From Thioalkalivibrio nitratireducens DSM 14787 (lineage in GTDB: Bacteria; Pseudomonadota; Gammaproteobacteria; Ectothiorhodospirales; Ectothiorhodospiraceae), in NCBI RefSeq assembly GCF_000321415.2, contig NC_019902.2, forward strand, positions 1,178,001 to 1,242,000: a DNA stretch of 64,000 nucleotides, written 5' to 3'. The position numbers and the translations under genes were made by a program. Of the stretch, positions 1 to 64,000 are shown in pieces. Every line of letters begins with the position of its first letter. The stretch's first letter is position 1. The notes under the pieces are model-generated. The model was not told where the DNA came from. It searched no databases and saw only the letters and a list, made by a program, of their open reading frames with translations.

Positions 1-491
1 AGCCGGGTGACCGCGAGCCTGCGTTCGCCGTGCACCTGGATCAGCGCCGCGGTGATCAGCCATGCCGAGACCAGCGAGTAGGCCCCGATCTGGATCGACT
101 GGTTGAAGAAGTACGTGGTGACCACGACGAAATAGGCCAGGAACAGGGTCACCACGAGATCCCGCCGGGACCGGATCTCCAGCAGTTTCAGCGCGACCAT
201 CACCAGCAGCAGCGCGGTGCCTGCCTGCTGTCCGAACAGGGTGCCGAATTCGGCCAGGGTCAATGCACCGCCGGCCAATACCAGCAGGGCCATCACCCAC
301 GGGGCGGGGATACGGGCGTTTCCGGCATGGATCGCCGCCCGCCAGAGCCACGCGCCGAGCACGAAGGCCGTGACCCAGCCCGGCTGTTCCCAGGCGTGCG
401 GAAGGGCGGCGACCGGAACCGCCGCGAGCGTGGCCCAGAGACCGAGCAGTTCCGTGCGCGATCCGGCCGGTCGAGTGAACGGGTGTTTCAC
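1..491 (-). CDS. TgpA-like transglutaminase, N-terminal part (DUF3488)
   Basis: This is the first ~163 codons of a protein that continues beyond base 1. It begins at a GTG at 491, which overlaps the stop of the upstream DUF58 gene (GTGA, 488-491). The visible part is a string of hydrophobic segments with short charged loops; the stretch GTLFGQQAGTALLLVMVAL followed by KLLEIRSRRDL is typical of the membrane N-terminus of DUF3488/TgpA proteins, which carry a transglutaminase-like domain further on. Gene order MoxR-DUF58-TgpA is a common bacterial cluster of uncertain function, so the assignment rests on both sequence and context. The catalytic domain lies outside the window. Confidence 0.8.
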   Translation of the reverse strand, partial: MKHPFTRPAGSRTELLGLWATLAAVPVAALPHAWEQPGWVTAFVLGAWLWRAAIHAGNARIPAPWVMALLVLAGGALTLAEFGTLFGQQAGTALLLVMVALKLLEIRSRRDLVVTLFLAYFVVVTTYFFNQSIQIGAYSLVSAWLITAALIQVHGERRLAVTR

Positions 492-1495
492 GCGGTGATT
501 CCGCCCGGGTGGCCGAACACCGCCAGCGCGCGCAGGCAGCGCTGCAGGTGTTCCGGCCCGGTGCCCGGACCCAGCGGCGCCGTTCCGGGCAGGCGGAGCC
601 CGAAGGATTCGTCGGCTGCATGGGCTTCCAGCACCAGGTGGCACAGCGCCGACAGCCGGTACTCAGGTTCGGAATCGGGGATCATCGTCCAGTCGAGCCA
701 GATCGGCCGGGCATCGGTGCTGCCCGAGTCGCGCACGAACAGACGGCCGGTGCGGGCGACGGCCTTCCAGACGATGCGGCCGGGGGCGTCTCCGGGCCGG
801 TATTCGCGGATGTCCTCGGGTGGCGCATCCGGAACGCGCAATGTCCCTTCGTGCGGCCCCATGGCCCCGTTGGATGCTGGCAACACGGTCGTCGGCTGCA
901 CGGGTTGCGGATAGACCAGGATCTCGGCATCCAGGCTGAGCCAGCTCCAGGCTTTCAGCAGCCCCAGTGGAAATCGCGTCGACAGCTGTTGCCGCGGGAG
1001 GCGATAAAGGCCCCGGGGACGTCGTTCGAGTGCCACGGCGACGTCCGTGGTGCCCAGGGCGCCAAGATGCGCGGGCAGGCCGCGGTGTTCCGCGACCGCC
1101 AGTTGCAGGGCCTCGCGGGAACGGCCGGAGGTTTCCTCGATGCGCAGCTCCAGTTCGGGCACCTGGCCGGCGAATACCGGCATGACGGGCAGCACGCTTA
1201 CGCGCAGGCCGAGCAAGTTACGGTGCGTGTACCACATCGCGTTGTGCCCGACGCCCGCGATCAGGAAGGTCAGCAGGAAGGCCATGTTGTTGGAATAGTT
1301 GATGGCTCCCAGCAGCATCACCAGCAGGACCGCCAGCAGCATGTAGCCATGCCGGGTGGGCAGAATGTACACGCGATCCCGGGTGATCGCCGCGCAACGG
1401 CCGTCGGCGCGATGGCGCCGGGTCACCCAGCGGACGAAATCCTCGCGCAGATGGCCGGGTGCCCGCGCGCGCCCGATCAGTCGACGGGCACGCAT
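488..1495 (-). CDS. DUF58 domain protein
   Basis: A 335-residue protein with two adjacent membrane segments at about residues 51-85 and a soluble C-terminal half. The core DUF58 signature is present near residues 228-258 (REYRPGDAPGRIVWKAVART), where family members usually show an RxYxPGDxxRxIxWKxxAR pattern. DUF58 proteins have a von Willebrand A-like fold and are encoded next to MoxR ATPases; their biochemical role is unsettled. The start at 1495 overlaps the 3' end of the MoxR gene by 19 bases, and the end overlaps the TgpA-like gene, so the three are probably one transcript. The exact start is not proven. Confidence 0.85.
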   Translation of the reverse strand: MRARRLIGRARAPGHLREDFVRWVTRRHRADGRCAAITRDRVYILPTRHGYMLLAVLLVMLLGAINYSNNMAFLLTFLIAGVGHNAMWYTHRNLLGLRVSVLPVMPVFAGQVPELELRIEETSGRSREALQLAVAEHRGLPAHLGALGTTDVAVALERRPRGLYRLPRQQLSTRFPLGLLKAWSWLSLDAEILVYPQPVQPTTVLPASNGAMGPHEGTLRVPDAPPEDIREYRPGDAPGRIVWKAVARTGRLFVRDSGSTDARPIWLDWTMIPDSEPEYRLSALCHLVLEAHAADESFGLRLPGTAPLGPGTGPEHLQRCLRALAVFGHPGGITA

Positions 1496-2409
1496 TCCAG
1501 CAGCCGGGACACGGTGGCCGCGCCCGGTTCGGCCTCGCGGGAGGCGATGCGGTGGATCGCTACCGGCGGCAGCACCGCACGCAGATCGTCGGGCGTGACG
1601 AATGCGCGGCCGTCGATCAGGGCATGGGCGCGAGCGGCCTGCAGCAAGCCGAGGCCGGCCCGGGGCGAAAGCCCGGTACGGAACTGTGCCGGATCGCGGC
1701 TTGCGCGGAGCAGTGCCTGCAGGTAATCGAGCAGCGCGGGACGTGCGGTGACCGCGGATACGGTGCGCTGCCAGTCCAGCAGTTCTGCCGGACCGATTTC
1801 TGCGGTGACCGGCGCCAGTGGGCCGGTGGTGGCCGAACCCTCGAGCAGCGCCCGCTCGGCGCTGGCCTCCGGGTAGCCGAGTTCGATGCTCATCAGGAAA
1901 CGGTCCAGTTGGGACTCGGGCAGCGGATGGGTGCCGATCTGCTCGGCCGGATTTTGCGTCGCGATCACGAAGAAGGGTTTCGGCAAGAGGTGGGTACGTC
2001 CGTCCACGCTGACCTGCCGCTCCTGCATCGCTTCGAGCAGCGCGCTCTGTGTCTTCGGTGGCGCGCGGTTGACCTCGTCTGCCAGCAGCACCTGCGCGAA
2101 AATCGGACCCGGATGGAAGTCGAAGCGGGAATGGGCCTGGTCGAAGACCGAGACCCCGACGACGTCACCGGGCAGCAGATCGCTGGTAAACTGGATCCGG
2201 TGGTAGTCCAGCCCCAGAACCTGGGCCAGCGCGTGGGCCAGCGTCGTCTTGCCGACTCCGGGCCGGTCCTCGATCAGCAGATGACCGTTGGCCAGCAGGC
2301 AGACCAGGGCGAGGCGCACCGCCTCCGGCTTGCCGAGCAGTGCGCGGTTCAGCGAGTCTTCGACGCGTTGCAGAGCGTGCCGATCCAGTTCCGGCGCGGG
2401 TCGGTTCAT
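1477..2409 (-). CDS. MoxR family AAA+ ATPase
   Basis: A 310-residue AAA+ ATPase of the MoxR family, thought to act as a chaperone-like partner for VWA/DUF58 proteins. Walker A (EDRPGVGKTT, about residues 47-56), the Walker B and MoxR-specific LLADEVNRAPPKTQSALLEA, and sensor FVIATQNPAEQIGTHPLPES are all intact. The start at 2409 was preferred over an upstream in-frame codon at 2466 because GAGGAA lies seven bases before this ATG and the homologous region begins here. It is the first gene of the minus-strand MoxR-DUF58-TgpA operon and is divergent from the MCE transporter operon. Confidence 0.92.
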   Translation of the reverse strand: MNRPAPELDRHALQRVEDSLNRALLGKPEAVRLALVCLLANGHLLIEDRPGVGKTTLAHALAQVLGLDYHRIQFTSDLLPGDVVGVSVFDQAHSRFDFHPGPIFAQVLLADEVNRAPPKTQSALLEAMQERQVSVDGRTHLLPKPFFVIATQNPAEQIGTHPLPESQLDRFLMSIELGYPEASAERALLEGSATTGPLAPVTAEIGPAELLDWQRTVSAVTARPALLDYLQALLRASRDPAQFRTGLSPRAGLGLLQAARAHALIDGRAFVTPDDLRAVLPPVAIHRIASREAEPGAATVSRLLECVPVD

Positions 2410-2515
2410 GCGGATTCCTCGGGGCTCCTGCCTGTTGAGTCGGATTCGCGGCACGGGTTCCGGCAATCCCGGGCCGGGAGCGCCATTATGAACGGTTGAT
2501 CCCCGGAAGCGAGCG

Positions 2516-3658
2516 ATGCCCAGGCCCGAACCCGATCCGAACCCGAATCTGCGTTACCGCGTCGAGCCGGGCCCGCCTGCCCGGATCGCCTTCGCCGGGC
2601 GGATGGATGCTTACAGCGTCGGCCCGCTCTGGGAGAGCGTGCTGCGCGAGACGGCCGGTCTTGCTGCCCGGGGCGGCCTCTTGGTCGACCTGTCGGAAGT
2701 ACGCTATTGCGATGGTGCCGGGGCCGCGTTGCTGTTCAGCGTGGAGAACCTGGGGGCGGAGCATGGTGTGGACGTCAGGATGGAAGGCCTCGACGGCGCG
2801 ATCGAGGGGCACCTTCGCCCCTACCGCGAAGCTGCGGCGACACGTTCGGCCCGTAGCGTGGTTGAGCGTCCCTGGACCCAGCGCCTGCGCGGGTACGTGG
2901 CCGCGGTGGGGCACGAGATCCACGAGCAGGTCGCGTTCATCGGCGAGTACAGCCGGGCGCTTACGCTCGCGGCCCTGAAGCCGAACCGGGTCCGTTGGGG
3001 CGATACGCTGAAGGTGGCCGAGGCTGCGGGCTTTCAGGCGCTTCCGATCGTTTCCCTGATCGCGTTCCTGCTCGGCGTGATCCTCGCGTTCCAATCCGCG
3101 ATCGCGATGAGCCAGTTCGGCGCGCAGATCTTCGTGGCCGATCTCGTCGCGATCTCGCTGCTGCGCGAACTCGGACCGCTGATGATGGCGATCCTGCTCG
3201 CCGGGCGCTCGGGGGCCGCGTTTGCCGCCGAGATCGGGACCATGAAAGTAAACGAGGAGATCAATGCGCTGAGGACCATGGGGCTGGACCCGGTGCGTTT
3301 CCTGGTCGTGCCGCGGATCCTCGCCGGGGTCTTCGTCGCGCCGCTGCTCACGCTCTATGCCAACCTGATCGGGCTGATCGGCGCGGCGCTGGTGATGCGC
3401 GGCTTCGGGATCCCCTGGGTGGCATTCTTCAATCAGGTCAGCGGTGCCGTGACCCTGACCGACCTGGCCTCCGGCCTGTTCAAGGCCGCGGTCTTTGGGC
3501 TGCTGGTCGCCAGTGTCGGCTGCCTGCGCGGCCTGCAGACGGGCAACGGCGCCGCAGCGGTCGGACGGTCGACGACCAGCGCGGTGGTCAGCGCGATCAT
3601 CCTGATCGTGGTCGCCGACGGGCTGTTCGCGGTGCTGTTCTACCATTTCGGGATCTGA
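2516..3658 (+). CDS. STAS-MlaE fusion, ABC transporter permease
   Basis: A 380-residue protein with two parts. Residues ~10-100 form a STAS domain (VDLSEVRYCDGAGAALLFS resembles the conserved STAS helix-strand with its Asp/Gly loop). Residues ~130-380 are an MlaE-type permease (FQSAIAMSQFGAQIFVADLV; LLRELGPLMMAILLAGRSG; EINALRTMGLDPVRFLVVPR) with about five to six membrane helices. MlaE permeases move phospholipid between inner and outer membranes. In E. coli the STAS protein MlaB is a separate subunit; here it is fused, as in a known subclass. It leads a tight operon with an ATPase, an MCE protein and a lipoprotein. Confidence 0.92.
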   Translation: MPRPEPDPNPNLRYRVEPGPPARIAFAGRMDAYSVGPLWESVLRETAGLAARGGLLVDLSEVRYCDGAGAALLFSVENLGAEHGVDVRMEGLDGAIEGHLRPYREAAATRSARSVVERPWTQRLRGYVAAVGHEIHEQVAFIGEYSRALTLAALKPNRVRWGDTLKVAEAAGFQALPIVSLIAFLLGVILAFQSAIAMSQFGAQIFVADLVAISLLRELGPLMMAILLAGRSGAAFAAEIGTMKVNEEINALRTMGLDPVRFLVVPRILAGVFVAPLLTLYANLIGLIGAALVMRGFGIPWVAFFNQVSGAVTLTDLASGLFKAAVFGLLVASVGCLRGLQTGNGAAAVGRSTTSAVVSAIILIVVADGLFAVLFYHFGI

Positions 3659-3660
3659 CC

Positions 3661-4434
3661 ATGGCGGACCGGGGCGATGCGATCATTCTGGTAGAGGGAC
3701 TGACCATGGGTTTCGGTTCCATGGTGATCATGCAGGAACTCAATTTCAGCGTGCGCCGCGGCGAGATTTTCGTGATTCTCGGCGGTTCCGGCAGCGGCAA
3801 GAGCACCCTGCTCAAGCACATGATCGGTCTCTATCAACCGCTGGCGGGCCGGATTCTGATCGCCGGTGCCGACATGGGCCGCGCCGACGGGGGCGAGCGC
3901 GAAGCGATCCTGCGGCAGGTCGGCGTGATGTACCAGATGGGGGCGCTGTTCGGGTCGATGAACCTGCTGGAGAACGTGCGCCTGCCGCTGGAGGTGCATA
4001 CCCGGCTGCCGCTGGCCGCGATGAACCGGATTGCCCGGGCCAAGCTCCAGCTGGTCGGCCTTGCCGCCTACAGCGATTTCATGCCGTCGGAGATCAGCGG
4101 CGGCATGCAGAAGCGGGCCGCGATCGCGCGCGCGATGGCACTGGACCCGGAGATCCTGTTCCTCGACGAACCCTCGGCCGGGCTGGATCCGATCACGTCG
4201 GCGGAGCTCGATGTCCTGATCCGCCGTTTGGCCTCGAGCCAGGGCATGACGCTGGTGGTGGTCACGCACGAACTCCCCAGCATTTTTGCGATCGCCGACC
4301 GGGTCATTATGCTGGATGCGGCGACGCGGTCGATCGTGGCAGAGGGTGATCCCCGGGCCTTGCGCGACACCAGCACGCATCCCTGGGTACGGCGGTTCCT
4401 GCGGCGGGCGGAAACGGAGGAGTCATCAGCATGA
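3661..4434 (+). CDS. MlaF-like ABC transporter ATP-binding protein
   Basis: A 257-residue ABC ATPase with Walker A at residues 41-49 (GGSGSGKST), signature SGGMQKRAAIARAMALDP, and Walker B/D-loop ILFLDEPSAGLDP. The SGGMQ form of the signature and the length are typical of the MlaF (Ttg2A) group that powers MCE-type lipid transport. It starts two bases after the permease stop and its end overlaps the MCE gene by four bases (ATGA), so coupled translation is likely. Expected location is the cytoplasmic face of the inner membrane. Confidence 0.94.
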   Translation: MADRGDAIILVEGLTMGFGSMVIMQELNFSVRRGEIFVILGGSGSGKSTLLKHMIGLYQPLAGRILIAGADMGRADGGEREAILRQVGVMYQMGALFGSMNLLENVRLPLEVHTRLPLAAMNRIARAKLQLVGLAAYSDFMPSEISGGMQKRAAIARAMALDPEILFLDEPSAGLDPITSAELDVLIRRLASSQGMTLVVVTHELPSIFAIADRVIMLDAATRSIVAEGDPRALRDTSTHPWVRRFLRRAETEESSA

Positions 4435-5447
4435 GTGCCGTACAGCATTTCCGGCTCGGCCTGTTCATACTCGGCGCCATCGGCACGCTGATCGTGATCC
4501 TGGTGGTGATGGGAACGGGAAACCTGCTGCGGCCCACGATCGAGATGGAGACCTATATCGACGGTTCGGTGCAGGGGCTGGATGTCGGTGCCCCGATCAA
4601 GTTTCGTGGCGTGACCATCGGCGAGGTCACGCGGCTGGGTTTTACCTCGGTGGCGTACGAGCAGCAGGTGTCGCCGGTGGAGCGCAAGCGCTACGTGCTG
4701 GTGGAAGGCAGGCTCCGGCCCGACCGGTTTGCGTCCACGACCCGGGAAACGCTGTTCAGCGAGAATGTGCTCGAACCCTTCATTGAATCCGGCTTGCGCG
4801 TGCGCATGGCCGCACAGGGCATTACCGGGATCAATTACCTCGAACTGGACTTCCTGGATCCTGCAACCCACCCGCTGCTGCCGATCGCCTGGGAGCCACA
4901 CGGCGTCTATATTCCGTCTGCACCCAGCATCGCATTGCAGTTCCTGGAGTACGCGGAGAACGTTCTGCGCCGGATCGACCTGCTCGATATCGAGGGCATG
5001 GTGGACGGCACCATCTCCGCATTGCATGCCCTGGAACGGACGGTGGCGGACCTGGATACGCGGGCCCTGACCCGGCATGCGGAGGATCTGGCCGGCCACC
5101 TGCGGGCAACGGTGGAGCAGAGCCGCCAAGTCCTGGTTGCGGCGGAACGCCTGCTGCAGGATCCGGACGTCGCCGCGCTCCCGGGCGAGACCCGGAGCAC
5201 GCTGCGTTCGCTGCGCGAGGCTGTGGAGCGGGCCGATATCGGCAGCCTGGCGGCCCAGATCGAGGCGGTCGTGGCGCGCCTGGACCGGGGGCTGGACTCC
5301 AACGAGCAGAAGCTGGAGGCGACCCTGAGCGACCTGCAGGCGGTTACCACGGGGCTGCGTTCGCTGACCGAGGACGCGCGGCGCAATCCGGCTGGAACGA
5401 TCTTCGGTGGCCCCCCGCCCCGCAGTGCGATCGAAAGGAGTCCATGA
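4431..5447 (+). CDS. MCE/MlaD family substrate-binding protein
   Basis: A 338-residue protein with one N-terminal membrane anchor (about residues 8-28) followed by a single MCE/MlaD domain (YIDGSVQGLDVGAPIKFRGV, about residues 42-61) and a long C-terminal region predicted to be helical and coiled coil. MCE proteins form hexameric periplasmic rings that bind phospholipid. It is longer than E. coli MlaD (183 aa) and more like the single-MCE proteins of the Ttg2/PqiB-related transporters found with an ABC_trans_aux lipoprotein, which is the next gene here. Confidence 0.92.
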   Translation: MSAVQHFRLGLFILGAIGTLIVILVVMGTGNLLRPTIEMETYIDGSVQGLDVGAPIKFRGVTIGEVTRLGFTSVAYEQQVSPVERKRYVLVEGRLRPDRFASTTRETLFSENVLEPFIESGLRVRMAAQGITGINYLELDFLDPATHPLLPIAWEPHGVYIPSAPSIALQFLEYAENVLRRIDLLDIEGMVDGTISALHALERTVADLDTRALTRHAEDLAGHLRATVEQSRQVLVAAERLLQDPDVAALPGETRSTLRSLREAVERADIGSLAAQIEAVVARLDRGLDSNEQKLEATLSDLQAVTTGLRSLTEDARRNPAGTIFGGPPPRSAIERSP

Positions 5448-5448
5448 G

Positions 5449-6051
5449 ATGACCGGACGCTGGTTTCGCCTTCCCGCGATCCTGTGGCTGACCCTTGCGG
5501 CGGCGGGGTGCACCCTGCTGCCCGAGCAGCCGGCCGTCGACCGCGCGTGGTTCCTGCTGGAGGTTCCCGACCCCGCACCGGTCGAACGCGCGCCGGTGCT
5601 AGTCGAACTGGGATCGGTGCGCATTGCGCCGGCAGTGGCCGGCAAGGGGCTGGTCTACCGCCTCGGACCGTACCGGTACGAGTCGGACTTTTACAACGAA
5701 TGGTTTCTGAGTCCGCGCGAGCATTTCGAGCAGATCCTGCGGGAACGCTGGACCCAGGCCGGCGCTCCGGTAACCCTGGTCACCGATGCCCGCGCGGATC
5801 CGCGGGCCCTGCAGGTCGACGTGCTGGTCACTGCGCTGCACGGAGATCTGGAAGGCAGTGGTACAGGAACGGCCCGCGCGGGCCTGCGCGTATTCGTGCA
5901 GGGCCGTACCGACAGCAAGCTCTGGGATCTGGAGCAGCCGGTGGTTCTGGCGACACGGTCACCGGAGGCCTTGGTGGCGGCGCTGTCGTCGGCGATGGGC
6001 GCGCTGCTGGGAGACCTCGAGCGCCAACTGGCGCAGCAGGTCGGCAACTGA
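5449..6051 (+). CDS. ABC-type transport auxiliary lipoprotein (PqiC-like)
   Basis: A 200-residue lipoprotein. The N-terminus is a signal peptide ending in a lipobox (LAAAGC, Cys at residue 21), which should give outer-membrane or periplasm-facing anchoring. The body (FYNEWFLSPREHFEQILRER and the later hydrophobic strands) fits the ABC_trans_aux/PqiC family that works with MCE proteins. The start at 5449 has AAGGAG about eight bases upstream and lies one base after the MCE stop. It is the last transport gene of the operon; tadA follows after 11 bases. Confidence 0.88.
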   Translation: MTGRWFRLPAILWLTLAAAGCTLLPEQPAVDRAWFLLEVPDPAPVERAPVLVELGSVRIAPAVAGKGLVYRLGPYRYESDFYNEWFLSPREHFEQILRERWTQAGAPVTLVTDARADPRALQVDVLVTALHGDLEGSGTGTARAGLRVFVQGRTDSKLWDLEQPVVLATRSPEALVAALSSAMGALLGDLERQLAQQVGN

Positions 6052-6062
6052 GCCCGGATCGC

Positions 6063-6548
6063 ATGTCCGAAACCGGTACTTGCCCGGCAGACGCCGGCAC
6101 GGATCGTGACTGGATGGCGCTGGCGCTGCAGGAAGCAGAGGCCGGTGCGCGCGCCGGCGAGGTGCCGGTGGGCGCGGTATTGGTGCAGGACGGCGTATGC
6201 CTGGCGCGGACCCACAATGCCCCGATCGCTCGACACGACCCCACCGCGCATGCCGAGATCCGCGTGATCCGCCAGGCGGCGCGGATCCTGGGCAATTACC
6301 GGCTGCCGGGAACGACGCTGTACGTAACCCTGGAACCCTGCCCGATGTGTGTCGGGGCGATGATCCATGCGCGCATCGCGCGCCTGGTGTTCGGCGCTCC
6401 GGATCCGCGGACCGGGGCCGCGGGCAGTGCGTTGGATCTGGTCTCGCACCCGTCGCACAACCACCGTATCGCGGTCACCGGGGGTGTGCTGGCCGAGCAG
6501 GCCGGGGAACAGCTTCGGGCATTCTTCCGGGAACGCCGGCGCACTTGA
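6063..6548 (+). CDS. tadA: tRNA-specific adenosine deaminase TadA
   Basis: A 161-residue deaminase that converts adenosine 34 to inosine in tRNA-Arg(ACG). The zinc and catalytic motifs are visible: TAHAEIRV (the catalytic Glu follows the His ligand by one residue) and PCPMCVGAM (two Cys ligands). The length matches the family. The start at 6063 is 11 bases after the lipoprotein stop, so it is probably co-transcribed with the lipid transport operon although it is functionally unrelated. Confidence 0.95.
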   Translation: MSETGTCPADAGTDRDWMALALQEAEAGARAGEVPVGAVLVQDGVCLARTHNAPIARHDPTAHAEIRVIRQAARILGNYRLPGTTLYVTLEPCPMCVGAMIHARIARLVFGAPDPRTGAAGSALDLVSHPSHNHRIAVTGGVLAEQAGEQLRAFFRERRRT

Positions 6549-6588
6549 GCGGCGATGGCACGCACGCGTGTTGTCCGGGGCACCCGGT

Positions 6589-8049
6589 TCAGAGGGCGAG
6601 GGGTACGTTCAGGTAGATCGGGCTGCGCTCCGGGCGGTCGTTCGGCGTCGGGAAGAGGTGCACCAGCCAGTCATAGTAGCTGCGGATGTTCTGCACATAA
6701 GTAACGGGTTCCCAGCCCCGGGCATAGCCGTGGCGAGTCTGCTCATGCCATTCGCGCTGAGCGAGTTTCGGCAGCCAGGTCATCACGTCCAGCCAGAGAT
6801 CCGGGTCGCCGCCACCGCGTTTGGTCAGACGCCGGGCGTCCAGCAGGTGACCCAGGCCGACGTTGTAAGCCGCCAATGCCATCCAGGTACGGTCCGGTTC
6901 CTTGATGCTGTCGGGCAGGCGGTTCAGCATCTGCAGCACATAGCGGGTGCCTCCATCGACGCTTTGCTGCGGGTCGGTGCGGTCGGTGACCCCCAGCGAT
7001 CCGGCCGTTGCCTGGGTCAGCATCATCAGGCCGCGCACTCCCGTCGGGGAGACGGCATCCGGATCCCACAGCGATTCCTGGTAACTGACCGCGGCGAGGA
7101 AACGCCAGTCGAGGCCGTAGTCCTGCGCCACCTGCCGGAACAGCGGTTTCAGTGAGCCTAGCCGGTCCTCGACGAAACGGGAGAAAGTGATCACGTCGAC
7201 CAGTCCGTGCACGTCCAGGTGCCCGAAAAATCGGTCGAACAGGAGTTCGAATTCGCGGTCGCTGCGCAGTTCGTCGAGGTGCGCGTGGGCGGCGTCGATC
7301 AGGCTCCGGTCGTAGCCCGTCGGAAACAGCCAGACCACGGAGAACCGCGCGGGGAACTCGAACGCCGAACGCAGCTCGGGGTGGATGCGCCGCAGACGGC
7401 TCAGCTCGATGGATGTGAGTACCGCGTAATCCAGGAAGCCCGACTGCAGCGCCGGCACCAGTTCGGATCCGTCGGCATACTGGATGAGTTCGGGCCGCGG
7501 GTGTCCGCTCGTGCCCAGCAAGTCGTCGGGCAGTGCGAGGGTGGAGGTTACGCCGATGCGTGACCGCGCCGGTAGGTCCGCGGCAGAGCTGATGTTTCGC
7601 GCCCGCCCGTTCCAGTACACGAGGTTCTTTTCGATCGGCAGGATTTCGGGGCCGACCTCGATCCCGGCATCGCCGTTCGGCGCAACCAGGAATCCTGCCG
7701 CGATATCGACGCGACGCGCACGGAGCAGTCGATAGGCCTCGTGTGGCCCGGCCACGGGCCGGATCTGCAGCCGTGCGCCGATACGCCGGGCGAGGCCGCG
7801 TACCAGCACGTGTTCGAATTGATCCGCGCGGGCGCTCAAGTCGATGGAGGTATGGTCGTGGGGATGGCTGACCAGCGCGACCCGGAGTTCCTGTTTGAAC
7901 AGTGCGAGATTCAGCGCCGAAGGCTTGTGGTGCCAGGCCCAGACGCCGATCACCGTCAGCAGCACGGCAAACACGCCGATCTCGATCCGACGGATCAGCG
8001 AATTTCGGGGACGAAGGGTCGGGTGCCAGCGCATCAGGCTACAGAGCAT
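6589..8049 (-). CDS. mltF: Membrane-bound lytic murein transglycosylase F
   Basis: A 486-residue protein that cleaves peptidoglycan glycan strands with formation of a 1,6-anhydro end. It has an N-terminal signal/anchor (about residues 24-42), a periplasmic solute-binding-like domain (about 55-285) and a C-terminal lysozyme-like domain (about 300-470). The catalytic glutamate sits in SYQESLWDPDAVSPTGVRGL, followed by the AYNVGLGHLLDA motif of family 1 transglycosylases. This two-domain order is specific to MltF. The first Met is accepted for lack of a better one; the true start could be a few codons downstream (Met6). Confidence 0.93.
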   Translation of the reverse strand: MLCSLMRWHPTLRPRNSLIRRIEIGVFAVLLTVIGVWAWHHKPSALNLALFKQELRVALVSHPHDHTSIDLSARADQFEHVLVRGLARRIGARLQIRPVAGPHEAYRLLRARRVDIAAGFLVAPNGDAGIEVGPEILPIEKNLVYWNGRARNISSAADLPARSRIGVTSTLALPDDLLGTSGHPRPELIQYADGSELVPALQSGFLDYAVLTSIELSRLRRIHPELRSAFEFPARFSVVWLFPTGYDRSLIDAAHAHLDELRSDREFELLFDRFFGHLDVHGLVDVITFSRFVEDRLGSLKPLFRQVAQDYGLDWRFLAAVSYQESLWDPDAVSPTGVRGLMMLTQATAGSLGVTDRTDPQQSVDGGTRYVLQMLNRLPDSIKEPDRTWMALAAYNVGLGHLLDARRLTKRGGGDPDLWLDVMTWLPKLAQREWHEQTRHGYARGWEPVTYVQNIRSYYDWLVHLFPTPNDRPERSPIYLNVPLAL

Positions 8050-8201
8050 AGCCGTTGCGTGGCGGGTGCGTCAGCAGGAGGGGGCGCATTGGTGACGGCC
8101 GGCCGAGAACGGGCAACGCCTCACCGCATTGTAGACGGAGAGGGGGTCCCGGATCGGGCGAAAAGCGTTTCGGGCCCGGGTGCGGGCCCCTCCAGCAGAG
8201 C

Positions 8202-8948
8202 TCAGAAACTCATGAACAGCCCGCCATTCAGCTCGTAGTTCGCGCCGGTGATATAGCCCGCGCGGTCGTCGCAGAGCACGCCGACCAGGTACGCGACCTC
8301 ATCTGGTTCGCCCATTCGGGCCATCGGTACCTGGGCGATGATCTGCTGGCGCACTTCCTCGGCAATGGCCTGCGTCATCTCGGTGGCGATGTACCCCGGC
8401 GAAACGGTGTTCACGGTCACGCCCTTACGCGCTACCTCCTGCGCCAGCGCCATCGTGAAGCCATGGGCGCCGGCCTTCGCCGCGGAGTAGTTGGTCTGGC
8501 CGAATTGACCACGCTGGCCGTTCACCGACGAGATGTTCACGATACGGCCCCAGCCGCGCTCCATCATGCCGTCGACGACCTGCCGGGTCACGTTGAACAG
8601 GCTGTCCAGGTTGGTGCTGATCACGGCCCGCCACTGGTCGGGTTCCATCTTGCGGAAGGTCTTGTCGCGGGTGATTCCGGCGCAGTTGATCAGGACGTCG
8701 ATCGGACCCACGCGGGTCTCGATGTCCCGGACCATCTGTTGCGAGTCCTCGAAAGACGATACGTCGCCCGAAGCGATCTCGAACTTCAGGCCCTCGGCAT
8801 GCTGCTTCTGCTGCCATTGTTCGGCCAGATCTTTCTCGGCCGGATAGTAGCCCGCGACGACCCGGAATCCCTTCGCGGCCAGTTCCCTGCAGATCGCGGA
8901 ACCGATGCCCCCGATGCCCCCGGTGACCAACGCTGTGCGTGCTGCCAT
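8202..8948 (-). CDS. phaB: Acetoacetyl-CoA reductase
   Basis: A 248-residue short-chain dehydrogenase that reduces acetoacetyl-CoA to (R)-3-hydroxybutyryl-CoA, the PHB monomer. The cofactor loop GGIGGIGSA, the NISSVNGQRGQFGQTNYSAAK segment with catalytic Ser, Tyr and Lys, and the C-terminal GANYELNGGLFMSF agree with PhaB. It lies 85 bases downstream of the phasin gene on the same strand and within a full PHA gene set, which supports this over the related FabG. Two AGG/GGA-like stretches precede the ATG (GGAGGATGC). Confidence 0.95.
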   Translation of the reverse strand: MAARTALVTGGIGGIGSAICRELAAKGFRVVAGYYPAEKDLAEQWQQKQHAEGLKFEIASGDVSSFEDSQQMVRDIETRVGPIDVLINCAGITRDKTFRKMEPDQWRAVISTNLDSLFNVTRQVVDGMMERGWGRIVNISSVNGQRGQFGQTNYSAAKAGAHGFTMALAQEVARKGVTVNTVSPGYIATEMTQAIAEEVRQQIIAQVPMARMGEPDEVAYLVGVLCDDRAGYITGANYELNGGLFMSF

Positions 8949-9033
8949 GCATCCTCCGTAAAGGGCCCGGCGCAGCTGCCGGCGCAGGCCTGTAAAGCCT
9001 CGCGGCGGCAGCGCTGGGCCGTCTGGTTTGCGT

Positions 9034-9423
9034 TCAGGCGGCTGCCTTGGCCGTCGCCTTCTTCAGGGTCTCGCCGGCGGCCTGCAGGTTCTTGCTGGCG
9101 GCCTGCGCCTGCTGGTCCATCACCTCGGCGGCCGCATCGCGGGCCTCGGCCAGCACTTCGACCGCACCGCGGTAGCCCTTCAGCCACTCCTGGCCGTAGT
9201 CCTGGGCCAGTTTCGCCTGGCCCGCCATCAGCTCCTGGTAGCCCTTGGCCTTGGTCATCAGTTCCATGCCCTTGGTGCTGGCTTCCAGCATGGTGTTGGT
9301 CAGGTCCAGCTGCTGCTGCAACAGGCGCTCTCCAGCGCGCATATTGATTTCGCCGAGCTTGCGCAGGGCCTCGAAGACACCCTGAGCCATTTCATTATAG
9401 GCGTCGAACATCTGGTTTTGCAT
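9034..9423 (-). CDS. Phasin (PHA granule-associated protein)
   Basis: A 129-residue, almost fully helical, Ala/Gln/Glu-rich protein (MQNQMFDAYNEMAQGVFEAL at the start, KKATAKAAA at the end) of the phasin_2 type that coats PHA granules. The upstream reading frame stays open, but homology-like sequence begins only here. ATGs at 9432, 9429 and 9423 are in tandem; GGAG lies nine bases before the 9423 ATG, so that start is preferred. Upstream is a TGCA-rich motif (9461-9490) that may bind the PhaR repressor encoded at 10882-11367. Confidence 0.88.
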   Translation of the reverse strand: MQNQMFDAYNEMAQGVFEALRKLGEINMRAGERLLQQQLDLTNTMLEASTKGMELMTKAKGYQELMAGQAKLAQDYGQEWLKGYRGAVEVLAEARDAAAEVMDQQAQAASKNLQAAGETLKKATAKAAA

Positions 9424-9460
9424 GATCATCATCTCCGTCGAAATGCCACCACCCCGCGTT

Positions 9461-9490
9461 GGTGCAGTGCAGCATTGTTGCAATGCAGCA
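9461..9490. promoter_or_regulatory. Candidate PhaR-binding site before the phasin gene
   Basis: The 30 bases contain GGTGCAGTGCAGCATTG and then TTGCAATGCAGCA, that is, repeated TGCA/TGCAG units with partial dyad symmetry. TGC-rich sites of this kind are the known targets of PhaR-type repressors in front of phasin genes of Ralstonia and Paracoccus. The same GGTGCAGTGCA core recurs at 12796-12806 in front of phaEC. It sits 38 bases upstream of the phasin start, where a repressor would block transcription. Binding is inferred. Confidence 0.6.
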
Positions 9491-10308
9491 TAGGCTTGGG
9501 GGCAACGGATGTCAAGGGGCGGCAAGGCTGGTGGGCCATGCGGGAAATTCATCACCAAGCCGTCTCGCCAGACACCTCGGCACTGCGTTGGGTCTGTTTG
9601 AAATTCGCTCGCCATTCCCGCAGTTTCCTGGGATGCTCCAGTGCGTCTGGTTGTGCTCCACGGGTACCGAGGTACCCGCATAACCCCCCTGGGCAAGTCC
9701 GTCTGGTGTCGTAGCCGCAATCCGGGGAGCGTAGCGGGCCCTCAGAGGCAGATGGTCCGGGGCCGTTGATAGAAAGTGGGCGAATCGTCCGCGCAAGCGA
9801 CTGGTCGGGTTTGCGGAAGGTGCGCAGAATGCCGGCCGCGAGCGGCGCAGGCGTATGGCGCCGGGTGGGTGTGGCCGGTGCGGATCCGGCTGCGGTATTC
9901 TGCGCAGCTCCACTCGGTGATGAGGTGTATCGCCTGGAGAATGAATCCGCCCTGGCGCGATCGGTCTCGGCTATCGACATCCTGTGCGAAAAGCGAGCGC
10001 CCTTCAGACGCCGTGACCCTGCTTACTCTCCGCCCGAGACGCGTCTGAATGTTCCGCAACGAGTGGGGCACAAACCGAGGGCGCTGCGGGCGTTGGTACA
10101 CATGTGGCGGGGCATTCACGTACGTTCCGGTGGCTAGGATGAACGAACCGCCGTTCGTGAGGCCGAGCCTGATCGGTGGACGACGATCCCGCGACTCCGC
10201 ACGAATGTCGCCTCCGATGCGATGACGCTGGATGCGGCCGCGAGCACAGTGGTGGAGTCGATCCACAGTGGCTGTGTGCCCCCAGCCCCGAGATACAGGA
10301 GTGGAAAC
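9491..10308. other. Long intergenic stretch without a convincing gene
   Basis: About 0.8 kb between the phasin upstream site and the terminator of the small gene at 10352. Open frames exist on both strands, but their composition is shadow-like (Arg/Ser/Pro/Cys rich, no recognizable motif) and none has a good ribosome-binding site. One minus-strand stretch near 10170-10280 reads as plausible protein for about 40 codons (LWIDSTTVLAAASSVIASEA) without a start, which may be a degraded gene. I could not identify it. Confidence 0.5.
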
Positions 10309-10343
10309 GCACGAGGGCCCGGGAAATCCCCAGGCCCTCGTGC
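10309..10343 (-). terminator. Strong hairpin terminator of the small gene
   Basis: A 15-base-pair stem (GCACGAGGGCCCGGG at 10309-10323 pairing with CCCAGGCCCTCGTGC at 10329-10343, one G-U pair) closes a five-base loop. On the minus strand it begins nine bases after the stop codon of the 47-residue gene and is followed by GTTT. The stability and the position make an intrinsic terminator likely, although the U tract is short. Confidence 0.75.
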
Positions 10344-10351
10344 CGACCGCG

Positions 10352-10495
10352 TCAGAATGGTAGGCTGCCGACCAGAGGAAACAGCAGGCTGTTGAGCGCG
10401 ACCAGCACCGGCTCGACGACACGCTCAACCACGCTTAGCAGCGGGTTGAGCATTTCGAGACCACCGTCGGAAGCTTCGAGCGTGAACGAGACCAT
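10352..10495 (-). CDS. Small 47-residue hydrophobic protein, unknown
   Basis: A 47-codon gene. The protein begins MVSFTLEASDGGLEM, followed by a hydrophobic/amphipathic stretch (PLLSVVERVVEPVLVAL, then LLFPLVGSLPF) that could associate with a membrane or a PHA granule surface. I do not recognize a family. Support for a real gene is structural: CGGAGA seven to ten bases before the ATG, a promoter-like pair (TTGTCG, 16 bases, TATACT) about 70-100 bases upstream, and a 15-bp terminator stem right after the stop. It lies between the phasin and phaR genes, all on the minus strand, but appears to be its own transcription unit. A small RNA is the alternative reading. Confidence 0.6.
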   Translation of the reverse strand: MVSFTLEASDGGLEMLNPLLSVVERVVEPVLVALNSLLFPLVGSLPF

Positions 10496-10593
10496 GGCAT
10501 TTCTCCGAAACGTTGTAGGGAATTCATCCCGAGCGACGTTGTAGGGAAGGGCTCCCCGGGGCAGGAGTATAAACCACTAGGCCAGCACGACAA
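10496..10593 (-). promoter_or_regulatory. Promoter and repeated leader of the 47-residue gene
   Basis: On the minus strand, TTGTCG (10593-10588) and TATACT (10571-10566) are separated by 16 bases, giving a predicted start near 10559. The ~64-base leader holds two exact copies of TTCCCTACAACGT (plus-strand positions 10536-10548 and 10510-10522, spaced 26 bases) and then the CGGAGA ribosome-binding site. Direct repeats in a short leader suggest an operator or an RNA-level control element. The function is inferred. Confidence 0.5.
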
Positions 10594-10881
10594 CAATTGT
10601 GGAACCCACACCTCGACGTTTCGATGCCCCATTCCCCGAACCGTTTCGTTTCGAACACCGCTATTTCCGGACCGCCGGACTCGATCGACCGTCACGCGTA
10701 TGCCGATCTCGGCATCGCCGAGCTGATTGCGACGCGGTGCTTGTTCGTGCGACTACGGCCACGAATGGGCCTGCCGGTGCATTCAGTGGAGTCCAGGCGA
10801 ACCAGGGGACGGGGCGCGGGCAGCGCCGCACGAAACGGGCAGCGATGAAGGCGCCCATTCAGCGAGCGCCGGTTGGGCCGC
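10594..10881. other. Intergenic, no gene seen
   Basis: Between the promoter of the small gene and the 3' end of phaR. Short overlapping open frames occur in several frames, but none shows a ribosome-binding site, recognizable domain or consistent codon use. I see no repeat or hairpin of note. Confidence 0.5.
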
Positions 10882-11367
10882 TCAGTCGTCGCGGCGAGGT
10901 CGTGAGGATCGGTCCGTGCCCCCGAGGCCAGCGGCGCGGAAGAAACTGTCCTGCATCTCCCGCCACAGTTCCATGTTGCGCTCGGCGAGCTGCGTCCAGT
11001 TGTCCACGCTCTTTCCCGAAACCAGGTGGCTCAACTGCGCCTGCATCTGTTCCTGTTGCTCGGAATAGAGCTTCAAGGTCTGCTCGAGGAAGCTCGAGAA
11101 CGCATCCTGCATCGAAGCGTCGTAGAAGCGGATGAAGCGGGCCAGCATGTCGGTGGTGAACATCGGGGTGCCGCTCGCTTCCTGCTCGGTGATGATCTGG
11201 ATCAGGATGCCTCGGGTGATGTCCTCGCCGCTTTGCGTGTCCACCACCTTGATGTCCTTGCCCGACTGCACCAGTCGCTGCACGTCGACGAGCGTGATGT
11301 ATCGACTTTCCTCGGTGTCGTAGAGGCGCCGGTTGGGGTATTTCTTGATCAGGCGTTGGTCGGTCAC
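10882..11367 (-). CDS. phaR: PHA synthesis repressor PhaR
   Basis: A 161-residue regulator that binds both PHA and DNA and represses phasin and PHA synthesis genes until polymer accumulates. The N-terminal PHB_acc_N DNA-binding domain is clear (IKKYPNRRLYDTEESRYITL), followed by the PHB_acc region (MFTTDMLARFIRFYDASMQD) and a helical tail. The start is taken as the GTG at 11367, with AGGGG eight bases upstream and VTDQRLIKKYPNRRLYDT matching the family N-terminus; an in-frame GTG at 11394 is the alternative. Probable targets in this window are the TGCA-rich sites at 9461 and 12796. Confidence 0.93.
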   Translation of the reverse strand: MTDQRLIKKYPNRRLYDTEESRYITLVDVQRLVQSGKDIKVVDTQSGEDITRGILIQIITEQEASGTPMFTTDMLARFIRFYDASMQDAFSSFLEQTLKLYSEQQEQMQAQLSHLVSGKSVDNWTQLAERNMELWREMQDSFFRAAGLGGTDRSSRPRRDD

Positions 11368-11478
11368 GGCGCTGCCCCTGTTCGCTGTTCCCACCTCGAT
11401 TCTACATGATGGCAGGGGCGGGTGCCGGCTCCGGCGGGTCGGCTCTCCCTAGTCGGCCCCCCGGGACTCGGCGCGCGT

Positions 11479-12666
11479 TCAGCCCACGCGCTCGACCGCC
11501 ATTGCCACGCCCTGGCCGCCGCCGATGCATAGCGTCGCCAGACCGCGCCGGGCGTTGCGCCGCTGCATCCCGTGCAGCAGCGTAACCAGGATCCGGGCAC
11601 CCGAGGCGCCGATCGGGTGACCGAGCGCGATCGCGCCACCGCTGACGTTCACCTTGGACAGGTCCCAGCCAAGCGTCTTGTTCACGGAGATTGCCTGGGC
11701 CGCGAACGCTTCGTTGGCCTCGACGAGTTCGAGGTCGTTATGGGTCCAGCCGGCCTTTTCGAGGCAGGTCCGCGTGGCCGGGATCGGACCCGTGCCCATC
11801 ACCGCGGGGTCGACCCCGGCGGAGGCGAAAGACACGATGCGCGCCATCGGCTTCAGGCCGAGCTCCGCGGCCCGGGATGCGGTGGTTACGATCACGGCCG
11901 CTGCTCCGTCGTTGATGCCGGAGGCGTTGCCGGCCGTTACCGAGCCTTCCTTGTGAAACGCGGGGCGCAGCTTGGCCAGTGTCTCCGCGGTGGTGCCCGG
12001 GCGGGGGAACTCGTCGGTGTCGAACACGATCGGGTCGCCCTTGCGCTGCGGGATCTCGATCGGGACGATCTCGTCGCGGAACGCGCCGTCGCGGATCGCC
12101 GCCTCGGCCCGCTGCTGCGATTCGGCTGCGAACGCATCCTGCTCCTCGCGGCTGAGGCCGTATTCGCGGGCGATGTTCTCGGCCGTGTTGCCCATGTGGC
12201 CGTCGGTGATCGCACACCAAAGACCATCGAGGATCATCGTGTCCTTCATCGGCCATTCGCCCATCTTCAGCCCCGAGCGGGACTTGGGCAGGGCATGGGG
12301 TGCCAGGCTCATGCTTTCCTGGCCCCCGGCCACCACGATGCCGGCATCGCCACAGCGTACCGCCTGCGACGCGAGGTGCACGGCCCTGAGACCCGAGCCG
12401 CACACCATGTTGATGGTCATCGCAGGCGTGGTATAGGGGATCCCGGCTGCGAGTGACGCCTGGCGCGCGGGGTTCATACCGGCGGCGCCGGTGAGGACCT
12501 GGCCCAGAATGACCTCGTCGACCTGCTCGGGCTTCACACTCGCGCGTTCAAGCAAGGCGCGGATCACCTTCGCGCCCAGCTGGCTCGCCGGGATGTCGCC
12601 CAGGGAGCCGAGCAACGTTCCAACGGCCGTGCGCGCGGCGCCGACGATCACGATCTCTTCATTCAT
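11479..12666 (-). CDS. phaA: Acetyl-CoA acetyltransferase (beta-ketothiolase)
   Basis: A 395-residue biosynthetic thiolase that condenses two acetyl-CoA to acetoacetyl-CoA, the first step of PHB synthesis. The acyl-binding Cys89 is in [11 protein letters not shown], the NEAFA motif and [17 protein letters not shown] with its catalytic His are present, and the C-terminal [10 protein letters not shown] carries the second active Cys. Length matches PhaA. It is divergent from phaEC across a 228-base region. AAGGAA lies 12 bases before the ATG. Confidence 0.96.
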
Positions 12667-12789
12667 CTCTCGGGTTTCCTTCGAGTAACGTTCTGCGGAG
12701 CGGGTTCAGTTGGCTGCCGGGTTGTCGGGATGGAAAAATTCGATTATTGCACGCCGTTCCTGCGTTCCCCAGTGTGTTCAGCCTGCCCC

Positions 12790-12807
12790 TATAATGGTGC
12801 AGTGCAC
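12790..12807 (+). promoter_or_regulatory. phaEC -10 element overlapping a PhaR-like operator
   Basis: A perfect TATAAT (12790-12795) is followed directly by GGTGCAGTGCAC (12796-12807), whose core GTGCA-G-TGCAC is a perfect palindrome around one base. The same GGTGCAGTGCA word occurs upstream of the phasin gene (9461-9471). No good -35 is seen at the right distance, so the promoter may be weak or need activation. A repressor bound at the start region would block initiation. The phaE ATG is 88 bases downstream of the palindrome. Confidence 0.6.
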
Positions 12808-12894
12808 AAATTCCGTGCTACTATTCCCGGTAGGTTCTACTATCCAAGCCAGGCTGCGCGCCCGCAGGGCGCGGCAACGACCAGGAGACTGACG

Positions 12895-14115
12895 ATGGCT
12901 GATTCCGATTCGACTCCCGACCAGTGGCTGGAGGCGCAAAGGCGCTACTGGGACGCCTGGATGGACATGACCCGGCGTGGGCTCGAAACGGCCACTCCGA
13001 CACCCGAGGGGACAACCCCTCCATGGGCCACCGCGATGGAACAATGGTGGAAGGCCGTTGCCCCGGCCACCCCGAAACCGGCGAACGAGCTGCTCGAGCA
13101 CATGGTGAATGTCGGCAAGGGGTATTTCTCGATGGTCGAGGGTCTTTGCAAGGGCGGGCCCGCGACCGACCTCCCGGAGATGATCGAGAACTGGACGCGC
13201 ATGATGAGCGAGGCCTTCAGCCAGGGGGGGCAGGGGCTTAACCCGTTCGCCCAGATCGCGCGCGAGGGTGGCCGCAAGGGTATCGCGTTCTGGGATCTTC
13301 CGTTCGATACCTGGTCGCGCACATTGTCGGGAGGAATGCCGTTCCCGGGCGATTTCATGAAGGCCTTCGAGACCGGCAAGGCGACGGATCTCCGGGCGCA
13401 GCTGGAAGGTTTCCTGTCCGCACCGGCGATCGGCTACGGGCGCGAGTCGCAGGAACAGTACCAGCGGCTCGCGCGCCTGCTGCTCAATTACGAGAAGGCG
13501 ATGGGCGAGTACCAGGCCGGATTCGCGAACCTGGGTTCCCGATCGCTGGACGCTTTCCGCCGCCGGATGGAGTCTGCGGCCCAGGAGGGTACTCCGATCA
13601 ATTCCGTCCGCGATGTCTTCAATATCTGGGTCGATGCCTGCGAGGAGGCGTACGCCGAGTATGCAAGCTCGGAAGACTACGCCAAACGCTATGGCCGGAT
13701 GGTGAATGCGCTGATGGCGGTAAAGCAGCAGGGCGCACGGCTGGTGGACGAATGGCTGGAGGCGATGAGCGTCCCGACGGCCTCCGAGATCGCAACGCTG
13801 CAGCGGCGCCTGCACGATACCCGCGCCGCCTACCAGACGCTGCGCTGCCAGGCCGAGGACATGCGAACGGAACTCGATGACCTGAAGGGAGTGGGTGCCG
13901 AGGTCGAGCGCCTGCGCAACGAAATCGCGGGACTCCGTACCAGCCTTGCAGCACAGGCGCCCGCGGCACCGGCGACCGGCGGCGCGACAGCCGTACCCGA
14001 GCCGGAGGGCGACGCGCCCGTTGAAACCCCGAAGCCCAGGAGCCGCCGGACGTCCGCCACCCCGAAAACCGCCACGACCCGCAAGACCGGAGCGACCCGG
14101 AGGAAAAGCCCGTGA
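12895..14115 (+). CDS. phaE: Class III PHA synthase subunit PhaE
   Basis: A 406-residue partner of PhaC in class III PHA synthases. The N-terminal DSTPDQWLEAQRRYWDAWMD and the central region (EYQAGFANLGSRSLDAFRRR; DVFNIWVDACEEAYAEYASS) are characteristic of PhaE. The C-terminal ~70 residues are low-complexity Ala/Pro/Thr followed by a very basic tail (RRTSATPKTATTRKTGATRR), longer than in the type protein and perhaps a surface or DNA-binding extension. AGGAG lies seven bases before the ATG. It overlaps phaC by four bases (ATGA). Confidence 0.93.
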   Translation: MADSDSTPDQWLEAQRRYWDAWMDMTRRGLETATPTPEGTTPPWATAMEQWWKAVAPATPKPANELLEHMVNVGKGYFSMVEGLCKGGPATDLPEMIENWTRMMSEAFSQGGQGLNPFAQIAREGGRKGIAFWDLPFDTWSRTLSGGMPFPGDFMKAFETGKATDLRAQLEGFLSAPAIGYGRESQEQYQRLARLLLNYEKAMGEYQAGFANLGSRSLDAFRRRMESAAQEGTPINSVRDVFNIWVDACEEAYAEYASSEDYAKRYGRMVNALMAVKQQGARLVDEWLEAMSVPTASEIATLQRRLHDTRAAYQTLRCQAEDMRTELDDLKGVGAEVERLRNEIAGLRTSLAAQAPAAPATGGATAVPEPEGDAPVETPKPRSRRTSATPKTATTRKTGATRRKSP

Positions 14116-15182
14116 TGACCCCGATCCAGATTCGCCCCGACGAGGCACTCGAGGAACTGACCAGCTTCCAGCGCAAGCTCACGCATGGTGTCCAGAATCT
14201 GATGGACGCCGGCGAGATCACCACCGGCGTGACACCCCGGGAGGTGATCTACGAAGAGGACAAGATGGTCCTCTACCGGTTCCAGGCACCCGCGAGCGTG
14301 GTCCAGAACCCGGTTCCCCTACTGATCGTCTACGCGCTGGTGAACCGCCCGTACATGGCCGACCTCCAGGAGAACCGCTCCACCGTGAGCGGCCTTCTGG
14401 ACGCAGGCATGGATGTTTACCTGGTCGACTGGGGCTATCCCGGACGCGCGGACCGCTACCTGACGCTCGACGACTATATCAACGGCTATCTGGACCGCTG
14501 TGTGGACGTGATCCGCAAGCGGCACCGCGTGGATGCGATCAACGTGCTGGGCATCTGCCAGGGGGGAACGTTCAGCCTCTGCTATGCCGCGACCCACCCG
14601 GACAAGGTCGCGAACCTGGTGACCATGGTGACCCCGGTCGACTTCCAGACCCCGGACAACATGCTGTCCAACTGGGTGCGCCACGTGGACGTCGACCTGA
14701 TCGTCGACACGCTGGGAAACATCCCCGGCGAGATGCTGAACTGGACCTTCCTGAACCTGAAGCCCTACCGGCTGCTCGGCCAGAAATATCTCGACATGGT
14801 GGATCTACTGGACAACCCGGACCAGGTCGCGAACTTCCTGCGCATGGAGAAGTGGATCTTCGACAGCCCCGACCAGGCGGGGGAGGCGTACCGGCAGTTC
14901 CTGAAGGACTTCTACCAGCAGAACAAGCTGGTGACCGGTGGCCTGCGCATCGGGCCGCACGAGGTGAAGCTGAAGGACGTGACCATGCCGGTGCTGAACA
15001 TCTACGCGACCGAGGATCACCTGGTGCCGCCCGATGCCTCGCGAGCGCTGAAGGGTCTCGTGGGTACGCGCGACTACACTGAGATCTCGTTCAAGGGCGG
15101 GCACATCGGCATCTACGTCAGCGGGCGGGCCCAGAAAGAGGTGCCGCCGTCGATCGGCCGCTGGATCGATGAGCGCAGCTGA
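14112..15182 (+). CDS. phaC: Class III PHA synthase catalytic subunit PhaC
   Basis: A 356-residue alpha/beta-hydrolase-fold enzyme that polymerizes (R)-3-hydroxyacyl-CoA at the granule surface. The lipase-like box GICQGG places the nucleophile at Cys149; Asp302 (YATEDHLVPP) and His331 (KGGHIGIYVSG) complete the triad. These numbers are the same as in the Allochromatium vinosum enzyme. It overlaps phaE by four bases, so the two subunits are translationally coupled. Confidence 0.97.
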   Translation: MMTPIQIRPDEALEELTSFQRKLTHGVQNLMDAGEITTGVTPREVIYEEDKMVLYRFQAPASVVQNPVPLLIVYALVNRPYMADLQENRSTVSGLLDAGMDVYLVDWGYPGRADRYLTLDDYINGYLDRCVDVIRKRHRVDAINVLGICQGGTFSLCYAATHPDKVANLVTMVTPVDFQTPDNMLSNWVRHVDVDLIVDTLGNIPGEMLNWTFLNLKPYRLLGQKYLDMVDLLDNPDQVANFLRMEKWIFDSPDQAGEAYRQFLKDFYQQNKLVTGGLRIGPHEVKLKDVTMPVLNIYATEDHLVPPDASRALKGLVGTRDYTEISFKGGHIGIYVSGRAQKEVPPSIGRWIDERS

Positions 15183-15457
15183 GATGCCAGCAGGGTAGAG
15201 CGGAAAAGGCCGTCAGCCGCCGTTCCGGCGTCCGGGGTTGTCCCGCCGGCGCTGCATGCCGGGTGCCACCGGGCATGACGCCGCGCTCGTACGCCTTTCC
15301 GGTTGCTGAATCGCAGGCCGCGGGGATTCGCACGGCGGCAGTCACCGGCCGTGACCGGCGATAGGCTCGGCATCCGGTGCCGCACGAGCTTGGGACTACA
15401 AGCGGGTGCGTGCAGCGCACTACACTATGCAGTCTCCCCGGCCACTGCGAGCCCCCG
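15183..15457. other. Intergenic with a hairpin after phaC
   Basis: No gene is seen in these 275 bases. A short imperfect inverted repeat (CATGCC at 15255-15260 and GGCATG at 15272-15277, with GGT/ACC pairing inside) could be a weak terminator or attenuator after phaEC, but it lacks a T tract. Confidence 0.35.
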
Positions 15458-16312
15458 ATGACCGAACGTACCGAGTTCCGCCTGACCGTCTCCTGCCCGG
15501 ATCAGATGGGCATCGTCGCCCGGGTGGCACGGCTTATCGCCGATGCCCAGGGGTGGATCACCGAGGCCGCCCAGCACACGGACACCGAGGCACGCTGGTT
15601 TTTCATGCGCTGGGTGTTCTCGCTGCCGCAGGGCGGCGACGCGGACCTAGCCCATCGTTTCGAAGCGCTGGCCGGTGAGTTGAACATGCAGTGGTCGCTG
15701 ACGCGCGCGGATGCCCGCCCGCGTGTCGTGATCATGGTCAGCAAGGAGCCGCACTGCCTGACCGACGTGCTCGCACGCTGGAAGTCCGGCGAACTTCCCA
15801 TGGAAATCCCCGCGATCGTGTCCAACCACCGCCTGTTGGAGGAGATCGCGGCCTGCTACGGCATCCCATTCGAGCACATCCCGGTCACTGCGGAGACGCG
15901 GGACGAGGCGTTCCTGCGACTGCAGCAACGGCTGCGCGCGCTAGAGGCCGAGACCGTCGTGCTCGCCCGCTACATGCAGATCCTTCCCCCCACGCTGTGC
16001 ACCGAATTTGAGCAGCGGGTGATCAACATCCACCACAGCTTCCTGCCGTCGTTCGTCGGCGCCCGCCCGTACCACCAGGCCTTCGCGCGCGGCGTGAAAC
16101 TGATAGGGGCGACCTGCCACTACGTGACCGAGGACCTCGACGCGGGTCCGATCATCGAACAGGACGTGGTGCGCATCCGCCACGACGATCAGGTGGCCGA
16201 CCTGGTGCGCAAGGGCCGCGATGTCGAGCGCTGGGTGCTGGCGCGGGGGCTGCGCTATCACCTCGAAGGGCGGGTGCTGACGCACGGCAACAAGACCATC
16301 GTGTTCGACTGA
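15458..16312 (+). CDS. purU: Formyltetrahydrofolate deformylase
   Basis: A 284-residue enzyme that hydrolyses 10-formyl-THF to formate and THF, balancing one-carbon pools. The N-terminal ACT domain (VSCPDQMGIVARVARLIAD) is followed by a formyltransferase domain with the catalytic Asn-His-Asp set in VINIHHSFLPSFVGARPY and the downstream YVTEDLDAGPIIEQD. Length agrees with PurU. The ATG at 15458 is chosen because the conserved region begins there; no strong ribosome-binding site is visible. Confidence 0.95.
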   Translation: MTERTEFRLTVSCPDQMGIVARVARLIADAQGWITEAAQHTDTEARWFFMRWVFSLPQGGDADLAHRFEALAGELNMQWSLTRADARPRVVIMVSKEPHCLTDVLARWKSGELPMEIPAIVSNHRLLEEIAACYGIPFEHIPVTAETRDEAFLRLQQRLRALEAETVVLARYMQILPPTLCTEFEQRVINIHHSFLPSFVGARPYHQAFARGVKLIGATCHYVTEDLDAGPIIEQDVVRIRHDDQVADLVRKGRDVERWVLARGLRYHLEGRVLTHGNKTIVFD

Positions 16313-16348
16313 GCTTGCAATCATTGGTGGCGGCCGCATGATGGGGGC

Positions 16349-16678
16349 ATGGCTGAGACAAACCGTTTCCGTGTCACCTTCATCAACCAGGGCAAGGTCT
16401 ACGAGGTCTTCGCTCGCGACGTCTTCCAGGATCGTCTCTACGGCTTCGTGACCGTCGAGGGGCTCCTGTTCGGCGAGCACTCGCAGGTAGTCGTCGACCC
16501 CAGCGAGGAGAGGCTGCGCCACGAGTTCGAGGGTGTCGAGCGCTTCCACGTGCCCCTGCACGCGATCATCCGCATCGACGAGGTGGCGGAGGTCGGCAGC
16601 GCGCGCATCCGCGACATGGGATCCGGCGGCAACGTTCACATGTTTCCCGGCATGTTGCCGCCCGGTCGCGGCCAATAG
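16349..16678 (+). CDS. DUF1820 family protein
   Basis: A 109-residue soluble protein of the DUF1820 family (FRVTFINQGKVYEVFARDV; VEGLLFGEHSQVVVDPSEER; HAIIRIDEVAEVGSARI). Members are widespread in gammaproteobacteria and resemble small beta-barrel proteins, but no function has been established. It follows purU by 36 bases and may share its transcript. Confidence 0.85.
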   Translation: MAETNRFRVTFINQGKVYEVFARDVFQDRLYGFVTVEGLLFGEHSQVVVDPSEERLRHEFEGVERFHVPLHAIIRIDEVAEVGSARIRDMGSGGNVHMFPGMLPPGRGQ

Positions 16679-16827
16679 CGACCGGGCGGCGCTGTCCGCC
16701 CAGCGTACCGTGCCGGAGACTGCCGCAGCATGACGCGCGTACCGTGCCGAATTGCGGTTTGGCCCCCGCTGGTTTACCCTTCGCACCTTCGTCCGGCGCG
16801 GGGGCAACCGCGCCGTTCGCGAAAACC

Positions 16828-16918
16828 GGAGAGGTGGCCGAGTGGTTGAAGGCGCACGCCTGGAAAGTGTGTATACGGTAACCCCGTATCGAGGGTTCGA
16901 ATCCCTCCCTCTCCGCCA
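16828..16918 (+). tRNA. tRNA-Ser (GGA)
   Basis: A 91-base class II tRNA. The acceptor stem GGAGAGG pairs with CCTCTCC, the CCA end is encoded (16916-16918), the anticodon stem CACGC/GTGTG encloses loop CTGGAAA, and the anticodon is GGA (16862-16864). A long variable arm (TATACGGTAACCCCGTATC) and TTCGAAT in the T loop confirm tRNA-Ser. The adjoining integrase remnant suggests that its 3' end served as an attachment site; I did not find a second copy of the 3' end within the window. Confidence 0.97.
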
Positions 16919-16980
16919 TATAATCAATGGCTTAGAGTTCTCTGAGTGACCATTTTTGGGGTGGGCTTGGTCCGCTTTTC

Positions 16981-17674
16981 TCAGCCCCACTTCTGAGCCG
17001 CCAGGCTCCCGGCCTCCAGCGCATCGATTGAAACCCAGCGGCTGTAGGTACGGGCGGTGAAGGTCCAGTCGGTGTGGCCCATCTGTTGGGCAACCGACAT
17101 CACCGATTCCCCGGCCTGTAGCATCATCGAGGCGTAGGTGTGGCGCATCTGGTAGGGATAGCGATAGCGCACGCCAGCGCGGAGCAGGACTCGCTTCCAC
17201 ATCCGCTGACGGATAACCATGTCGCCCGTCCAGCGTTTGCCGGTGCGGGGATTGCGGAAGATCTCGTTGCCTTCCATGAAGGTGAAGGCCTTCTGCGCCT
17301 TGAGCGCTTCCAGGGCAGTTGGTAGCAGCTTGACGTAGCGTTCCGGCGGTCTTCGGGGTCTCCGGTTCCTTGCTGTGCTGGGTGAGAGCGCGCTGCACGA
17401 AGATGCGCTTGTTCACCCAGGCCACATCGCCCCAGTCGAGCGCGCACAGCTCGGAAATCCGCAGGCCGGTCCAGAAGGCGAACTGGATGAAGTTGCGTTC
17501 CTGGCCCTTGGCGGCTTCGAAAATGGCCGTTGAAATGAGAATGCGGCCATCGGGGGCCTTGGTCCAGACTCTTCCCTCGACCCATACCGCATCGCGAATC
17601 TTGGTGCGGATGGCGTCTTCCGTGTAGCCGGTCTCGGCAGCCGTCTTGGCGATGGTGACCCAGTTCACCGGCAT
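16981..17674 (-). pseudogene. Excisionase-integrase remnant (tyrosine recombinase)
   Basis: Reading from the ATG at 17674 (GGAGGA eight bases upstream), the first ~44 codons match a small excisionase-type protein (AETGYTEDAIRTKIRDAVWV ... APDGRILIS). The frame then passes directly into the catalytic domain of a tyrosine recombinase (QFAFWTGLRISELCALDWGD). A frameshift near 17345 separates this from the rest (MRHTYASMMLQAGESVMSVA, GHTDWTFTARTYSRW), which holds the catalytic Arg, His and Tyr. The integrase core-binding domain is missing. A deletion that joined the excisionase start to the integrase end, plus a frameshift, explains the structure. It lies 63 bases from tRNA-Ser, as an integrative element would. 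Confidence 0.85.
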
Positions 17675-17822
17675 GGCGTCATCCTCCTGGCCAGGTGCCG
17701 AGAGGGGCCTGTCAGCCGCTGGATCGCTCGCAGAGGGTCGCGGATGCGGTTTCCATGGCCATACGGTGCCACGGACCTTCGTCAGCTCTCCTTGCCTGTT
17801 CCTCGTCGCCGTATCCGGTATG

Positions 17823-17845
17823 GCGTACAATTATAATTTATACGC
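17823..17845. promoter_or_regulatory. Palindromic operator/promoter of hipA
   Basis: A 23-base, AT-rich imperfect palindrome: GCGTAC at the left end and its near-complement TATACGC at the right, around the centre AATTATAATT. It contains TATAAT (17832-17837) and ends two bases before the first plausible hipA ATG. In HipBA systems the HipB dimer binds such palindromes next to the operon start. No hipB gene is seen here, so the binding protein, if any, is encoded elsewhere or lost. Confidence 0.55.
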
Positions 17846-17846
17846 T

Positions 17847-19130
17847 ATGGGAGATATATTGACATTGGATGTCTATGTGGGGTCCAGCAAAGTCGGGCTC
17901 TACAGCCGGGCCGCTGATGGCTCGACATCGTTTCGCTATGATCCGGCCTGGCTCGCTTCCGAGCGCGCTTTTCCGGTCTCTGTCTCGCTGCCGTTGTCCG
18001 ACCGCCTGTGGTCGGGTTCCAACGTAAACAGCTTCTTTGAGGGGTTGTTACCGGACGATCCGGCAATCCGAAACACGATCGCAGCGCGCGAGCAGGCCGA
18101 GAGCGCAGGCACGTTCGACCTGCTTGCCGTCATCGGGCGGGACTGTGTCGGTGCGTTGCGTTTTGTCCCCGAGGGTCTCGATCCCGGCGACCCGACCAGG
18201 ATGTCCTCAAGGCCGATCAGCGACGAGGAAATCGCGGCGCGCATTGCTGCGCTCGGCGTCGCGCCTCTTGGCATGGAGGCCGATGACCCGGAGTTCCGTA
18301 TTTCCATCGCGGGTGTGCAGGAGAAGGCCGCTTTTCTCAATATCGGCGGGATGTGGCATCTTCCCCTTGGGCCAACGCCGACATCGCACATATTCAAGCC
18401 GGCCTTGAAAGAAGGACCGAACGGCGCGGATTTTTCCGACACGCGGTGGAATGAATGGCTGTGCCTTGCGATTTGCCGGGCCCTGGGGCTGGACGCGGCA
18501 ATGGCGGAAGTGCTTACCTTCGATGATGAGCCGGTCCTCGTCGTTGAGCGATTTGACCGGCGCTGGCAGAAGGATGTCTTGTATCGGTTGCCGCAAGAAG
18601 ATACCTGTCAGGCGTTGGGTGTGCCGCCAACCCGCAAATACCAGAGCGATGGTGGTCCGGGCATTACGGATGTGCTTGATTTTCTGAACGGGGCCGTTTC
18701 GCCTCATGCAGATCGTCTTCACTTCATGAAGGCGCAAATCGTGTTCTGGCTTTTGGCTGCCATCGACGGGCATGCCAAAAACTTCTCGATCTTTCTGACG
18801 CCCGGCGGCTACAAGATGACACCTTTGTATGACGTAATGTCGGCTGCGCCATATAAAAACCTTTCTGAGCACAAGATAAAGCTCGCAATGGCGATCGGCG
18901 ATAATCGCCATTACCGCGTGAAAGAGATATTGCCGAGACACTTTTACCAGACCGCGCAAGTGGTGGGACTGAACAGGACGGATATGGACGAGATGTTTTC
19001 GTCATTGGCAGGCCGTATTGGTCCGGCGCTTGAAGAGATTAACAAGCTGGCCGTTGAAAAAGGCGCGCCGGAAACAACGTTCGCCCGGATCCTGGAAGGC
19101 ATAGGGGACCGGGGCAGGCTTATCGGCTAG
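17847..19130 (+). CDS. HipA-family serine/threonine kinase toxin, orphan
   Basis: A 427-residue HipA-type kinase. Visible signatures are the N-terminal couple_hipA region (LTLDVYVGSSKVGLYSR), the SIAGVQEKAAF activation segment with the Ser that HipA autophosphorylates, the catalytic loop AAIDGHAKNFSIFL and the metal-binding Asp in PLYDVMSAAP. HipA of E. coli phosphorylates GltX and causes growth arrest. A cognate hipB antitoxin normally precedes or overlaps hipA; none is found within 170 bases upstream or just downstream. The start is uncertain: ATG 17847, ATG 17820, and TTG 17859 (with GGGAG five bases upstream) are in frame. The gene is visibly less GC-rich than its neighbours, consistent with transfer. 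Confidence 0.88.
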   Translation: MGDILTLDVYVGSSKVGLYSRAADGSTSFRYDPAWLASERAFPVSVSLPLSDRLWSGSNVNSFFEGLLPDDPAIRNTIAAREQAESAGTFDLLAVIGRDCVGALRFVPEGLDPGDPTRMSSRPISDEEIAARIAALGVAPLGMEADDPEFRISIAGVQEKAAFLNIGGMWHLPLGPTPTSHIFKPALKEGPNGADFSDTRWNEWLCLAICRALGLDAAMAEVLTFDDEPVLVVERFDRRWQKDVLYRLPQEDTCQALGVPPTRKYQSDGGPGITDVLDFLNGAVSPHADRLHFMKAQIVFWLLAAIDGHAKNFSIFLTPGGYKMTPLYDVMSAAPYKNLSEHKIKLAMAIGDNRHYRVKEILPRHFYQTAQVVGLNRTDMDEMFSSLAGRIGPALEEINKLAVEKGAPETTFARILEGIGDRGRLIG

Positions 19131-19430
19131 CCCATCATTTCGTGTGATTGTCGAACGAAAAGCTCGCGGCTGCGTCGATGGTATACGGTACCGGTCGATA
19201 AGCCCCGGGATGGCTCGCGTTGCGCCCGTGCTCGCGCGTGCGCCGCGACGCGGCCGGGCCGGCTTCTTGCGTGCGCAGGTCGGCCCATCAGTCATGCTAT
19301 GGCGCGGCACCGCAAGACTACCCCTCAGGCCACGTCACAACAATCGTGGCGCAGGAGGTCAACCGCAAGCTTGCGGCCCACTGCCTGCGGCGGGGCATGG
19401 CCTACCATCCATCGCATGAAACACAGTGCA
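19131..19430. other. Non-coding segment between hipA and the IS
   Basis: About 300 bases with no supported gene. Short plus-strand frames run through but have no ribosome-binding site or recognizable motif. The last eight bases next to the insertion (19431-19438, GGCAAGCC) are the left copy of the IS target duplication. Confidence 0.5.
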
Positions 19431-19438
19431 GGCAAGCC

Positions 19439-21861
19439 CTGCCCTATACCCACATCTAGTGCTGGACAAACGCCTGCCGGCCGGGTACCGTGCCGGGCAT
19501 GTGGGAGCAGAGCCAGATCAAGCGCACGTTGAGCGCGCCGGCGAACCTGGCTCGGGTGCAGGCGCTGATCCGGGAAGCGCCGGAACTGCACCGCACCGCG
19601 CTGGCGGATCAGATCTGTACCACCTGGGGCTTCTTCGATGCGCGTGGGCGGCCGCAGCGGGCGGGCTGCTTGAAGGCGCTGCGGGCGCTGGAGCGCGCGG
19701 GCCGGATTACGCTGCCGCCTGCGTGCAGCAGCCCGGGGCGCGGGGGCCAGGGCCGGCGCCTGGGGGTGGCGGTGCCGGCACCCCAGGGAGTGGGCCGCGA
19801 GGTCACCGAGCTGGAGGGCCTGGCGCTGGTACGGGTGGACACGGCCGAGCACCGGGCGCTCTGGAATGAGCTGATGGCGCGCGAGCACCCGCGCGGCATG
19901 GGGCCGCTGGTGGGCGCGCAGCTGCGGTATCTGGTGGGTTCGGCGCAGGGCTGGCTGGGGGCGCTGGGGTTTGCGGCGTCGGCGTTGCAGTTGGCCGCAC
20001 GCGATGCCTGGATCGGCTGGGATCCGGCGCTGCGGGAACGCCACCGACACCGTGTGGTGGGACTGAACCGGTTCCTGTTGCGTCCGGGCGTTTCCTGCCG
20101 GAACCTCGCGTCGTGGACGCTGGGTCGGGCGTTGCGGCGGCTGGGGGCTGACTTCGAGGCCTGCCATGGGTATCGTCCCTGGCTGGTGGAGACCTTCATC
20201 GAGCCTCCGCACACCGGGGTCAGCCTGCGGGCGTCGAACTGGCGTTTTGTGGGCGAGACCGGCGGGCGGGGGCGCCAGGACCGGGGCCACGCCGCGGCCG
20301 AGACCCGCAAGGCGATCTATCTCTATGAACTCGAACCCGATTGGCGCGCACGCTTGGGGGTGGGTCCGGCACCGGCACGGGGCGACACACCGCTGGAACC
20401 CGCCGAGGGTCTGGATGCGCAGCAGTGGGCTGAACACGAGTTCGGGGGTGCGCCCTTGGGGGACCAGCGATTGACGAAACGGCTGGTGGACAGCGCCCGG
20501 CGCCAGGGGGAGGATCCGCTGCGCGCCTTTACCGCGGTGGCCCGCGACGACTGGGCGGCGGTGAAGGGCTACTACCGGCTGATCGACCAGCCGGCCGATT
20601 CCGAGGTCACTGCGGAGCACATCCTGGCGCCACATCGCGCGCGCACGCAGCGCCGGATGCAGGCGCAGGCGACGGTGCTGTGCCTGCAGGATGGCACCGA
20701 TCTGAACTTCACCACCCGCCCGCAGACGCGCGGCATCGGCGTCATTGGCCGTAACCAGACCGGTGCCGAGAGTCTGGGACTGCATCTGCACTCGACGCTT
20801 GCGGTCAACGCCGACGGGCTGCCGCTGGGCGTGCTCAAGGCGCAGTTCGAGGCGCCGCAGCTGCGGGGCGACGAGGAACCGTCGCAGGAAGAGAAAAAGA
20901 GCTTTCGCTGGATCGCCGGTCTGCGCGATACAGCCGCACTGGCGGCGACCCTCCCCAACACCCGGGTGGTCAGTGTCGCCGATCGGGAGGCGGATGCGTT
21001 CGAGCTCTATGCCGAGCAGCAGCGCCATCCCGAGGTGGAACTGGTGGTCCGTGCCCAGCACAACCGCCGGCTCGCCGACGGGCGGCGCCTGTTCGACGTC
21101 GCTCGGGCGACGGCGAGCCGCGGGTCGGTCGAACTCCAGGTCGACGGGCAGAGCCTGCGCACCAAGACCAGCAAGCGCCCCGCCCGCCTGGGTCGGGCGG
21201 CACGGACCGCGGAACTGGAACTGCGCTACACCCCGGTCACGCTCCGTGGCACACCCGCCGGTGCCGATCCGCCCGTGACGCTGGAACTGACCGTGGTGCA
21301 TGCGCTGGAACGGGATCCGCCGAAAGGGGAAAAGCCGCTCGAGTGGTTCGTGCTCACCACACTGACCGTCACCTCGGCCGAACAGGCCGCCGAGATTCTG
21401 CGCTGGTACCGCCTGCGCTGGCGCATCGAGGACTGGCACCGGGTGCTGAAATCGGGTTGCAAGATCGACGAGCTCGGCCACCACAGCGTCGAGCGCCTGG
21501 AACGCGCCATCGCGATCCGGCTGGTCATCGCCTGGCGGGTGATGCTGATGACCCTGCTGGGCCGCGAGGCCCCGGAACTGCCGCCGGAGCTGCTGTTCTC
21601 GGACGTCGAACTGCGGGTGCTCGGTGACTACGCCCAGTCCCGGCGCCGACCCCGCCCCACCAGTCTCCAGGAAGCGGTTCGCGAAGTCGCCATCCTGGGC
21701 GGCTACACCAACCGCAATCACGATCCACCGCCCGGACACCAACTGATGTGGCACGGCTACGCCAAACTCACCACCATGTCCTTCGCCTACGCTTTACGAG
21801 ATGAAATCGGATGACACTGCCCTGCAACCATTGGTCTGCGCAACTTGTGGGTAAAGGGCAG
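19439..21861 (+). mobile_element. Complete IS50-like (IS4 family) insertion sequence
   Basis: A 2,423-base element. The left end reads CTGCCCTATACCCACA and the right end, on the complement, CTGCCCTTTACCCACAAGT: 15 of the first 16 positions agree. The ends resemble the Tn5/IS50 outside end (CTGACTCTTATACACAAGT). The eight bases GGCAAGCC are found directly outside both ends (19431-19438 and 21862-21869), a target-site duplication. One transposase gene fills the element. Intact ends, duplication and open transposase frame point to a recent, possibly active copy. Confidence 0.9.
19499..21814 (+). CDS. IS4-family transposase with N-terminal DUF4338 (DruA-like) domain
   Basis: A 771-residue fusion. 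Residues ~1-290 match DUF4338, the domain of the Druantia protein DruA (WGFFDARGRPQRAGCLKAL; GAQLRYLVGSAQGWLGALGF; FLLRPGVSCRNLASWTLGRA; ETRKAIYLYELE). Residues ~310-771 are a Tn5-type transposase with a DNA-binding N-terminal part (EHEFGGAPLGDQRLTKRL), DDE residues in CLQDGTDLNF and VSVADREADAF, and the exact YREK spacing in YRLRWRIEDWHRVLK. Start at ATG 19499 is preferred; a GTG at 19490 is in frame. The fused domain may aid target or end recognition, but that is not known. Confidence 0.88.
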   Translation: MWEQSQIKRTLSAPANLARVQALIREAPELHRTALADQICTTWGFFDARGRPQRAGCLKALRALERAGRITLPPACSSPGRGGQGRRLGVAVPAPQGVGREVTELEGLALVRVDTAEHRALWNELMAREHPRGMGPLVGAQLRYLVGSAQGWLGALGFAASALQLAARDAWIGWDPALRERHRHRVVGLNRFLLRPGVSCRNLASWTLGRALRRLGADFEACHGYRPWLVETFIEPPHTGVSLRASNWRFVGETGGRGRQDRGHAAAETRKAIYLYELEPDWRARLGVGPAPARGDTPLEPAEGLDAQQWAEHEFGGAPLGDQRLTKRLVDSARRQGEDPLRAFTAVARDDWAAVKGYYRLIDQPADSEVTAEHILAPHRARTQRRMQAQATVLCLQDGTDLNFTTRPQTRGIGVIGRNQTGAESLGLHLHSTLAVNADGLPLGVLKAQFEAPQLRGDEEPSQEEKKSFRWIAGLRDTAALAATLPNTRVVSVADREADAFELYAEQQRHPEVELVVRAQHNRRLADGRRLFDVARATASRGSVELQVDGQSLRTKTSKRPARLGRAARTAELELRYTPVTLRGTPAGADPPVTLELTVVHALERDPPKGEKPLEWFVLTTLTVTSAEQAAEILRWYRLRWRIEDWHRVLKSGCKIDELGHHSVERLERAIAIRLVIAWRVMLMTLLGREAPELPPELLFSDVELRVLGDYAQSRRRPRPTSLQEAVREVAILGGYTNRNHDPPPGHQLMWHGYAKLTTMSFAYALRDEIG

Positions 21862-21885
21862 GGCAAGCCATCGGGAAATGCGGCC

Positions 21886-21923
21886 AAGGATGTCGCCGCC
21901 CAAGGATGTCGCCGCCCAAGGAT
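21886..21923. repeat. Short tandem repeat, 16-bp unit
   Basis: Two exact copies of AAGGATGTCGCCGCCC (21886-21901, 21902-21917) followed by AAGGAT. It lies in non-coding debris between the intact IS and the IS21 remnant. No function is suggested. Confidence 0.7.
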
Positions 21924-22021
21924 CACTCTCTGATCCAGCGGCCTCCCGAGGCTGGCGGTATGCACCTGCCGCGAGACGCTGCGTACGATGAAGATTCTGT
22001 TCGGAATGCACCTGGAGGGCT

Positions 22022-22185
22022 TGTCTGACGTCAATTATTCTGGCCGGTCGGCGTCAATTACTTTGGCCGGTCGGTGATGGATGATCTTCGTCAGTGTCTC
22101 GCTTGTGGGTCTTCTTCCGGTAGCTCTCGCCGCTGAGTTCGATGACGTGGGCGTGATGGATTAGCCGGTCGATGGCGGCGACATG
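22022..22185 (-). mobile_element. IS21-family end with istB 3' fragment
   Basis: On the minus strand, 43 codons ending at 22054 match the C-terminus of an IstB-type helper ATPase (VAAIDRLIHHAHVIELSGES then YRKKTHKRDTDED). Downstream are two ~23-bp tandem copies of TCAATTA(C/T)T(T/C)TGGCCGGTCGG (near 22028-22051 and 22052-22074), the multiple terminal repeats typical of IS21 ends, finishing at TGTCTGACG near 22022. The rest of the element is absent; the break falls at about 22186, where the AddB-like sequence begins. Confidence 0.75.
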
Positions 22186-22186
22186 A

Positions 22187-23929
22187 CCCTGTCCCGTGCT
22201 TTGGCTGGAGGCATGACCGGTGGGCCTGGTTGGGCTCCGGGATCGACCTCGGTCCTAGCCGGTGGCCAGTCCGGGGCGCTTGATCTTGCCCTTCGGCAGA
22301 TCGCCCTGCCTTCCACCGGTGAGTCCAAACGGTCGCCTTGGCGGCCGGCTTCACAGGTCCTCCACCTGGCGCTGGCCCTGCTCTGGCACCCGCTCGATCC
22401 CGCCTGTCTGCTCGAGTTTCTGACCCATCCTGTCAGCCCCGTGCCGGCAATTCTGCGTCGCCCGCACTCCGTTGCCGTGGCCGAGCGACCGGGCATCGGT
22501 GGCCAGGCGTGGCTCGATGCACTCGAGCGTTTTCGCCGCGACGCGGTGGTTCGGGCGGGCGGCGACGGGCGCGCGGCCATGCCCATCGAGGAGGCGGTGA
22601 GAACATGGCTCGAAGTCCCGCGTCACGATTCGGCTTCGGGTGCGGCCGTGGACCCGGCGCCTCGGGTCGTCTGGTGGGACTTCTGCAACCACGAACCTCC
22701 GGGCCGAGATCGATCAGCTCAGGGCCGAAGGGGCCGAACTGATGCCAGTCGACCGGCGCCTCGAACACGACGCCGAGACCTGGCTTCTGCCGGTTCTGGC
22801 CGCGGGGCGCCAGTTGCTGTGCGTGACACCACGCCGCCGCGGTGATGAACCGGTGGCCGACCATCCCCTTGCCGATCGGATCCGGGCCGTACTGGGCGAG
22901 AGCGGCCTGACCACGGTGGACGTCGACCGTCTGCTCGAGGATGGGACGCCGCACCCCTGGCTCCCGGTGCCGACCGAGGCCATCGATTATCGGCCCCTGC
23001 CGGTGCCCCGGCGGTGGTGGTCGCTTGCCGGCCGGCCCGGCATTGCTGTCCGCGAGGTCGAGTCGTACTCGAGCCTGCAGGCCTTCTTAAACCATCCGCA
23101 TCAGTGGGTGCTGGAACACGTCGCAGCGCTGTACCCCGGCCGTCTCGCGGACCCGGTGCTGGGTAATCGCCAGAAGGGCGTGTTGCTCCACCGCCTGGTC
23201 GAATGGCTGTTCGGGGCACCGGATCTCGATTGGCGGGGCGCCGACCGCACCGCCGTGCGCCGGTGGATCGACCGCCGCTTGCCGGAATTGCTGGAGCGGG
23301 AGGGCGCAAACCTGCATCTGCCCGGCAGGCAACGCGAGGCGGAGGAACTGCGCTGGGTCGCCGAACGAGCGCTGTGGACCCTGCTGCAACACCTGCACAG
23401 CAGTTCGGCCACAAGCGTGCGTATAGGGGAATCGGTGCTAGGGAGCTTCAGTGGCGGCCGTTTTACCGGCAGGATCGATCTGCTGGCGGTGGATGCCAAT
23501 GGGCACGAGGCAGTCGTGGACCTGAAGTGGAGTCGTGCCAAGGCGCGCTGCGAGGAACTCCGCGGCGACCGGCAGCTGCAACTCGCGATCTATGCACAGC
23601 TTCGCCAACAGGTCAGCGGCCGGTGGCCCGACGAGGGCTACTTCGTACTGAACGAGGCACGGCTGCTTGCCCAGAGCGCCCGCCGTTTCCCCGACGCGGT
23701 GATCTGCGATGCGCCCGGTACCGCGGGCAGCCCGGCCCTGTGGGCGGCATTCGAGAAAACCTGGCACTGGCGTCGGGGGCAACTCGACGCGGGCCGGATC
23801 GAGGTCAATGCGCCCGGTACCGAGCCCGACGACGAGGGCGTACCGCCGGTGGATGGACTTCCGGTCGCTTCCGAGCCAGACCGGCTCGACATTTACCGGG
23901 CCCTGACGGGCTGGCCAGAAGGGAGCTGA
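22187..23929 (+). pseudogene. AddB-like PD-(D/E)XK helicase-nuclease subunit, truncated and frameshifted
   Basis: The second half of a large AddB/RexB-like protein. Upstream codons (QVLHLALALLWHPLDPACLL; AILRRPHSVAVAERPGIGGQ) lie in one frame up to about 22690; the continuation (AEIDQLRAEGAELMPVDRRL onward) is in the next frame, so there is one frameshift. The C-terminal nuclease domain is well kept: KGVLLHRLVEWLFG, then FTGRIDLLAVDANGHEAVVD and LKWSR with the catalytic Asp and Lys, and QLQLAIYAQL. The N-terminal helicase-like part is missing, cut at the IS21 end. A second subunit remnant follows at 24053. Non-functional as it stands. Confidence 0.75.
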
Positions 23930-24052
23930 GCGCACGATGCGGATCAAGGCCGTCCATTGCCGCCGGTACCGGGGCCACTCCTGGGGCTTCTCTTCCCGGT
24001 GGCCGCGGGTGGACCGGTCCACCCGGGGAACCCGCCGCAGGGGGGAATGCAG

Positions 24053-24697
24053 ATGAACATCCGCTTCATCAGCGCCGGGGCGGGAAGCGGCAAGACCCAC
24101 CGGCTGACCGAACTGCTGGGCGAACTGCTTACGCAGGGCCGGGTGCGGCCGGGGGGCGTGATCGCGACCACCTTCACCCGCAAGGCTGCAGGCGACCTGG
24201 TGCAACGGGTACGCCAGCGTTTGCACGCCGAGGGGCGCCACCGCGACGCGATGTGCATCGCCCAGGGCCGGATCGGCACCGTCAACAGCGTGTGTGGGGA
24301 ACTGCTGTCGCGCTATGCGTTCGAGGCCGGGCTGTCACCTCGGGTGCAGGTGATGGACGAAACCGACGCCCCCGTGCTGTTCGCGCAGGCGCTCGACCAG
24401 GTGGCCGGCCCGGCACAGATCCGGGCACTGAACCGGCTGGGATGGCGCCTGGGTCAGGACGACTGGCGCGAGACGGTGCGGGATTTGGCCGAACTGGCCC
24501 GTGCCAACGGTCTCGCGCCTGGCGAACTGGCCGTGCACGCGGAACGCAGCATCGCGGGTCTGCTCGGCCACTTTCCCGCGCCCGAGGCCGGCACCCCCGA
24601 CCAGGATCTGCTGCAAGCTGTGACGGAGTCGCTTCGGAGCCTGTCCGCCGAGGGGGACGCCACGCAGAAGACCCGCCATGAAGTGGTCTACTTGTAG
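24053..24697 (+). pseudogene. AddA/UvrD-like helicase, N-terminal fragment
   Basis: 214 codons remain of what should be a ~1,000-residue superfamily I helicase. Walker A is intact (ISAGAGSGKTHRLTELL), motif Ia is visible (VIATTFTRKAAGDLVQRVR), and the GTVNSVCGELLSRYAFEAGL segment follows. The frame stops soon after DATQKTRHEVVYL, where unrelated sequence (the 3' end of a minus-strand DUF2283 gene) begins, so the C-terminus was deleted. GGGGG lies seven bases before the ATG. Together with the AddB-like remnant it represents a lost dual-subunit helicase-nuclease of the kind found in recombination or defence loci. Confidence 0.75.
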
Positions 24698-24702
24698 CGG
24701 GT

Positions 24703-24908
24703 TCATGCGGCGTGAATTTCCGCCATCGGTAGGTGCAGCACGGTCAGGGTCCGGATATCCGCACGCTGGCTGGCGTGTTGCACATCGATGCCCACGAGCA
24801 CGCCGTCATCCGCGTAGTCCAGCACGACGCCGAATCGGAATCCGTCGACGTGCGCTCAGAGAGGTGGATATAGAGCGAACCCGTCACAGTATCGTAGGAA
24901 AGTTTCAT
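24703..24908 (-). pseudogene. DUF2283 protein, frameshifted
   Basis: From ATG 24908 (GGAG nine bases upstream) the protein begins MKLSYDTVTGSLYIHLSERT, a clear DUF2283 start. After TSTDSDS the homology continues in another frame: VVLDYADDGVLVGIDVQHAS, then ADIRTLTVLHLPMAEIHAA and a stop at 24703. One frameshift near 24836 separates the halves; a sequencing error cannot be excluded. DUF2283 proteins are small and often paired with a second small gene, with toxin-antitoxin-like behaviour suspected. Here the partner overlaps by four bases (ATGA). Confidence 0.75.
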
Positions 24909-25132
24909 GGTTCGAATCTCCTGTCCGGAAATGCGTTGTGGGGCGTGATGCCGTCGGCCAGAGTGACCACGCGCAGATATTTGCCCAGGTCCTCCACGTA
25001 GATCCACTGTCGGATCCGTCCGTCTTCCGGCTGAACTTCGCGGCGCACCGGGTGAGCCAATGCAGCCAGGCGCCATTCCAGGCGCAGATAAGGGCGCTTG
25101 GTGAGTGCGTCGTTCCGAAAGTTCTCGGTCAT
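24905..25132 (-). CDS. Small protein paired with DUF2283, unknown
   Basis: A 75-residue soluble protein (MTENFRNDALTKRPYLRLEW; IRQWIYVEDLGKYLRVVTLA; DGITPHNAFPDRRFEP). I recognize this as a conserved small protein found beside DUF2283 genes, with no assigned function; the compact size and overlap suggest a two-gene toxin-antitoxin-like module. The start at 25132 is favoured because the conserved part begins there; an in-frame ATG at 25147 would add five residues. No clear ribosome-binding site precedes either. The frame is intact although the partner is broken. Confidence 0.6.
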   Translation of the reverse strand: MTENFRNDALTKRPYLRLEWRLAALAHPVRREVQPEDGRIRQWIYVEDLGKYLRVVTLADGITPHNAFPDRRFEP

Positions 25133-25269
25133 CGGATGCGAGGACATGGGATGATGCTACGCCCATCGGAGCGGAAGGCAACCCGGCGAGCGTGTTCTGC
25201 GACCGCAAGCTTGCGGCGGGAGACGAGGGACCTCGAATTGGACAAGACTCGTCGGCAGGAGAGCAGACG

Positions 25270-25398
25270 ATGATGCAGGAGCACCGGTTCACCGTTCGTT
25301 TCGATACCCCGGTATTCCTCGGTAACGCCGAGCAGGCCGGGCAGTGGCGCACGCCTCCGCTCAAGGCGTTATTACGCCGATGGTGGCGGGTCGCCGCG
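25270..25398 (+). pseudogene. Type III CRISPR RAMP protein fragment (Cmr1-like)
   Basis: After AGGAG, an ATG at 25270 opens a frame whose first ~40 residues (HRFTVRFDTPVFLGNAEQAG; WRTPPLKALLRRWWRVAAAL) carry the N-terminal pattern of Cmr1-type RAMP proteins: a TPxFLGGA-like loop followed by RPPSIKGLLRWWWR-like residues. Similarity ends at about 25398, where a repeat-like element begins, so only the N-terminus is left. No other cas gene or CRISPR array is in the window. The assignment rests on this motif alone. Confidence 0.6.
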
Positions 25399-25411
25399 GC
25401 GCTGGCCCGCA

Positions 25412-25521
25412 GGGTGAGCGCAGCGAATAATCCAGGCGGCGTGGGGAGGACTGACGCCGTGTGGATCGCCACGTCCCGCCACGCTGCGCTCGCGGCTAAA
25501 GGCTTCGCTCCTCGTGATGAC
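25412..25521. repeat. Inverted-repeat intergenic element
   Basis: GAGCGCAGCG (25416-25425) recurs inverted as CGCTGCGCTC (25482-25491), with further related words (GGCTTCGCTCCTCGTGATGACG) at the right end. The arrangement resembles a widespread proteobacterial intergenic repeat with GAGCGAAGCGA-type arms and TGGATTGCCACGTC-type inner sequence. It abuts the RAMP fragment and may have mediated the truncation. Confidence 0.5.
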
Positions 25522-25693
25522 GCTGGTTACGAGCCGGCCGTTCCAGCTTGCGGAGCATCCGTGATAATCAGGTTGGCGGCTGGGGGTCTGGTGGTGTGCA
25601 AGGCGAAACGAGGGCAGGATTGGTGTCGACTATTGAACAGGGTGCCAGGAATGAGGCGCGGCGCGAGAGGTGCGCTGGCCGCTGGCTGACGGC

Positions 25694-26719
25694 ATGATCA
25701 GGATCGACGGTACGATGGGGGAGGGCGGTGGGCAGGTGCTGCGCACTGCGCTGTCGCTGTCGGTCCTGACCGGCAAGGGGATTCACCTGGTTCGTATTCG
25801 CGCGCGGCGCGACCGACCGGGGCTGGCCTTTCAGCATCGCATGGCGGTGCACGCCGTAGGCCAGATCAGCGGCGCCCGTATGGAGGGCGTGCGCGTGGGA
25901 TCGGTAGAGCTCCGGTTCGAACCCGGCCCAATCATCCCCGGAGAGTACCGTTTCGATATCGGTACCGCGGGTGCTGCCAGCCTGGTGCTGCAGACCGTGC
26001 TGCTTCCGCTCGCGGTTGCTGAAAAGGCCTCGCGCATCACCGTGACCGGCGGTACTCATGTGCCGTTCAGCCCCTGTTACCATTACCTGGACTGGCATTG
26101 GCGGGTGCTGATGACGCGCATCGGTGTGCCGTTTGCTCTCGAGATGCCGATGGCCGGGTTCTATCCGCCCGGAGGTGGCGTGTTGCACGCTCAGATCGGC
26201 GGCGGTGCCCGGGTCGTTGCGGCGCACTGGCTGGACCGCGGGCCTCTGGTTCGGATCCGCGGACTGTCCGCGGTGGCGCTGCTTCCGGACGAGATCGCCG
26301 AGCGCCAGCGCGTGCGGGCGCTCGGCGGACTCCGGGCCCAGCGCTGCCCGGTCGAGATCGAGGCGCAGCGGCTGCCTGCGCAGTCGCCGGGCACGGTGCT
26401 GGTGCTGTTGGCGGAGTTCGAACGGTCTCAGGCCTGCTTCTTTGCGCTCGGCGCACGTGGCAAGCGGGCCGAGCGGGTTGCCGATGAGGCCGTGGAAGGG
26501 CTGCGGCGGTTCCTGGCGACCGATGGTGCAGTGGACCCATGGGCCGCGGATCAGTTGCTGCTGCCGCTGGCTCTGGCTTCGCAGCCTTCGGCGGTGCGGA
26601 CCGCCGAGGTGACCCGGCACCTGCTGACGCAGGCGGAGCTGATCCCGCGGCTGCTGCCGGTCCGGATCGAGGTCGACGGCCGGCTCGGTGAGCCGGGGAC
26701 CGTTCGGGTCTGTCCCTGA
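25694..26719 (+). CDS. rtcA: RNA 3'-terminal phosphate cyclase
   Basis: A 341-residue enzyme that converts an RNA 3'-phosphate to a 2',3'-cyclic phosphate using ATP. The RTC signature is present (GTMGEGGGQVLRTALSLSVL; RIRARRDRPGLAFQH; FDIGTAGAASLVLQTVLLPL), as is the HLL segment (VTRHLLTQAELIP) that holds the adenylylated His. Length matches RtcA. The start at 25694 begins MIRIDGTMGEGGG as in other RtcA proteins. It precedes an RNase Z-like gene by 30 bases; rtcB and rtcR are not in the window. Confidence 0.93.
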   Translation: MIRIDGTMGEGGGQVLRTALSLSVLTGKGIHLVRIRARRDRPGLAFQHRMAVHAVGQISGARMEGVRVGSVELRFEPGPIIPGEYRFDIGTAGAASLVLQTVLLPLAVAEKASRITVTGGTHVPFSPCYHYLDWHWRVLMTRIGVPFALEMPMAGFYPPGGGVLHAQIGGGARVVAAHWLDRGPLVRIRGLSAVALLPDEIAERQRVRALGGLRAQRCPVEIEAQRLPAQSPGTVLVLLAEFERSQACFFALGARGKRAERVADEAVEGLRRFLATDGAVDPWAADQLLLPLALASQPSAVRTAEVTRHLLTQAELIPRLLPVRIEVDGRLGEPGTVRVCP

Positions 26720-26749
26720 GCGGTATTCGGCTGGAGAACGGCAACGCTC

Positions 26750-27769
26750 ATGAAACCCCAGTTCCAGACCCACCTGGTCAACGGCACCACCGGTGATCCG
26801 GTGCTCTACGTCGACTTCCTGTTTCAGCGCCGTGCGCTGCTGTTCGACCTCGGCGAGATCGTGGCGTTGTCGCCGCGCCAGGTGCTGCGCGTCACCGATG
26901 TGTTCGTATCGCACACGCACATGGACCATTTCATCGGCTTCGACACGATGCTGCGGCTGATGCTGGGGCGTTCGAAGCGACTGCGGCTTTTCGGGCCGCC
27001 GGACTTCCTGGACCGGGTCGCGCACCGGCTGCTCGGCTACACCTGGAACCTGGTGCACAACTTTGCGGTGGAACTCGTGATCGAGGCGGTCGAACGGTGG
27101 CCGGACGGCGAGCTGCGCCGGGCCCGGTTCCGGTCTTCCCGCGCATTCGCCCGTGAGGAAATGCCTCCCGCAACGGCCTCGGACGGCGTACTGCTCGACG
27201 AGGACGACTTCCGGGTACGGGCTGTGCCACTGGATCATAACGGGATCGTCTCGCTGGCGTTCGCGCTGGAGGAAAAGGCGCACCTGAACGTCTGGAAGAA
27301 CCGGCTGGACGAACTGGGGCTGCCGACCGGCCCATGGCTCACCGAACTGAAGCGGCGAGTACGCCGGGGCGACGCAGACGACACGGCGTTGACGATCCGC
27401 TGGCGTGACCGTCACGGGGAGCACCAGCGGATAGAGCCGTTGGGCCTGTTGCGCCGCGAGGTGCTGCGCGAGGTGCCGGGACAGACGATCGCCTATGTGG
27501 TCGACGCCGTTTTTCATGATGCCAACCGGCGCGCGATCGTGCAGCTCGCCCGTTACGCCGACCGGTTCTATGTCGAGGCCCCGTTTCTGAACGAGGCCGC
27601 CACACGTGCGGCGACGACCGGCCACCTGACGGCCGGGCAGGCCGGGCGACTGGCGCGCGAGGCGGGGGTGAAACGGCTGATCCCGTTTCACTTCTCGTCC
27701 CGGCATACCGGGCAGGAGGCTCTGATCGAGGAACAGGCGATGACCGCATTCGCCGGCGGAAAGGCTTGA
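26750..27769 (+). CDS. Ribonuclease Z-like metallo-beta-lactamase protein
   Basis: A 339-residue metallo-beta-lactamase-fold protein. The zinc motif SHTHMDHFIGFD and the later His residues (VPLDHNGIVSLA, LIPFHFSSRH) fit the RNase Z/ElaC group, which processes tRNA 3' ends; a Met replaces the usual Leu/Ala in the HxHxDH loop without loss of ligands. It is longer than typical bacterial RNase Z with an insertion around residues 190-240. Its place behind rtcA suggests a shared role in RNA end processing. GGAGAACGGCAACGCTC precedes the ATG. Confidence 0.8.
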   Translation: MKPQFQTHLVNGTTGDPVLYVDFLFQRRALLFDLGEIVALSPRQVLRVTDVFVSHTHMDHFIGFDTMLRLMLGRSKRLRLFGPPDFLDRVAHRLLGYTWNLVHNFAVELVIEAVERWPDGELRRARFRSSRAFAREEMPPATASDGVLLDEDDFRVRAVPLDHNGIVSLAFALEEKAHLNVWKNRLDELGLPTGPWLTELKRRVRRGDADDTALTIRWRDRHGEHQRIEPLGLLRREVLREVPGQTIAYVVDAVFHDANRRAIVQLARYADRFYVEAPFLNEAATRAATTGHLTAGQAGRLAREAGVKRLIPFHFSSRHTGQEALIEEQAMTAFAGGKA

Positions 27770-27814
27770 CGCGACGACACGGGGCGCGTGGCCACGATGG
27801 TTTCGCCGCAGAGA

Positions 27815-28483
27815 TCAGCGTTCCAGCAGGCGGCGCATTCCCGGCTCGTCGAGGAAAGTGATGGTATCCCCCTCGACCCGGATCAGCCCCTTTTCGCGGA
27901 GCTTCGACAGGGTCCGCGACAGCGTTTCGGGCTTCATCGACAGGCGCGACGCGATGACCTGCTTGGGAACGTTCAGGTCGACCCGATCGGGGCCGGTGCG
28001 TTCCTGTTGCAGGAGGTAGGTGATGAACCGGTAGTTCGCGTTGTGCAGGCTCAGTTCGTCGATCTCCCGCACCATCTGGTGCAGGCGCCGGCTCATCGTC
28101 CCCAGCAGTTGCAGGGTTAGCTCCGGGGATTCCCGCAATAGCCCCAGGAACGCCTCGTTGTCGAACGCCAGCAGCCGGGTCTCGCTTAGGGCGCCTGCGC
28201 TGACCGGGTAGCTCTGGTGCTCCATGAACATCACCGCCTCGGCGAACATCGCACCCGCGTGCAGCACGTCGATCACCTTCTCCTCGCCCTCGCGGGACAG
28301 CAGAAACAGTTTTACCGAGCCGACGCAGATCAAGAAGAAGTAGCGCGCGGGGTCGCCCTGCGTAAACAGTGTGTCCCCCGGTGCAAGGTGGAATTCGCGC
28401 ATCGATTCGCGCATCCGGGCCAGTTGTGCATCGTCCAAAGGTTCGAACAGGTGCACCTGTTGAAGCGGGTCTTCGGCGGACAT
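27815..28483 (-). CDS. Crp/Fnr-family regulator, Dnr type
   Basis: A 222-residue regulator with an N-terminal cyclic-nucleotide-binding fold (FTQGDPARYFFLICVGSVKL), a dimerization helix and a C-terminal winged helix. The recognition helix KPETLSRTLSKLREKG keeps the E-xx-S-R set that contacts TTGA(T/C)-type half sites in FNR/DNR proteins. The N-terminal Cys cluster of FNR is absent, so it is not an iron-sulfur sensor; Dnr proteins respond to NO. The ATG at 28483 is preceded by AAGGAGAGG. Likely targets are the palindromes at 30751 and 30951 next to hemerythrin and fumarate reductase genes. Confidence 0.85.
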   Translation of the reverse strand: MSAEDPLQQVHLFEPLDDAQLARMRESMREFHLAPGDTLFTQGDPARYFFLICVGSVKLFLLSREGEEKVIDVLHAGAMFAEAVMFMEHQSYPVSAGALSETRLLAFDNEAFLGLLRESPELTLQLLGTMSRRLHQMVREIDELSLHNANYRFITYLLQQERTGPDRVDLNVPKQVIASRLSMKPETLSRTLSKLREKGLIRVEGDTITFLDEPGMRRLLER

Positions 28484-28639
28484 CGGCCTCTCCTTCGGCG
28501 GTGTTCGGACCGTGATGGCGGCGGCTTTGCGGGACAAGGCTGGATGCGGTCCGGAGGCTTAACGGTACCGGTTCCAAAACCCCGAAGCTAGCAAACGACG
28601 GAAGGGGTGCCCAAGGTCGTCGGTCGAACATCCGGCAGG

Positions 28640-30010
28640 TCACGGCCCGGCAGTGTCGGGACCGCCGCGTTGGGTCGTGGGCATCCGGGTGGGGTGCGCA
28701 CCCGCCCGTTCGATCGCGTTCAGTGCGTGCCTGTAGCGCGTCAGGGCATACACCAGGTTCAGCCACAGCAGCAGGCTGGAACCGCCGAAGGCGAACAGGG
28801 CCGGGTAGAACATCCAGGGCAGCCAGAACGTGGCGAGACCGGCAGTGACTGCCACGGCGTGTGTCAGGAACTGTGTACGCTGCAGCAAGGCCGGGATGGC
28901 GTCGTGGAGGTTGGGAATGCGCACCCCGCGCATGCCCGTGCGCACTTGCACCCGGTTCAGGTGAAGCCAGACCAGGAAGGGCACGATCTTGTACAGCATG
29001 CCGTTCACCACCGAGACCGCGAATCCGGACAGGAACAGCCACCCCAGCGCCAGTCCGAGAGCCGGCTGGGACACCAGTCCCGGTACGGCTTGCGCTGTGC
29101 CCCAGAGGACGGTGGCACCCAGCAGTGCACCCATCGCCAGACGCCAGAAATCCAGCGTCACGTCCGGCAGCCTGCGCCGGCGTTGGGCAAGAACGCGAAG
29201 CGTCAGCAACGCGAATGCCGCGGTCCATGCCGCGATCCCGGCCTCGAGCATCCGCTCGGGAAGGGCCGGCGGTGCGCCCGCGGACGCGATCCGCAGGATC
29301 GTGTAAGAGGCCAGCAACATGAACAGCGCCGGCGCCTGGACGTGAACGAAGGCACGCGGATACGGCGGCGTGATCTGGAACATCGGTACCACGTGCACGG
29401 CCACTGCGGCAACCAGCAGGGCGATCCAGCCGAACAGCCCCCAGGCGAGGTGCACGTCGGTCAGGTGGCGGGGCAGCCCGAGCCCGAAACCCATGTGCCC
29501 TGCCGCGATCCACAAGCCGAGCAGGGTCGCGATGCCCAGCGCCAACAGCGCCAGCGTGACCGTGAGCGCAGCCGCGTCGCGCACTCCGGAGCGCACGAGG
29601 CCCGGCAGCGTCATTGCCATGAATCCGATCACCGCGGCGGGCAGCAGCGCGGAGCCCGACCGGACAAGCAGGGGTTCCGTTCCGGCAAGTCCTGCGGCGA
29701 GTGCAGCGGTACCGGCGGCCAGCAGCGCGAGGATCAGCAGGCCGCCGGTGCGGGTCTGCGCCGGTGGGGTGCCGAGCAGCACCGGCAGAAGCTGCTGGAG
29801 CGCCCCGAGCATGGCGGTCGCGACGTAGCCGATCACGAGCAGGTGTACCGGGCCGAGCAACCCGGGCATCCAGCGTGACTGCAGGTTTTCCGGGCCCAGC
29901 CATGCCAGTGTTACCGCGAACGCCACCCCGAACAGCGGCGCCGTGACCAGGAACTGCACCGGCACCCACAGGGGAGGCGTGGCTTCAAGAGCCAGCGCCG
30001 GGCTGTTCAT
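28640..30010 (-). CDS. Polytopic membrane protein, NnrS / heme-copper-oxidase-like
   Basis: A 456-residue protein with about 12 membrane helices. Several histidines lie in or at helix ends (GPVHLLVIGYVATAMLGAL; DVHLAWGLFGWIALL; AVHVVPMFQITPPYP; FLVWLHLNRV), a pattern seen in NnrS-like and subunit-I-like heme or copper proteins. Exact family membership is not certain. The start overlaps the DUF2249 gene by 26 bases; an in-frame ATG at 30037 is an alternative. With DUF2249, hemerythrin and a Dnr regulator nearby, a role in NO or oxygen stress is the best inference. Confidence 0.7.
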   Translation of the reverse strand: MNSPALALEATPPLWVPVQFLVTAPLFGVAFAVTLAWLGPENLQSRWMPGLLGPVHLLVIGYVATAMLGALQQLLPVLLGTPPAQTRTGGLLILALLAAGTAALAAGLAGTEPLLVRSGSALLPAAVIGFMAMTLPGLVRSGVRDAAALTVTLALLALGIATLLGLWIAAGHMGFGLGLPRHLTDVHLAWGLFGWIALLVAAVAVHVVPMFQITPPYPRAFVHVQAPALFMLLASYTILRIASAGAPPALPERMLEAGIAAWTAAFALLTLRVLAQRRRRLPDVTLDFWRLAMGALLGATVLWGTAQAVPGLVSQPALGLALGWLFLSGFAVSVVNGMLYKIVPFLVWLHLNRVQVRTGMRGVRIPNLHDAIPALLQRTQFLTHAVAVTAGLATFWLPWMFYPALFAFGGSSLLLWLNLVYALTRYRHALNAIERAGAHPTRMPTTQRGGPDTAGP

Positions 30011-30251
30011 TCCGGACCGCGTCTGGGACCGGTCCATCGGCTCGCCAGATCAGGATCTCGAACGGCACCTCCAGCCTATGGCGCACCGTGTGGGCGAAGC
30101 CCATGTCCTTCAGGATCGGATAGAGCGGATAGGGATCGCGACGGTGCAGCATGCGCAGCAGGTCGCCCGGTGCAAGTTCGGGGAGCCGGTCCAGCACCTG
30201 CTGCATCGGCTCCGGAGGCGGCAGGTCGCGAACATCGAGGCGGATCTCCAC
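29985..30251 (-). CDS. DUF2249 domain protein
   Basis: An 88-residue protein of the DUF2249 (SirA/TusA-like) group: MEIRLDVRDLPPPEPMQQVL, then ELAPGDLLRMLHRRDPYPLY and a closing beta strand (EVPFEILIWRADG). DUF2249 genes are commonly found with hemerythrin and NO-related genes; the function is unknown. The gene starts four bases after the hemerythrin stop and overlaps the membrane protein downstream, forming one operon. Confidence 0.88.
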   Translation of the reverse strand: MEIRLDVRDLPPPEPMQQVLDRLPELAPGDLLRMLHRRDPYPLYPILKDMGFAHTVRHRLEVPFEILIWRADGPVPDAVRNEQPGAGS

Positions 30252-30254
30252 GGA

Positions 30255-30695
30255 TCAGGTTCCCATGCCGGTCATCCGCTCGATGAGTTCCGCCGACTCG
30301 TTGTCGAGTGCGCGCCCGGCCATCGGATACAGCACCTGCTCTTCCTTCAGGTTGTGCTGTTGGATCATCATCAGCAGGGTCTCGGCCGTCCCGAGGCCGG
30401 ACCGGTGATCACCGTTCGCGACGGCCTGCGCGAGTTCGTCCATGAGGCCGCGCATCTGGTCGTGCTCCATCTTCATTGCGCGGGTGGGTCCGTCGCGCAT
30501 TCCGGTCACCGTTTCGAAGCGGGGGAACAGCACCGCTTCCTCGCGCTGGAAATGGCGTTTCATGTCGGCGATGAACCGATCGCAGGCGGAACGTGCCCCG
30601 TCGCGGTTGCCGGTAGCGAGTGCGCTCTCCATCTCCGTGTACGCCCGGTCGCAGGAACGGTGGTCGTCGGTAAGAAAGGCCTGGATTCCAATCAT
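30255..30695 (-). CDS. Hemerythrin HHE cation-binding protein
   Basis: A 146-residue four-helix protein with hemerythrin iron ligands: DDHRSCDRAY, KRHFQREEAVLFPRFE, MKMEHDQMRGLMDEL and QHNLKEEQVLYPM. Proteins of this type bind a di-iron site and are associated with NO resistance (DnrN/YtfE-like in context, though smaller). It is first in the operon hemerythrin-DUF2249-membrane protein. The start is 62 bases downstream of the centre of a perfect FNR/DNR-type palindrome (30751-30764). Confidence 0.9.
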   Translation of the reverse strand: MIGIQAFLTDDHRSCDRAYTEMESALATGNRDGARSACDRFIADMKRHFQREEAVLFPRFETVTGMRDGPTRAMKMEHDQMRGLMDELAQAVANGDHRSGLGTAETLLMMIQQHNLKEEQVLYPMAGRALDNESAELIERMTGMGT

Positions 30696-30750
30696 CGGGT
30701 GCTCCCTGAGGCGGCGAAGCCGACCGTAGCAGGAACCGAGTCAACTGCAC

Positions 30751-30764
30751 TTGACCCGGGTCAA
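30751..30764 (-). promoter_or_regulatory. FNR/DNR box upstream of the hemerythrin operon
   Basis: TTGACCCGGGTCAA is a perfect palindrome of the FNR/DNR type (TTGAC-N4-GTCAA). If the start of transcription lies 41.5 bases from its centre, the -10 hexamer falls on TACGGT (30728-30723 on the minus strand), a weak match that would need activation. The Dnr-type gene at 27815 is the likely regulator. The site also contains the stop codon of the aroG-like remnant. Confidence 0.7.
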
Positions 30765-30907
30765 GAGCCTGCGGGTTCCGGCCCGGCAGGGGCCGCCCTG
30801 CGGCGCTCGCGGACAGCCTGCACGAGTTGTTCCAGCAAGGTCACCGAGTCGTCCCAGCCGATGCTGGGATCGGTGATGCTCTGGACGCATGCGAGCGGTG
30901 TGCTGGG
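30761..30907 (-). pseudogene. DAHP synthase (aroG-like) 3' remnant
   Basis: About 48 codons on the minus strand end at 30761. The stretch STPLACVQSITDPSIGWDDS followed by VTLLEQLVQAVRERR matches the C-terminus of AroG-type 3-deoxy-7-phosphoheptulonate synthases (LAYGKSITDACIGWEDT in E. coli). Nothing upstream continues the protein. The fragment lies between the two FNR-type sites of divergent operons, so it is likely a leftover from a rearrangement that created the present divergent region. Confidence 0.7.
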
Positions 30908-30950
30908 ACCGGATCCTGGCGTCCTGCGACCCGAAGGGACGGAACAGCCA

Positions 30951-30992
30951 GTGATATGGATCAATGCTTATGTAGGCTTTCCGGCCTAGCAT
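30951..30992 (+). promoter_or_regulatory. FNR/DNR box and -10 of the frdCAB operon
   Basis: GTGATATGGATCAA (30951-30964) matches TTGAT-N4-ATCAA at nine of ten positions. With the canonical centre at -41.5 the start would be at about 30999, and the -10 window falls exactly on TAGCAT (30987-30992). This is the layout of a class II FNR-type activated promoter. The frdC ATG is 92 bases downstream of the -35-replacing site. Confidence 0.75.
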
Positions 30993-31055
30993 GTCCGGGT
31001 CGGGTGGCTGTCGGTGCCCGTCGCTTCGCATTCAACCGAAAAGGCAGGTGGTGGA

Positions 31056-31850
31056 ATGGGCAAGACGGGTGAACTGTCGATCGGGGCGGCCCTCACCGGT
31101 CGGCGCGAAACGGGACGCTGGCCGGCGTGGATGGATTTCATGCAGAGTGCATCAGGGCTGTTCCTGGCGCTGTTCTTGTGGGTGCACCTGTTCGCGGAGG
31201 CCTCGATCCTGCTCGGCAAGGACGCGATGTACCGGGTCACGATCTTCTTCGAGGGTTACTACTTCCTCGGTGACACCTACCCGATCATCATCACGCTGTT
31301 CTCGGCCTTCATCCTCGCGATCGTGCTGCTGCACGCGGTGCTCGCGGTGCGCAAGTTCCCGAACAGCTACCGGCAGTACCGCGTGCTGCGCGACCACATC
31401 AAGGTGATGCGTCACGAGGACACGACGCTCTGGTGGGTGCAGGTCTACACCGGGTTCGTGCTGTTCTTCCTGGTGTCGGTGCACCTCTACACGATGCTGT
31501 CGCAACCCGCGAACATCGGCCCGTACGCCTCGTCGGACCGGGTGGTCGGCGAGTGGATGTGGCCGCTGTACCTGCTGTTGCTGATCACCGCCGTCGTGCA
31601 CGCGGCGGTCGGCATGTACCGCGTCGGCGTTAAATGGGGGTGGCTCCCCGCGCGTGATCCGGGTCTCGGGCGGCGGCGGCTGAAGTGGGCGACGCGCGGC
31701 TTCATCGTGTTCTTCATCCTGCTCGGTCTCGCTTCTCTGAGCACCTACATCCGGATCGGCCTCGACGAGCGCGAACCCGGTGAGCGCTACGTACCCACCT
31801 GGCAGCGCGACCTGCCGGCTGCCCACGGATCCCGGGAGGTACTGCCATGA
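31056..31850 (+). CDS. frdC: Fumarate reductase cytochrome b subunit
   Basis: A 264-residue di-heme membrane anchor with five helices, of the Wolinella succinogenes type. The four heme ligands are at His44, His93, His143 and His182, the same numbers as in W. succinogenes FrdC, and Glu66, needed there for menaquinol oxidation, is present (IFFEGYYF). The position of the E-pathway glutamate (180) is Val (TAVVHAAVG). Gene order C-A-B is also that of Wolinella. The ATG at 31056 has AGGTGG five bases upstream. It could work as fumarate reductase or succinate dehydrogenase. Confidence 0.93.
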
Positions 31851-33826
31851 AGGTCGTGTACACCGACGTACTGGTGATCGGCGGCGGTCTCGCCGGCCTG
31901 CGCACCGCGGTCGGCGTGCGCCGGCGCGGGCGGGACGTGCTGGTGCTGAGCCTGGTTCCCGCCAAGCGCTCGCACTCGGCAGCGGCGCAGGGCGGGATGC
32001 AGGCCAGCCTCGGCAGCAGCGCCATGGGCGCCGGCGACAACGAAGACGTGCACTTCGAGGATACCGTCCGCGGTTCGGACTGGGGCGCGGACCAGCGCGT
32101 GGTGCGCATGTTCGTGAACACCGCGCCGAAGGCGATCCGGGAACTGGCGGCCTGGGGTGTGCCCTGGAACCGGGTCGCGCGCGGCAGCCGCGAATCGGTG
32201 GTCAATGCGGAAAGGATCACGATCACCGAGTCGAACGAGGCGCACGGGCTGATCACCGCGCGCGATTTCGGCGGCACCAAGAAATGGCGCACCTGCTATA
32301 CCGCCGACGGCACCGGCCACACGATGCTGTACGCGCTCGGTGACCAGACCATCGCGCACGGGATCCCAGTGCTCGAGCGCCAGGAGGCGCTGGCGCTGAT
32401 CCACGACGCGGGCCGCTGCCACGGCGCGGTGGTGCGCGACCTGATCACCGGCGAACTGACGGCCTACGTCGCGACCGCCACGGTGATCGCGAGCGGCGGC
32501 TACGGGCGCATCTACCGGGTATCCACCAACGCGATCATCTGCGAGGGCACCGGCGTCGCGCTGGCGTTGGAGACGGGCGTGGCGCCGCTCGGCAACATGG
32601 AGGCGGTGCAGTTCCACCCGACCGCGATCATCACCGCCGGCATTCTGACGACCGAGGGCTGCCGGGGCGACGGCGGTGTGCTGCGCGACGTCGACGGCCA
32701 CCGCTTCATGCCCGACTACGAGCCGGAGAAGAAGGAACTCGCCTCGCGCGACGTGGTGTCGCGGCGCATGACCGAGCACATGCGCAAGGGCAAGGGCGTG
32801 CCGTCGCGCTACGGCGAGCACCTGTGGCTGGACATCACCAACCTCGGCCGCGCGCACATCGAGAAGAACCTGCGCGAGGTCAAGGATATCTGCGAATACT
32901 TCCTCGGCATCGACCCGGTCGAGCAGTGGATTCCGGTGCGCCCGACTCAGCATTACTCAATGGGCGGCATCCGCACCGACCACACCGGCCAGAGCCAGGG
33001 ACTGAAGGGTCTGTTCGCCTGTGGCGAGTCGGCCTGCTGGGACATGCACGGCTTCAACCGGCTCGGCGGCAACTCGGTCGCCGAGACCGTCGTTTCCGGA
33101 ATGATCGTGTCCGAGTTCGTCGCCGACTTCTGTGAAACCGAAGGCGGCGCCGGCCTTTCGGTCGCACTTGTGCGCGAATTTCTGCAGCGCGAGCAGGCTC
33201 GGCTCGATCGACTGTTGCACGGCGGCGGCAGCGAGAGCGCGAACGAACTGCGCACCCGGATGGAGCAGGTGATGATGGACCGCGTGGGCATTTTCCGCAC
33301 CGGCGAGGAACTGGAACGGGCGGTCCGCGAACTACAGGAGCTGCTACTGCGCAGCCGCAACATCGGCGTGCGTTCGCGGGTCCGGGGTGCGAACCCGGAA
33401 CTCGTCGCCGCCTACCGGGTGCAGAAGATGCTGAAGGTCGCACTCTGTGTCGCCCAGGGGGCGAGCCTGCGTACCGAGAGCCGCGGCGCGCACTTCCGGG
33501 AGGATTACCCGCAGCGCAACGACCGCGACTGGCTGAAGCGCACGCTGGCGACCTGGCCATCCGAAGACGACACTCTGCCGACGATCGGCTACGAGGAGAT
33601 CGACGTGACGACGATGGAACTGCCGCCCGGCTTTCGCGGCTATGGCGCGCGCAACCACATCGAACATCCCGATACCGGGGCACGCGTGGCCGAGGTCGAA
33701 CGGATCCTCGACACGATGCCGGAAGCCGACCGCTTCGCGCGCCAGTCGGCGTTGATGGAATACGAGTCGCTGCTGCCCGAGAAATACCGCGGGCGCAACG
33801 AACGTCTGACGGAGCGGCTGCGATGA
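31847..33826 (+). CDS. frdA: Fumarate reductase / succinate dehydrogenase flavoprotein
   Basis: A 659-residue flavoprotein subunit. The FAD-binding [10 protein letters not shown] follows the first strand; the covalent FAD site His43 is in [17 protein letters not shown], the same number as in W. succinogenes. Active-site motifs include [23 protein letters not shown] and [16 protein letters not shown]. Length and the [11 protein letters not shown]-type C-terminus fit the epsilon-type enzyme rather than the E. coli ones. It overlaps frdC (ATGA) and frdB by four bases each, so the three subunits are translationally coupled. Confidence 0.95.
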
Positions 33827-34590
33827 GCACGAACGCGGGGAGCCCGCCGAACGGGGAGGGCACTGGGCGCCGGCTGCAGCTCCGGATCCTGCGGTACAAC
33901 CCGCAGGATCCGGACAGCCGGCCGCACCTGCAGACTTTCGAGGTCGACGAGGCGCCGAACATGACGCTGTTTGTCGCGCTGAACGACATCCGCGACCACC
34001 AGGATCCGTCGCTGCAGTTCGACTTCGTCTGCCGGGCCGGCATCTGCGGCAGCTGCGCGATGCTGATCGACGGCCGCCCGGGACTGGCCTGCCGCACGCT
34101 CACCGGCAATCTCGGCGAACGGATCACGCTGGCGCCGCTGCCGTTCTTCGAGTTGATCGGCGACCTGTCGGTGAACACCGGCAAGTGGATGCGGCGGATG
34201 ACCGAGCGCCTCGAGGCCTGGGTGCATGCGCAGGAGGATGTGGACCTGCGCCGGCTCGAGGAGCGGATGGAGCCGGAACTCGCCGAGCAGATCTACGAAC
34301 TCGAGCGCTGCATCGAGTGTGGCTGCTGCCTGGCCGCCTGCGGTACCGCACGCATGCGCAAGGATTTCGTCGGCGCGGTGGGGCTGAACCGGATCGCGCG
34401 CCTGCGGCTGGATCCGCGCGATGGGCGCAGCGATGCCGAGTACTACGAATTGATCGGCGACGACGACGGGGTGTTCGGCTGCATGTCGCTGCTCGGCTGC
34501 GAGGACGTGTGCCCGAAGAACCTGGGCCTGCAGACCCGGATCGCCTACATGCGCCGCAAGATGCTCCGCGCAGCGGTGTTCCCCGCCTGA
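33823..34590 (+). CDS. frdB: Fumarate reductase / succinate dehydrogenase iron-sulfur protein
   Basis: A 255-residue subunit that passes electrons between the flavin and the hemes. The [2Fe-2S] ligands are in [20 protein letters not shown] and its next Cys; the C-terminal domain has [12 protein letters not shown] and [12 protein letters not shown] for the [4Fe-4S] and [3Fe-4S] clusters. It closes the frdCAB operon. A short hairpin (34707-34740) follows about 115 bases downstream. Confidence 0.95.
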
Positions 34591-34938
34591 ACCTTGCACC
34601 GGTGACCTCGCAGCCCCGCATCGTGCCCAGCTTTCGTGGCGCAGGCCTCCCGGACGACGAAGATTCCCCCGCTTGGGGGCGCAGCGCGTGAGATTCCCGC
34701 CAACTCTCATGCTCGTGGGCGTCAGGCCCCGAGAGCATGATAACGGGCGACGGATGAACCCGGAAACACGACGAAAAGACTCTGAGTACGTTTCATTTTC
34801 CGTCGTATCCGTGTTCTTCCGGGGCCACGGTTTTTCGTCAAATCAACGCCCTATGGATCGCCCCGGCGCTCTGTTCCTCGAGATGATGAATCAGTCGGCG
34901 TTTTCCTAGGGCACTGCTGGGTGTCGCCATGGGTCCGG
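34591..34938. other. Intergenic: hairpin and CCACGG-type repeat
   Basis: No gene is seen. TCATGCTC (34707-34714) pairs with GAGCATGA (34733-34740), with GGG/CCC pairing inside, a possible frdCAB terminator without T tract. From 34761 to 34835 is an imperfect palindromic sequence (AACACGACGAAAA left, TTTTCCGTCG and CCGTGTT right, ending GGGGCCACGG) related to the CCACGGAA repeats at 43842 and 46278. Confidence 0.55.
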
Positions 34939-37152
34939 TCAGCCCGGTGCCAGGATCAGTGCGGCCAGCGGCGGCAGATCCAGGCGCAGGGTATGCGTGA
35001 AACCGCGAAGCGGGCGGGCCTCGGCCCGGGCCTGCAGCGAGCCGCGCGAGCCGCCGCCGTAGAACTCGGAGTCGGTGTTCAGACGGACCGTCCAGAGACC
35101 GCCGTGAGGTGCGGGAATCGCATAGTCCTCGCGCGGAACCGGGGTGAGGTTCAGCACGACGATCATCTGCGAATCGCCTCCGCGGCGCAGAAAGCTGAGC
35201 ACGGAACGGCTGGCATCGTCGCAGTCGAGCCAGGCGAAGCCCTCGGGTTCGAACTCGGCGGCATGCAGCGTGGGCTCGTTCCGGTACAGGTGATTCAGGT
35301 CGCGCACCAGCGTGGTCATGCCCTGATGCAGCGGGTACTGGAGGATGTACCAGTCGAGTTCGCGGTCTTCGCTCCACTCGGTGCCCTGGCCGAACTCCTG
35401 CCCCATGAACAGCAGTTTCTTGCCGGGGTAGGTCCACTGGTACGCATACAGCAGGCGCAGCTGGGCGTGCTGCTGCGACTCGTCGCCCGGCATCCGTCCG
35501 CGCAGGGTACGCTTGCCATGTACCACTTCGTCGTGCGAGAAGGGCAGCACGAAGTTTTCCGTGTAGGCATACAGCATCCCGAAAGTCAGCTGGTTGTGAT
35601 GGTGCCGGCGGTGGATCGGATCCAGCTGGAAATAGGCCAGCGTGTCGTGCATCCAGCCCATGTTCCATTTCATCGTGAACCCCAGTCCGCCGGTCTCCGG
35701 CGGCCGGCTGACGCCGGGCCAGGCGGTCGATTCCTCGGCGATCATCAGAACGCCGGGGTGGTTGCCCTGGATGGTACGGTTCAGTTCGCGCAGGAACGCG
35801 ATTGCGTCGAGGTTTTCGTTGCCGCCGTACTCGTTCGGGATCCAGTCGTTGGCCTGGCGCGAGTAGTCGAGGTACAGCATCGAGGCCACCGCATCGACGC
35901 GCAGGCCGTCGATGTGGAAGTCCTCGATCCAGCACAATGCGCTCGACAGCAGGAAGTTGCGAACTTCCGAACGCCCGTAGTTGAAGATCAGCGTGCCCCA
36001 GTCACGGTGTTCGCCCTTGCGCGGGTCCTCGTGCTCGTAGAGTGCGGTGCCGTCGAAGCGGGCCAGAGCGAAAGCGTCCTTCGGAAAATGCCCCGGCACC
36101 CAGTCCAGCAACACGCCGATCCCGGCCCGGTGCGCGCTGTCGACCAGGTGGCGGAAATCGTCGGGCGTGCCGAATCGCGACGTGGGGGCGAAGAAGCCGG
36201 TGCTCTGGTAGCCCCAGGAGCCGTCGAACGGGTGTTCGGTCACCGGCAACAGTTCGATATGGGTGAATCCACGGTCGCGCACGTAGGGGATCAGTTCGTC
36301 GGCGAGTTCGCGGTAGCCGAGGAAGCGGCCAGCGACCCCGCGCTTCCAGGATCCGAGATGCACCTCGTAGATGCTCATCGGCCGGTGTTTCCACGCGTTC
36401 GGGGCGCTGCGCCGCTGCAGCCAGGCGTCGTCGCTCCATTCGTATCCCCGGCTGGCGAAGACGCGGCTCGAGGTGTTCGGGCGCATCTCGAAGAATGCGC
36501 CGTACGGGTCGCTTTTCACGAAAATCTGGCCGGACTCGCGGTTGCGGATCTCGAATTTGTACAGTGCGCCGTCGGGCAGGCCGGGGATGAACAGTTCCCA
36601 GACGCCGCTGCCGCCGTGCACCGACATCGGGTGGCTGCGGCCGTCCCAGTGGTTGAAGTCACCCACCACGCTGACGCGCTCAGCGCCCGGTGCCCAGACC
36701 GCGAAGCGGACGCCCGGGATGCCATCGCGAACTTCCGGGTGGGCCCCCATCATGCGGTGGGCATGCCAGTGCCGCCCCTCGCCGAACAGGTGCAGGTCGA
36801 ACCCGGAAATGTGCGGTGGAAAGCTATAAGGGTCAACGGCCTGAAACGTTTGGCCGCCACCCTCCGACCAGAGGATCGTCGGATGCAGGGGGCAGTCCGC
36901 CAGGGCGCCGGTCCAGGTGAACAGGCCGGGCAGGTCGGGGCTCGGGGTCATCGGTTCGCGGTGCAGAGCATCGGCCCCGCCACACAGCAGCCAGGCCTCG
37001 CGTGCGCGCGGCAGGAAGCTGCGACAGCAGACTGTCTGGTGGTCCACTGCGTGACGTCCCAGCAGCCCGTGTGGATCGTGCCAGCGGGCGGTGCCGAGGC
37101 GGGCGATCGGATCGCCGGGAGGACGGATGCAATTGTGCAGGGCTGTTGTCAT
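34939..37152 (-). CDS. glgB: 1,4-alpha-glucan branching enzyme
   Basis: A 737-residue GH13 enzyme that makes alpha-1,6 branches in glycogen. An N-terminal CBM48 region ([20 protein letters not shown]) precedes the barrel; the nucleophile Asp is in [15 protein letters not shown], the acid Glu in [13 protein letters not shown], and the third carboxylate in [12 protein letters not shown]. Length fits the longer GlgB form with an extra N-terminal module. The ATG at 37152 is chosen; an in-frame codon four residues upstream is possible. It is divergent from glgC across 108 bases. Confidence 0.96.
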
Positions 37153-37260
37153 ACTGACGGCCACTCACCTGGGGGTCTTCAACGACGATACCGGTAGACT
37201 GATGACCCGGTCCAGTTGGGTGCGGGCAATGATACAACCAAAGGACGCAAGGGTTACCGT

Positions 37261-38526
37261 ATGAATCGCCAACCGCAACGCTTCGTCAGCCGGCTGACCC
37301 GGGAAACCCTCGCGCTGATTCTCGCGGGGGGGCGGGGTTCGCGGCTCAAGCACCTGACGCTTTGGCGGGCGAAGCCCGCGGTTCCGTTCGGCGGCAAGTT
37401 CCGCATCATCGATTTCCCGCTGTCCAACTGCATCAACTCGGGGATCCGCCGAGTGGGCGTGCTGACCCAGTACAAGGCGCATTCGCTGATTCAGCACATC
37501 CAGCGCGGCTGGAGCTTTCTGCGCGGCGAGTTCGGCGAGTTCATCGAGCTGCTCCCGGCTCAGCAGCGCATCGAGACTTCCTGGTACGCGGGAACGGCCG
37601 ACGCGGTGTACCAGAACATCGACATCATTCGCCAGCATGCCCCGGAATATGTGCTGATCCTGGCCGGCGACCACATCTACAAGATGGACTACGGCCAGAT
37701 GATCGCCTACCACGTCGAGACTGGTGCCGACATGACCGTGGGCTGCCTGGAGGTGGACCGCGAGCATGCGCGTGCCTTCGGCGTGATGGCGGTGGATGGC
37801 GACGGGCGGGTGACCGATTTCCTGGAGAAACCCGACGATCCGCCGGAGATGCCGGGCAAGCACGGGGTCTCACTGGCGTCGATGGGCATCTACGTGTTCA
37901 ACACCGCGTTCCTGTTCGAACGCCTGATCCGGGATGCCGACAACAGCCGATCCAGCCACGACTTCGGCAAGGACATCATTCCGGACATCATCGATCGCTA
38001 TCGGGTGATGGCCTATCCGTTCCGCAACGGCAAACAGGGGGATCAGGCGTACTGGCGCGACGTCGGCACGATCGACTCCTACTGGCAGGCGAACCTGGAA
38101 CTGATCGGCGTGACCCCGGAACTTAACCTGTACGACAGCGAGTGGCCGATCTGGACCTACCAGGAGCAGTGGCCGCCCGCGAAGTTCGTTTTCGACGACG
38201 ACGACCGCCGCGGCATGGCCATCGACTCGATGGTTTCGGGCGGCTGCATCATTTCCGGCAGTACGGTGCGGCACTCGCTGCTGTTCTCGGACGTGCAGGT
38301 CGGTACGGGTTCGGTCGTGCAGGACTCGGTGGTGCTGCCCAGCGTGCACGTCGGGGAGGGGAGTCGGATCCAGCGCTGCGTGATCGACAAGGGCTGCCGC
38401 ATTCCGGATCGCATGGAGATCGGGCTCAGCGACGAGGACGACGCCCGGCGCTTTTACATCTCGCCAGGTGGAGTGCGGGTGGTCACGCCGGAGATGCTCG
38501 GGCAAGTTTCGCGTTATGTCCGCTGA
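37261..38526 (+). CDS. glgC: Glucose-1-phosphate adenylyltransferase
   Basis: A 421-residue ADP-glucose pyrophosphorylase that makes the glycogen precursor. The N-terminal nucleotide-binding loop ([15 protein letters not shown]), the substrate motifs [16 protein letters not shown] and [17 protein letters not shown], and [19 protein letters not shown] are present, followed by a left-handed beta-helix domain ([20 protein letters not shown]). Length is that of GlgC. It overlaps the GH57 gene by 11 bases. Confidence 0.97.
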
Positions 38527-40258
38527 AGCGCCGGCGGCTCCCGAGCCGGCGGGCGGGGAATCGGCAGCGAAGCTCGACGTGGTGCTGTGCTGGCACATGC
38601 ACCAGCCCCAGTATTTCGAGCGGGAGCGGGGAGTCTACGGATTGCCCTGGACCTATCTCCATGCGATCAAGGACTACTCGGATATGGCCGCACACCTCGA
38701 GGCGGCACCGGACGCCCGCGTGGTGGTGAATTTCGCACCGATCCTGCTCGAACAGATCGACGACTACGCGCGGCGCATCCGGGCCTTTCTCGATCACGGC
38801 GAGCCGATCCCCGATCCGGTGCTGGCGCTGCTGACTGCCGATGCCGTGCCCGACGACGCCGCGGCCCGCGCCGAGATCATCCGCGTCTGCCTGCGGGGCC
38901 ATGCGCCGCGGATGATCGAGCCGATCCCGCTGTACCGGGCGCTGGCCGGCATCGCGCAACGCGCACAGGACGATCCCGTGCTGCTGCGACACCTGGACGC
39001 GGGCTTTTTCCTGGATCTGGCGACCTGCTACCACCTGGCCTGGCTCGGCGCGGCGGTGCGGCGCGAGCGGCCGGAAGTGCAACACTGGCTCGCGCAGGAA
39101 CAGGGATTCGAACCGGGCACCCGGCGCGAGCTGCTGGAATTGATCGGCGAGGTGATCGCCGGCATCATCCCGCGCTATCGCAGCCTGGCCGAGCAGGGGC
39201 GGATCGAATTGTCGTTTACGCCTTATGCGCACCCGATCATGCCGCTGCTGCTCGACATCGAATCCGCCCGCGAGGCGATGCCCGACGTGCGGCTGCCGCA
39301 GTATTCGGGTTACCCGGGCGGCGAGGACCGTGTGCGCTGGCACATCGAGCGCGGGCTCGATGTATTCCGCAAGTATTTCGGCTTTGCCCCGGCCGGGTGC
39401 TGGCCGTCCGAGGGCAGCGTCAGTACCGCGACGCTGCGGCTGCTCGACGAGTACGGGCTGTCCTGGACCGCCAGCGGGCAGACGGTGCTGGCGAACAGCC
39501 TCGCGGCGCTTCCGGGCACCGACAAGGGCCCGCACGACGGCTGGCTGCATCGGCCGTACCGGCTGGAGGGAAGCGAGATGCTCGCGTTCTTCCGCGACGA
39601 CGGGCTGTCCGATGCGATCGGTTTCCGCTATGCCGACTGGCATGCCCGGGACGCGGTCGAGGATTTCGTTCACCACCTCGAGAATATCGTCGATGCGCCA
39701 CCTGTCGGCGGTGTGGTGTCGGTTATCCTCGATGGCGAGAATGCCTGGGAGTACTATCCGGACAACGGCTTCCATTTTCTCGAGGGTCTGTACGCCCGCC
39801 TGTCGGAACACCCCCGAATCCGTCTCTGTACCTTTTCCGACGTGCACGCCCGCTGCGCCGGGCAGGGCCCGGAACTGCCATCCGTGGTCGCCGGCAGCTG
39901 GGTCTACGGTACCTTCTCCACCTGGATCGGCGACCCCGACAAGAATGCCGGCTGGGACCGGCTGATCGAGGCCAAGCAGGCCGTGGACACCGCGCTGCGC
40001 CAGCACCCGGAGCTGAACCGCGATGCCCTGGCCGAGCCGCTGGCGGTCTGTGAGGGTTCGGACTGGTGCTGGTGGTTTGGTGGCTACAACCCGGCGGGGT
40101 CGGTCAGCGATTTTGAACTGCTCTACCGGCAGCACCTGGCAGCGCTGTACCGGCGCGCCGGTCTCGCCGTGCCACCCGCGCTGTCGCTCGTGCTTTCCAC
40201 CGGCGGAGGCGAACCGGATACGGGCGGCACGATGCGGCGCGGGCAGGCGCACTCGTGA
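38516..40258 (+). CDS. Glycoside hydrolase family 57 protein
   Basis: A 580-residue GH57 enzyme expected to act on alpha-glucans (alpha-amylase or glucanotransferase type). Conserved regions are visible: [12 protein letters not shown] (region 1), [12 protein letters not shown] with the candidate nucleophile Glu (region 3), [18 protein letters not shown] with the acid Asp (region 4) and [14 protein letters not shown] (region 5). Substrate cannot be told from sequence alone. It lies between glgC and malQ with overlaps of 11 and four bases, so it is part of the glycogen operon. Confidence 0.92.
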
Positions 40259-41733
40259 GCGTGCCCGGGGCGCCGGTCAACCGGCTGCTGGAGAAGCGCA
40301 GGTCGGGCATTCTCCTGCACCCCACGTCGCTGCCCGGGCCTGGCCCGGTGGGGCGGTTGGGCGATGAAGCGCGGCGGTTCGTGGACTGGATGGTGAGCGC
40401 CGGGTTCAGCGTCTGGCAGATCCTTCCGGTCAATCCGCCGCAGCAGGGCGGTTCTCCGTACGCGTGCATCTCGGCCTTCGCGGGTGATACCCGGCTAATC
40501 GATCCGGGAATGCTCGTCGAGGCCGGATGGCTGCCTCCCGGGTCGGAGCGCTGGCCACTGGGACAGGCGCTGTCGGAGGCCCGGGCGGCACTGATGGCCG
40601 ACGGAGGCGACGACTGGCAGGACTACCTTCGGTTCTGCCACGATCAGGACGACTGGCTGGACGATTTCGCGCTGTTCGTCGTGATCAAGCGGCTCGAGAG
40701 CGGTCGGCCCTGGTGGCAGTGGCCGGAGCCGTTGCGCGACTGGTCGGCCCGCCGGCTGGAGCAGCTTAGGGCCGAGATGCCCGAGGCGCTGGATGCGGTG
40801 CGTTTCGGGCAGTTCGTCTTTTTCCGGCAATGGCGCGCGCTGCGCGAGTATGCCAATGCCCGCGACGTCCTGCTGCTCGGCGACATGCCGATCTTCGTGG
40901 CGCACGACTCCGCTGATGTCTGGGCGCACCCGGACGATTTCGATCTCGATGCCAAAGGCCAGCCGAACACCGTGACGGGTGTGCCGCCCGATTATTTTTC
41001 GGAGACCGGGCAGCGCTGGGGCAACCCGCAATTCCGCTGGGGCCGGATGAAAGAGGCGGGCTACGCATGGTGGCTGCGCCGTATCGAGTGGGCGCTGGCC
41101 GGTGTCGACGCGCTGCGGATCGATCATTTCCGGGGCTTCGAGTCCTACTGGTCGATCCCGGCCAGCGAGCCGACCGCGATCGCGGGGCAATGGGAGCCCG
41201 GACCCGGTGCCGACTTCTTCGAGGCCCTGCTCGCGCGCTTCGGTGAACTGCCGCTGCTGGCCGAGGATCTGGGCGTGATCACGCCCGAGGTGACGGCTTT
41301 GCGCGATCGCTTCGGCCTGCCGGGGATGATGATCCTGCAGTTCGCGTTCGACGGAGGAGACGACAACCCCTATCTGCCGCAGAACCACGTCCAGTGCGGG
41401 GTCGTCTACACCGGCACGCATGACAATGACACCACCGTCGGCTGGTTCGAGGCGCTGGAGCCGGAGCGCCGCGCGCATGTGCTCGAGGTGCTGGGCAATC
41501 CCGCCGAGCCGATGCCCTGGGCGCTGGTGCGGGCGGCACTGACCTCGCCGGCGCAGGTCGCGATCATCCCGATGCAGGATGCCCTGGCCCTGGATGGCCG
41601 CCATCGGATGAACACCCCGGGAACGAGCGATGGCAACTGGACCTGGCGGTTCGACTGGTCACAGGTGCCGGACAGGCGCGCGGAGGAACTGCGCCAAATG
41701 AACGAGGAAGCTGGCCGTATTCCCGCGGTGTGA
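40255..41733 (+). CDS. malQ: 4-alpha-glucanotransferase
   Basis: A 492-residue GH77 amylomaltase that rearranges maltodextrins. Active-site regions are GVDALRIDHFRGFESYW (nucleophile Asp), LLAEDLGVITPEV (acid Glu) and YTGTHDNDTTVGWF (third Asp). The N-terminal RRSGILLHPTSLPGPGPVG is typical of the family. It begins with GTG overlapping the GH57 stop. It closes the glgC-GH57-malQ operon. Confidence 0.96.
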   Translation: MSVPGAPVNRLLEKRRSGILLHPTSLPGPGPVGRLGDEARRFVDWMVSAGFSVWQILPVNPPQQGGSPYACISAFAGDTRLIDPGMLVEAGWLPPGSERWPLGQALSEARAALMADGGDDWQDYLRFCHDQDDWLDDFALFVVIKRLESGRPWWQWPEPLRDWSARRLEQLRAEMPEALDAVRFGQFVFFRQWRALREYANARDVLLLGDMPIFVAHDSADVWAHPDDFDLDAKGQPNTVTGVPPDYFSETGQRWGNPQFRWGRMKEAGYAWWLRRIEWALAGVDALRIDHFRGFESYWSIPASEPTAIAGQWEPGPGADFFEALLARFGELPLLAEDLGVITPEVTALRDRFGLPGMMILQFAFDGGDDNPYLPQNHVQCGVVYTGTHDNDTTVGWFEALEPERRAHVLEVLGNPAEPMPWALVRAALTSPAQVAIIPMQDALALDGRHRMNTPGTSDGNWTWRFDWSQVPDRRAEELRQMNEEAGRIPAV

Positions 41734-41779
41734 AACGGTGGGCGAGACCCCTTCCGCGGACCCACGAGGAGTTCCGTGA

Positions 41780-41962
41780 TCACAGGCGCGAGCGGGGTCC
41801 GAAGATCAGCCAGAGGATGAACCCCAGCAGCGGCAGCATCACCAGCACCACGATCCAGATGACCTTCGCCGCGGTCGATGCACGGCTCTGTACCGTACTG
41901 ACGATCGCCCAGATCACCAGGATCAGCAGCACGAGGCCCAGCAAGCCGGAGACTTCGATCAT
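41780..41962 (-). CDS. PLDc_N domain small membrane protein
   Basis: A 60-residue protein with two hydrophobic helices (LLGLVLLILVIWAIVST; KVIWIVVLVMLPLLGFILWL) and the ending FGPRSRL. This is the phospholipase D N-terminal (PLDc_N) family, found alone as a short inner-membrane protein of unknown role. AAATTC and a GGAAATTCAGAAG stretch precede the ATG on the minus strand. Confidence 0.85.
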   Translation of the reverse strand: MIEVSGLLGLVLLILVIWAIVSTVQSRASTAAKVIWIVVLVMLPLLGFILWLIFGPRSRL

Positions 41963-42035
41963 CTTCTGAATTTCCTGTTATAAGTATTTGTAAGATAATT
42001 TACTGCAGCCGTTCCGAGCCGGTAGTTGCGCGGCG

Positions 42036-42890
42036 TCAGCGACCGAGCCATTCGAGCGCGCGCCGACGGGCCTCCTCGATGCTTTCCCGTTCCATTCGGG
42101 GTTCGAGTTCCCGCCGGACCCGCTCGCCGGAAGGATCTCCGCCCGCTGCGGCCAGGCTTGCCCACTTGTAGGCTTCGACGAGGTCCAGTGGTACGCCCTC
42201 GCCGCGGGCATGCAGGACGGCCAGCCAGTTCTGCAGTTCCGGATGTCCGCCCTCGGCGCCGATGCGCGCGTAGTGGATGGCACGCGCACGGTCGCGTCCG
42301 ATGGACCCCAGGCCGTCCATGTAGATGCGCGCCAGGTAGTAGGCTGCGCCGGCAATGCCGTCGTCGAGCGCGCGCGCGAGCAGGTCGCGGGCCTCGGGCG
42401 CGGGATCGGGCTGGACATTGGCCGACGCATCCGCGATCAGCACCGACGCCAGCGCCAGGCGGGCCTTGCTGTCGTCGCGCTCGGCAATCACCCGTCGGAA
42501 CCACGCATCTCCCTGGGCCCGGTCGGGTTCGACGCCATGCCCCTGAATGTACATCCATCCGAGCCGCAGGCCGTATTCGTTGTCGCCGGCCTCGTAGGCC
42601 TGCCGATAATAAGACATCGCGCGATCGGGATCCGGTTCCACGCCCAGGCCCTGTTCGTACAGCCAGCCGGCGGCGCCCATCGCTTCGACCGAGCCGTTCT
42701 CGGCCGCGGTTTCCAGCCACTGTCGGGCCTCGTTCAGATCGGGCGGATTACGCTGCAGGTGCCGCTCTGCCTCGAGCCGTTGCTCCTCCGCGTCCATGGT
42801 CGCGGCGAGTTCGGGGGAATGGGGCTTCGGGGCAGCCGCGGCCGGAACCGACAGTACCAACAGAAACAGGATGGGTAGAACCGTGCGCAT
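42036..42890 (-). CDS. Exported Sel1-repeat protein
   Basis: A 284-residue protein with a signal peptide (cleavage likely after VPAAAA) and several Sel1-like repeats (ENGSVEAMGAAGWLYEQGLG; AGDNEYGLRLGWMYIQGHGV; DGIAGAAYYLARIYMDGLGS; GGHPELQNWLAVLHARGEGV). Such repeats form helical solenoids for protein-protein contacts in the periplasm. The role is unknown. It is monocistronic by context. Confidence 0.88.
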   Translation of the reverse strand: MRTVLPILFLLVLSVPAAAAPKPHSPELAATMDAEEQRLEAERHLQRNPPDLNEARQWLETAAENGSVEAMGAAGWLYEQGLGVEPDPDRAMSYYRQAYEAGDNEYGLRLGWMYIQGHGVEPDRAQGDAWFRRVIAERDDSKARLALASVLIADASANVQPDPAPEARDLLARALDDGIAGAAYYLARIYMDGLGSIGRDRARAIHYARIGAEGGHPELQNWLAVLHARGEGVPLDLVEAYKWASLAAAGGDPSGERVRRELEPRMERESIEEARRRALEWLGR

Positions 42891-42944
42891 GGGTCAGGTC
42901 CGGTGCCTACGTGGACCCCTTATGCTACCTTCAAAGGCCGCCTG

Positions 42945-43625
42945 ATGCATGAAGGTCGATTACCCGTGACGCAGAATCCGCCGCAAATCCCCGGCCGACC
43001 GTCCGGTGCGGGCTGGTGGGTCGCCGCCCTGCTGGCGCTGCTTCTGGTCGCCGCCGGGGTCTGGATCTGGTACCTGCTCTCGGGCCCGGCACCGGCGCCC
43101 GCGCTGAGTGCGGCCGAGGAGCGGATCCTGGATGAGAAGCTGGACCGCCTGCGGACTTCGGTGCGTGAGGCTCCTGCCCCGATGCACCGAACCGAGGCGG
43201 GTCCCGGGAACGCCGAGCGGCCGGAAATCTACCGGGAGGATCCGGAGCGGCGCCGGATCGAGTTCAGCGAGCGCGAGCTCAATGCGCTGATTGCACGCGA
43301 TCCAGCGCTGGCGGGGCGGGCCGCGGTGCGGCTGTCGCCGGACCAGGTCAGCGCGAGCTTCCGGGTCGATCTGCCCGAGGAGCTGCTTCTGTTCGGGGGG
43401 CGCAGCGTCCGGGTGCAGACGGGTCTGCAACTGCTGACGCGGGACGAGCGCGTGCAGGCCCGTCTGGTGGGGGTGAGCGTGGCGGGGGTGCCACTTCCCG
43501 ATGCCTGGCTGGGCGGGCTGAAGGGCGAGGATCTGCTGGCCACCAGCGGCCTGGCAGCGCTGGGTGCAGGGATCGAGGCGCTGCAGGTCGACGACGGCCA
43601 CCTGCATCTGCTGCTGGCCCCCTGA
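42945..43625 (+). CDS. Membrane-anchored protein of unknown function
   Basis: A ~226-residue protein with one membrane segment (WWVAALLALLLVAAGVWIWY, about residues 24-43), a charged linker, and a C-terminal soluble domain (FSERELNALIARDPALAGRA; VRVQTGLQLLTRDERVQARL; VSVAGVPLPDAWLGGLKGED). The pattern of an anchored domain with a FSERELNALI start is reminiscent of YpmS/DUF2140-like or DUF2993-like lipid-binding folds, but I cannot assign it. Start is uncertain: ATG 42945 or GTG 42966 (preceded by AAGGT). Confidence 0.7.
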   Translation: MHEGRLPVTQNPPQIPGRPSGAGWWVAALLALLLVAAGVWIWYLLSGPAPAPALSAAEERILDEKLDRLRTSVREAPAPMHRTEAGPGNAERPEIYREDPERRRIEFSERELNALIARDPALAGRAAVRLSPDQVSASFRVDLPEELLLFGGRSVRVQTGLQLLTRDERVQARLVGVSVAGVPLPDAWLGGLKGEDLLATSGLAALGAGIEALQVDDGHLHLLLAP

Positions 43626-43754
43626 ACCGGCACCAGGCCAACGCGCATCGTCGCACGGCCAACCCCGGCGATGCCGGAAGCGTGCGCCGGACAAGGCCGA
43701 AGACCGTCATCCGCCGTTCCCGCGCTGGGGTCGCCTCGCTCACCTCGGCGGCGT

Positions 43755-43789
43755 GAATGCCGAATGCCGAATGCCGAATGCCGAATGGC
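43755..43789. repeat. 7-bp tandem repeat
   Basis: Four exact copies of GAATGCC followed by GAATGGC (43755-43789), in intergenic sequence. Such a run can vary in copy number by slippage. No gene is in frame with it. Confidence 0.85.
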
Positions 43790-43841
43790 GGATGACAGCT
43801 GCGCTGTTGCGCTCGTTGTGATCGTTGACGCGAAAATGCAG

Positions 43842-43916
43842 CCACGGAAGAACACGGAAATCACGGAAGATGAAACGGATTAAATCCTTTTCCGTGTCTG
43901 TCCGTGCTTTCCGTGG
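43842..43916. repeat. CCACGGAA palindromic repeat, copy 2
   Basis: CCACGGAAGAACACGGAAAT at the left and its inverted counterpart TTTTCCGTGTCTGTCCGTGC plus TTTCCGTGG at the right enclose about 20 bases. It lies between convergent genes (42945 plus and 43921 minus) and could form a long hairpin acting as a bidirectional terminator. Related sequences are at 34761-34835 and 46278-46396. Confidence 0.7.
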
Positions 43917-43920
43917 CGCG

Positions 43921-44649
43921 TTAACGCCGTTCCAGGGTGCGTAGGGTCGCTGCGCCGTAGGCGCGCGCTTCGCCCGAGACGGTGACGCGCAGCGTCGACC
44001 GTCCGGCCTCGAGCGCCGGGGTGGATTCGGCCGTGTCCAGCGCCCGCAGCGCGAGCATCGGGCGGGGGCCCGGGAAGCCGTCGTCGTGCAGGGTCAGCGC
44101 CTTCGGCACGATATGCGAGGCCCCGATGGCTGCCCCCATGTCCTGGGCGATGTGCTGCCAGCGGCGAATCGCCTCGAGCAGCAGCTCGCGATGATGCCGC
44201 GCGCGTTTCTCCGGGCTCAGCGAGAAATGGATCTGGGCGATGGCCAGTCCGTGCTCCTGCAGTTCTCCGGCAATACTGGCGATCAGCTCGAAGTTTCCAC
44301 CCTTGAGTTCAAGCACCTGGTCGACCTGCCAGGCAACGGGTTCGGTGCGGCTGCGGTCGCGATCATAGATCGGCGATGTCGAGTAGCTCAGCGTGCGCGC
44401 GTCGATCTCCGGTTCGCGGGCCAGCCGTTCGAGCGCCGCGCGCATCCGGCGGTTGATGTCGGCCACCGCCTCGCTCACCTCGGCGGCGCGGCGTTCCGCA
44501 CGCAGTTGAACGGTCATCCGGTCGTTGTCGAACTCACCTTCGGCCTGGGCAGTGACGGTCAGTAGCGTGGAACCGTCGTCGGCGCCCGCGATCGGCGGCC
44601 AGGCGAGAAGGGCGGCGAGCAGGGTCGGGATCAGGAGAACTCGGGACAT
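43921..44649 (-). CDS. SIMPL (DUF541) domain exported protein
   Basis: A 242-residue protein with a signal peptide (cleavage near AGADDG) and a SIMPL/DUF541 domain (TLLTVTAQAEGEFDNDRMTV; LSYSTSPIYDRDRSRTEPVA; LRVTVSGEARAYG). Proteins of this fold are periplasmic and have been linked to oxidative stress tolerance in E. coli (YggE), with no known enzyme activity. No operon partner is apparent. Confidence 0.88.
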   Translation of the reverse strand: MSRVLLIPTLLAALLAWPPIAGADDGSTLLTVTAQAEGEFDNDRMTVQLRAERRAAEVSEAVADINRRMRAALERLAREPEIDARTLSYSTSPIYDRDRSRTEPVAWQVDQVLELKGGNFELIASIAGELQEHGLAIAQIHFSLSPEKRARHHRELLLEAIRRWQHIAQDMGAAIGASHIVPKALTLHDDGFPGPRPMLALRALDTAESTPALEAGRSTLRVTVSGEARAYGAATLRTLERR

Positions 44650-44780
44650 TCAAACCTCGGTTGGGCAGTTCGCGATGCGTGCAGGTGAAGTATAGGCGGC
44701 CCGACCATTGCGTTTCCCGCCGAGCAACGTGGCCGGTCGCGCTGTGCCCCGTTTCCATGCATGCCTGCGTGTCCGGGTTT

Positions 44781-45563
44781 CTAGAGTGCCAGCAGTTCCG
44801 GGGGTTCATCGGGTACCACGATCAACAGATGCCCCTGCGGAATGCTGTGCCAGCGTTCCGGGTCGGTCAGCGGCTCCGAGGCGATCACCACCGCGCCCTC
44901 GGGAAAGGCCTCGTCGTCCAGCGTGTAGTGGAGACTGGGGCTCGGATCGTTCACCGAGTGGCGGCTCGCCACCAGCCGTTCGCCGTCGGTCAGAATCACG
45001 TTGAGCAGTGCCTTGCCGGCGTTCAGCCACGACTGCACGCTGGAGAATGCGTCCACCACGGCTCCCTCGAGGCTCAGGTTTTCGTCGTCCAGTAGCAGCT
45101 GGCGGATCAGGGCGAACAAGTATTCCGAGTCGGTGGTGCCGAGAATTTCGGCCTCGACCTCCGGGTCGAGCAGCTCCTGGATCTGGCGGCGCACCGAGGG
45201 GCGAAAGCCCTCGATCAGACCGTTGTGGCTGAACAGCAGATCGCCGCTCGCGAAGGGCTGGGCGTTGACGACATCGGCACCGAATCCCGGTGACGCACTG
45301 CGGACCGCAGCGACCCACAGGTCGGCGTACAGGTTGCGGGCCAGATCACGCAGGTTCGGATCCTGCCAGATCGGTTCCGCGCGCCGGTAGACGACCGCGA
45401 CGTCATCCTCGCCGTACCAGCCGAATCCGAAGCCATCGGCATTCATCCGGGCATACCGAAGTTCCCCGGGCTCGGCGGCCTGTTGCAGCAGGCTGTGCGG
45501 CGGCCGCAACAAGAGATCCTGCAACGGAACCTCCGGGCCAACGTAGGCGAGATGGCGGCACAT
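44781..45563 (-). CDS. Class II glutamine amidotransferase (EgtC/YafJ-like)
   Basis: A 260-residue N-terminal-nucleophile amidotransferase domain. Cys2 (MCRHLAYVGPEV) is the expected nucleophile after Met removal, followed by RMNADGFGFGWYG, LFSHNGLIEGFRPSVRRQI and TTDSEYLFALI typical of the GATase_4/YafJ group. Start at 45563 is chosen because it puts Cys at position 2; longer in-frame starts would block activity. Ergothioneine-type EgtC is a relative, but no other egt gene is present. Confidence 0.9.
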   Translation of the reverse strand: MCRHLAYVGPEVPLQDLLLRPPHSLLQQAAEPGELRYARMNADGFGFGWYGEDDVAVVYRRAEPIWQDPNLRDLARNLYADLWVAAVRSASPGFGADVVNAQPFASGDLLFSHNGLIEGFRPSVRRQIQELLDPEVEAEILGTTDSEYLFALIRQLLLDDENLSLEGAVVDAFSSVQSWLNAGKALLNVILTDGERLVASRHSVNDPSPSLHYTLDDEAFPEGAVVIASEPLTDPERWHSIPQGHLLIVVPDEPPELLAL

Positions 45564-45708
45564 CCGGGTGACCTCGGGGAGTGGGTGCGGCGACCCCATT
45601 CATGTTAGCGTTCCCGCCGACGGGTTGCACGGGCCCGCACGGGCGTCCGGAAATCTCCCTGACCTTCGAAGCGCGTTCATGAGTGTTCGCCAACTATATA
45701 AAAACACG

Positions 45709-46239
45709 ATGAAGAATCGACTCGAACCGGGAGAGCGGCTGCTGATTTTGATCCGGCACGCGCAGGCGGGTGACCCGGAAACATTCCTGCGCGACACGGG
45801 TCGCCCCGATCGGGAAAGGCCGCTGACTGCCGAAGGCATCGATCGCAACCGCGCGGCGGCCGGGAGGCTGGGCCGGATCCTGAACCGGGTCGATCACGTC
45901 TGGAGCAGTCCGTATGTCCGGGCACGACAGACCGCGGAGGGGGTCGCGGCGGTCTTCGGCTGCCCGCTGGAGGCGTTCGAAGACCTGGTTCCGCCCTGGG
46001 ACCGCGAGCGCCTGGCCGCCTGGCTCGAGCCGCGCCTGCGGATCGGGGAGAGCGCGGTGCTGGTCGGGCACGAGCCCGACCTGTCCGGGCTGCTCGGGCA
46101 CTGGCTGTGCGCAACACATGCAGTACCGGTCCCGATGGAGAAGGGTTCGGTCTGTGCGCTTCGCTGCCGGGGCGCGATCAAGCCGGGTTCGGTGGAATTG
46201 CTCTGGAAGCTCCCGCAGTCCGTGCTGCGCAAGCTATAG
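45709..46239 (+). CDS. sixA: Phosphohistidine phosphatase SixA
   Basis: A ~176-residue histidine phosphatase: RHG-type motif LILIRHAQAGDPE, then SSPYVRARQTAEGVA and the second catalytic His in AVLVGHEPDLSGLLGHWL. SixA of E. coli dephosphorylates HPt domains (ArcB, PTS-Ntr). The start at 45709 fits the family N-terminus; ATG 45679 is an alternative. A TATATA stretch lies just upstream. Confidence 0.88.
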   Translation: MKNRLEPGERLLILIRHAQAGDPETFLRDTGRPDRERPLTAEGIDRNRAAAGRLGRILNRVDHVWSSPYVRARQTAEGVAAVFGCPLEAFEDLVPPWDRERLAAWLEPRLRIGESAVLVGHEPDLSGLLGHWLCATHAVPVPMEKGSVCALRCRGAIKPGSVELLWKLPQSVLRKL

Positions 46240-46277
46240 TCGTTCGCCCTGATAGCCAGCCCCATCATGACTATTAG

Positions 46278-46396
46278 GCACGGATGGACCACCGATGGAC
46301 ACGGATGAACGTGGATGGAGATGGTGGTGAGAGGGATAGGATGGATTCCGAAATCCTAACCAATCCGTGTTGTCCGTGTCTGTCCGTGTTCATCCG
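46278..46396. repeat. CACGGATG palindromic repeat, copy 3
   Basis: CACGGATGGACC and GGACACGGATGAACGTGG on the left and the inverted TCCGTGTCTGTCCGTG and TTCATCCGTAGCC on the right, separated by about 50 bases, in the 283-base region between sixA and ppx. It shares the TCCGTGTCTGTCCGTG word with the copy at 43842-43916. No gene is seen between sixA and ppx. Confidence 0.7.
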
Positions 46397-46522
46397 TAGC
46401 CAATCCGGGCGAGAATCCGGAAGCATGACAAGGCGCTGATGTCTGTGAATCAACGCGAATGACGATAGCAGCAGGATGACCGCGGGAACCCGGCGCCGGT
46501 CGGGCCGCAGCAGGGGGGTAAC

Positions 46523-48010
46523 TTGAATTCCGATACCGTTGCCGCAGTGGATCTCGGCTCGAACAGCTTCCACATGCTGGTTGCGCGCTGGCACGAGGGC
46601 GAGATCATCACCGTGGACCGACTGAAGGAGACCGTGCGCCTGGCCAGCGGGCTGGATGCGCGCAACCGGTTGTCGGAGGAGGCGCAGCAGCGGGCACTCG
46701 ACTGTCTGCGCCGATTCGGCCAGCGCCTGCGCAACCTGCCGCCGGGCAGCGTCCGGGCGCTCGGCACCAACACCCTGCGCAAGGCGCGTGGCGCCCGCGG
46801 CTTCCTGGAGGCGGCGAAAGACGCGCTCGGGCACCCGGTGGAGATCATCGGGGGGCGCGAGGAGGCGCGGCTGATCTACCTCGGGGTGGCCCATACCCTT
46901 GCGGACGACGGTGGCCGGCGTCTGGTGATCGACATCGGCGGCGGCAGTACCGAGTTCATCATCGGCGAGCGCTTTGAGCCGAGGCTTGCCGAGAGCCTGC
47001 AGATGGGCTGCGTCACTTTCAGCAGGTTGCACTTTCCCGATGGGCGCATCACCGCGGCGCGGTTTCGGCAGGCGGAATTGCATGCGCAGCTGGAACTGCA
47101 GCCGATCGTGGCGGCCTACCGCGGGCTGGGGTGGGAACAGGCGCTGGGTTCGTCGGGCACCCTGCTGGCGCTGGATCGCATGCTGCACGAAGGCGGCACG
47201 GAAAAGACGCCGGGAATAAGCCTGGGCGGCCTGGAGACCCTGCGGGCACGCATGATCGATGCGGGGCACGTCGATCGGCTGAATCTCCCGGGCCTTTCGG
47301 AGGATCGCCGGCCAGTGATTGCAGGTGGCCTCGCGGTGATCGTGGGGGCCTTTCGGGGCCTGGCAATCGAGTGCCTGATGACCTCCGAGGGAGCGATGCG
47401 CGAGGGGGTCGTGCACGATCTGTTCGGACGCTTTCACCACGAAGATGTGCGTGCCCGGACGATCCAGAATTTGCGCAAGCGCTTTGCGGTGGATGCCCGG
47501 CACGCCGAGCGGGTGGCGACGGAGGCGAAGCGTCTGTTCGAACCGGTGGCCGAAGTCTGGCAGTTGGGTGAAACCGATGCGCACCTGCTGACCTGGTCCG
47601 CCGAACTGCACGAGATCGGGCTCGCGCTGTCGCACAGCCGCTACCACAAGCATGGCGAGTACATCCTGACCCACGCCGATCTTCCGGGTTTCTCCCGACA
47701 GGAACAGGCCGAGCTTGCGTTGCTGGTGCGCGCGCACCGCCGCCGCCTGCAGCCGAAGCTGTTCGAGCCGTTACCGAAAGTCCGGCGGCGGCGGCTGATC
47801 CGGCTCGCGCTTCTGCTGCGGCTCGCGGTACTGCTGCACCGTTCACGCAGCGACGAGCCCGTACCCGTTCAGGAAGTCCGCGTCGAGCGGCGGGAGATTA
47901 CGCTGGGATTCGGGCCGGGCTGGCTGTCCGAGCACCCGTTGACGATCACCGACCTGGAACAGGAGGCGGGGCAATTGGATTCGCTCGGGTTCACGCTCCG
48001 CTTCGGTTAA
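46523..48010 (+). CDS. ppx: Exopolyphosphatase (Ppx/GppA)
   Basis: A 495-residue enzyme that removes terminal phosphate from polyphosphate (or pppGpp). The actin-like ATPase motifs are AAVDLGSNSFHMLVARW and LVIDIGGGSTEFIIGE, with EEARLIYLGVA between; the C-terminal HD-like domain begins near HEIGLALSHSRYHKHGEYIL. The start is a TTG at 46523 after GGGGGG, giving MNSDTVAAVDLGSNS; no ATG lies nearby in frame. It is convergent with ppk. Confidence 0.94.
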   Translation: MNSDTVAAVDLGSNSFHMLVARWHEGEIITVDRLKETVRLASGLDARNRLSEEAQQRALDCLRRFGQRLRNLPPGSVRALGTNTLRKARGARGFLEAAKDALGHPVEIIGGREEARLIYLGVAHTLADDGGRRLVIDIGGGSTEFIIGERFEPRLAESLQMGCVTFSRLHFPDGRITAARFRQAELHAQLELQPIVAAYRGLGWEQALGSSGTLLALDRMLHEGGTEKTPGISLGGLETLRARMIDAGHVDRLNLPGLSEDRRPVIAGGLAVIVGAFRGLAIECLMTSEGAMREGVVHDLFGRFHHEDVRARTIQNLRKRFAVDARHAERVATEAKRLFEPVAEVWQLGETDAHLLTWSAELHEIGLALSHSRYHKHGEYILTHADLPGFSRQEQAELALLVRAHRRRLQPKLFEPLPKVRRRRLIRLALLLRLAVLLHRSRSDEPVPVQEVRVERREITLGFGPGWLSEHPLTITDLEQEAGQLDSLGFTLRFG

Positions 48011-48147
48011 CCGGCCGAAGATCCCGGAACGGCCCGTCGGCGCCATTGGCGGCCTGTGGGTTGCGTCTTCGGTACAACCGCCGGCGCGAGCGTGGCGGCG
48101 TTCGCGGCCCCTGCAGCGGATGGGTGATGCCGGGGAAGGCGCCGGAC

Positions 48148-50223
<2,076 letters not shown>

Positions 50224-50646
50224 ACGGGTTCCATGGGGCGGGAATGGCCGGGACTATACACGTTGCACGGGCGGGTATGCCGCGTAGCCGTTGCTCGTGC
50301 TCATCGTCCTCGTGTTCATGGTCTCGGCGCTGGCGCTTGCCCACAGTGAGTACCGTATTCATCCGCGCAGGACGCAATAGCGCAGCGTCATCCGCCACGC
50401 GGCGTTCGTACCGCCCAGGCGTCCGCGGCGCCCCCAGCGCTGGATGGCGGCCTTCGGCCTTCACCATCGGGGGGCTCGTGCGCCATCAAAGTTGCCGCAG
50501 ATATTGGCCGGTCCCGAAGACTTCATGGATTGCGATGCGATCCATGAAGTCGACGCGGGCGGCTGTTGCGTTCAGTGTGGGCAGGATCCAGGTCTCTGTC
50601 CGGGTCGCACGCGAGCCACCCGGGCGATCCCGCTCCGCGCGCCGGG
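50224..50646. other. Intergenic with palindromic repeat element A
   Basis: No gene is supported in these 423 bases upstream of ppk and downstream of argF. At 50493-50560 is a copy of an element also found at 53621-53692 in the opposite orientation: CAGATATTGGCC, GTCCCGAAGAC and a 33-base palindrome (50519-50551) whose arms are GACTTCATGGATTGC and GCGATCCATGAAGTC, with one G-T pair. Confidence 0.7.
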
Positions 50647-51558
50647 TCAGCTGCCGGTCAGCAGGAACTCGATCAGCGCTTTCTGGGCGTGCAGGCGGTT
50701 CTCGGCCTCGTCCCAGATCACGCTCTGCGGCCCTTCCAGCACGTCGGTGGTCACCTCTTCTTCGCGATGCGCCGGCAGGCAGTGCATGAACAGTGCATCG
50801 GGGCGGGCCAAGGCCATCAGCCCGGAATCGACCAGGAACCCGGTGAACGCCTGGCGCCGGGCACTTTTCTCGTCTTCCTGGCCCATGCTGGCCCAGACAT
50901 CGGTGACCACCAGGTCGGCATCGCGCGTGGCGGCCGCCGGGTCGCGTACCAGTTCGAGTGCGTCGCCCGCCGCGGCCACGATGCGGGGATCGGGGTCGTA
51001 GCCCTCGGGACACGCGGCGGCGAGCGTGAACCCCAGCTGCCGGGCTGCGAGGATGTAGCTGTTGCACATGTTGTTGCCGTCGCCGATCCAGGCTATGCGC
51101 CTGCCGCCGATGTCGCCGCGATGCTCGGTGTAGGTCTGCAGATCGGCAAGCAACTGGGCGGGGTGTTCGTGATCGGTCAGGCCGTTGATCACCGGCACCG
51201 TCGCAAAGCGCGCGAAACGCTCGATCTTCTCGTGCTCGTAGGTGCGGATCATGACGCTGTCCACCATCCGGGAAAGCACGCGCGCGGTGTCCTCGATCGG
51301 TTCGCCGCGCCCGAGCTGGGTATCGCGCGGGGACAGGAACAGCGCATGGCCGCCCAGCTGCAGCATCCCCACCTCGAACGACACCCGGGTGCGGGTGGAC
51401 GATTTCTCGAAGATCATCCCGAGCGTCTTGCCGCGCAGGATGTGGTCCTGCGCGATGCCTGCACGGGTCTGCCGCTTGAGCTCGGTCGCGCGCTGGATGA
51501 TCTGCCGGACCTCGGATCCGCTAAGGTCGGAAAACGAGAGAAAGTGCCGCACATTCAT
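50647..51558 (-). CDS. argF: Ornithine carbamoyltransferase
   Basis: A 303-residue enzyme that makes citrulline from ornithine and carbamoyl phosphate. The carbamoyl-phosphate loop [45 protein letters not shown] and [14 protein letters not shown] are all present. Length is standard. The ATG at 51558 overlaps the argD stop (ATGA), so argD-argF is an operon. Confidence 0.97.
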
Positions 51559-52751
51559 ACCGTAACCTTCTGTTCTTTGTGCTTCGTGATGAACCGGGAC
51601 ACGATGTCGGCCACGGTGTCCGCGATCTCCGTAATCTGATCGTCGTCCGTGATCAGCGGCGGCAGCAGCCGCACGACCCGCTCTGCGGTCACGTTGATCA
51701 GCAGGCCCCGGTCCAGCGCGCGGCGTACCAGTTCGGCTGCAGGGCGGTCGAGTTCTATGCCCAACATCAGCCCCCTGCCGCGGATTTCGACGACCTCCGG
51801 GCGATGCGCCAGACGCTCCTGCAGCAGGCGCAGGAGCACGTCGCCATGCCGCGCGGCCTGCTCGCAGAGCGCTTCCTCCTGCATCACGTCGAGCACGGCC
51901 AGCGCCGCACGGCAGACGAGTGGGTTGCCGCCGAAGGTGGTGCCGTGACTTCCGGGGGTGAACAGGTCGATCGCACGGCCGGAAACCAGACTGGCCCCGA
52001 TGGGCACGCCGTTGCCGAGGCCCTTGGCCAGGCTGAGCACATCCGGCACGATTTCCTCGTGCTGGAACGCGAACCACTGTCCAGTGCGCCCGATCCCGGA
52101 CTGGATCTCGTCCAGCATCAGCAGCCAGTCGTGCCGGGTCGCCAGTTCCCGTAGTTCCTGCAGGTAACCCGGGCGCGGTAGGCGAATCCCGCCTTCGCCG
52201 GTGATCGGTTCGACCAGGATCGCCGCGATTTCGGGATCGCCTCCCAGCGCCGCGACCGCGTCCGGGTCGTCGTACGGCACCCGGACGAAGCCCTCGACCA
52301 GCGGTTCGAAGCCCTTCTGGATCCGCGCGTTGCCAGTGGCCGAGAGCGTGGCCAGCGTACGCCCGTGGAAGCTTCCTTCCATCACGACGATCTTCGGCCG
52401 GGCGATGCCGCGGCGGTGTCCGTGCAGCCGGGCCAGCTTGATCGCAGCCTCGTTGGCCTCGGCCCCGGAGTTGCAGAAAAAGGCCTGATCCATTCCGCCG
52501 AGCGCACACAGGCGCCGCGCCAGCTGCTCCTGCAACGGAACGCGGTACAGGTTCGACGTGTGGATCAGCGTATGGGCCTGTTCGGCAATCGCGGCGGCGA
52601 TCTTGGGATGAGCATGGCCCAGGCCGCAGACGGCGATGCCGGACAGCGCATCGAGATAGCGTCGCCCCTCGGTATCCCAGAGCCACGCGCCTTCGCCGTA
52701 CTCGAAGGCGACCGGCAACCGGTTGTACGTGGTTTGCAGCGCATCTGCCAT
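51555..52751 (-). CDS. argD: Acetylornithine aminotransferase
   Basis: A 398-residue PLP enzyme of arginine synthesis (class III aminotransferase). PLP-site motifs: [33 protein letters not shown] (Asp), and [14 protein letters not shown] with the Schiff-base Lys. The start at 52751 has GGAGG nine bases upstream and gives [20 protein letters not shown], the usual ArgD beginning; longer in-frame starts up to 52847 are not favoured. Operon with argF. Confidence 0.95.
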
Positions 52752-52860
52752 GGCAACGGCCTCCGAACGAAGAAGGCCGGTGGCATCGAACGACGGCACA
52801 CCGGCCCGAGCGCCGGGGACGCCAGGCATGCGCCCCCGGTGGTTCATGTTAATTGTGAGA

Positions 52861-53442
52861 CTATTTCATCTGGCTGGCAACGAAATCCCAGTTCACCACG
52901 TTCCAGAAGCCCTCGAGGTATTTCGGTCGGGCGTTGCGATAATCGATGTAATACGCGTGTTCCCAGACGTCTGCGGTCAGCAGCGGGATCTTGCCGTCAC
53001 GCATCGGGTTTGCGGCGTTGGAGGTGTTCACGATCTCCAGAGAACCGTCGGCATTCTGCACCAGCCAGGTCCAGCCGGAACCGAAGTTGTTCACCGCGGA
53101 ATCGGTGAACTTTTCCTTGAAAGCCGCGAACGAGCCGAACGCCGAATTGATTGCGTCGGCGAGTTGGCCCGCGGGTTCTCCGCCACCGTTCGGGCCCATG
53201 CAGTTGAAATAGAAGGTGTGGTTCCAGACCTGTGCGCCGTTGTTGAAGATGCCGCCGGCCGGCGCCTTGCGTACGATGTCCTCGAGGCTGGCGTTCTCGA
53301 ACTCGCTGCCGGGCAGCAGACCGTTGAGTTTGGTCACGTAGGTCGCGTGGTGCTTGTCGTGATGGAACTCGAGCGTCTCAGCCGAGATGTGCGGTTCCAG
53401 TGCATTCTTCGCGTACGGCAGGGCGGGCAGTTCGTGTGCCAT
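52861..53442 (-). CDS. sodB: Superoxide dismutase, Fe type
   Basis: A 193-residue cytoplasmic SOD. Metal ligands are in EFHHDKHHATYV, NHTFYFNCMGPN, and DVWEHAYYIDYRN. The N-terminal MAHELPALPYAKNALEPHIS and the FNCMGPNGGGEPAG segment are of the Fe-dependent group. AGGAG precedes the ATG at 53442. It is separated from argD by 109 bases and may have its own promoter. Confidence 0.96.
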   Translation of the reverse strand: MAHELPALPYAKNALEPHISAETLEFHHDKHHATYVTKLNGLLPGSEFENASLEDIVRKAPAGGIFNNGAQVWNHTFYFNCMGPNGGGEPAGQLADAINSAFGSFAAFKEKFTDSAVNNFGSGWTWLVQNADGSLEIVNTSNAANPMRDGKIPLLTADVWEHAYYIDYRNARPKYLEGFWNVVNWDFVASQMK

Positions 53443-53620
53443 GCAGATTCTCCTCAGTTGGTGGACTGCGAACGGTTCGCAGGTGACTAGGGGACGACGA
53501 AAGATAGACACACCCTCTGCCGGATGCAATTGCCGAGGTTTTGCGCCGGCTTTCGCCGACGTGATGGGCACGAAAGCTCCGCCGATGGTGCTCTGTGGGG
53601 TGAGGGTTCATGCATACACC

Positions 53621-53692
53621 TGCGCCTGCCCTGTAGACCCCATGGATTGCGTCGCAATCCATGGGGTCTTCGGGATTGGCCAGTATCTGCGC
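53621..53692. repeat. Palindromic repeat element B
   Basis: A 33-base palindrome (53636-53668; arms GACCCCATGGATTGC and GCAATCCATGGGGTC, loop GTC) followed by TTCGGGATTGGCCAGTATCTGC. The reverse complement aligns with element A at 50493-50560 (CAGATAYTGGCC, TCCCGAAGAC, CATGGATTGCGA). The two copies are inverted with respect to each other and flank argF-argD-sodB. Confidence 0.75.
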
Positions 53693-53695
53693 CAA

Positions 53696-53755
53696 AGAAG
53701 AGCCCTTTGGCACAGAGAAGAGCCCTTTGGCACAGAGAAGAGCCCTTTGGCACAG
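53696..53755. repeat. Three tandem copies of a 20-bp unit
   Basis: AGAAGAGCCCTTTGGCACAG occurs three times without change (53696-53715, 53716-53735, 53736-53755). The region is non-coding and adjoins element B. Such an exact repeat is likely to vary in number between strains. Confidence 0.9.
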
Positions 53756-54138
53756 TTAGTTGCGATGCAATCCATATCAGAAGGCGAGCCCTCTCGCCGA
53801 TCGAGCGCCGGGGCAAAACGATCGGCGGAGCGGGATTCGGGCGGCGTGGGGGCGTTCAGAGGGCGGCCTCCCGACACCGTCAGGCAACGCCATGGCGCGC
53901 TCGGTGCTGCCGCTGGCGACGGGCGGGACTCTGACACGGTCGGGTAATCCCGGCAACGCGCCTCGCGGGCACGCGGGATAGTCGGCGCCAGGACGGCACT
54001 TGTATGATGCCGGACCGATACGGTCGTTCGGGGAGGACGCTTGTTGATTCTCGATGCAGCGCTGATCTCCGGTTCAGACCCGGGCGTCGGAGGTATGGCC
54101 GGCAACCGGGTCGGCGTCGCCGAAGCCGGAGCGGGGCC

Positions 54139-55620
54139 ATGAGGCCAGCGTCGCGCCCGGGATCGGTGGGGGCCTCCGCCGGTCAGACGCTGGCGCGGGT
54201 CGGGCGCTGGCTCGGACCTGCCGTGTTCCTGGTATTTCTCGCGGCGGCTGCGCCCGCCGGCGTCTCGGCCGAGGCGTGGATCGTGCTCGGGCTGACGCTG
54301 CTCATGGCGACCTGGTGGATCACCGAGGCGGCGCCGATTCCGGTTACCGCGCTGCTGCCGGTCGCGGTCCTGCCGGTTCTCGGGGTCGTGCCGATTGCCG
54401 AGGCGACGGCGCCCTATGCCAACCCGCTGATCTTTCTGTTCGTCGGCGGCTTCTCGGTGGCGCTCGCGGTGCAGCGCTGGAATTTGCACCGGCGTGTCGC
54501 GCTGGCGATCCTGCACCTGTCGGGCAACCGCCTGGACCGTCTGGTCGGTGGTTTCATGCTCGCGACTGCGGGGCTCAGCATGTGGGTCAGCAATACCGCG
54601 ACCGCGGCGCTGATGCTGCCGATCGCGCTGTCGGTGCTCGCGCTGGTCGAGTCGGATCCGCAGGCGCGCGGCACCGGTTCGCGACCCGCGGTGGCGCTGC
54701 TGCTCGGGATCGCATTCGCGGCCAACATCGGCGGCATGGCCACACTGATCGGCTCACCGCCCAACGCGTTGACCGCCGCGTTTCTGAACGAGCGCTACGG
54801 ACTCGAGATCGGATTCGTGCAGTGGCTGGCGATGGGGTTGCCGGTCTCGGCAGCCCTGCTCGCGTTCACTTGGTGGTCGCTGACGCACTGGGTGTTCCCG
54901 GTGCACCGTATCGGGCTCGAGGGCCTGGACGAACTGTTGGCCGGCCAGCGGGCGGAACTCGGTGGCTGGTCGTCCGCCGAGCGCCGCGTGGCCGTGATCT
55001 TCGTCCTGGTTGCGCTGGCCTGGCTGTTCAGACCCTTGTTGAACGAATGGCTGCCGGTCGAACTGACTGACGCGGGAATCGCGGTGCTGGGCGCCGCGGT
55101 GCTGTTCGTCGTGCCCTCGGGGCGTACCGAACAGCGTTACCTGCTGGCCTGGGAAAACACCCGGGATCTGCCGTGGGGGGTGCTGGTACTGGTCGGCGGG
55201 GGGCTGAGCCTCGGTGCCGCGATCGAAGGCAGCGGGCTGGCGGGGCTGGCGGCGCAGTCGCTGCAGGGCGCGGTCGACCTTCCATTGTGGCTGCTGGTAT
55301 TCGGCGTGATCGTACTGACGATGGGTCTGAGCCACGTAACCAGCAATACCGCGACAGCCGCCACGCTGCTGCCGCTGGTGGCGGCACTGGCGCTGCAGGT
55401 CCAGGCGGCGCCGCTGTTGCTGGCGATTCCCGTGGCGCTTGCGGCCTCGGCGGCGTTCATGCTGCCGGTGGCGACGCCCCCGAACGCGATCGTGTTCGGC
55501 AGCGATCGGCTGGCGGTGCTCGACATGGTGCGCGGCGGTGCGCTGCCCAGCCTGGTCTCGGTGCTGGTTCTGGTCATCGTCGCGATGACCTGGGTCGGCG
55601 TGATCTTCGGGGCCGGATGA
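54139..55620 (+). CDS. SLC13/DASS-family transporter
   Basis: A 493-residue membrane protein with about 11-12 helices, of the divalent anion:sodium symporter family (dicarboxylates, sulfate). The two SNT motifs are present as internal repeats: MWVSNTATAALMLPIALSVL and SHVTSNTATAATLLPLVAAL, each followed by its hairpin proline motif (LIGSPPNAL; MLPVATPPNAIVFG). Substrate is not determinable from sequence. The ATG at 54139 is preceded by GGAGCGGGG. Two uncharacterized genes follow closely. Confidence 0.92.
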   Translation: MRPASRPGSVGASAGQTLARVGRWLGPAVFLVFLAAAAPAGVSAEAWIVLGLTLLMATWWITEAAPIPVTALLPVAVLPVLGVVPIAEATAPYANPLIFLFVGGFSVALAVQRWNLHRRVALAILHLSGNRLDRLVGGFMLATAGLSMWVSNTATAALMLPIALSVLALVESDPQARGTGSRPAVALLLGIAFAANIGGMATLIGSPPNALTAAFLNERYGLEIGFVQWLAMGLPVSAALLAFTWWSLTHWVFPVHRIGLEGLDELLAGQRAELGGWSSAERRVAVIFVLVALAWLFRPLLNEWLPVELTDAGIAVLGAAVLFVVPSGRTEQRYLLAWENTRDLPWGVLVLVGGGLSLGAAIEGSGLAGLAAQSLQGAVDLPLWLLVFGVIVLTMGLSHVTSNTATAATLLPLVAALALQVQAAPLLLAIPVALAASAAFMLPVATPPNAIVFGSDRLAVLDMVRGGALPSLVSVLVLVIVAMTWVGVIFGAG

Positions 55621-55624
55621 ATCG

Positions 55625-56446
55625 ATGGCTGCGCTCCCCGGTCCGGAAACCCGACTGCGCGCCATGCTGAACGACATGTTCCGGCTGCTGCCGGTGCCGC
55701 TGTTCCTGTTCGTGGCCCGGGAATGGGCGGTGGCGCTGCCGCAGGCGGCCGTGGTCGGGCTGGTCGGCGCGATGGCGGTGCTGATGGCGGCCGGCATCTG
55801 GCTGCGCGCGGTCGTCCGGCGGCGGATCTTTCTGGCGGGTGCACTGCGCCCCGAGAGTGTCGGGCACCGCTGGCTGCGCGGCGGAGCGGGGCTCGCCCTG
55901 GTAGCCGTGGCCAAGGGCGTGGTGCTGGCCGGGGTGCTGCTGGTTGCGGTCGTGCGCCAGCCGGGTCCGCTATTGTTGGCAATGGTCCTGAGTGTGCCGC
56001 TGCTCGTTCTGCTGTGGCACGGGGTGTTCCAGCTGCTGAAGCGGCACGCGGTGCCGCGCTTTCGGGCCGTCTTGGCGTTGAGGTTCGCGCTCGTCATCAA
56101 CTTCGTGCTGCTGTTCGGCGGGCTCGCCGTCGCCGCGGTGTTTCTGGCGTATCCCGATTTTACCGGCGTGAGCCTGAGCGACGCCGTGCTGTCCGAAGTG
56201 GCCGGCCAGCACGCGTCCAGCGCGCTGCTGCAGGTGCTGCTGCAGGCCGCTGCGGCGGTGGACGCGGTTGGCTGGTGGTTGGGGCAGCAGGTGCTGCCCG
56301 GGGTCACGCGGCCTTCGCTTCAGTTCCTGGGCTGGGCGCTGCTGCTTGCAACCGACGCCCTGGCCGTGTGGTCTTACCTGGTATTCTGTTCGTCGGTGTT
56401 GGCCCTGGCGCATTGGCGGGATTGGCATCCGGGGGTAGGGAGATGA
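55625..56446 (+). CDS. Multi-helix membrane protein, unknown
   Basis: A 273-residue protein with about six predicted membrane helices. The N-terminal part (LRAMLNDMFRLLPVPLFLFV; TM near residues 37-60) is followed by helices around 90-110, 115-135, 150-170 and the C-terminus (LLLATDALAVWSYLVFCSSV). No family is recognized. It starts five bases after the transporter stop and overlaps the next gene by four bases (ATGA), so the three are an operon. Confidence 0.7.
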   Translation: MAALPGPETRLRAMLNDMFRLLPVPLFLFVAREWAVALPQAAVVGLVGAMAVLMAAGIWLRAVVRRRIFLAGALRPESVGHRWLRGGAGLALVAVAKGVVLAGVLLVAVVRQPGPLLLAMVLSVPLLVLLWHGVFQLLKRHAVPRFRAVLALRFALVINFVLLFGGLAVAAVFLAYPDFTGVSLSDAVLSEVAGQHASSALLQVLLQAAAAVDAVGWWLGQQVLPGVTRPSLQFLGWALLLATDALAVWSYLVFCSSVLALAHWRDWHPGVGR

Positions 56447-57561
56447 CGACGATTCGCGCGCGGCCGGGCACGGCCGGCAACCTGTTTCGGGCGCTGCTGC
56501 TGCTCGGGGCGCTGGCAGGGCTTACGCTGCTGGCACTCGACCAGCGTCCGTGGGAAAGACTGTGGTCGGCCCTGGCGCCCTACGAGATCGTGGTGGCGAG
56601 CGAACGGCTGACGGTAACGCCGGCGACCGCCCGCGAGATGGTCCGCCGCTCGCAGGTCCATGCCTCGGCTGGATCACGGGAGGCCCAGGAGCGGGTGCGT
56701 GCGCTGCTCTCGGCCGAACTCGACCCGATGTTCGCGGAACTGTCCGCGCGCATTCCCGACTACGCCGACTGGTATTTTTCCGTTTCCGGCGAATACGCCC
56801 GCATGCTGATGCCGGTGCTGCAGTGGATCGGTGTCCGTGACGGGGATTACCTGGCGGATCGGGCGCTGGCGCTCGTATTCGGCGGCGAAGGCTTTGACCG
56901 CGAGCTGGCAGCGATCGACGCGCGCGCGCAGTCCTCGCTGGCCGGGCACGTGCAGGACCTGCACGCGCGCTGGCTGCAGAACCTGATGGAACTGGCCGCG
57001 AACGGGCAGGTGTCCGCGCCCGGTCCCGCACCGGTCGAACAGTGGTCGCTGGACGCGCTGGCCGCGGAGATCTCCGGGCACGGCGGCAGCGAGTTCCTGC
57101 AGCGGGTCTCGACCAGCACCGCCGCGGCCGGCGGGGCGGGGCTCGCGGCCCCGGCGCTCGCACGCCTGCTGGTGCAGCCGGCGGGTGCGGCGCTGACCGC
57201 AAGCGCAGTGGCGGCCAAGGGCGCGGGCCATGGTGCCGCCAAGGTCGGCGCGGCGGGCGCGACCGCACTCGGCTGTGCCGCGACCGGCCCCGCGGCGCTC
57301 CCCTGCGCGCTGGCGATTGGGGGAGCCTCCTGGGTGGCGGCCGATTGGGCATTGCTCAGCGTCGACGAATGGCGTCACCGCGATGCGCTGATCGCCGACT
57401 GGGAACAGCGCCTGGAGGGGCTGCGGGCCGAGCTCGAGGCGGCGATGCTGGAACGCTACGTCGACGCGATCACCGCCTGGCACGGCGCGATGCAGCTCGA
57501 GATCGAGCGCAGTTTCTCGCCGATCGAATCGGTGCGGATCTCGGCCCCCGGCCAGACTTGA
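56443..57561 (+). CDS. Membrane-anchored helical protein, unknown
   Basis: A 372-residue protein with an N-terminal membrane segment (LFRALLLLGALAGLTLLALD), a long predicted helical periplasmic or cytoplasmic region (VTPATAREMVRRSQVHASAG; YADWYFSVSGEYARMLMPVL), and an unusual Ala/Gly-rich hydrophobic segment at about residues 225-300 (GGAGLAAPALARLLVQPAGA; ATALGCAATGPAALPCALAI) that could insert in a membrane, then coiled-coil (WEQRLEGLRAELEAAMLERY). I cannot assign a family. GGGGGTAGGGAG precedes the ATG. It is coupled to the upstream membrane gene. Confidence 0.7.
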   Translation: MTTIRARPGTAGNLFRALLLLGALAGLTLLALDQRPWERLWSALAPYEIVVASERLTVTPATAREMVRRSQVHASAGSREAQERVRALLSAELDPMFAELSARIPDYADWYFSVSGEYARMLMPVLQWIGVRDGDYLADRALALVFGGEGFDRELAAIDARAQSSLAGHVQDLHARWLQNLMELAANGQVSAPGPAPVEQWSLDALAAEISGHGGSEFLQRVSTSTAAAGGAGLAAPALARLLVQPAGAALTASAVAAKGAGHGAAKVGAAGATALGCAATGPAALPCALAIGGASWVAADWALLSVDEWRHRDALIADWEQRLEGLRAELEAAMLERYVDAITAWHGAMQLEIERSFSPIESVRISAPGQT

Positions 57562-57852
57562 CCGCAGGATGCCGGCCTTCGTTCGGCCTTTTCCGCCCTT
57601 GCGCATCTGCCAAGCCGCCGCAGGCTGTGCCGCAGGCACAACGTCGCGGGCGTTGGCGATGGGCCGGCGTCTGGGGTTGTGGTGGCGTAGGTTGTGCCTC
57701 CTGCGTTGGCACAACCTACGCGGCGACATGCTCCCGACCACCGCGGAGCCGCGGAAGGTGGATAGCACCAAGTGCGCCCACCTTCGGGCAGCGCGTGGCC
57801 GGCCAGCACCCGGCAATCGGCCGATACCGCGGCCAGCGGGCTGGCGAGGGAG
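57562..57852. other. Intergenic with hairpins between convergent genes
   Basis: No gene is seen. A 12-bp perfect stem (CGTAGGTTGTGC 57686-57697 with GCACAACCTACG 57709-57720, 11-base loop) and a smaller TGTGCCGCAGGCACA palindrome near 57625 share the GTTGTGC word. AAGGTGG/CCACCTT (57756-57785) forms another. These probably terminate transcription from both sides. Confidence 0.65.
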
Positions 57853-58710
57853 TCAGTCCGCGGGCGCTTCCGTGGCGAACAGCGCGGCGGCATTATCGTG
57901 CCCGATCCGGCGCGCAACATCCGGCGGCAGCTGTGCCAGCCAAGCGCGAATGTCCGCGACGTGCTCGTCGAGCTCCAGCCAGCGCCGGATGCTGAACGTG
58001 TCGGCGCCGATCAGGAATCGGTCCGCGTGTTCGATCAGCAGGTCCTGCCAATCGAGCGGCATTCCCCCGGGAGGGTTCAGGCGCTCGCTGCGCATCGAGA
58101 GATCCACGTAGAGTTCCGGGTAGCGATCCAGGTAGTCGCGCACCAGCGGTGGATAGGGGAAGCTGCCCGCGTGCGCCCAGAGAATCCACGCCTCGGGCTC
58201 GATCTCGTAGGCCCGGTCGATCACCGCCGGGTCACCGTGGATCATCACCGGCAGCCCGCGCGCGTGCGCGAGCTCCAGGAGCTCGCGGAACACCGGTGAA
58301 TGCCGGTCATCCGCGAACAGGTGCAGCTCGCCGATCCCGCGCCAGGAGCCGCTGGCCAGGCCTGCGTCCAGCCGGGCCCGTATGCGTTCGGGCAGGCCCT
58401 GCTGGTGCATCCAGGTTTCCTTGTGCGCGGGGGTCTCGTAGACATCCAGAAACGGCAGGATCTGCCCGGGTGCGGCCTGCATCAGTGCTTCGGCCAGTGC
58501 GTCGGTCCGGGTGGAGACCACCGCCCGCACGATGCCCGCCTCGGCCAGTGCGGCGGCCGCCTGCTTCGGCGAAAGGGTCTCCGCGTGCGCAACGTTGTAA
58601 TGGAGATGGGCGTCGAACAGAGGCTGCGGATCGGGGTGGGCGGTCCACGGGACCAGCAGCAGGGTCAGCAACGCGGCGGCAGACAGCCGCCGAACGGTTT
58701 CGGCAGGCAT
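57853..58710 (-). CDS. Exported amidohydrolase-family protein
   Basis: A 285-residue TIM-barrel metal-dependent hydrolase (amidohydrolase_2-like). An N-terminal signal sequence (LSAAALLTLLLVPWTA) is followed by the HxH motif (FDAHLHYNVAH) and later metal or active-site residues in GLPVMIHGDPAVI, ILWAHAGSFPYPP and FLIGADTFS. The substrate is unknown. It precedes, on the same strand, nothing recognizable and lies downstream of the sulfatase-like gene, with a gap of 221 bases. Confidence 0.8.
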   Translation of the reverse strand: MPAETVRRLSAAALLTLLLVPWTAHPDPQPLFDAHLHYNVAHAETLSPKQAAAALAEAGIVRAVVSTRTDALAEALMQAAPGQILPFLDVYETPAHKETWMHQQGLPERIRARLDAGLASGSWRGIGELHLFADDRHSPVFRELLELAHARGLPVMIHGDPAVIDRAYEIEPEAWILWAHAGSFPYPPLVRDYLDRYPELYVDLSMRSERLNPPGGMPLDWQDLLIEHADRFLIGADTFSIRRWLELDEHVADIRAWLAQLPPDVARRIGHDNAAALFATEAPAD

Positions 58711-58931
58711 CGGTTCCTCCTTCTGGTGCGGCAGTTCCGCGTCGTGACGACCATTCGGGGGTCGACAGCTTCGCGGCCTTCAGCAAGGACGCTGCCGACG
58801 GCAGGTTTTGTTCCCTGCGGGGCCGCCAGGCCGGGTTACCCCTTGGCATCGGCGGATTCCGGCGCCGCCGCACGGCGCCACTGCGGCCCTGGCGGCCGCC
58901 CGCCGGAAGCGTCTGCATGTACAAGCACCGG

Positions 58932-60512
58932 CTATCGTCCGAATGCCTCGTGCAGCCAGTGCCGGAAGCGATCCATGCCTGTGCCGGTGAACTCGCCGTC
59001 GGGCCAGACCCCGGGCACGAAACCGCGTTGAATGAACGGTTCCAGCAACGCGGGATCGCCGCTGACGACGTGTACCGGGACCGCCGGACTGGGGTCGCGG
59101 CCGGTGATGATGGATGCGGGCTGGTGGTCGCCGATCAGGACCAGCAGGGTCCGTTCGTCGGTGTAGCGGACGGTGTAGGCGCCGGCCACTTCCAGCGCGT
59201 AGGCAACGGAATCGGCGTAGGCCTCCCGGACCCGGGCGGGATCCCGCCAGACGGCCTCGGGGGCCTCGCCGCTGCCTTCCCACTGCCGGAACACGGAACC
59301 GTCACCGATTGCGTCCCAGTCGTCCAGGACCGGCAGCACCGGTACCCAGGGTGCATGGCTGCTGACCAGCGCGAGCTTGGCGAACACGGGGCGATCGTCG
59401 CTGCGGCGTAGTTTCTGCTCGAAATGGGCCCAGACGTACTGATCCGGAATGGTCACCCAGTTGAACGCGGGGCCGGCATAGGGGATGTCGCCGGCCCCGA
59501 GGATCTTGTCGAAGCCGTACCAGCGGCCCTCGGGCCAGGAGCGCACGATCGCCGGCATCACTGCGAGCGTGCGGTGTCCCGTCCGCTCGAAGTCCCGGAC
59601 CAGCGTCGACCGTTCGGTCCCGAGCAGCAGTTCGTAGCGCGTCTGGCTGGAGATCCAAAGGCCGCTCAGCAACGAGGCGTGGGTGAGCCACGACTGCCCC
59701 CCGAACATCGGCGCGTTCACGAGGCCGGTCGCCACGTGCAGCCCCGATTCGTCGGCGCGCCGCCCGAGGGCGTCGAGCCGCGCGCCGACCACCGGGGAAT
59801 ACCGGTCGTCGAACAGCGCCGAAACCCCGTAGGATTCGATGAAGCCGACGATCACGTCGATTCCCGCGAGCCCTTCGAGGCGGGTTCCGGACCCATCGTC
59901 CCGCTCGCGTTCGAGTTCGGTCTCGAAAGCCAGGCGCTCGGATCGGGCCTCGCGACCGAACCGGAACTGGTCCAGTACCAGGGTGATGCCGGGTGTGATC
60001 GCGCGCGGCAGGTTGGGTACGGCTTCGCCTGCGTGGAAGGCGGTGGTCCCGGCGGCGCCGACCAGGATCAGCACGGTCGCCAGCCCGGTCTGGGCGGTGC
60101 CGCGGCCGCCGGGCAGGCGGACGAGCAGGCGCGATACCAGCAGTCCGATCGCGGCCACGGCCAGCAGTACGAGCAGCGCGGCGAGCAGCGCCCCGGGCAG
60201 CGCTACGTTCCCCGCCGTGAGGTGGTAGACCGAGCGCGCCAACGGGTAGTCGACATAGAGGTTCACGGGGCGCGACAGACTCAGGCGCGCAAAAGCATCG
60301 GCCAACGTCAGCAGCGTGAGAACGGCGAACAGCCATCCGGCAAGCCTGGCGATCCGGGTCGTCCCGCGACCCGGCGGCAGCAGCGCGAACAGGCCCGCCA
60401 GCAACGCCGCGTCCAGTGCCAGCCAGTTGGGACCGAAACCCGCGTGCCGCGGGATCTCCAGCGCCAGGAACAGCAGGTTCAGCAGGCCGAAGATGATCAG
60501 CAGGCGCAGCAA
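58932..60512 (-). CDS. Membrane sulfatase/phosphoethanolamine-transferase-superfamily protein
   Basis: A 526-residue protein with an N-terminal membrane domain of about four to five helices (to ~residue 165) and a C-terminal periplasmic alkaline-phosphatase-fold domain. The segment VIVGFIESYGVSALFD gives the metal-binding Glu and candidate nucleophile region; GGQSWLTHASLLSG, FAKLALVSSHAPW and LLVLIGDHQPAS are typical of the LtaS/OpgB/sulfatase group (metal ligands His and Asp-His). Being divergent from opgGH, it is a candidate for a glucan-modifying transferase like OpgB. That role is inferred from position. Confidence 0.8.
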   Translation of the reverse strand: MLRLLIIFGLLNLLFLALEIPRHAGFGPNWLALDAALLAGLFALLPPGRGTTRIARLAGWLFAVLTLLTLADAFARLSLSRPVNLYVDYPLARSVYHLTAGNVALPGALLAALLVLLAVAAIGLLVSRLLVRLPGGRGTAQTGLATVLILVGAAGTTAFHAGEAVPNLPRAITPGITLVLDQFRFGREARSERLAFETELERERDDGSGTRLEGLAGIDVIVGFIESYGVSALFDDRYSPVVGARLDALGRRADESGLHVATGLVNAPMFGGQSWLTHASLLSGLWISSQTRYELLLGTERSTLVRDFERTGHRTLAVMPAIVRSWPEGRWYGFDKILGAGDIPYAGPAFNWVTIPDQYVWAHFEQKLRRSDDRPVFAKLALVSSHAPWVPVLPVLDDWDAIGDGSVFRQWEGSGEAPEAVWRDPARVREAYADSVAYALEVAGAYTVRYTDERTLLVLIGDHQPASIITGRDPSPAVPVHVVSGDPALLEPFIQRGFVPGVWPDGEFTGTGMDRFRHWLHEAFGR

Positions 60513-60969
60513 GAGGCGTCCTCACCACAGGTGGCACGGGTTGAAGCCAGCCCCCCTGTGCCTGGGGGACCATTGTTCCGCTGGGGGACTGTCCCGCGGG
60601 ATTCAGGTTGGGCTTCGCCGGGTCGGGGTAGCCGCGGCCGGCCGGGTCGGCATGACGCATTCACCCAATGGCGGATCACGTTTCGTTCCTCCGTCCTGCG
60701 GGCCGGCGAGAGGGGACGGATTCTTTCACGTCAGCTGCCATCGCCGGCAGTCATCCCGTACGTTGAAGTGGCGAGCCACGGCACGCTTGGAACATGCCGA
60801 AAAGACATCGAGCCCATTCCGTTTCCCGTGTTTTTCGTGCTATTGGGTCGCGAACGTTCACGTTGATGGATACTGGGCGCTGAGGGCAGGGTACAGGGCA
60901 ATCGCCCCGAACTTCGAGATGCCCCGTCCCTGCTGTGACAACGCATGGTGCGAAGTCAGCGGAGAGCGC
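60513..60969. other. Divergent intergenic region upstream of opgG
   Basis: 457 bases between the sulfatase-like gene and opgG with no supported gene. Two copies of CTGGGGGAC (60562-60570 and 60581-60589) and a small GGGACTGTCCC palindrome (60585-60595) lie at the left. A stretch near 60820-60850 (CCGTTTCCCGTGTTTTTCG) resembles half of the CCACGGAA repeat. No promoter could be assigned with confidence. Confidence 0.4.
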
Positions 60970-62541
60970 ATGACTGGATGGAGGAGATGGATCGGGCTGG
61001 TCCTGGCAGTGGCCTGGCTGGCGATCCCCGCGCACGGCGCCTGGGGCGCTGCGTCGCCCTCCAACGCGCAGGTCGAGACGCTGTTCGAACAGGTTGCCGC
61101 GCGGGCGCGGGCGGCGGCCGGCTCGCCCTACCAGGCACCGCAGGCGACGCTGCCCGAACCCCTGGCGGAGATCACCTACGATCAGTACCGCTCGATCCGT
61201 TTCCGACCCGAGAAGTCTCTGTGGCGGGGCGAGGCGCGTTTCGAAGTGCAGTTCTTCCACCCGGGCTTCCTGTTTCGCCACCCGGTGTCGGTCTACGAAC
61301 TGCGGGACGGAGCGGTCCGCGAGGTCGCGTTCGACCCTGCGATGTTCCGCTACGACGGGGACGCCAGCGCCCTCGCGGGCGTCGCGTCGCGGGATCCGGG
61401 ATTCGCGGGATTTCGACTCCATTTCCCCATCAATACAGAGTCCTACAAGGATGAGGTGATGGTGTTTCTCGGGGCTTCGTATTTCCGCCTGGTCGGGCCG
61501 GGGCAGGTTTACGGGCTGTCGTCGCGCGGCATTGCCATCGACACCGCGGAGCCTGCAGGGGAGGAGTTCCCGGCGTTTCGGGCGTTCTGGCTGGTGCGAC
61601 CGGAGTCGGGTGCCGATACGGTCACCGTGCTGGCGTTGCTGGACGGCCCCTCGGTAGCGGGTGCCTACCGATTCGATCTCCACGTCGGGGCCGAGGTGAC
61701 CGTGTCGGTCGACAAGCGACTGTTCGCGCGCGAGGATGTGCGGAAACTGGGGGTGGCACCCCTGACCAGCATGTACTTTTTCGGCGACGCGAGCGTGCGC
61801 GCCTACGATGATTTCCGGCCCCGCGTGCACGACTCGGAGGGATTGATGAAGCACGGCTCCACGGGCGAGTGGCTGTGGCGCCCGCTCAGCAACCCCCGGT
61901 ATCTGCGGGTCAGTTCGCTGCGCGACGAGCGCCCTCGTGGTTTCGGGTTGGTGCAGCGGCGCCGGGAATTCGGTGCGTACCTCGATCTTGAAGCCGAGTA
62001 TCACCGCCGGCCCAGTCAGTGGGTCGTGCCGCTGGGAGGCGACTGGGGCCGTGGCGGGGTGGAGTTGATCGAAATCCCCACCGATTCCGAGACCCACGAC
62101 AACGTCGTCGCATTCTGGGCGGGCGACCGCGCATTCAGGCGCGGCGACCGGCGGGAGTACCGCTACCGCCTGGTGGTGTTCGACGACCGCCCGCCGGGGC
62201 AGCCGCCGGCGCGGGTGACGCGCACCCGCTCCGGCTGGGGGGCGGTACCGGGAGTCGCGGATTCCCCGCCCCGCACCCTGCGCCGGTTCATCGTCGATTT
62301 TGCCGACAGGGAGCTCGAGCAACTGCCGGCCGGGGCCCAGCTCGAGCCCCGGATCGATGCCCGTTCGGGAAAGATCGACGACCTGCGTGCGCGCCGGCTG
62401 CCCGATGGTTCGGGCTGGCGCGCATCGTTCCTGCTCGCCCCGGAGGGCGGGCGGCCGTCGGACCTTCGCCTGGCTCTTCTCCACCAAGGCCGCCCGGTGA
62501 CCGAAACCTGGACCTATGTCTGGTATCCCGATGAACGCTGA
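60970..62541 (+). CDS. opgG: Periplasmic glucan biosynthesis protein OpgG
   Basis: A 523-residue periplasmic protein needed for branched beta-1,2-glucan (OPG) synthesis. A signal peptide ends near AHGAWGAA. The mature protein shows OpgG/D features: TYDQYRSIRFRPEKSLW, FRLHFPINTESYKDEVMVFL, LGASYFRLVGPGQVYGLSSR and TSMYFFGDASVRAYDDFRPR, then HDSEGLMKHGSTGEWLWRPL. Length is standard. It overlaps opgH by 11 bases. Confidence 0.96.
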   Translation: MTGWRRWIGLVLAVAWLAIPAHGAWGAASPSNAQVETLFEQVAARARAAAGSPYQAPQATLPEPLAEITYDQYRSIRFRPEKSLWRGEARFEVQFFHPGFLFRHPVSVYELRDGAVREVAFDPAMFRYDGDASALAGVASRDPGFAGFRLHFPINTESYKDEVMVFLGASYFRLVGPGQVYGLSSRGIAIDTAEPAGEEFPAFRAFWLVRPESGADTVTVLALLDGPSVAGAYRFDLHVGAEVTVSVDKRLFAREDVRKLGVAPLTSMYFFGDASVRAYDDFRPRVHDSEGLMKHGSTGEWLWRPLSNPRYLRVSSLRDERPRGFGLVQRRREFGAYLDLEAEYHRRPSQWVVPLGGDWGRGGVELIEIPTDSETHDNVVAFWAGDRAFRRGDRREYRYRLVVFDDRPPGQPPARVTRTRSGWGAVPGVADSPPRTLRRFIVDFADRELEQLPAGAQLEPRIDARSGKIDDLRARRLPDGSGWRASFLLAPEGGRPSDLRLALLHQGRPVTETWTYVWYPDER

Positions 62542-64000
62542 ACCCGGCAACGTCACCGATCGTGCGGCACGGGCGGCTGGCCGCGGGGAATCGATGCGCC
62601 TCGCCGCGCCGGCCGTGCGCGGGCGGCAGATCCTGTTCTTCGGGGTGGTGCTGGTCACCGCGCTGGGCGGCACGGCGATGATGGCAGGGGTGCTGTCGGC
62701 GGGCGGCTTCGGCCCGTTCGAGGTGTTCATCCTGGGGCTGTTCGCGATCACCTTTTCCTGGATTGCGGCGTCGTTCTGGACCGCGATGGCCGGTTTTCTG
62801 CTGCACGCTGTGGGCTGCAACCCGCTGAGCCTGCGCCGGCTGTCCGCCCGCACGAGGCGGTTCGCGGATACGCCCCTGCGCCAGCGCACGGCGGTCGTGA
62901 TGCCCGTCTACAACGAAGCCCCGGACCGCGTGATGCACGGGGTGGCGGCGATGTGCCGGTCGCTCGCGGCGACCGGGTGCGCCGATGCCTTCGATTTCTT
63001 CCTCCTCAGCGACAGCAACGATCCCGCCATCATCCGGGCCGAGGAGCGTGGCGTCGCCCGTCTGCGTTCGCGGCTGCCGCCCTCGCTGCGGCTGCAATAC
63101 CGGCGCCGCCGGGCCAATACCGGTCGCAAGGCCGGCAACATCGCGGAGTTCTGCGACCGCTGGGGCGCCCGGTACGAATACATGGTGGTGCTGGATGCGG
63201 ACAGCCTGGTCGAAGGCCTGACGCTGGTGACGCTGGTTCGCTACATGGATGCCAATCCGCGCACCGGCCTGATCCAGACGTTGCCCTTGCCCGCGCGACA
63301 GGAGACGCTGTTCGGGCGCTTCCAGCAGTTCGCCAATGCCGTGCACGGCCCGATCCTGGCCGCCGGACTCGCCTTCTGGCAGGCGGACGGCGCCAACTAC
63401 TGGGGTCATAACGCGATCATCCGGATTCGGCCGTTCATGGAGCACTGTGGGCTGCCGATCCTGCCCGGCAGGCCGCCGCTGGGCGGGGAGATCCTGAGCC
63501 ACGACTTCGTCGAGGCCGCGTTCCTGCGCCGCGCGGGCTGGGATCTGTGGCTGCTGCCGGGGCTGGGCGGTAGCCACGAGGAACTGCCGGGGAATCTGGT
63601 CGACTTCGCGCGACGCGACCGGCGCTGGATCCAGGGCAACCTGCAGCACCTGAGGCTGCTGCGCGTTCCGGGGTTGCAGCCGCTGAACCGGGTGCATTTC
63701 CTCTTCGGAGCGGTCTCCTACCTGTCGTCGCTGTTCTGGATGTTCATGCTGGCCGCCGCCACCGGGGCGGCCAGCACCGGACCGTCCGCCAGCATCCCCG
63801 TCGCCGAACCGTCACAGCCGATGGCCCTGGGGCTGCTGGCCGGCACGCTGGTGTTGCTGCTGCTGCCCAAGTTGCTCGGGGTGATGCTGGCTCTGGTTCG
63901 GGCACCTGCCGCGTTCGGGGGGCGGATGCGGCTGGCGGCCAGCGGACTGCTGGAAACCGGGTACTCGGTGCTGATTGCGCCGGCGATGATGGCCTTCCAC
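62531..64000 (+). CDS. opgH: Glucan glucosyltransferase OpgH, N-terminal part
   Basis: The first 490 codons of a GT2 membrane glucosyltransferase that builds the beta-1,2 backbone from UDP-glucose; the gene runs past the window end. Two N-terminal helices are followed by the catalytic domain with VVMPVYNEAPDRVMHGVAAM, FLLSDSNDPAI, VVLDADSLVEG (metal-binding DxD-like), and the (Q/R)xxRW-type motif in RRDRRWIQGNLQHLRLL. Further membrane helices begin at ~residue 395. Coupled to opgG. Confidence 0.95.
   Translation, partial: MNAEPGNVTDRAARAAGRGESMRLAAPAVRGRQILFFGVVLVTALGGTAMMAGVLSAGGFGPFEVFILGLFAITFSWIAASFWTAMAGFLLHAVGCNPLSLRRLSARTRRFADTPLRQRTAVVMPVYNEAPDRVMHGVAAMCRSLAATGCADAFDFFLLSDSNDPAIIRAEERGVARLRSRLPPSLRLQYRRRRANTGRKAGNIAEFCDRWGARYEYMVVLDADSLVEGLTLVTLVRYMDANPRTGLIQTLPLPARQETLFGRFQQFANAVHGPILAAGLAFWQADGANYWGHNAIIRIRPFMEHCGLPILPGRPPLGGEILSHDFVEAAFLRRAGWDLWLLPGLGGSHEELPGNLVDFARRDRRWIQGNLQHLRLLRVPGLQPLNRVHFLFGAVSYLSSLFWMFMLAAATGAASTGPSASIPVAEPSQPMALGLLAGTLVLLLLPKLLGVMLALVRAPAAFGGRMRLAASGLLETGYSVLIAPAMMAFH

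Follow-up and report, generated by a model that had tools for sequence, protein, structure and literature searches.

A probable accessory gene for a 47-residue, putatively membrane-associated protein between phaP and phaR in Thioalkalivibrio nitratireducens

A 47-codon frame on the minus strand of Thioalkalivibrio nitratireducens DSM 14787, lying within the 64,000-nucleotide stretch of DNA analysed here (the window), is probably a real protein-coding gene, as judged from comparison with its homologue. Its promoter elements, leader, ribosome-binding site, frame and 3' hairpin together form a unit conserved in two Thioalkalivibrio genomes, amid unrelated surroundings. The best explanation, to which a probability of roughly 0.55 is given, is that an acidic, membrane-associated small protein of 47 amino acids is encoded by a stand-alone accessory gene, probably carried horizontally, with no specific tie to PHA metabolism.

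The original prediction described a small transcription unit composed of promoter-like hexamers, a leader with repeats, a ribosome-binding site, 47 codons and a 15-bp terminator stem, and every one of these parts is present on the minus strand. The promoter scan places the -35 hexamer TTGTCG at 10593-10588 and the -10 hexamer TATACT at 10571-10566, with a spacer of 16 nt. This pair matches 9 of 12 consensus positions, and two promoter-like pairs of such quality occur in the scanned region, compared with 0.4 expected in shuffles. The leader of about 64 nt contains two exact 13-base direct repeats, TTCCCTACAACGT, at 10510..10548 (copies 10548-10536 and 10522-10510), and is followed by the Shine-Dalgarno sequence GGAG (10506-10503), which lies 7 nt upstream of the ATG at 10495 and within the 15-base block GGAGAAATGCCATGG. 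The frame itself, MVSFTLEASDGGLEMLNPLLSVVERVVEPVLVALNSLLFPLVGSLPF, spans 10352..10495, and a terminator-like hairpin with a weak T-tail occupies 10310..10342, comprising 15 pairs, U-G and G-U among them, and the loop ATT; the fold z of the whole transcript is -3.64. The predicted stem thus exists, but its identity as an intrinsic terminator did not hold up, since just three T occur in the tail CGTTTCCACT and the intrinsic-terminator scan accordingly made no call on the hairpin. Termination at this site is plausible, not canonical, and the weak T-tail leaves uncertainty.

A search of the genus identified a single homologue, in Thioalkalivibrio sp. ALJT, whose protein is 62% identical over 47/47 residues with no indel. 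The homologue retains the start, the ribosome-binding site, the promoter elements (TTGTCG-N15-TATACT in ALJT) and the 3' hairpin, and both TATACT and GGAGAAATGCCATGG are kept. In the DNA alignment, indels are confined to the leader and the 3' spacer, and the frame has none. The hairpin differs by one two-sided compensatory pair (G-C to C-G) and one U-G to C-G change. Each of the two carriers, both of them soda-lake bacteria, has one copy of the gene. No further homologue was found in the family, in the class and phylum samples of about 400 genomes each, or among viral contigs, phages and plasmids, and a pattern scan that covered 84,980 genomes, and that can reach close relatives only, returned nothing beyond ALJT. 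Two weak matches were taken as chance: one in a third genus (genome G040, E 1e-4) is read from the opposite strand of a gene whose product has repeat domains and a cytochrome-like end, and the other (genome G362) covers 20 residues, contains an internal stop and sits upstream of another gene. Pfam, NCBIfam, PHROGs and PADLOC gave no family match for the protein, and the PDB sequence set yielded nothing of note for it.

The evidence for coding comes from conservation. In DNA this rich in G+C, ATG frames of 47 codons often arise by chance (the 1.4-kb insert around the gene has 9, versus 5.2 in shuffles, not clearly above chance), so length alone is no evidence. The comparison with ALJT, a single pair of sequences, reveals purifying selection on the frame, with a dN/dS of about 0.31, changes at 18/37 synonymous versus 21/104 nonsynonymous sites (Fisher p 0.002), and differences of 14/7/18 by codon position. 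The BLOSUM score of 151 exceeds the 106 +/- 14 obtained under a null in which the same substitutions fall randomly (p about 0.0005), and the annotated frame scores best of the six, the other five being lower; the plain identity test is weaker, with p about 0.06. Because frame, promoter, ribosome-binding site and hairpin are all kept with mostly conservative replacements, the frame is probably a gene, as had been proposed. Of the expectation that related genomes would carry the same frame with synonymous variation, one part stood, as ALJT has it and its synonymous changes are faster, but the gene was found in no other relative searched.

The leader repeats had been taken to suggest specific control, an idea that finds no support as a shared element. 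The 13-mer has no further occurrence in the 4.0-Mb genome beyond its two leader copies, and the DNA alignment places neither copy in the ALJT homologue; the repeats therefore appear to stem from a local duplication and are no motif spread through the genome. A different candidate for control lies over the -35 box, where the block CCACRATTGTTGTCGTGCYGGCC is common to both genomes. The conserved block CCACAATTGTTGTCGTGCTGGCC (10580..10602, minus strand), likewise common to the homologue, includes TTGTCG together with a possible operator-like inverted repeat, CACRA-N6-TCGTG. The repeat CACGA-N6-TCGTG is perfect in ALJT and has one mismatch in T. nitratireducens, and it may serve as an operator. 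With 3 mismatches allowed, neither CCACAATTGTTGTCGTGCTGGCC nor CCACRATTGTTGTCGTGCYGGCC recurs elsewhere in the two genomes, and neither was found in T. paradoxus.

The encoded protein is acidic in T. nitratireducens, with 1 basic and 5 acidic residues, and its GRAVY is 1.06, compared with 1.22 in ALJT. The hydrophobic moment over an 18-residue window is 0.57 in T. nitratireducens and 0.49 in ALJT. AlphaFold2 predicts one helix spanning residues 8-43 (pLDDT 71, pTM 0.33), in agreement with the earlier description of a hydrophobic amphipathic protein. From composition and this modest-confidence model, the product is likely a membrane-associated helix. A Gly-Gly at residues 11-12, kept in both proteins, was considered as a sign of a bacteriocin-type leader and rejected, as 12 residues are too short for such a leader and no adjoining transporter or immunity gene was recognised.

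Taken as a working mechanism, a sigma-70-type promoter would drive the gene as a separate transcript, and a dedicated regulator may act on the inverted repeat that covers the -35 box; the strong 3' hairpin would end or protect the mRNA. The product would form one long amphipathic-to-hydrophobic helix, lying in the cytoplasmic membrane or on its surface and modulating either the membrane itself or a protein in it.

The main functional rival is a toxin role in a unit resembling type I toxin-antitoxin systems, in which an antisense RNA silences the mRNA of a small, hydrophobic membrane peptide; such a role is unlikely, with an appreciable minority chance of being right. Type I toxins are typically small hydrophobic proteins under antisense RNA control (PMC6563280, PMC8309996). 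The gene resembles them in length, in its hydrophobic helix, in being a monocistronic unit with its own promoter and a structured mRNA, and in its patchy distribution beside mobile elements. It is unlike them in its acidic product, in showing no recognised sequence relation to them and in that, at the threshold used, the opposite strand of both homologues has no promoter of sigma-70 type, which a trans-encoded or weakly promoted RNA would escape. The net negative charge of the product, the single copy per genome and the lack of a PADLOC match also weigh against a toxin.

A small chance remains with a relic, in which the gene was formerly constrained and is now out of use in decaying mobile DNA. 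The gene lies between phaP and phaR in a region (9517..10925) that blastn against the loci of PhaR-bearing relatives leaves unaligned to the spacer of T. paradoxus, the relative with the most similar PhaR (92% identical). Between the aligned flanks, the phaR-phaP spacing is about 1,408 bp here versus about 214 bp in T. paradoxus, which leaves about 1.2 kb of extra DNA; short spacers also occur in other genus members with PhaR. The insert contains a diverged MITE copy, and Pfam gave no significant match to any other frame in it, which would suit a relic, but promoter, ribosome-binding site, frame and hairpin are intact in both genomes.

The MITE copy (9528-9695) is a decayed member of a dispersed MITE-like element of the genus, about 155-185 bp long, with terminal inverted repeats CTAGTGGGCCATGCGGAAAGTTCGG / CCGAACTTCCCGCATGGCCCACTAG and multiple copies here and in roughly twelve related genomes. 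The decayed copy is situated directly upstream of a strong promoter-like pair for the phasin gene, TTGACA-N17-TATGCT (9515-9487, minus strand; promoter scan), which is followed at about 9490-9455 by TGC/GCA-rich repeats that we take to resemble PhaR binding sites. The ALJT copy of the gene sits between an IS200-like (RAYT-type) transposase and a porin. Numerous short repeats built around AAGGCAAGGTTTGACCCC also flank that cassette (L004 1-500, 1340-1960; L016 6773-8526). An apparent MazEF-like pair, read by eye, is not far from the ALJT copy in this repeat-rich accessory patch.

A broader proposal, rather doubtful, is that the gene belongs to a new mobile family of toxin-like or membrane-modulating micro-genes with a dedicated promoter operator, spread as a self-contained cassette of about 300 bp among haloalkaliphilic sulfur bacteria.

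The transcript had also been proposed to act as a small RNA. A regulatory RNA with an incidental frame would account for the retention of the strong 3' hairpin, with its compensatory pair, and for the conserved leader block TCGCTCGGGATG, but the frame is kept free of indels, its replacements are conservative and its synonymous changes are spread along it, which renders an RNA-only role improbable. Rfam, applied to the whole window at gathering score, gave no match at the small gene, and only a tRNA elsewhere.

The neighbours in T. nitratireducens are a phasin (PF09361) and PhaR (TIGR01848), with PhaE and an alpha/beta hydrolase of the PhaC type further on, and granule association had been raised as one possibility. 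The small gene adjoins a real phasin gene and shares an amphipathic helix with phasins, but its product has about one third of the phasin length and matches neither phasin profile (Phasin_2 PF09361, TIGR01841). Neither PhaC nor PhaR was found by search in the ALJT genome, and homologue searches did not find the gene in any other genome of the family that has PhaR, so the gene occurs independently of PHA genes. A literature search for a small PHA-granule protein of such a kind returned no title or abstract opening evidently on the subject. With the insert also missing from the T. paradoxus spacer, a PHA granule-associated protein or phasin-like modulator is highly improbable, and chance most likely explains why the gene lies next to storage-granule genes.

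The preferred reading, an accessory gene for a membrane-associated small protein, places the product beside lineage-restricted orphan small membrane proteins, which are likewise short, with one predicted helix, few homologues and no family; nothing so far distinguishes the 47-residue protein from them. The case illustrates that a gene of fewer than 50 codons spotted by eye can be real. It also illustrates that genomic position can mislead, as the neighbours hinted at PHA, whereas the homologue and a relative's short spacer indicate an accessory cassette that is unrelated. With its two members, this orphan adds a little to the list of small membrane proteins that await characterisation.
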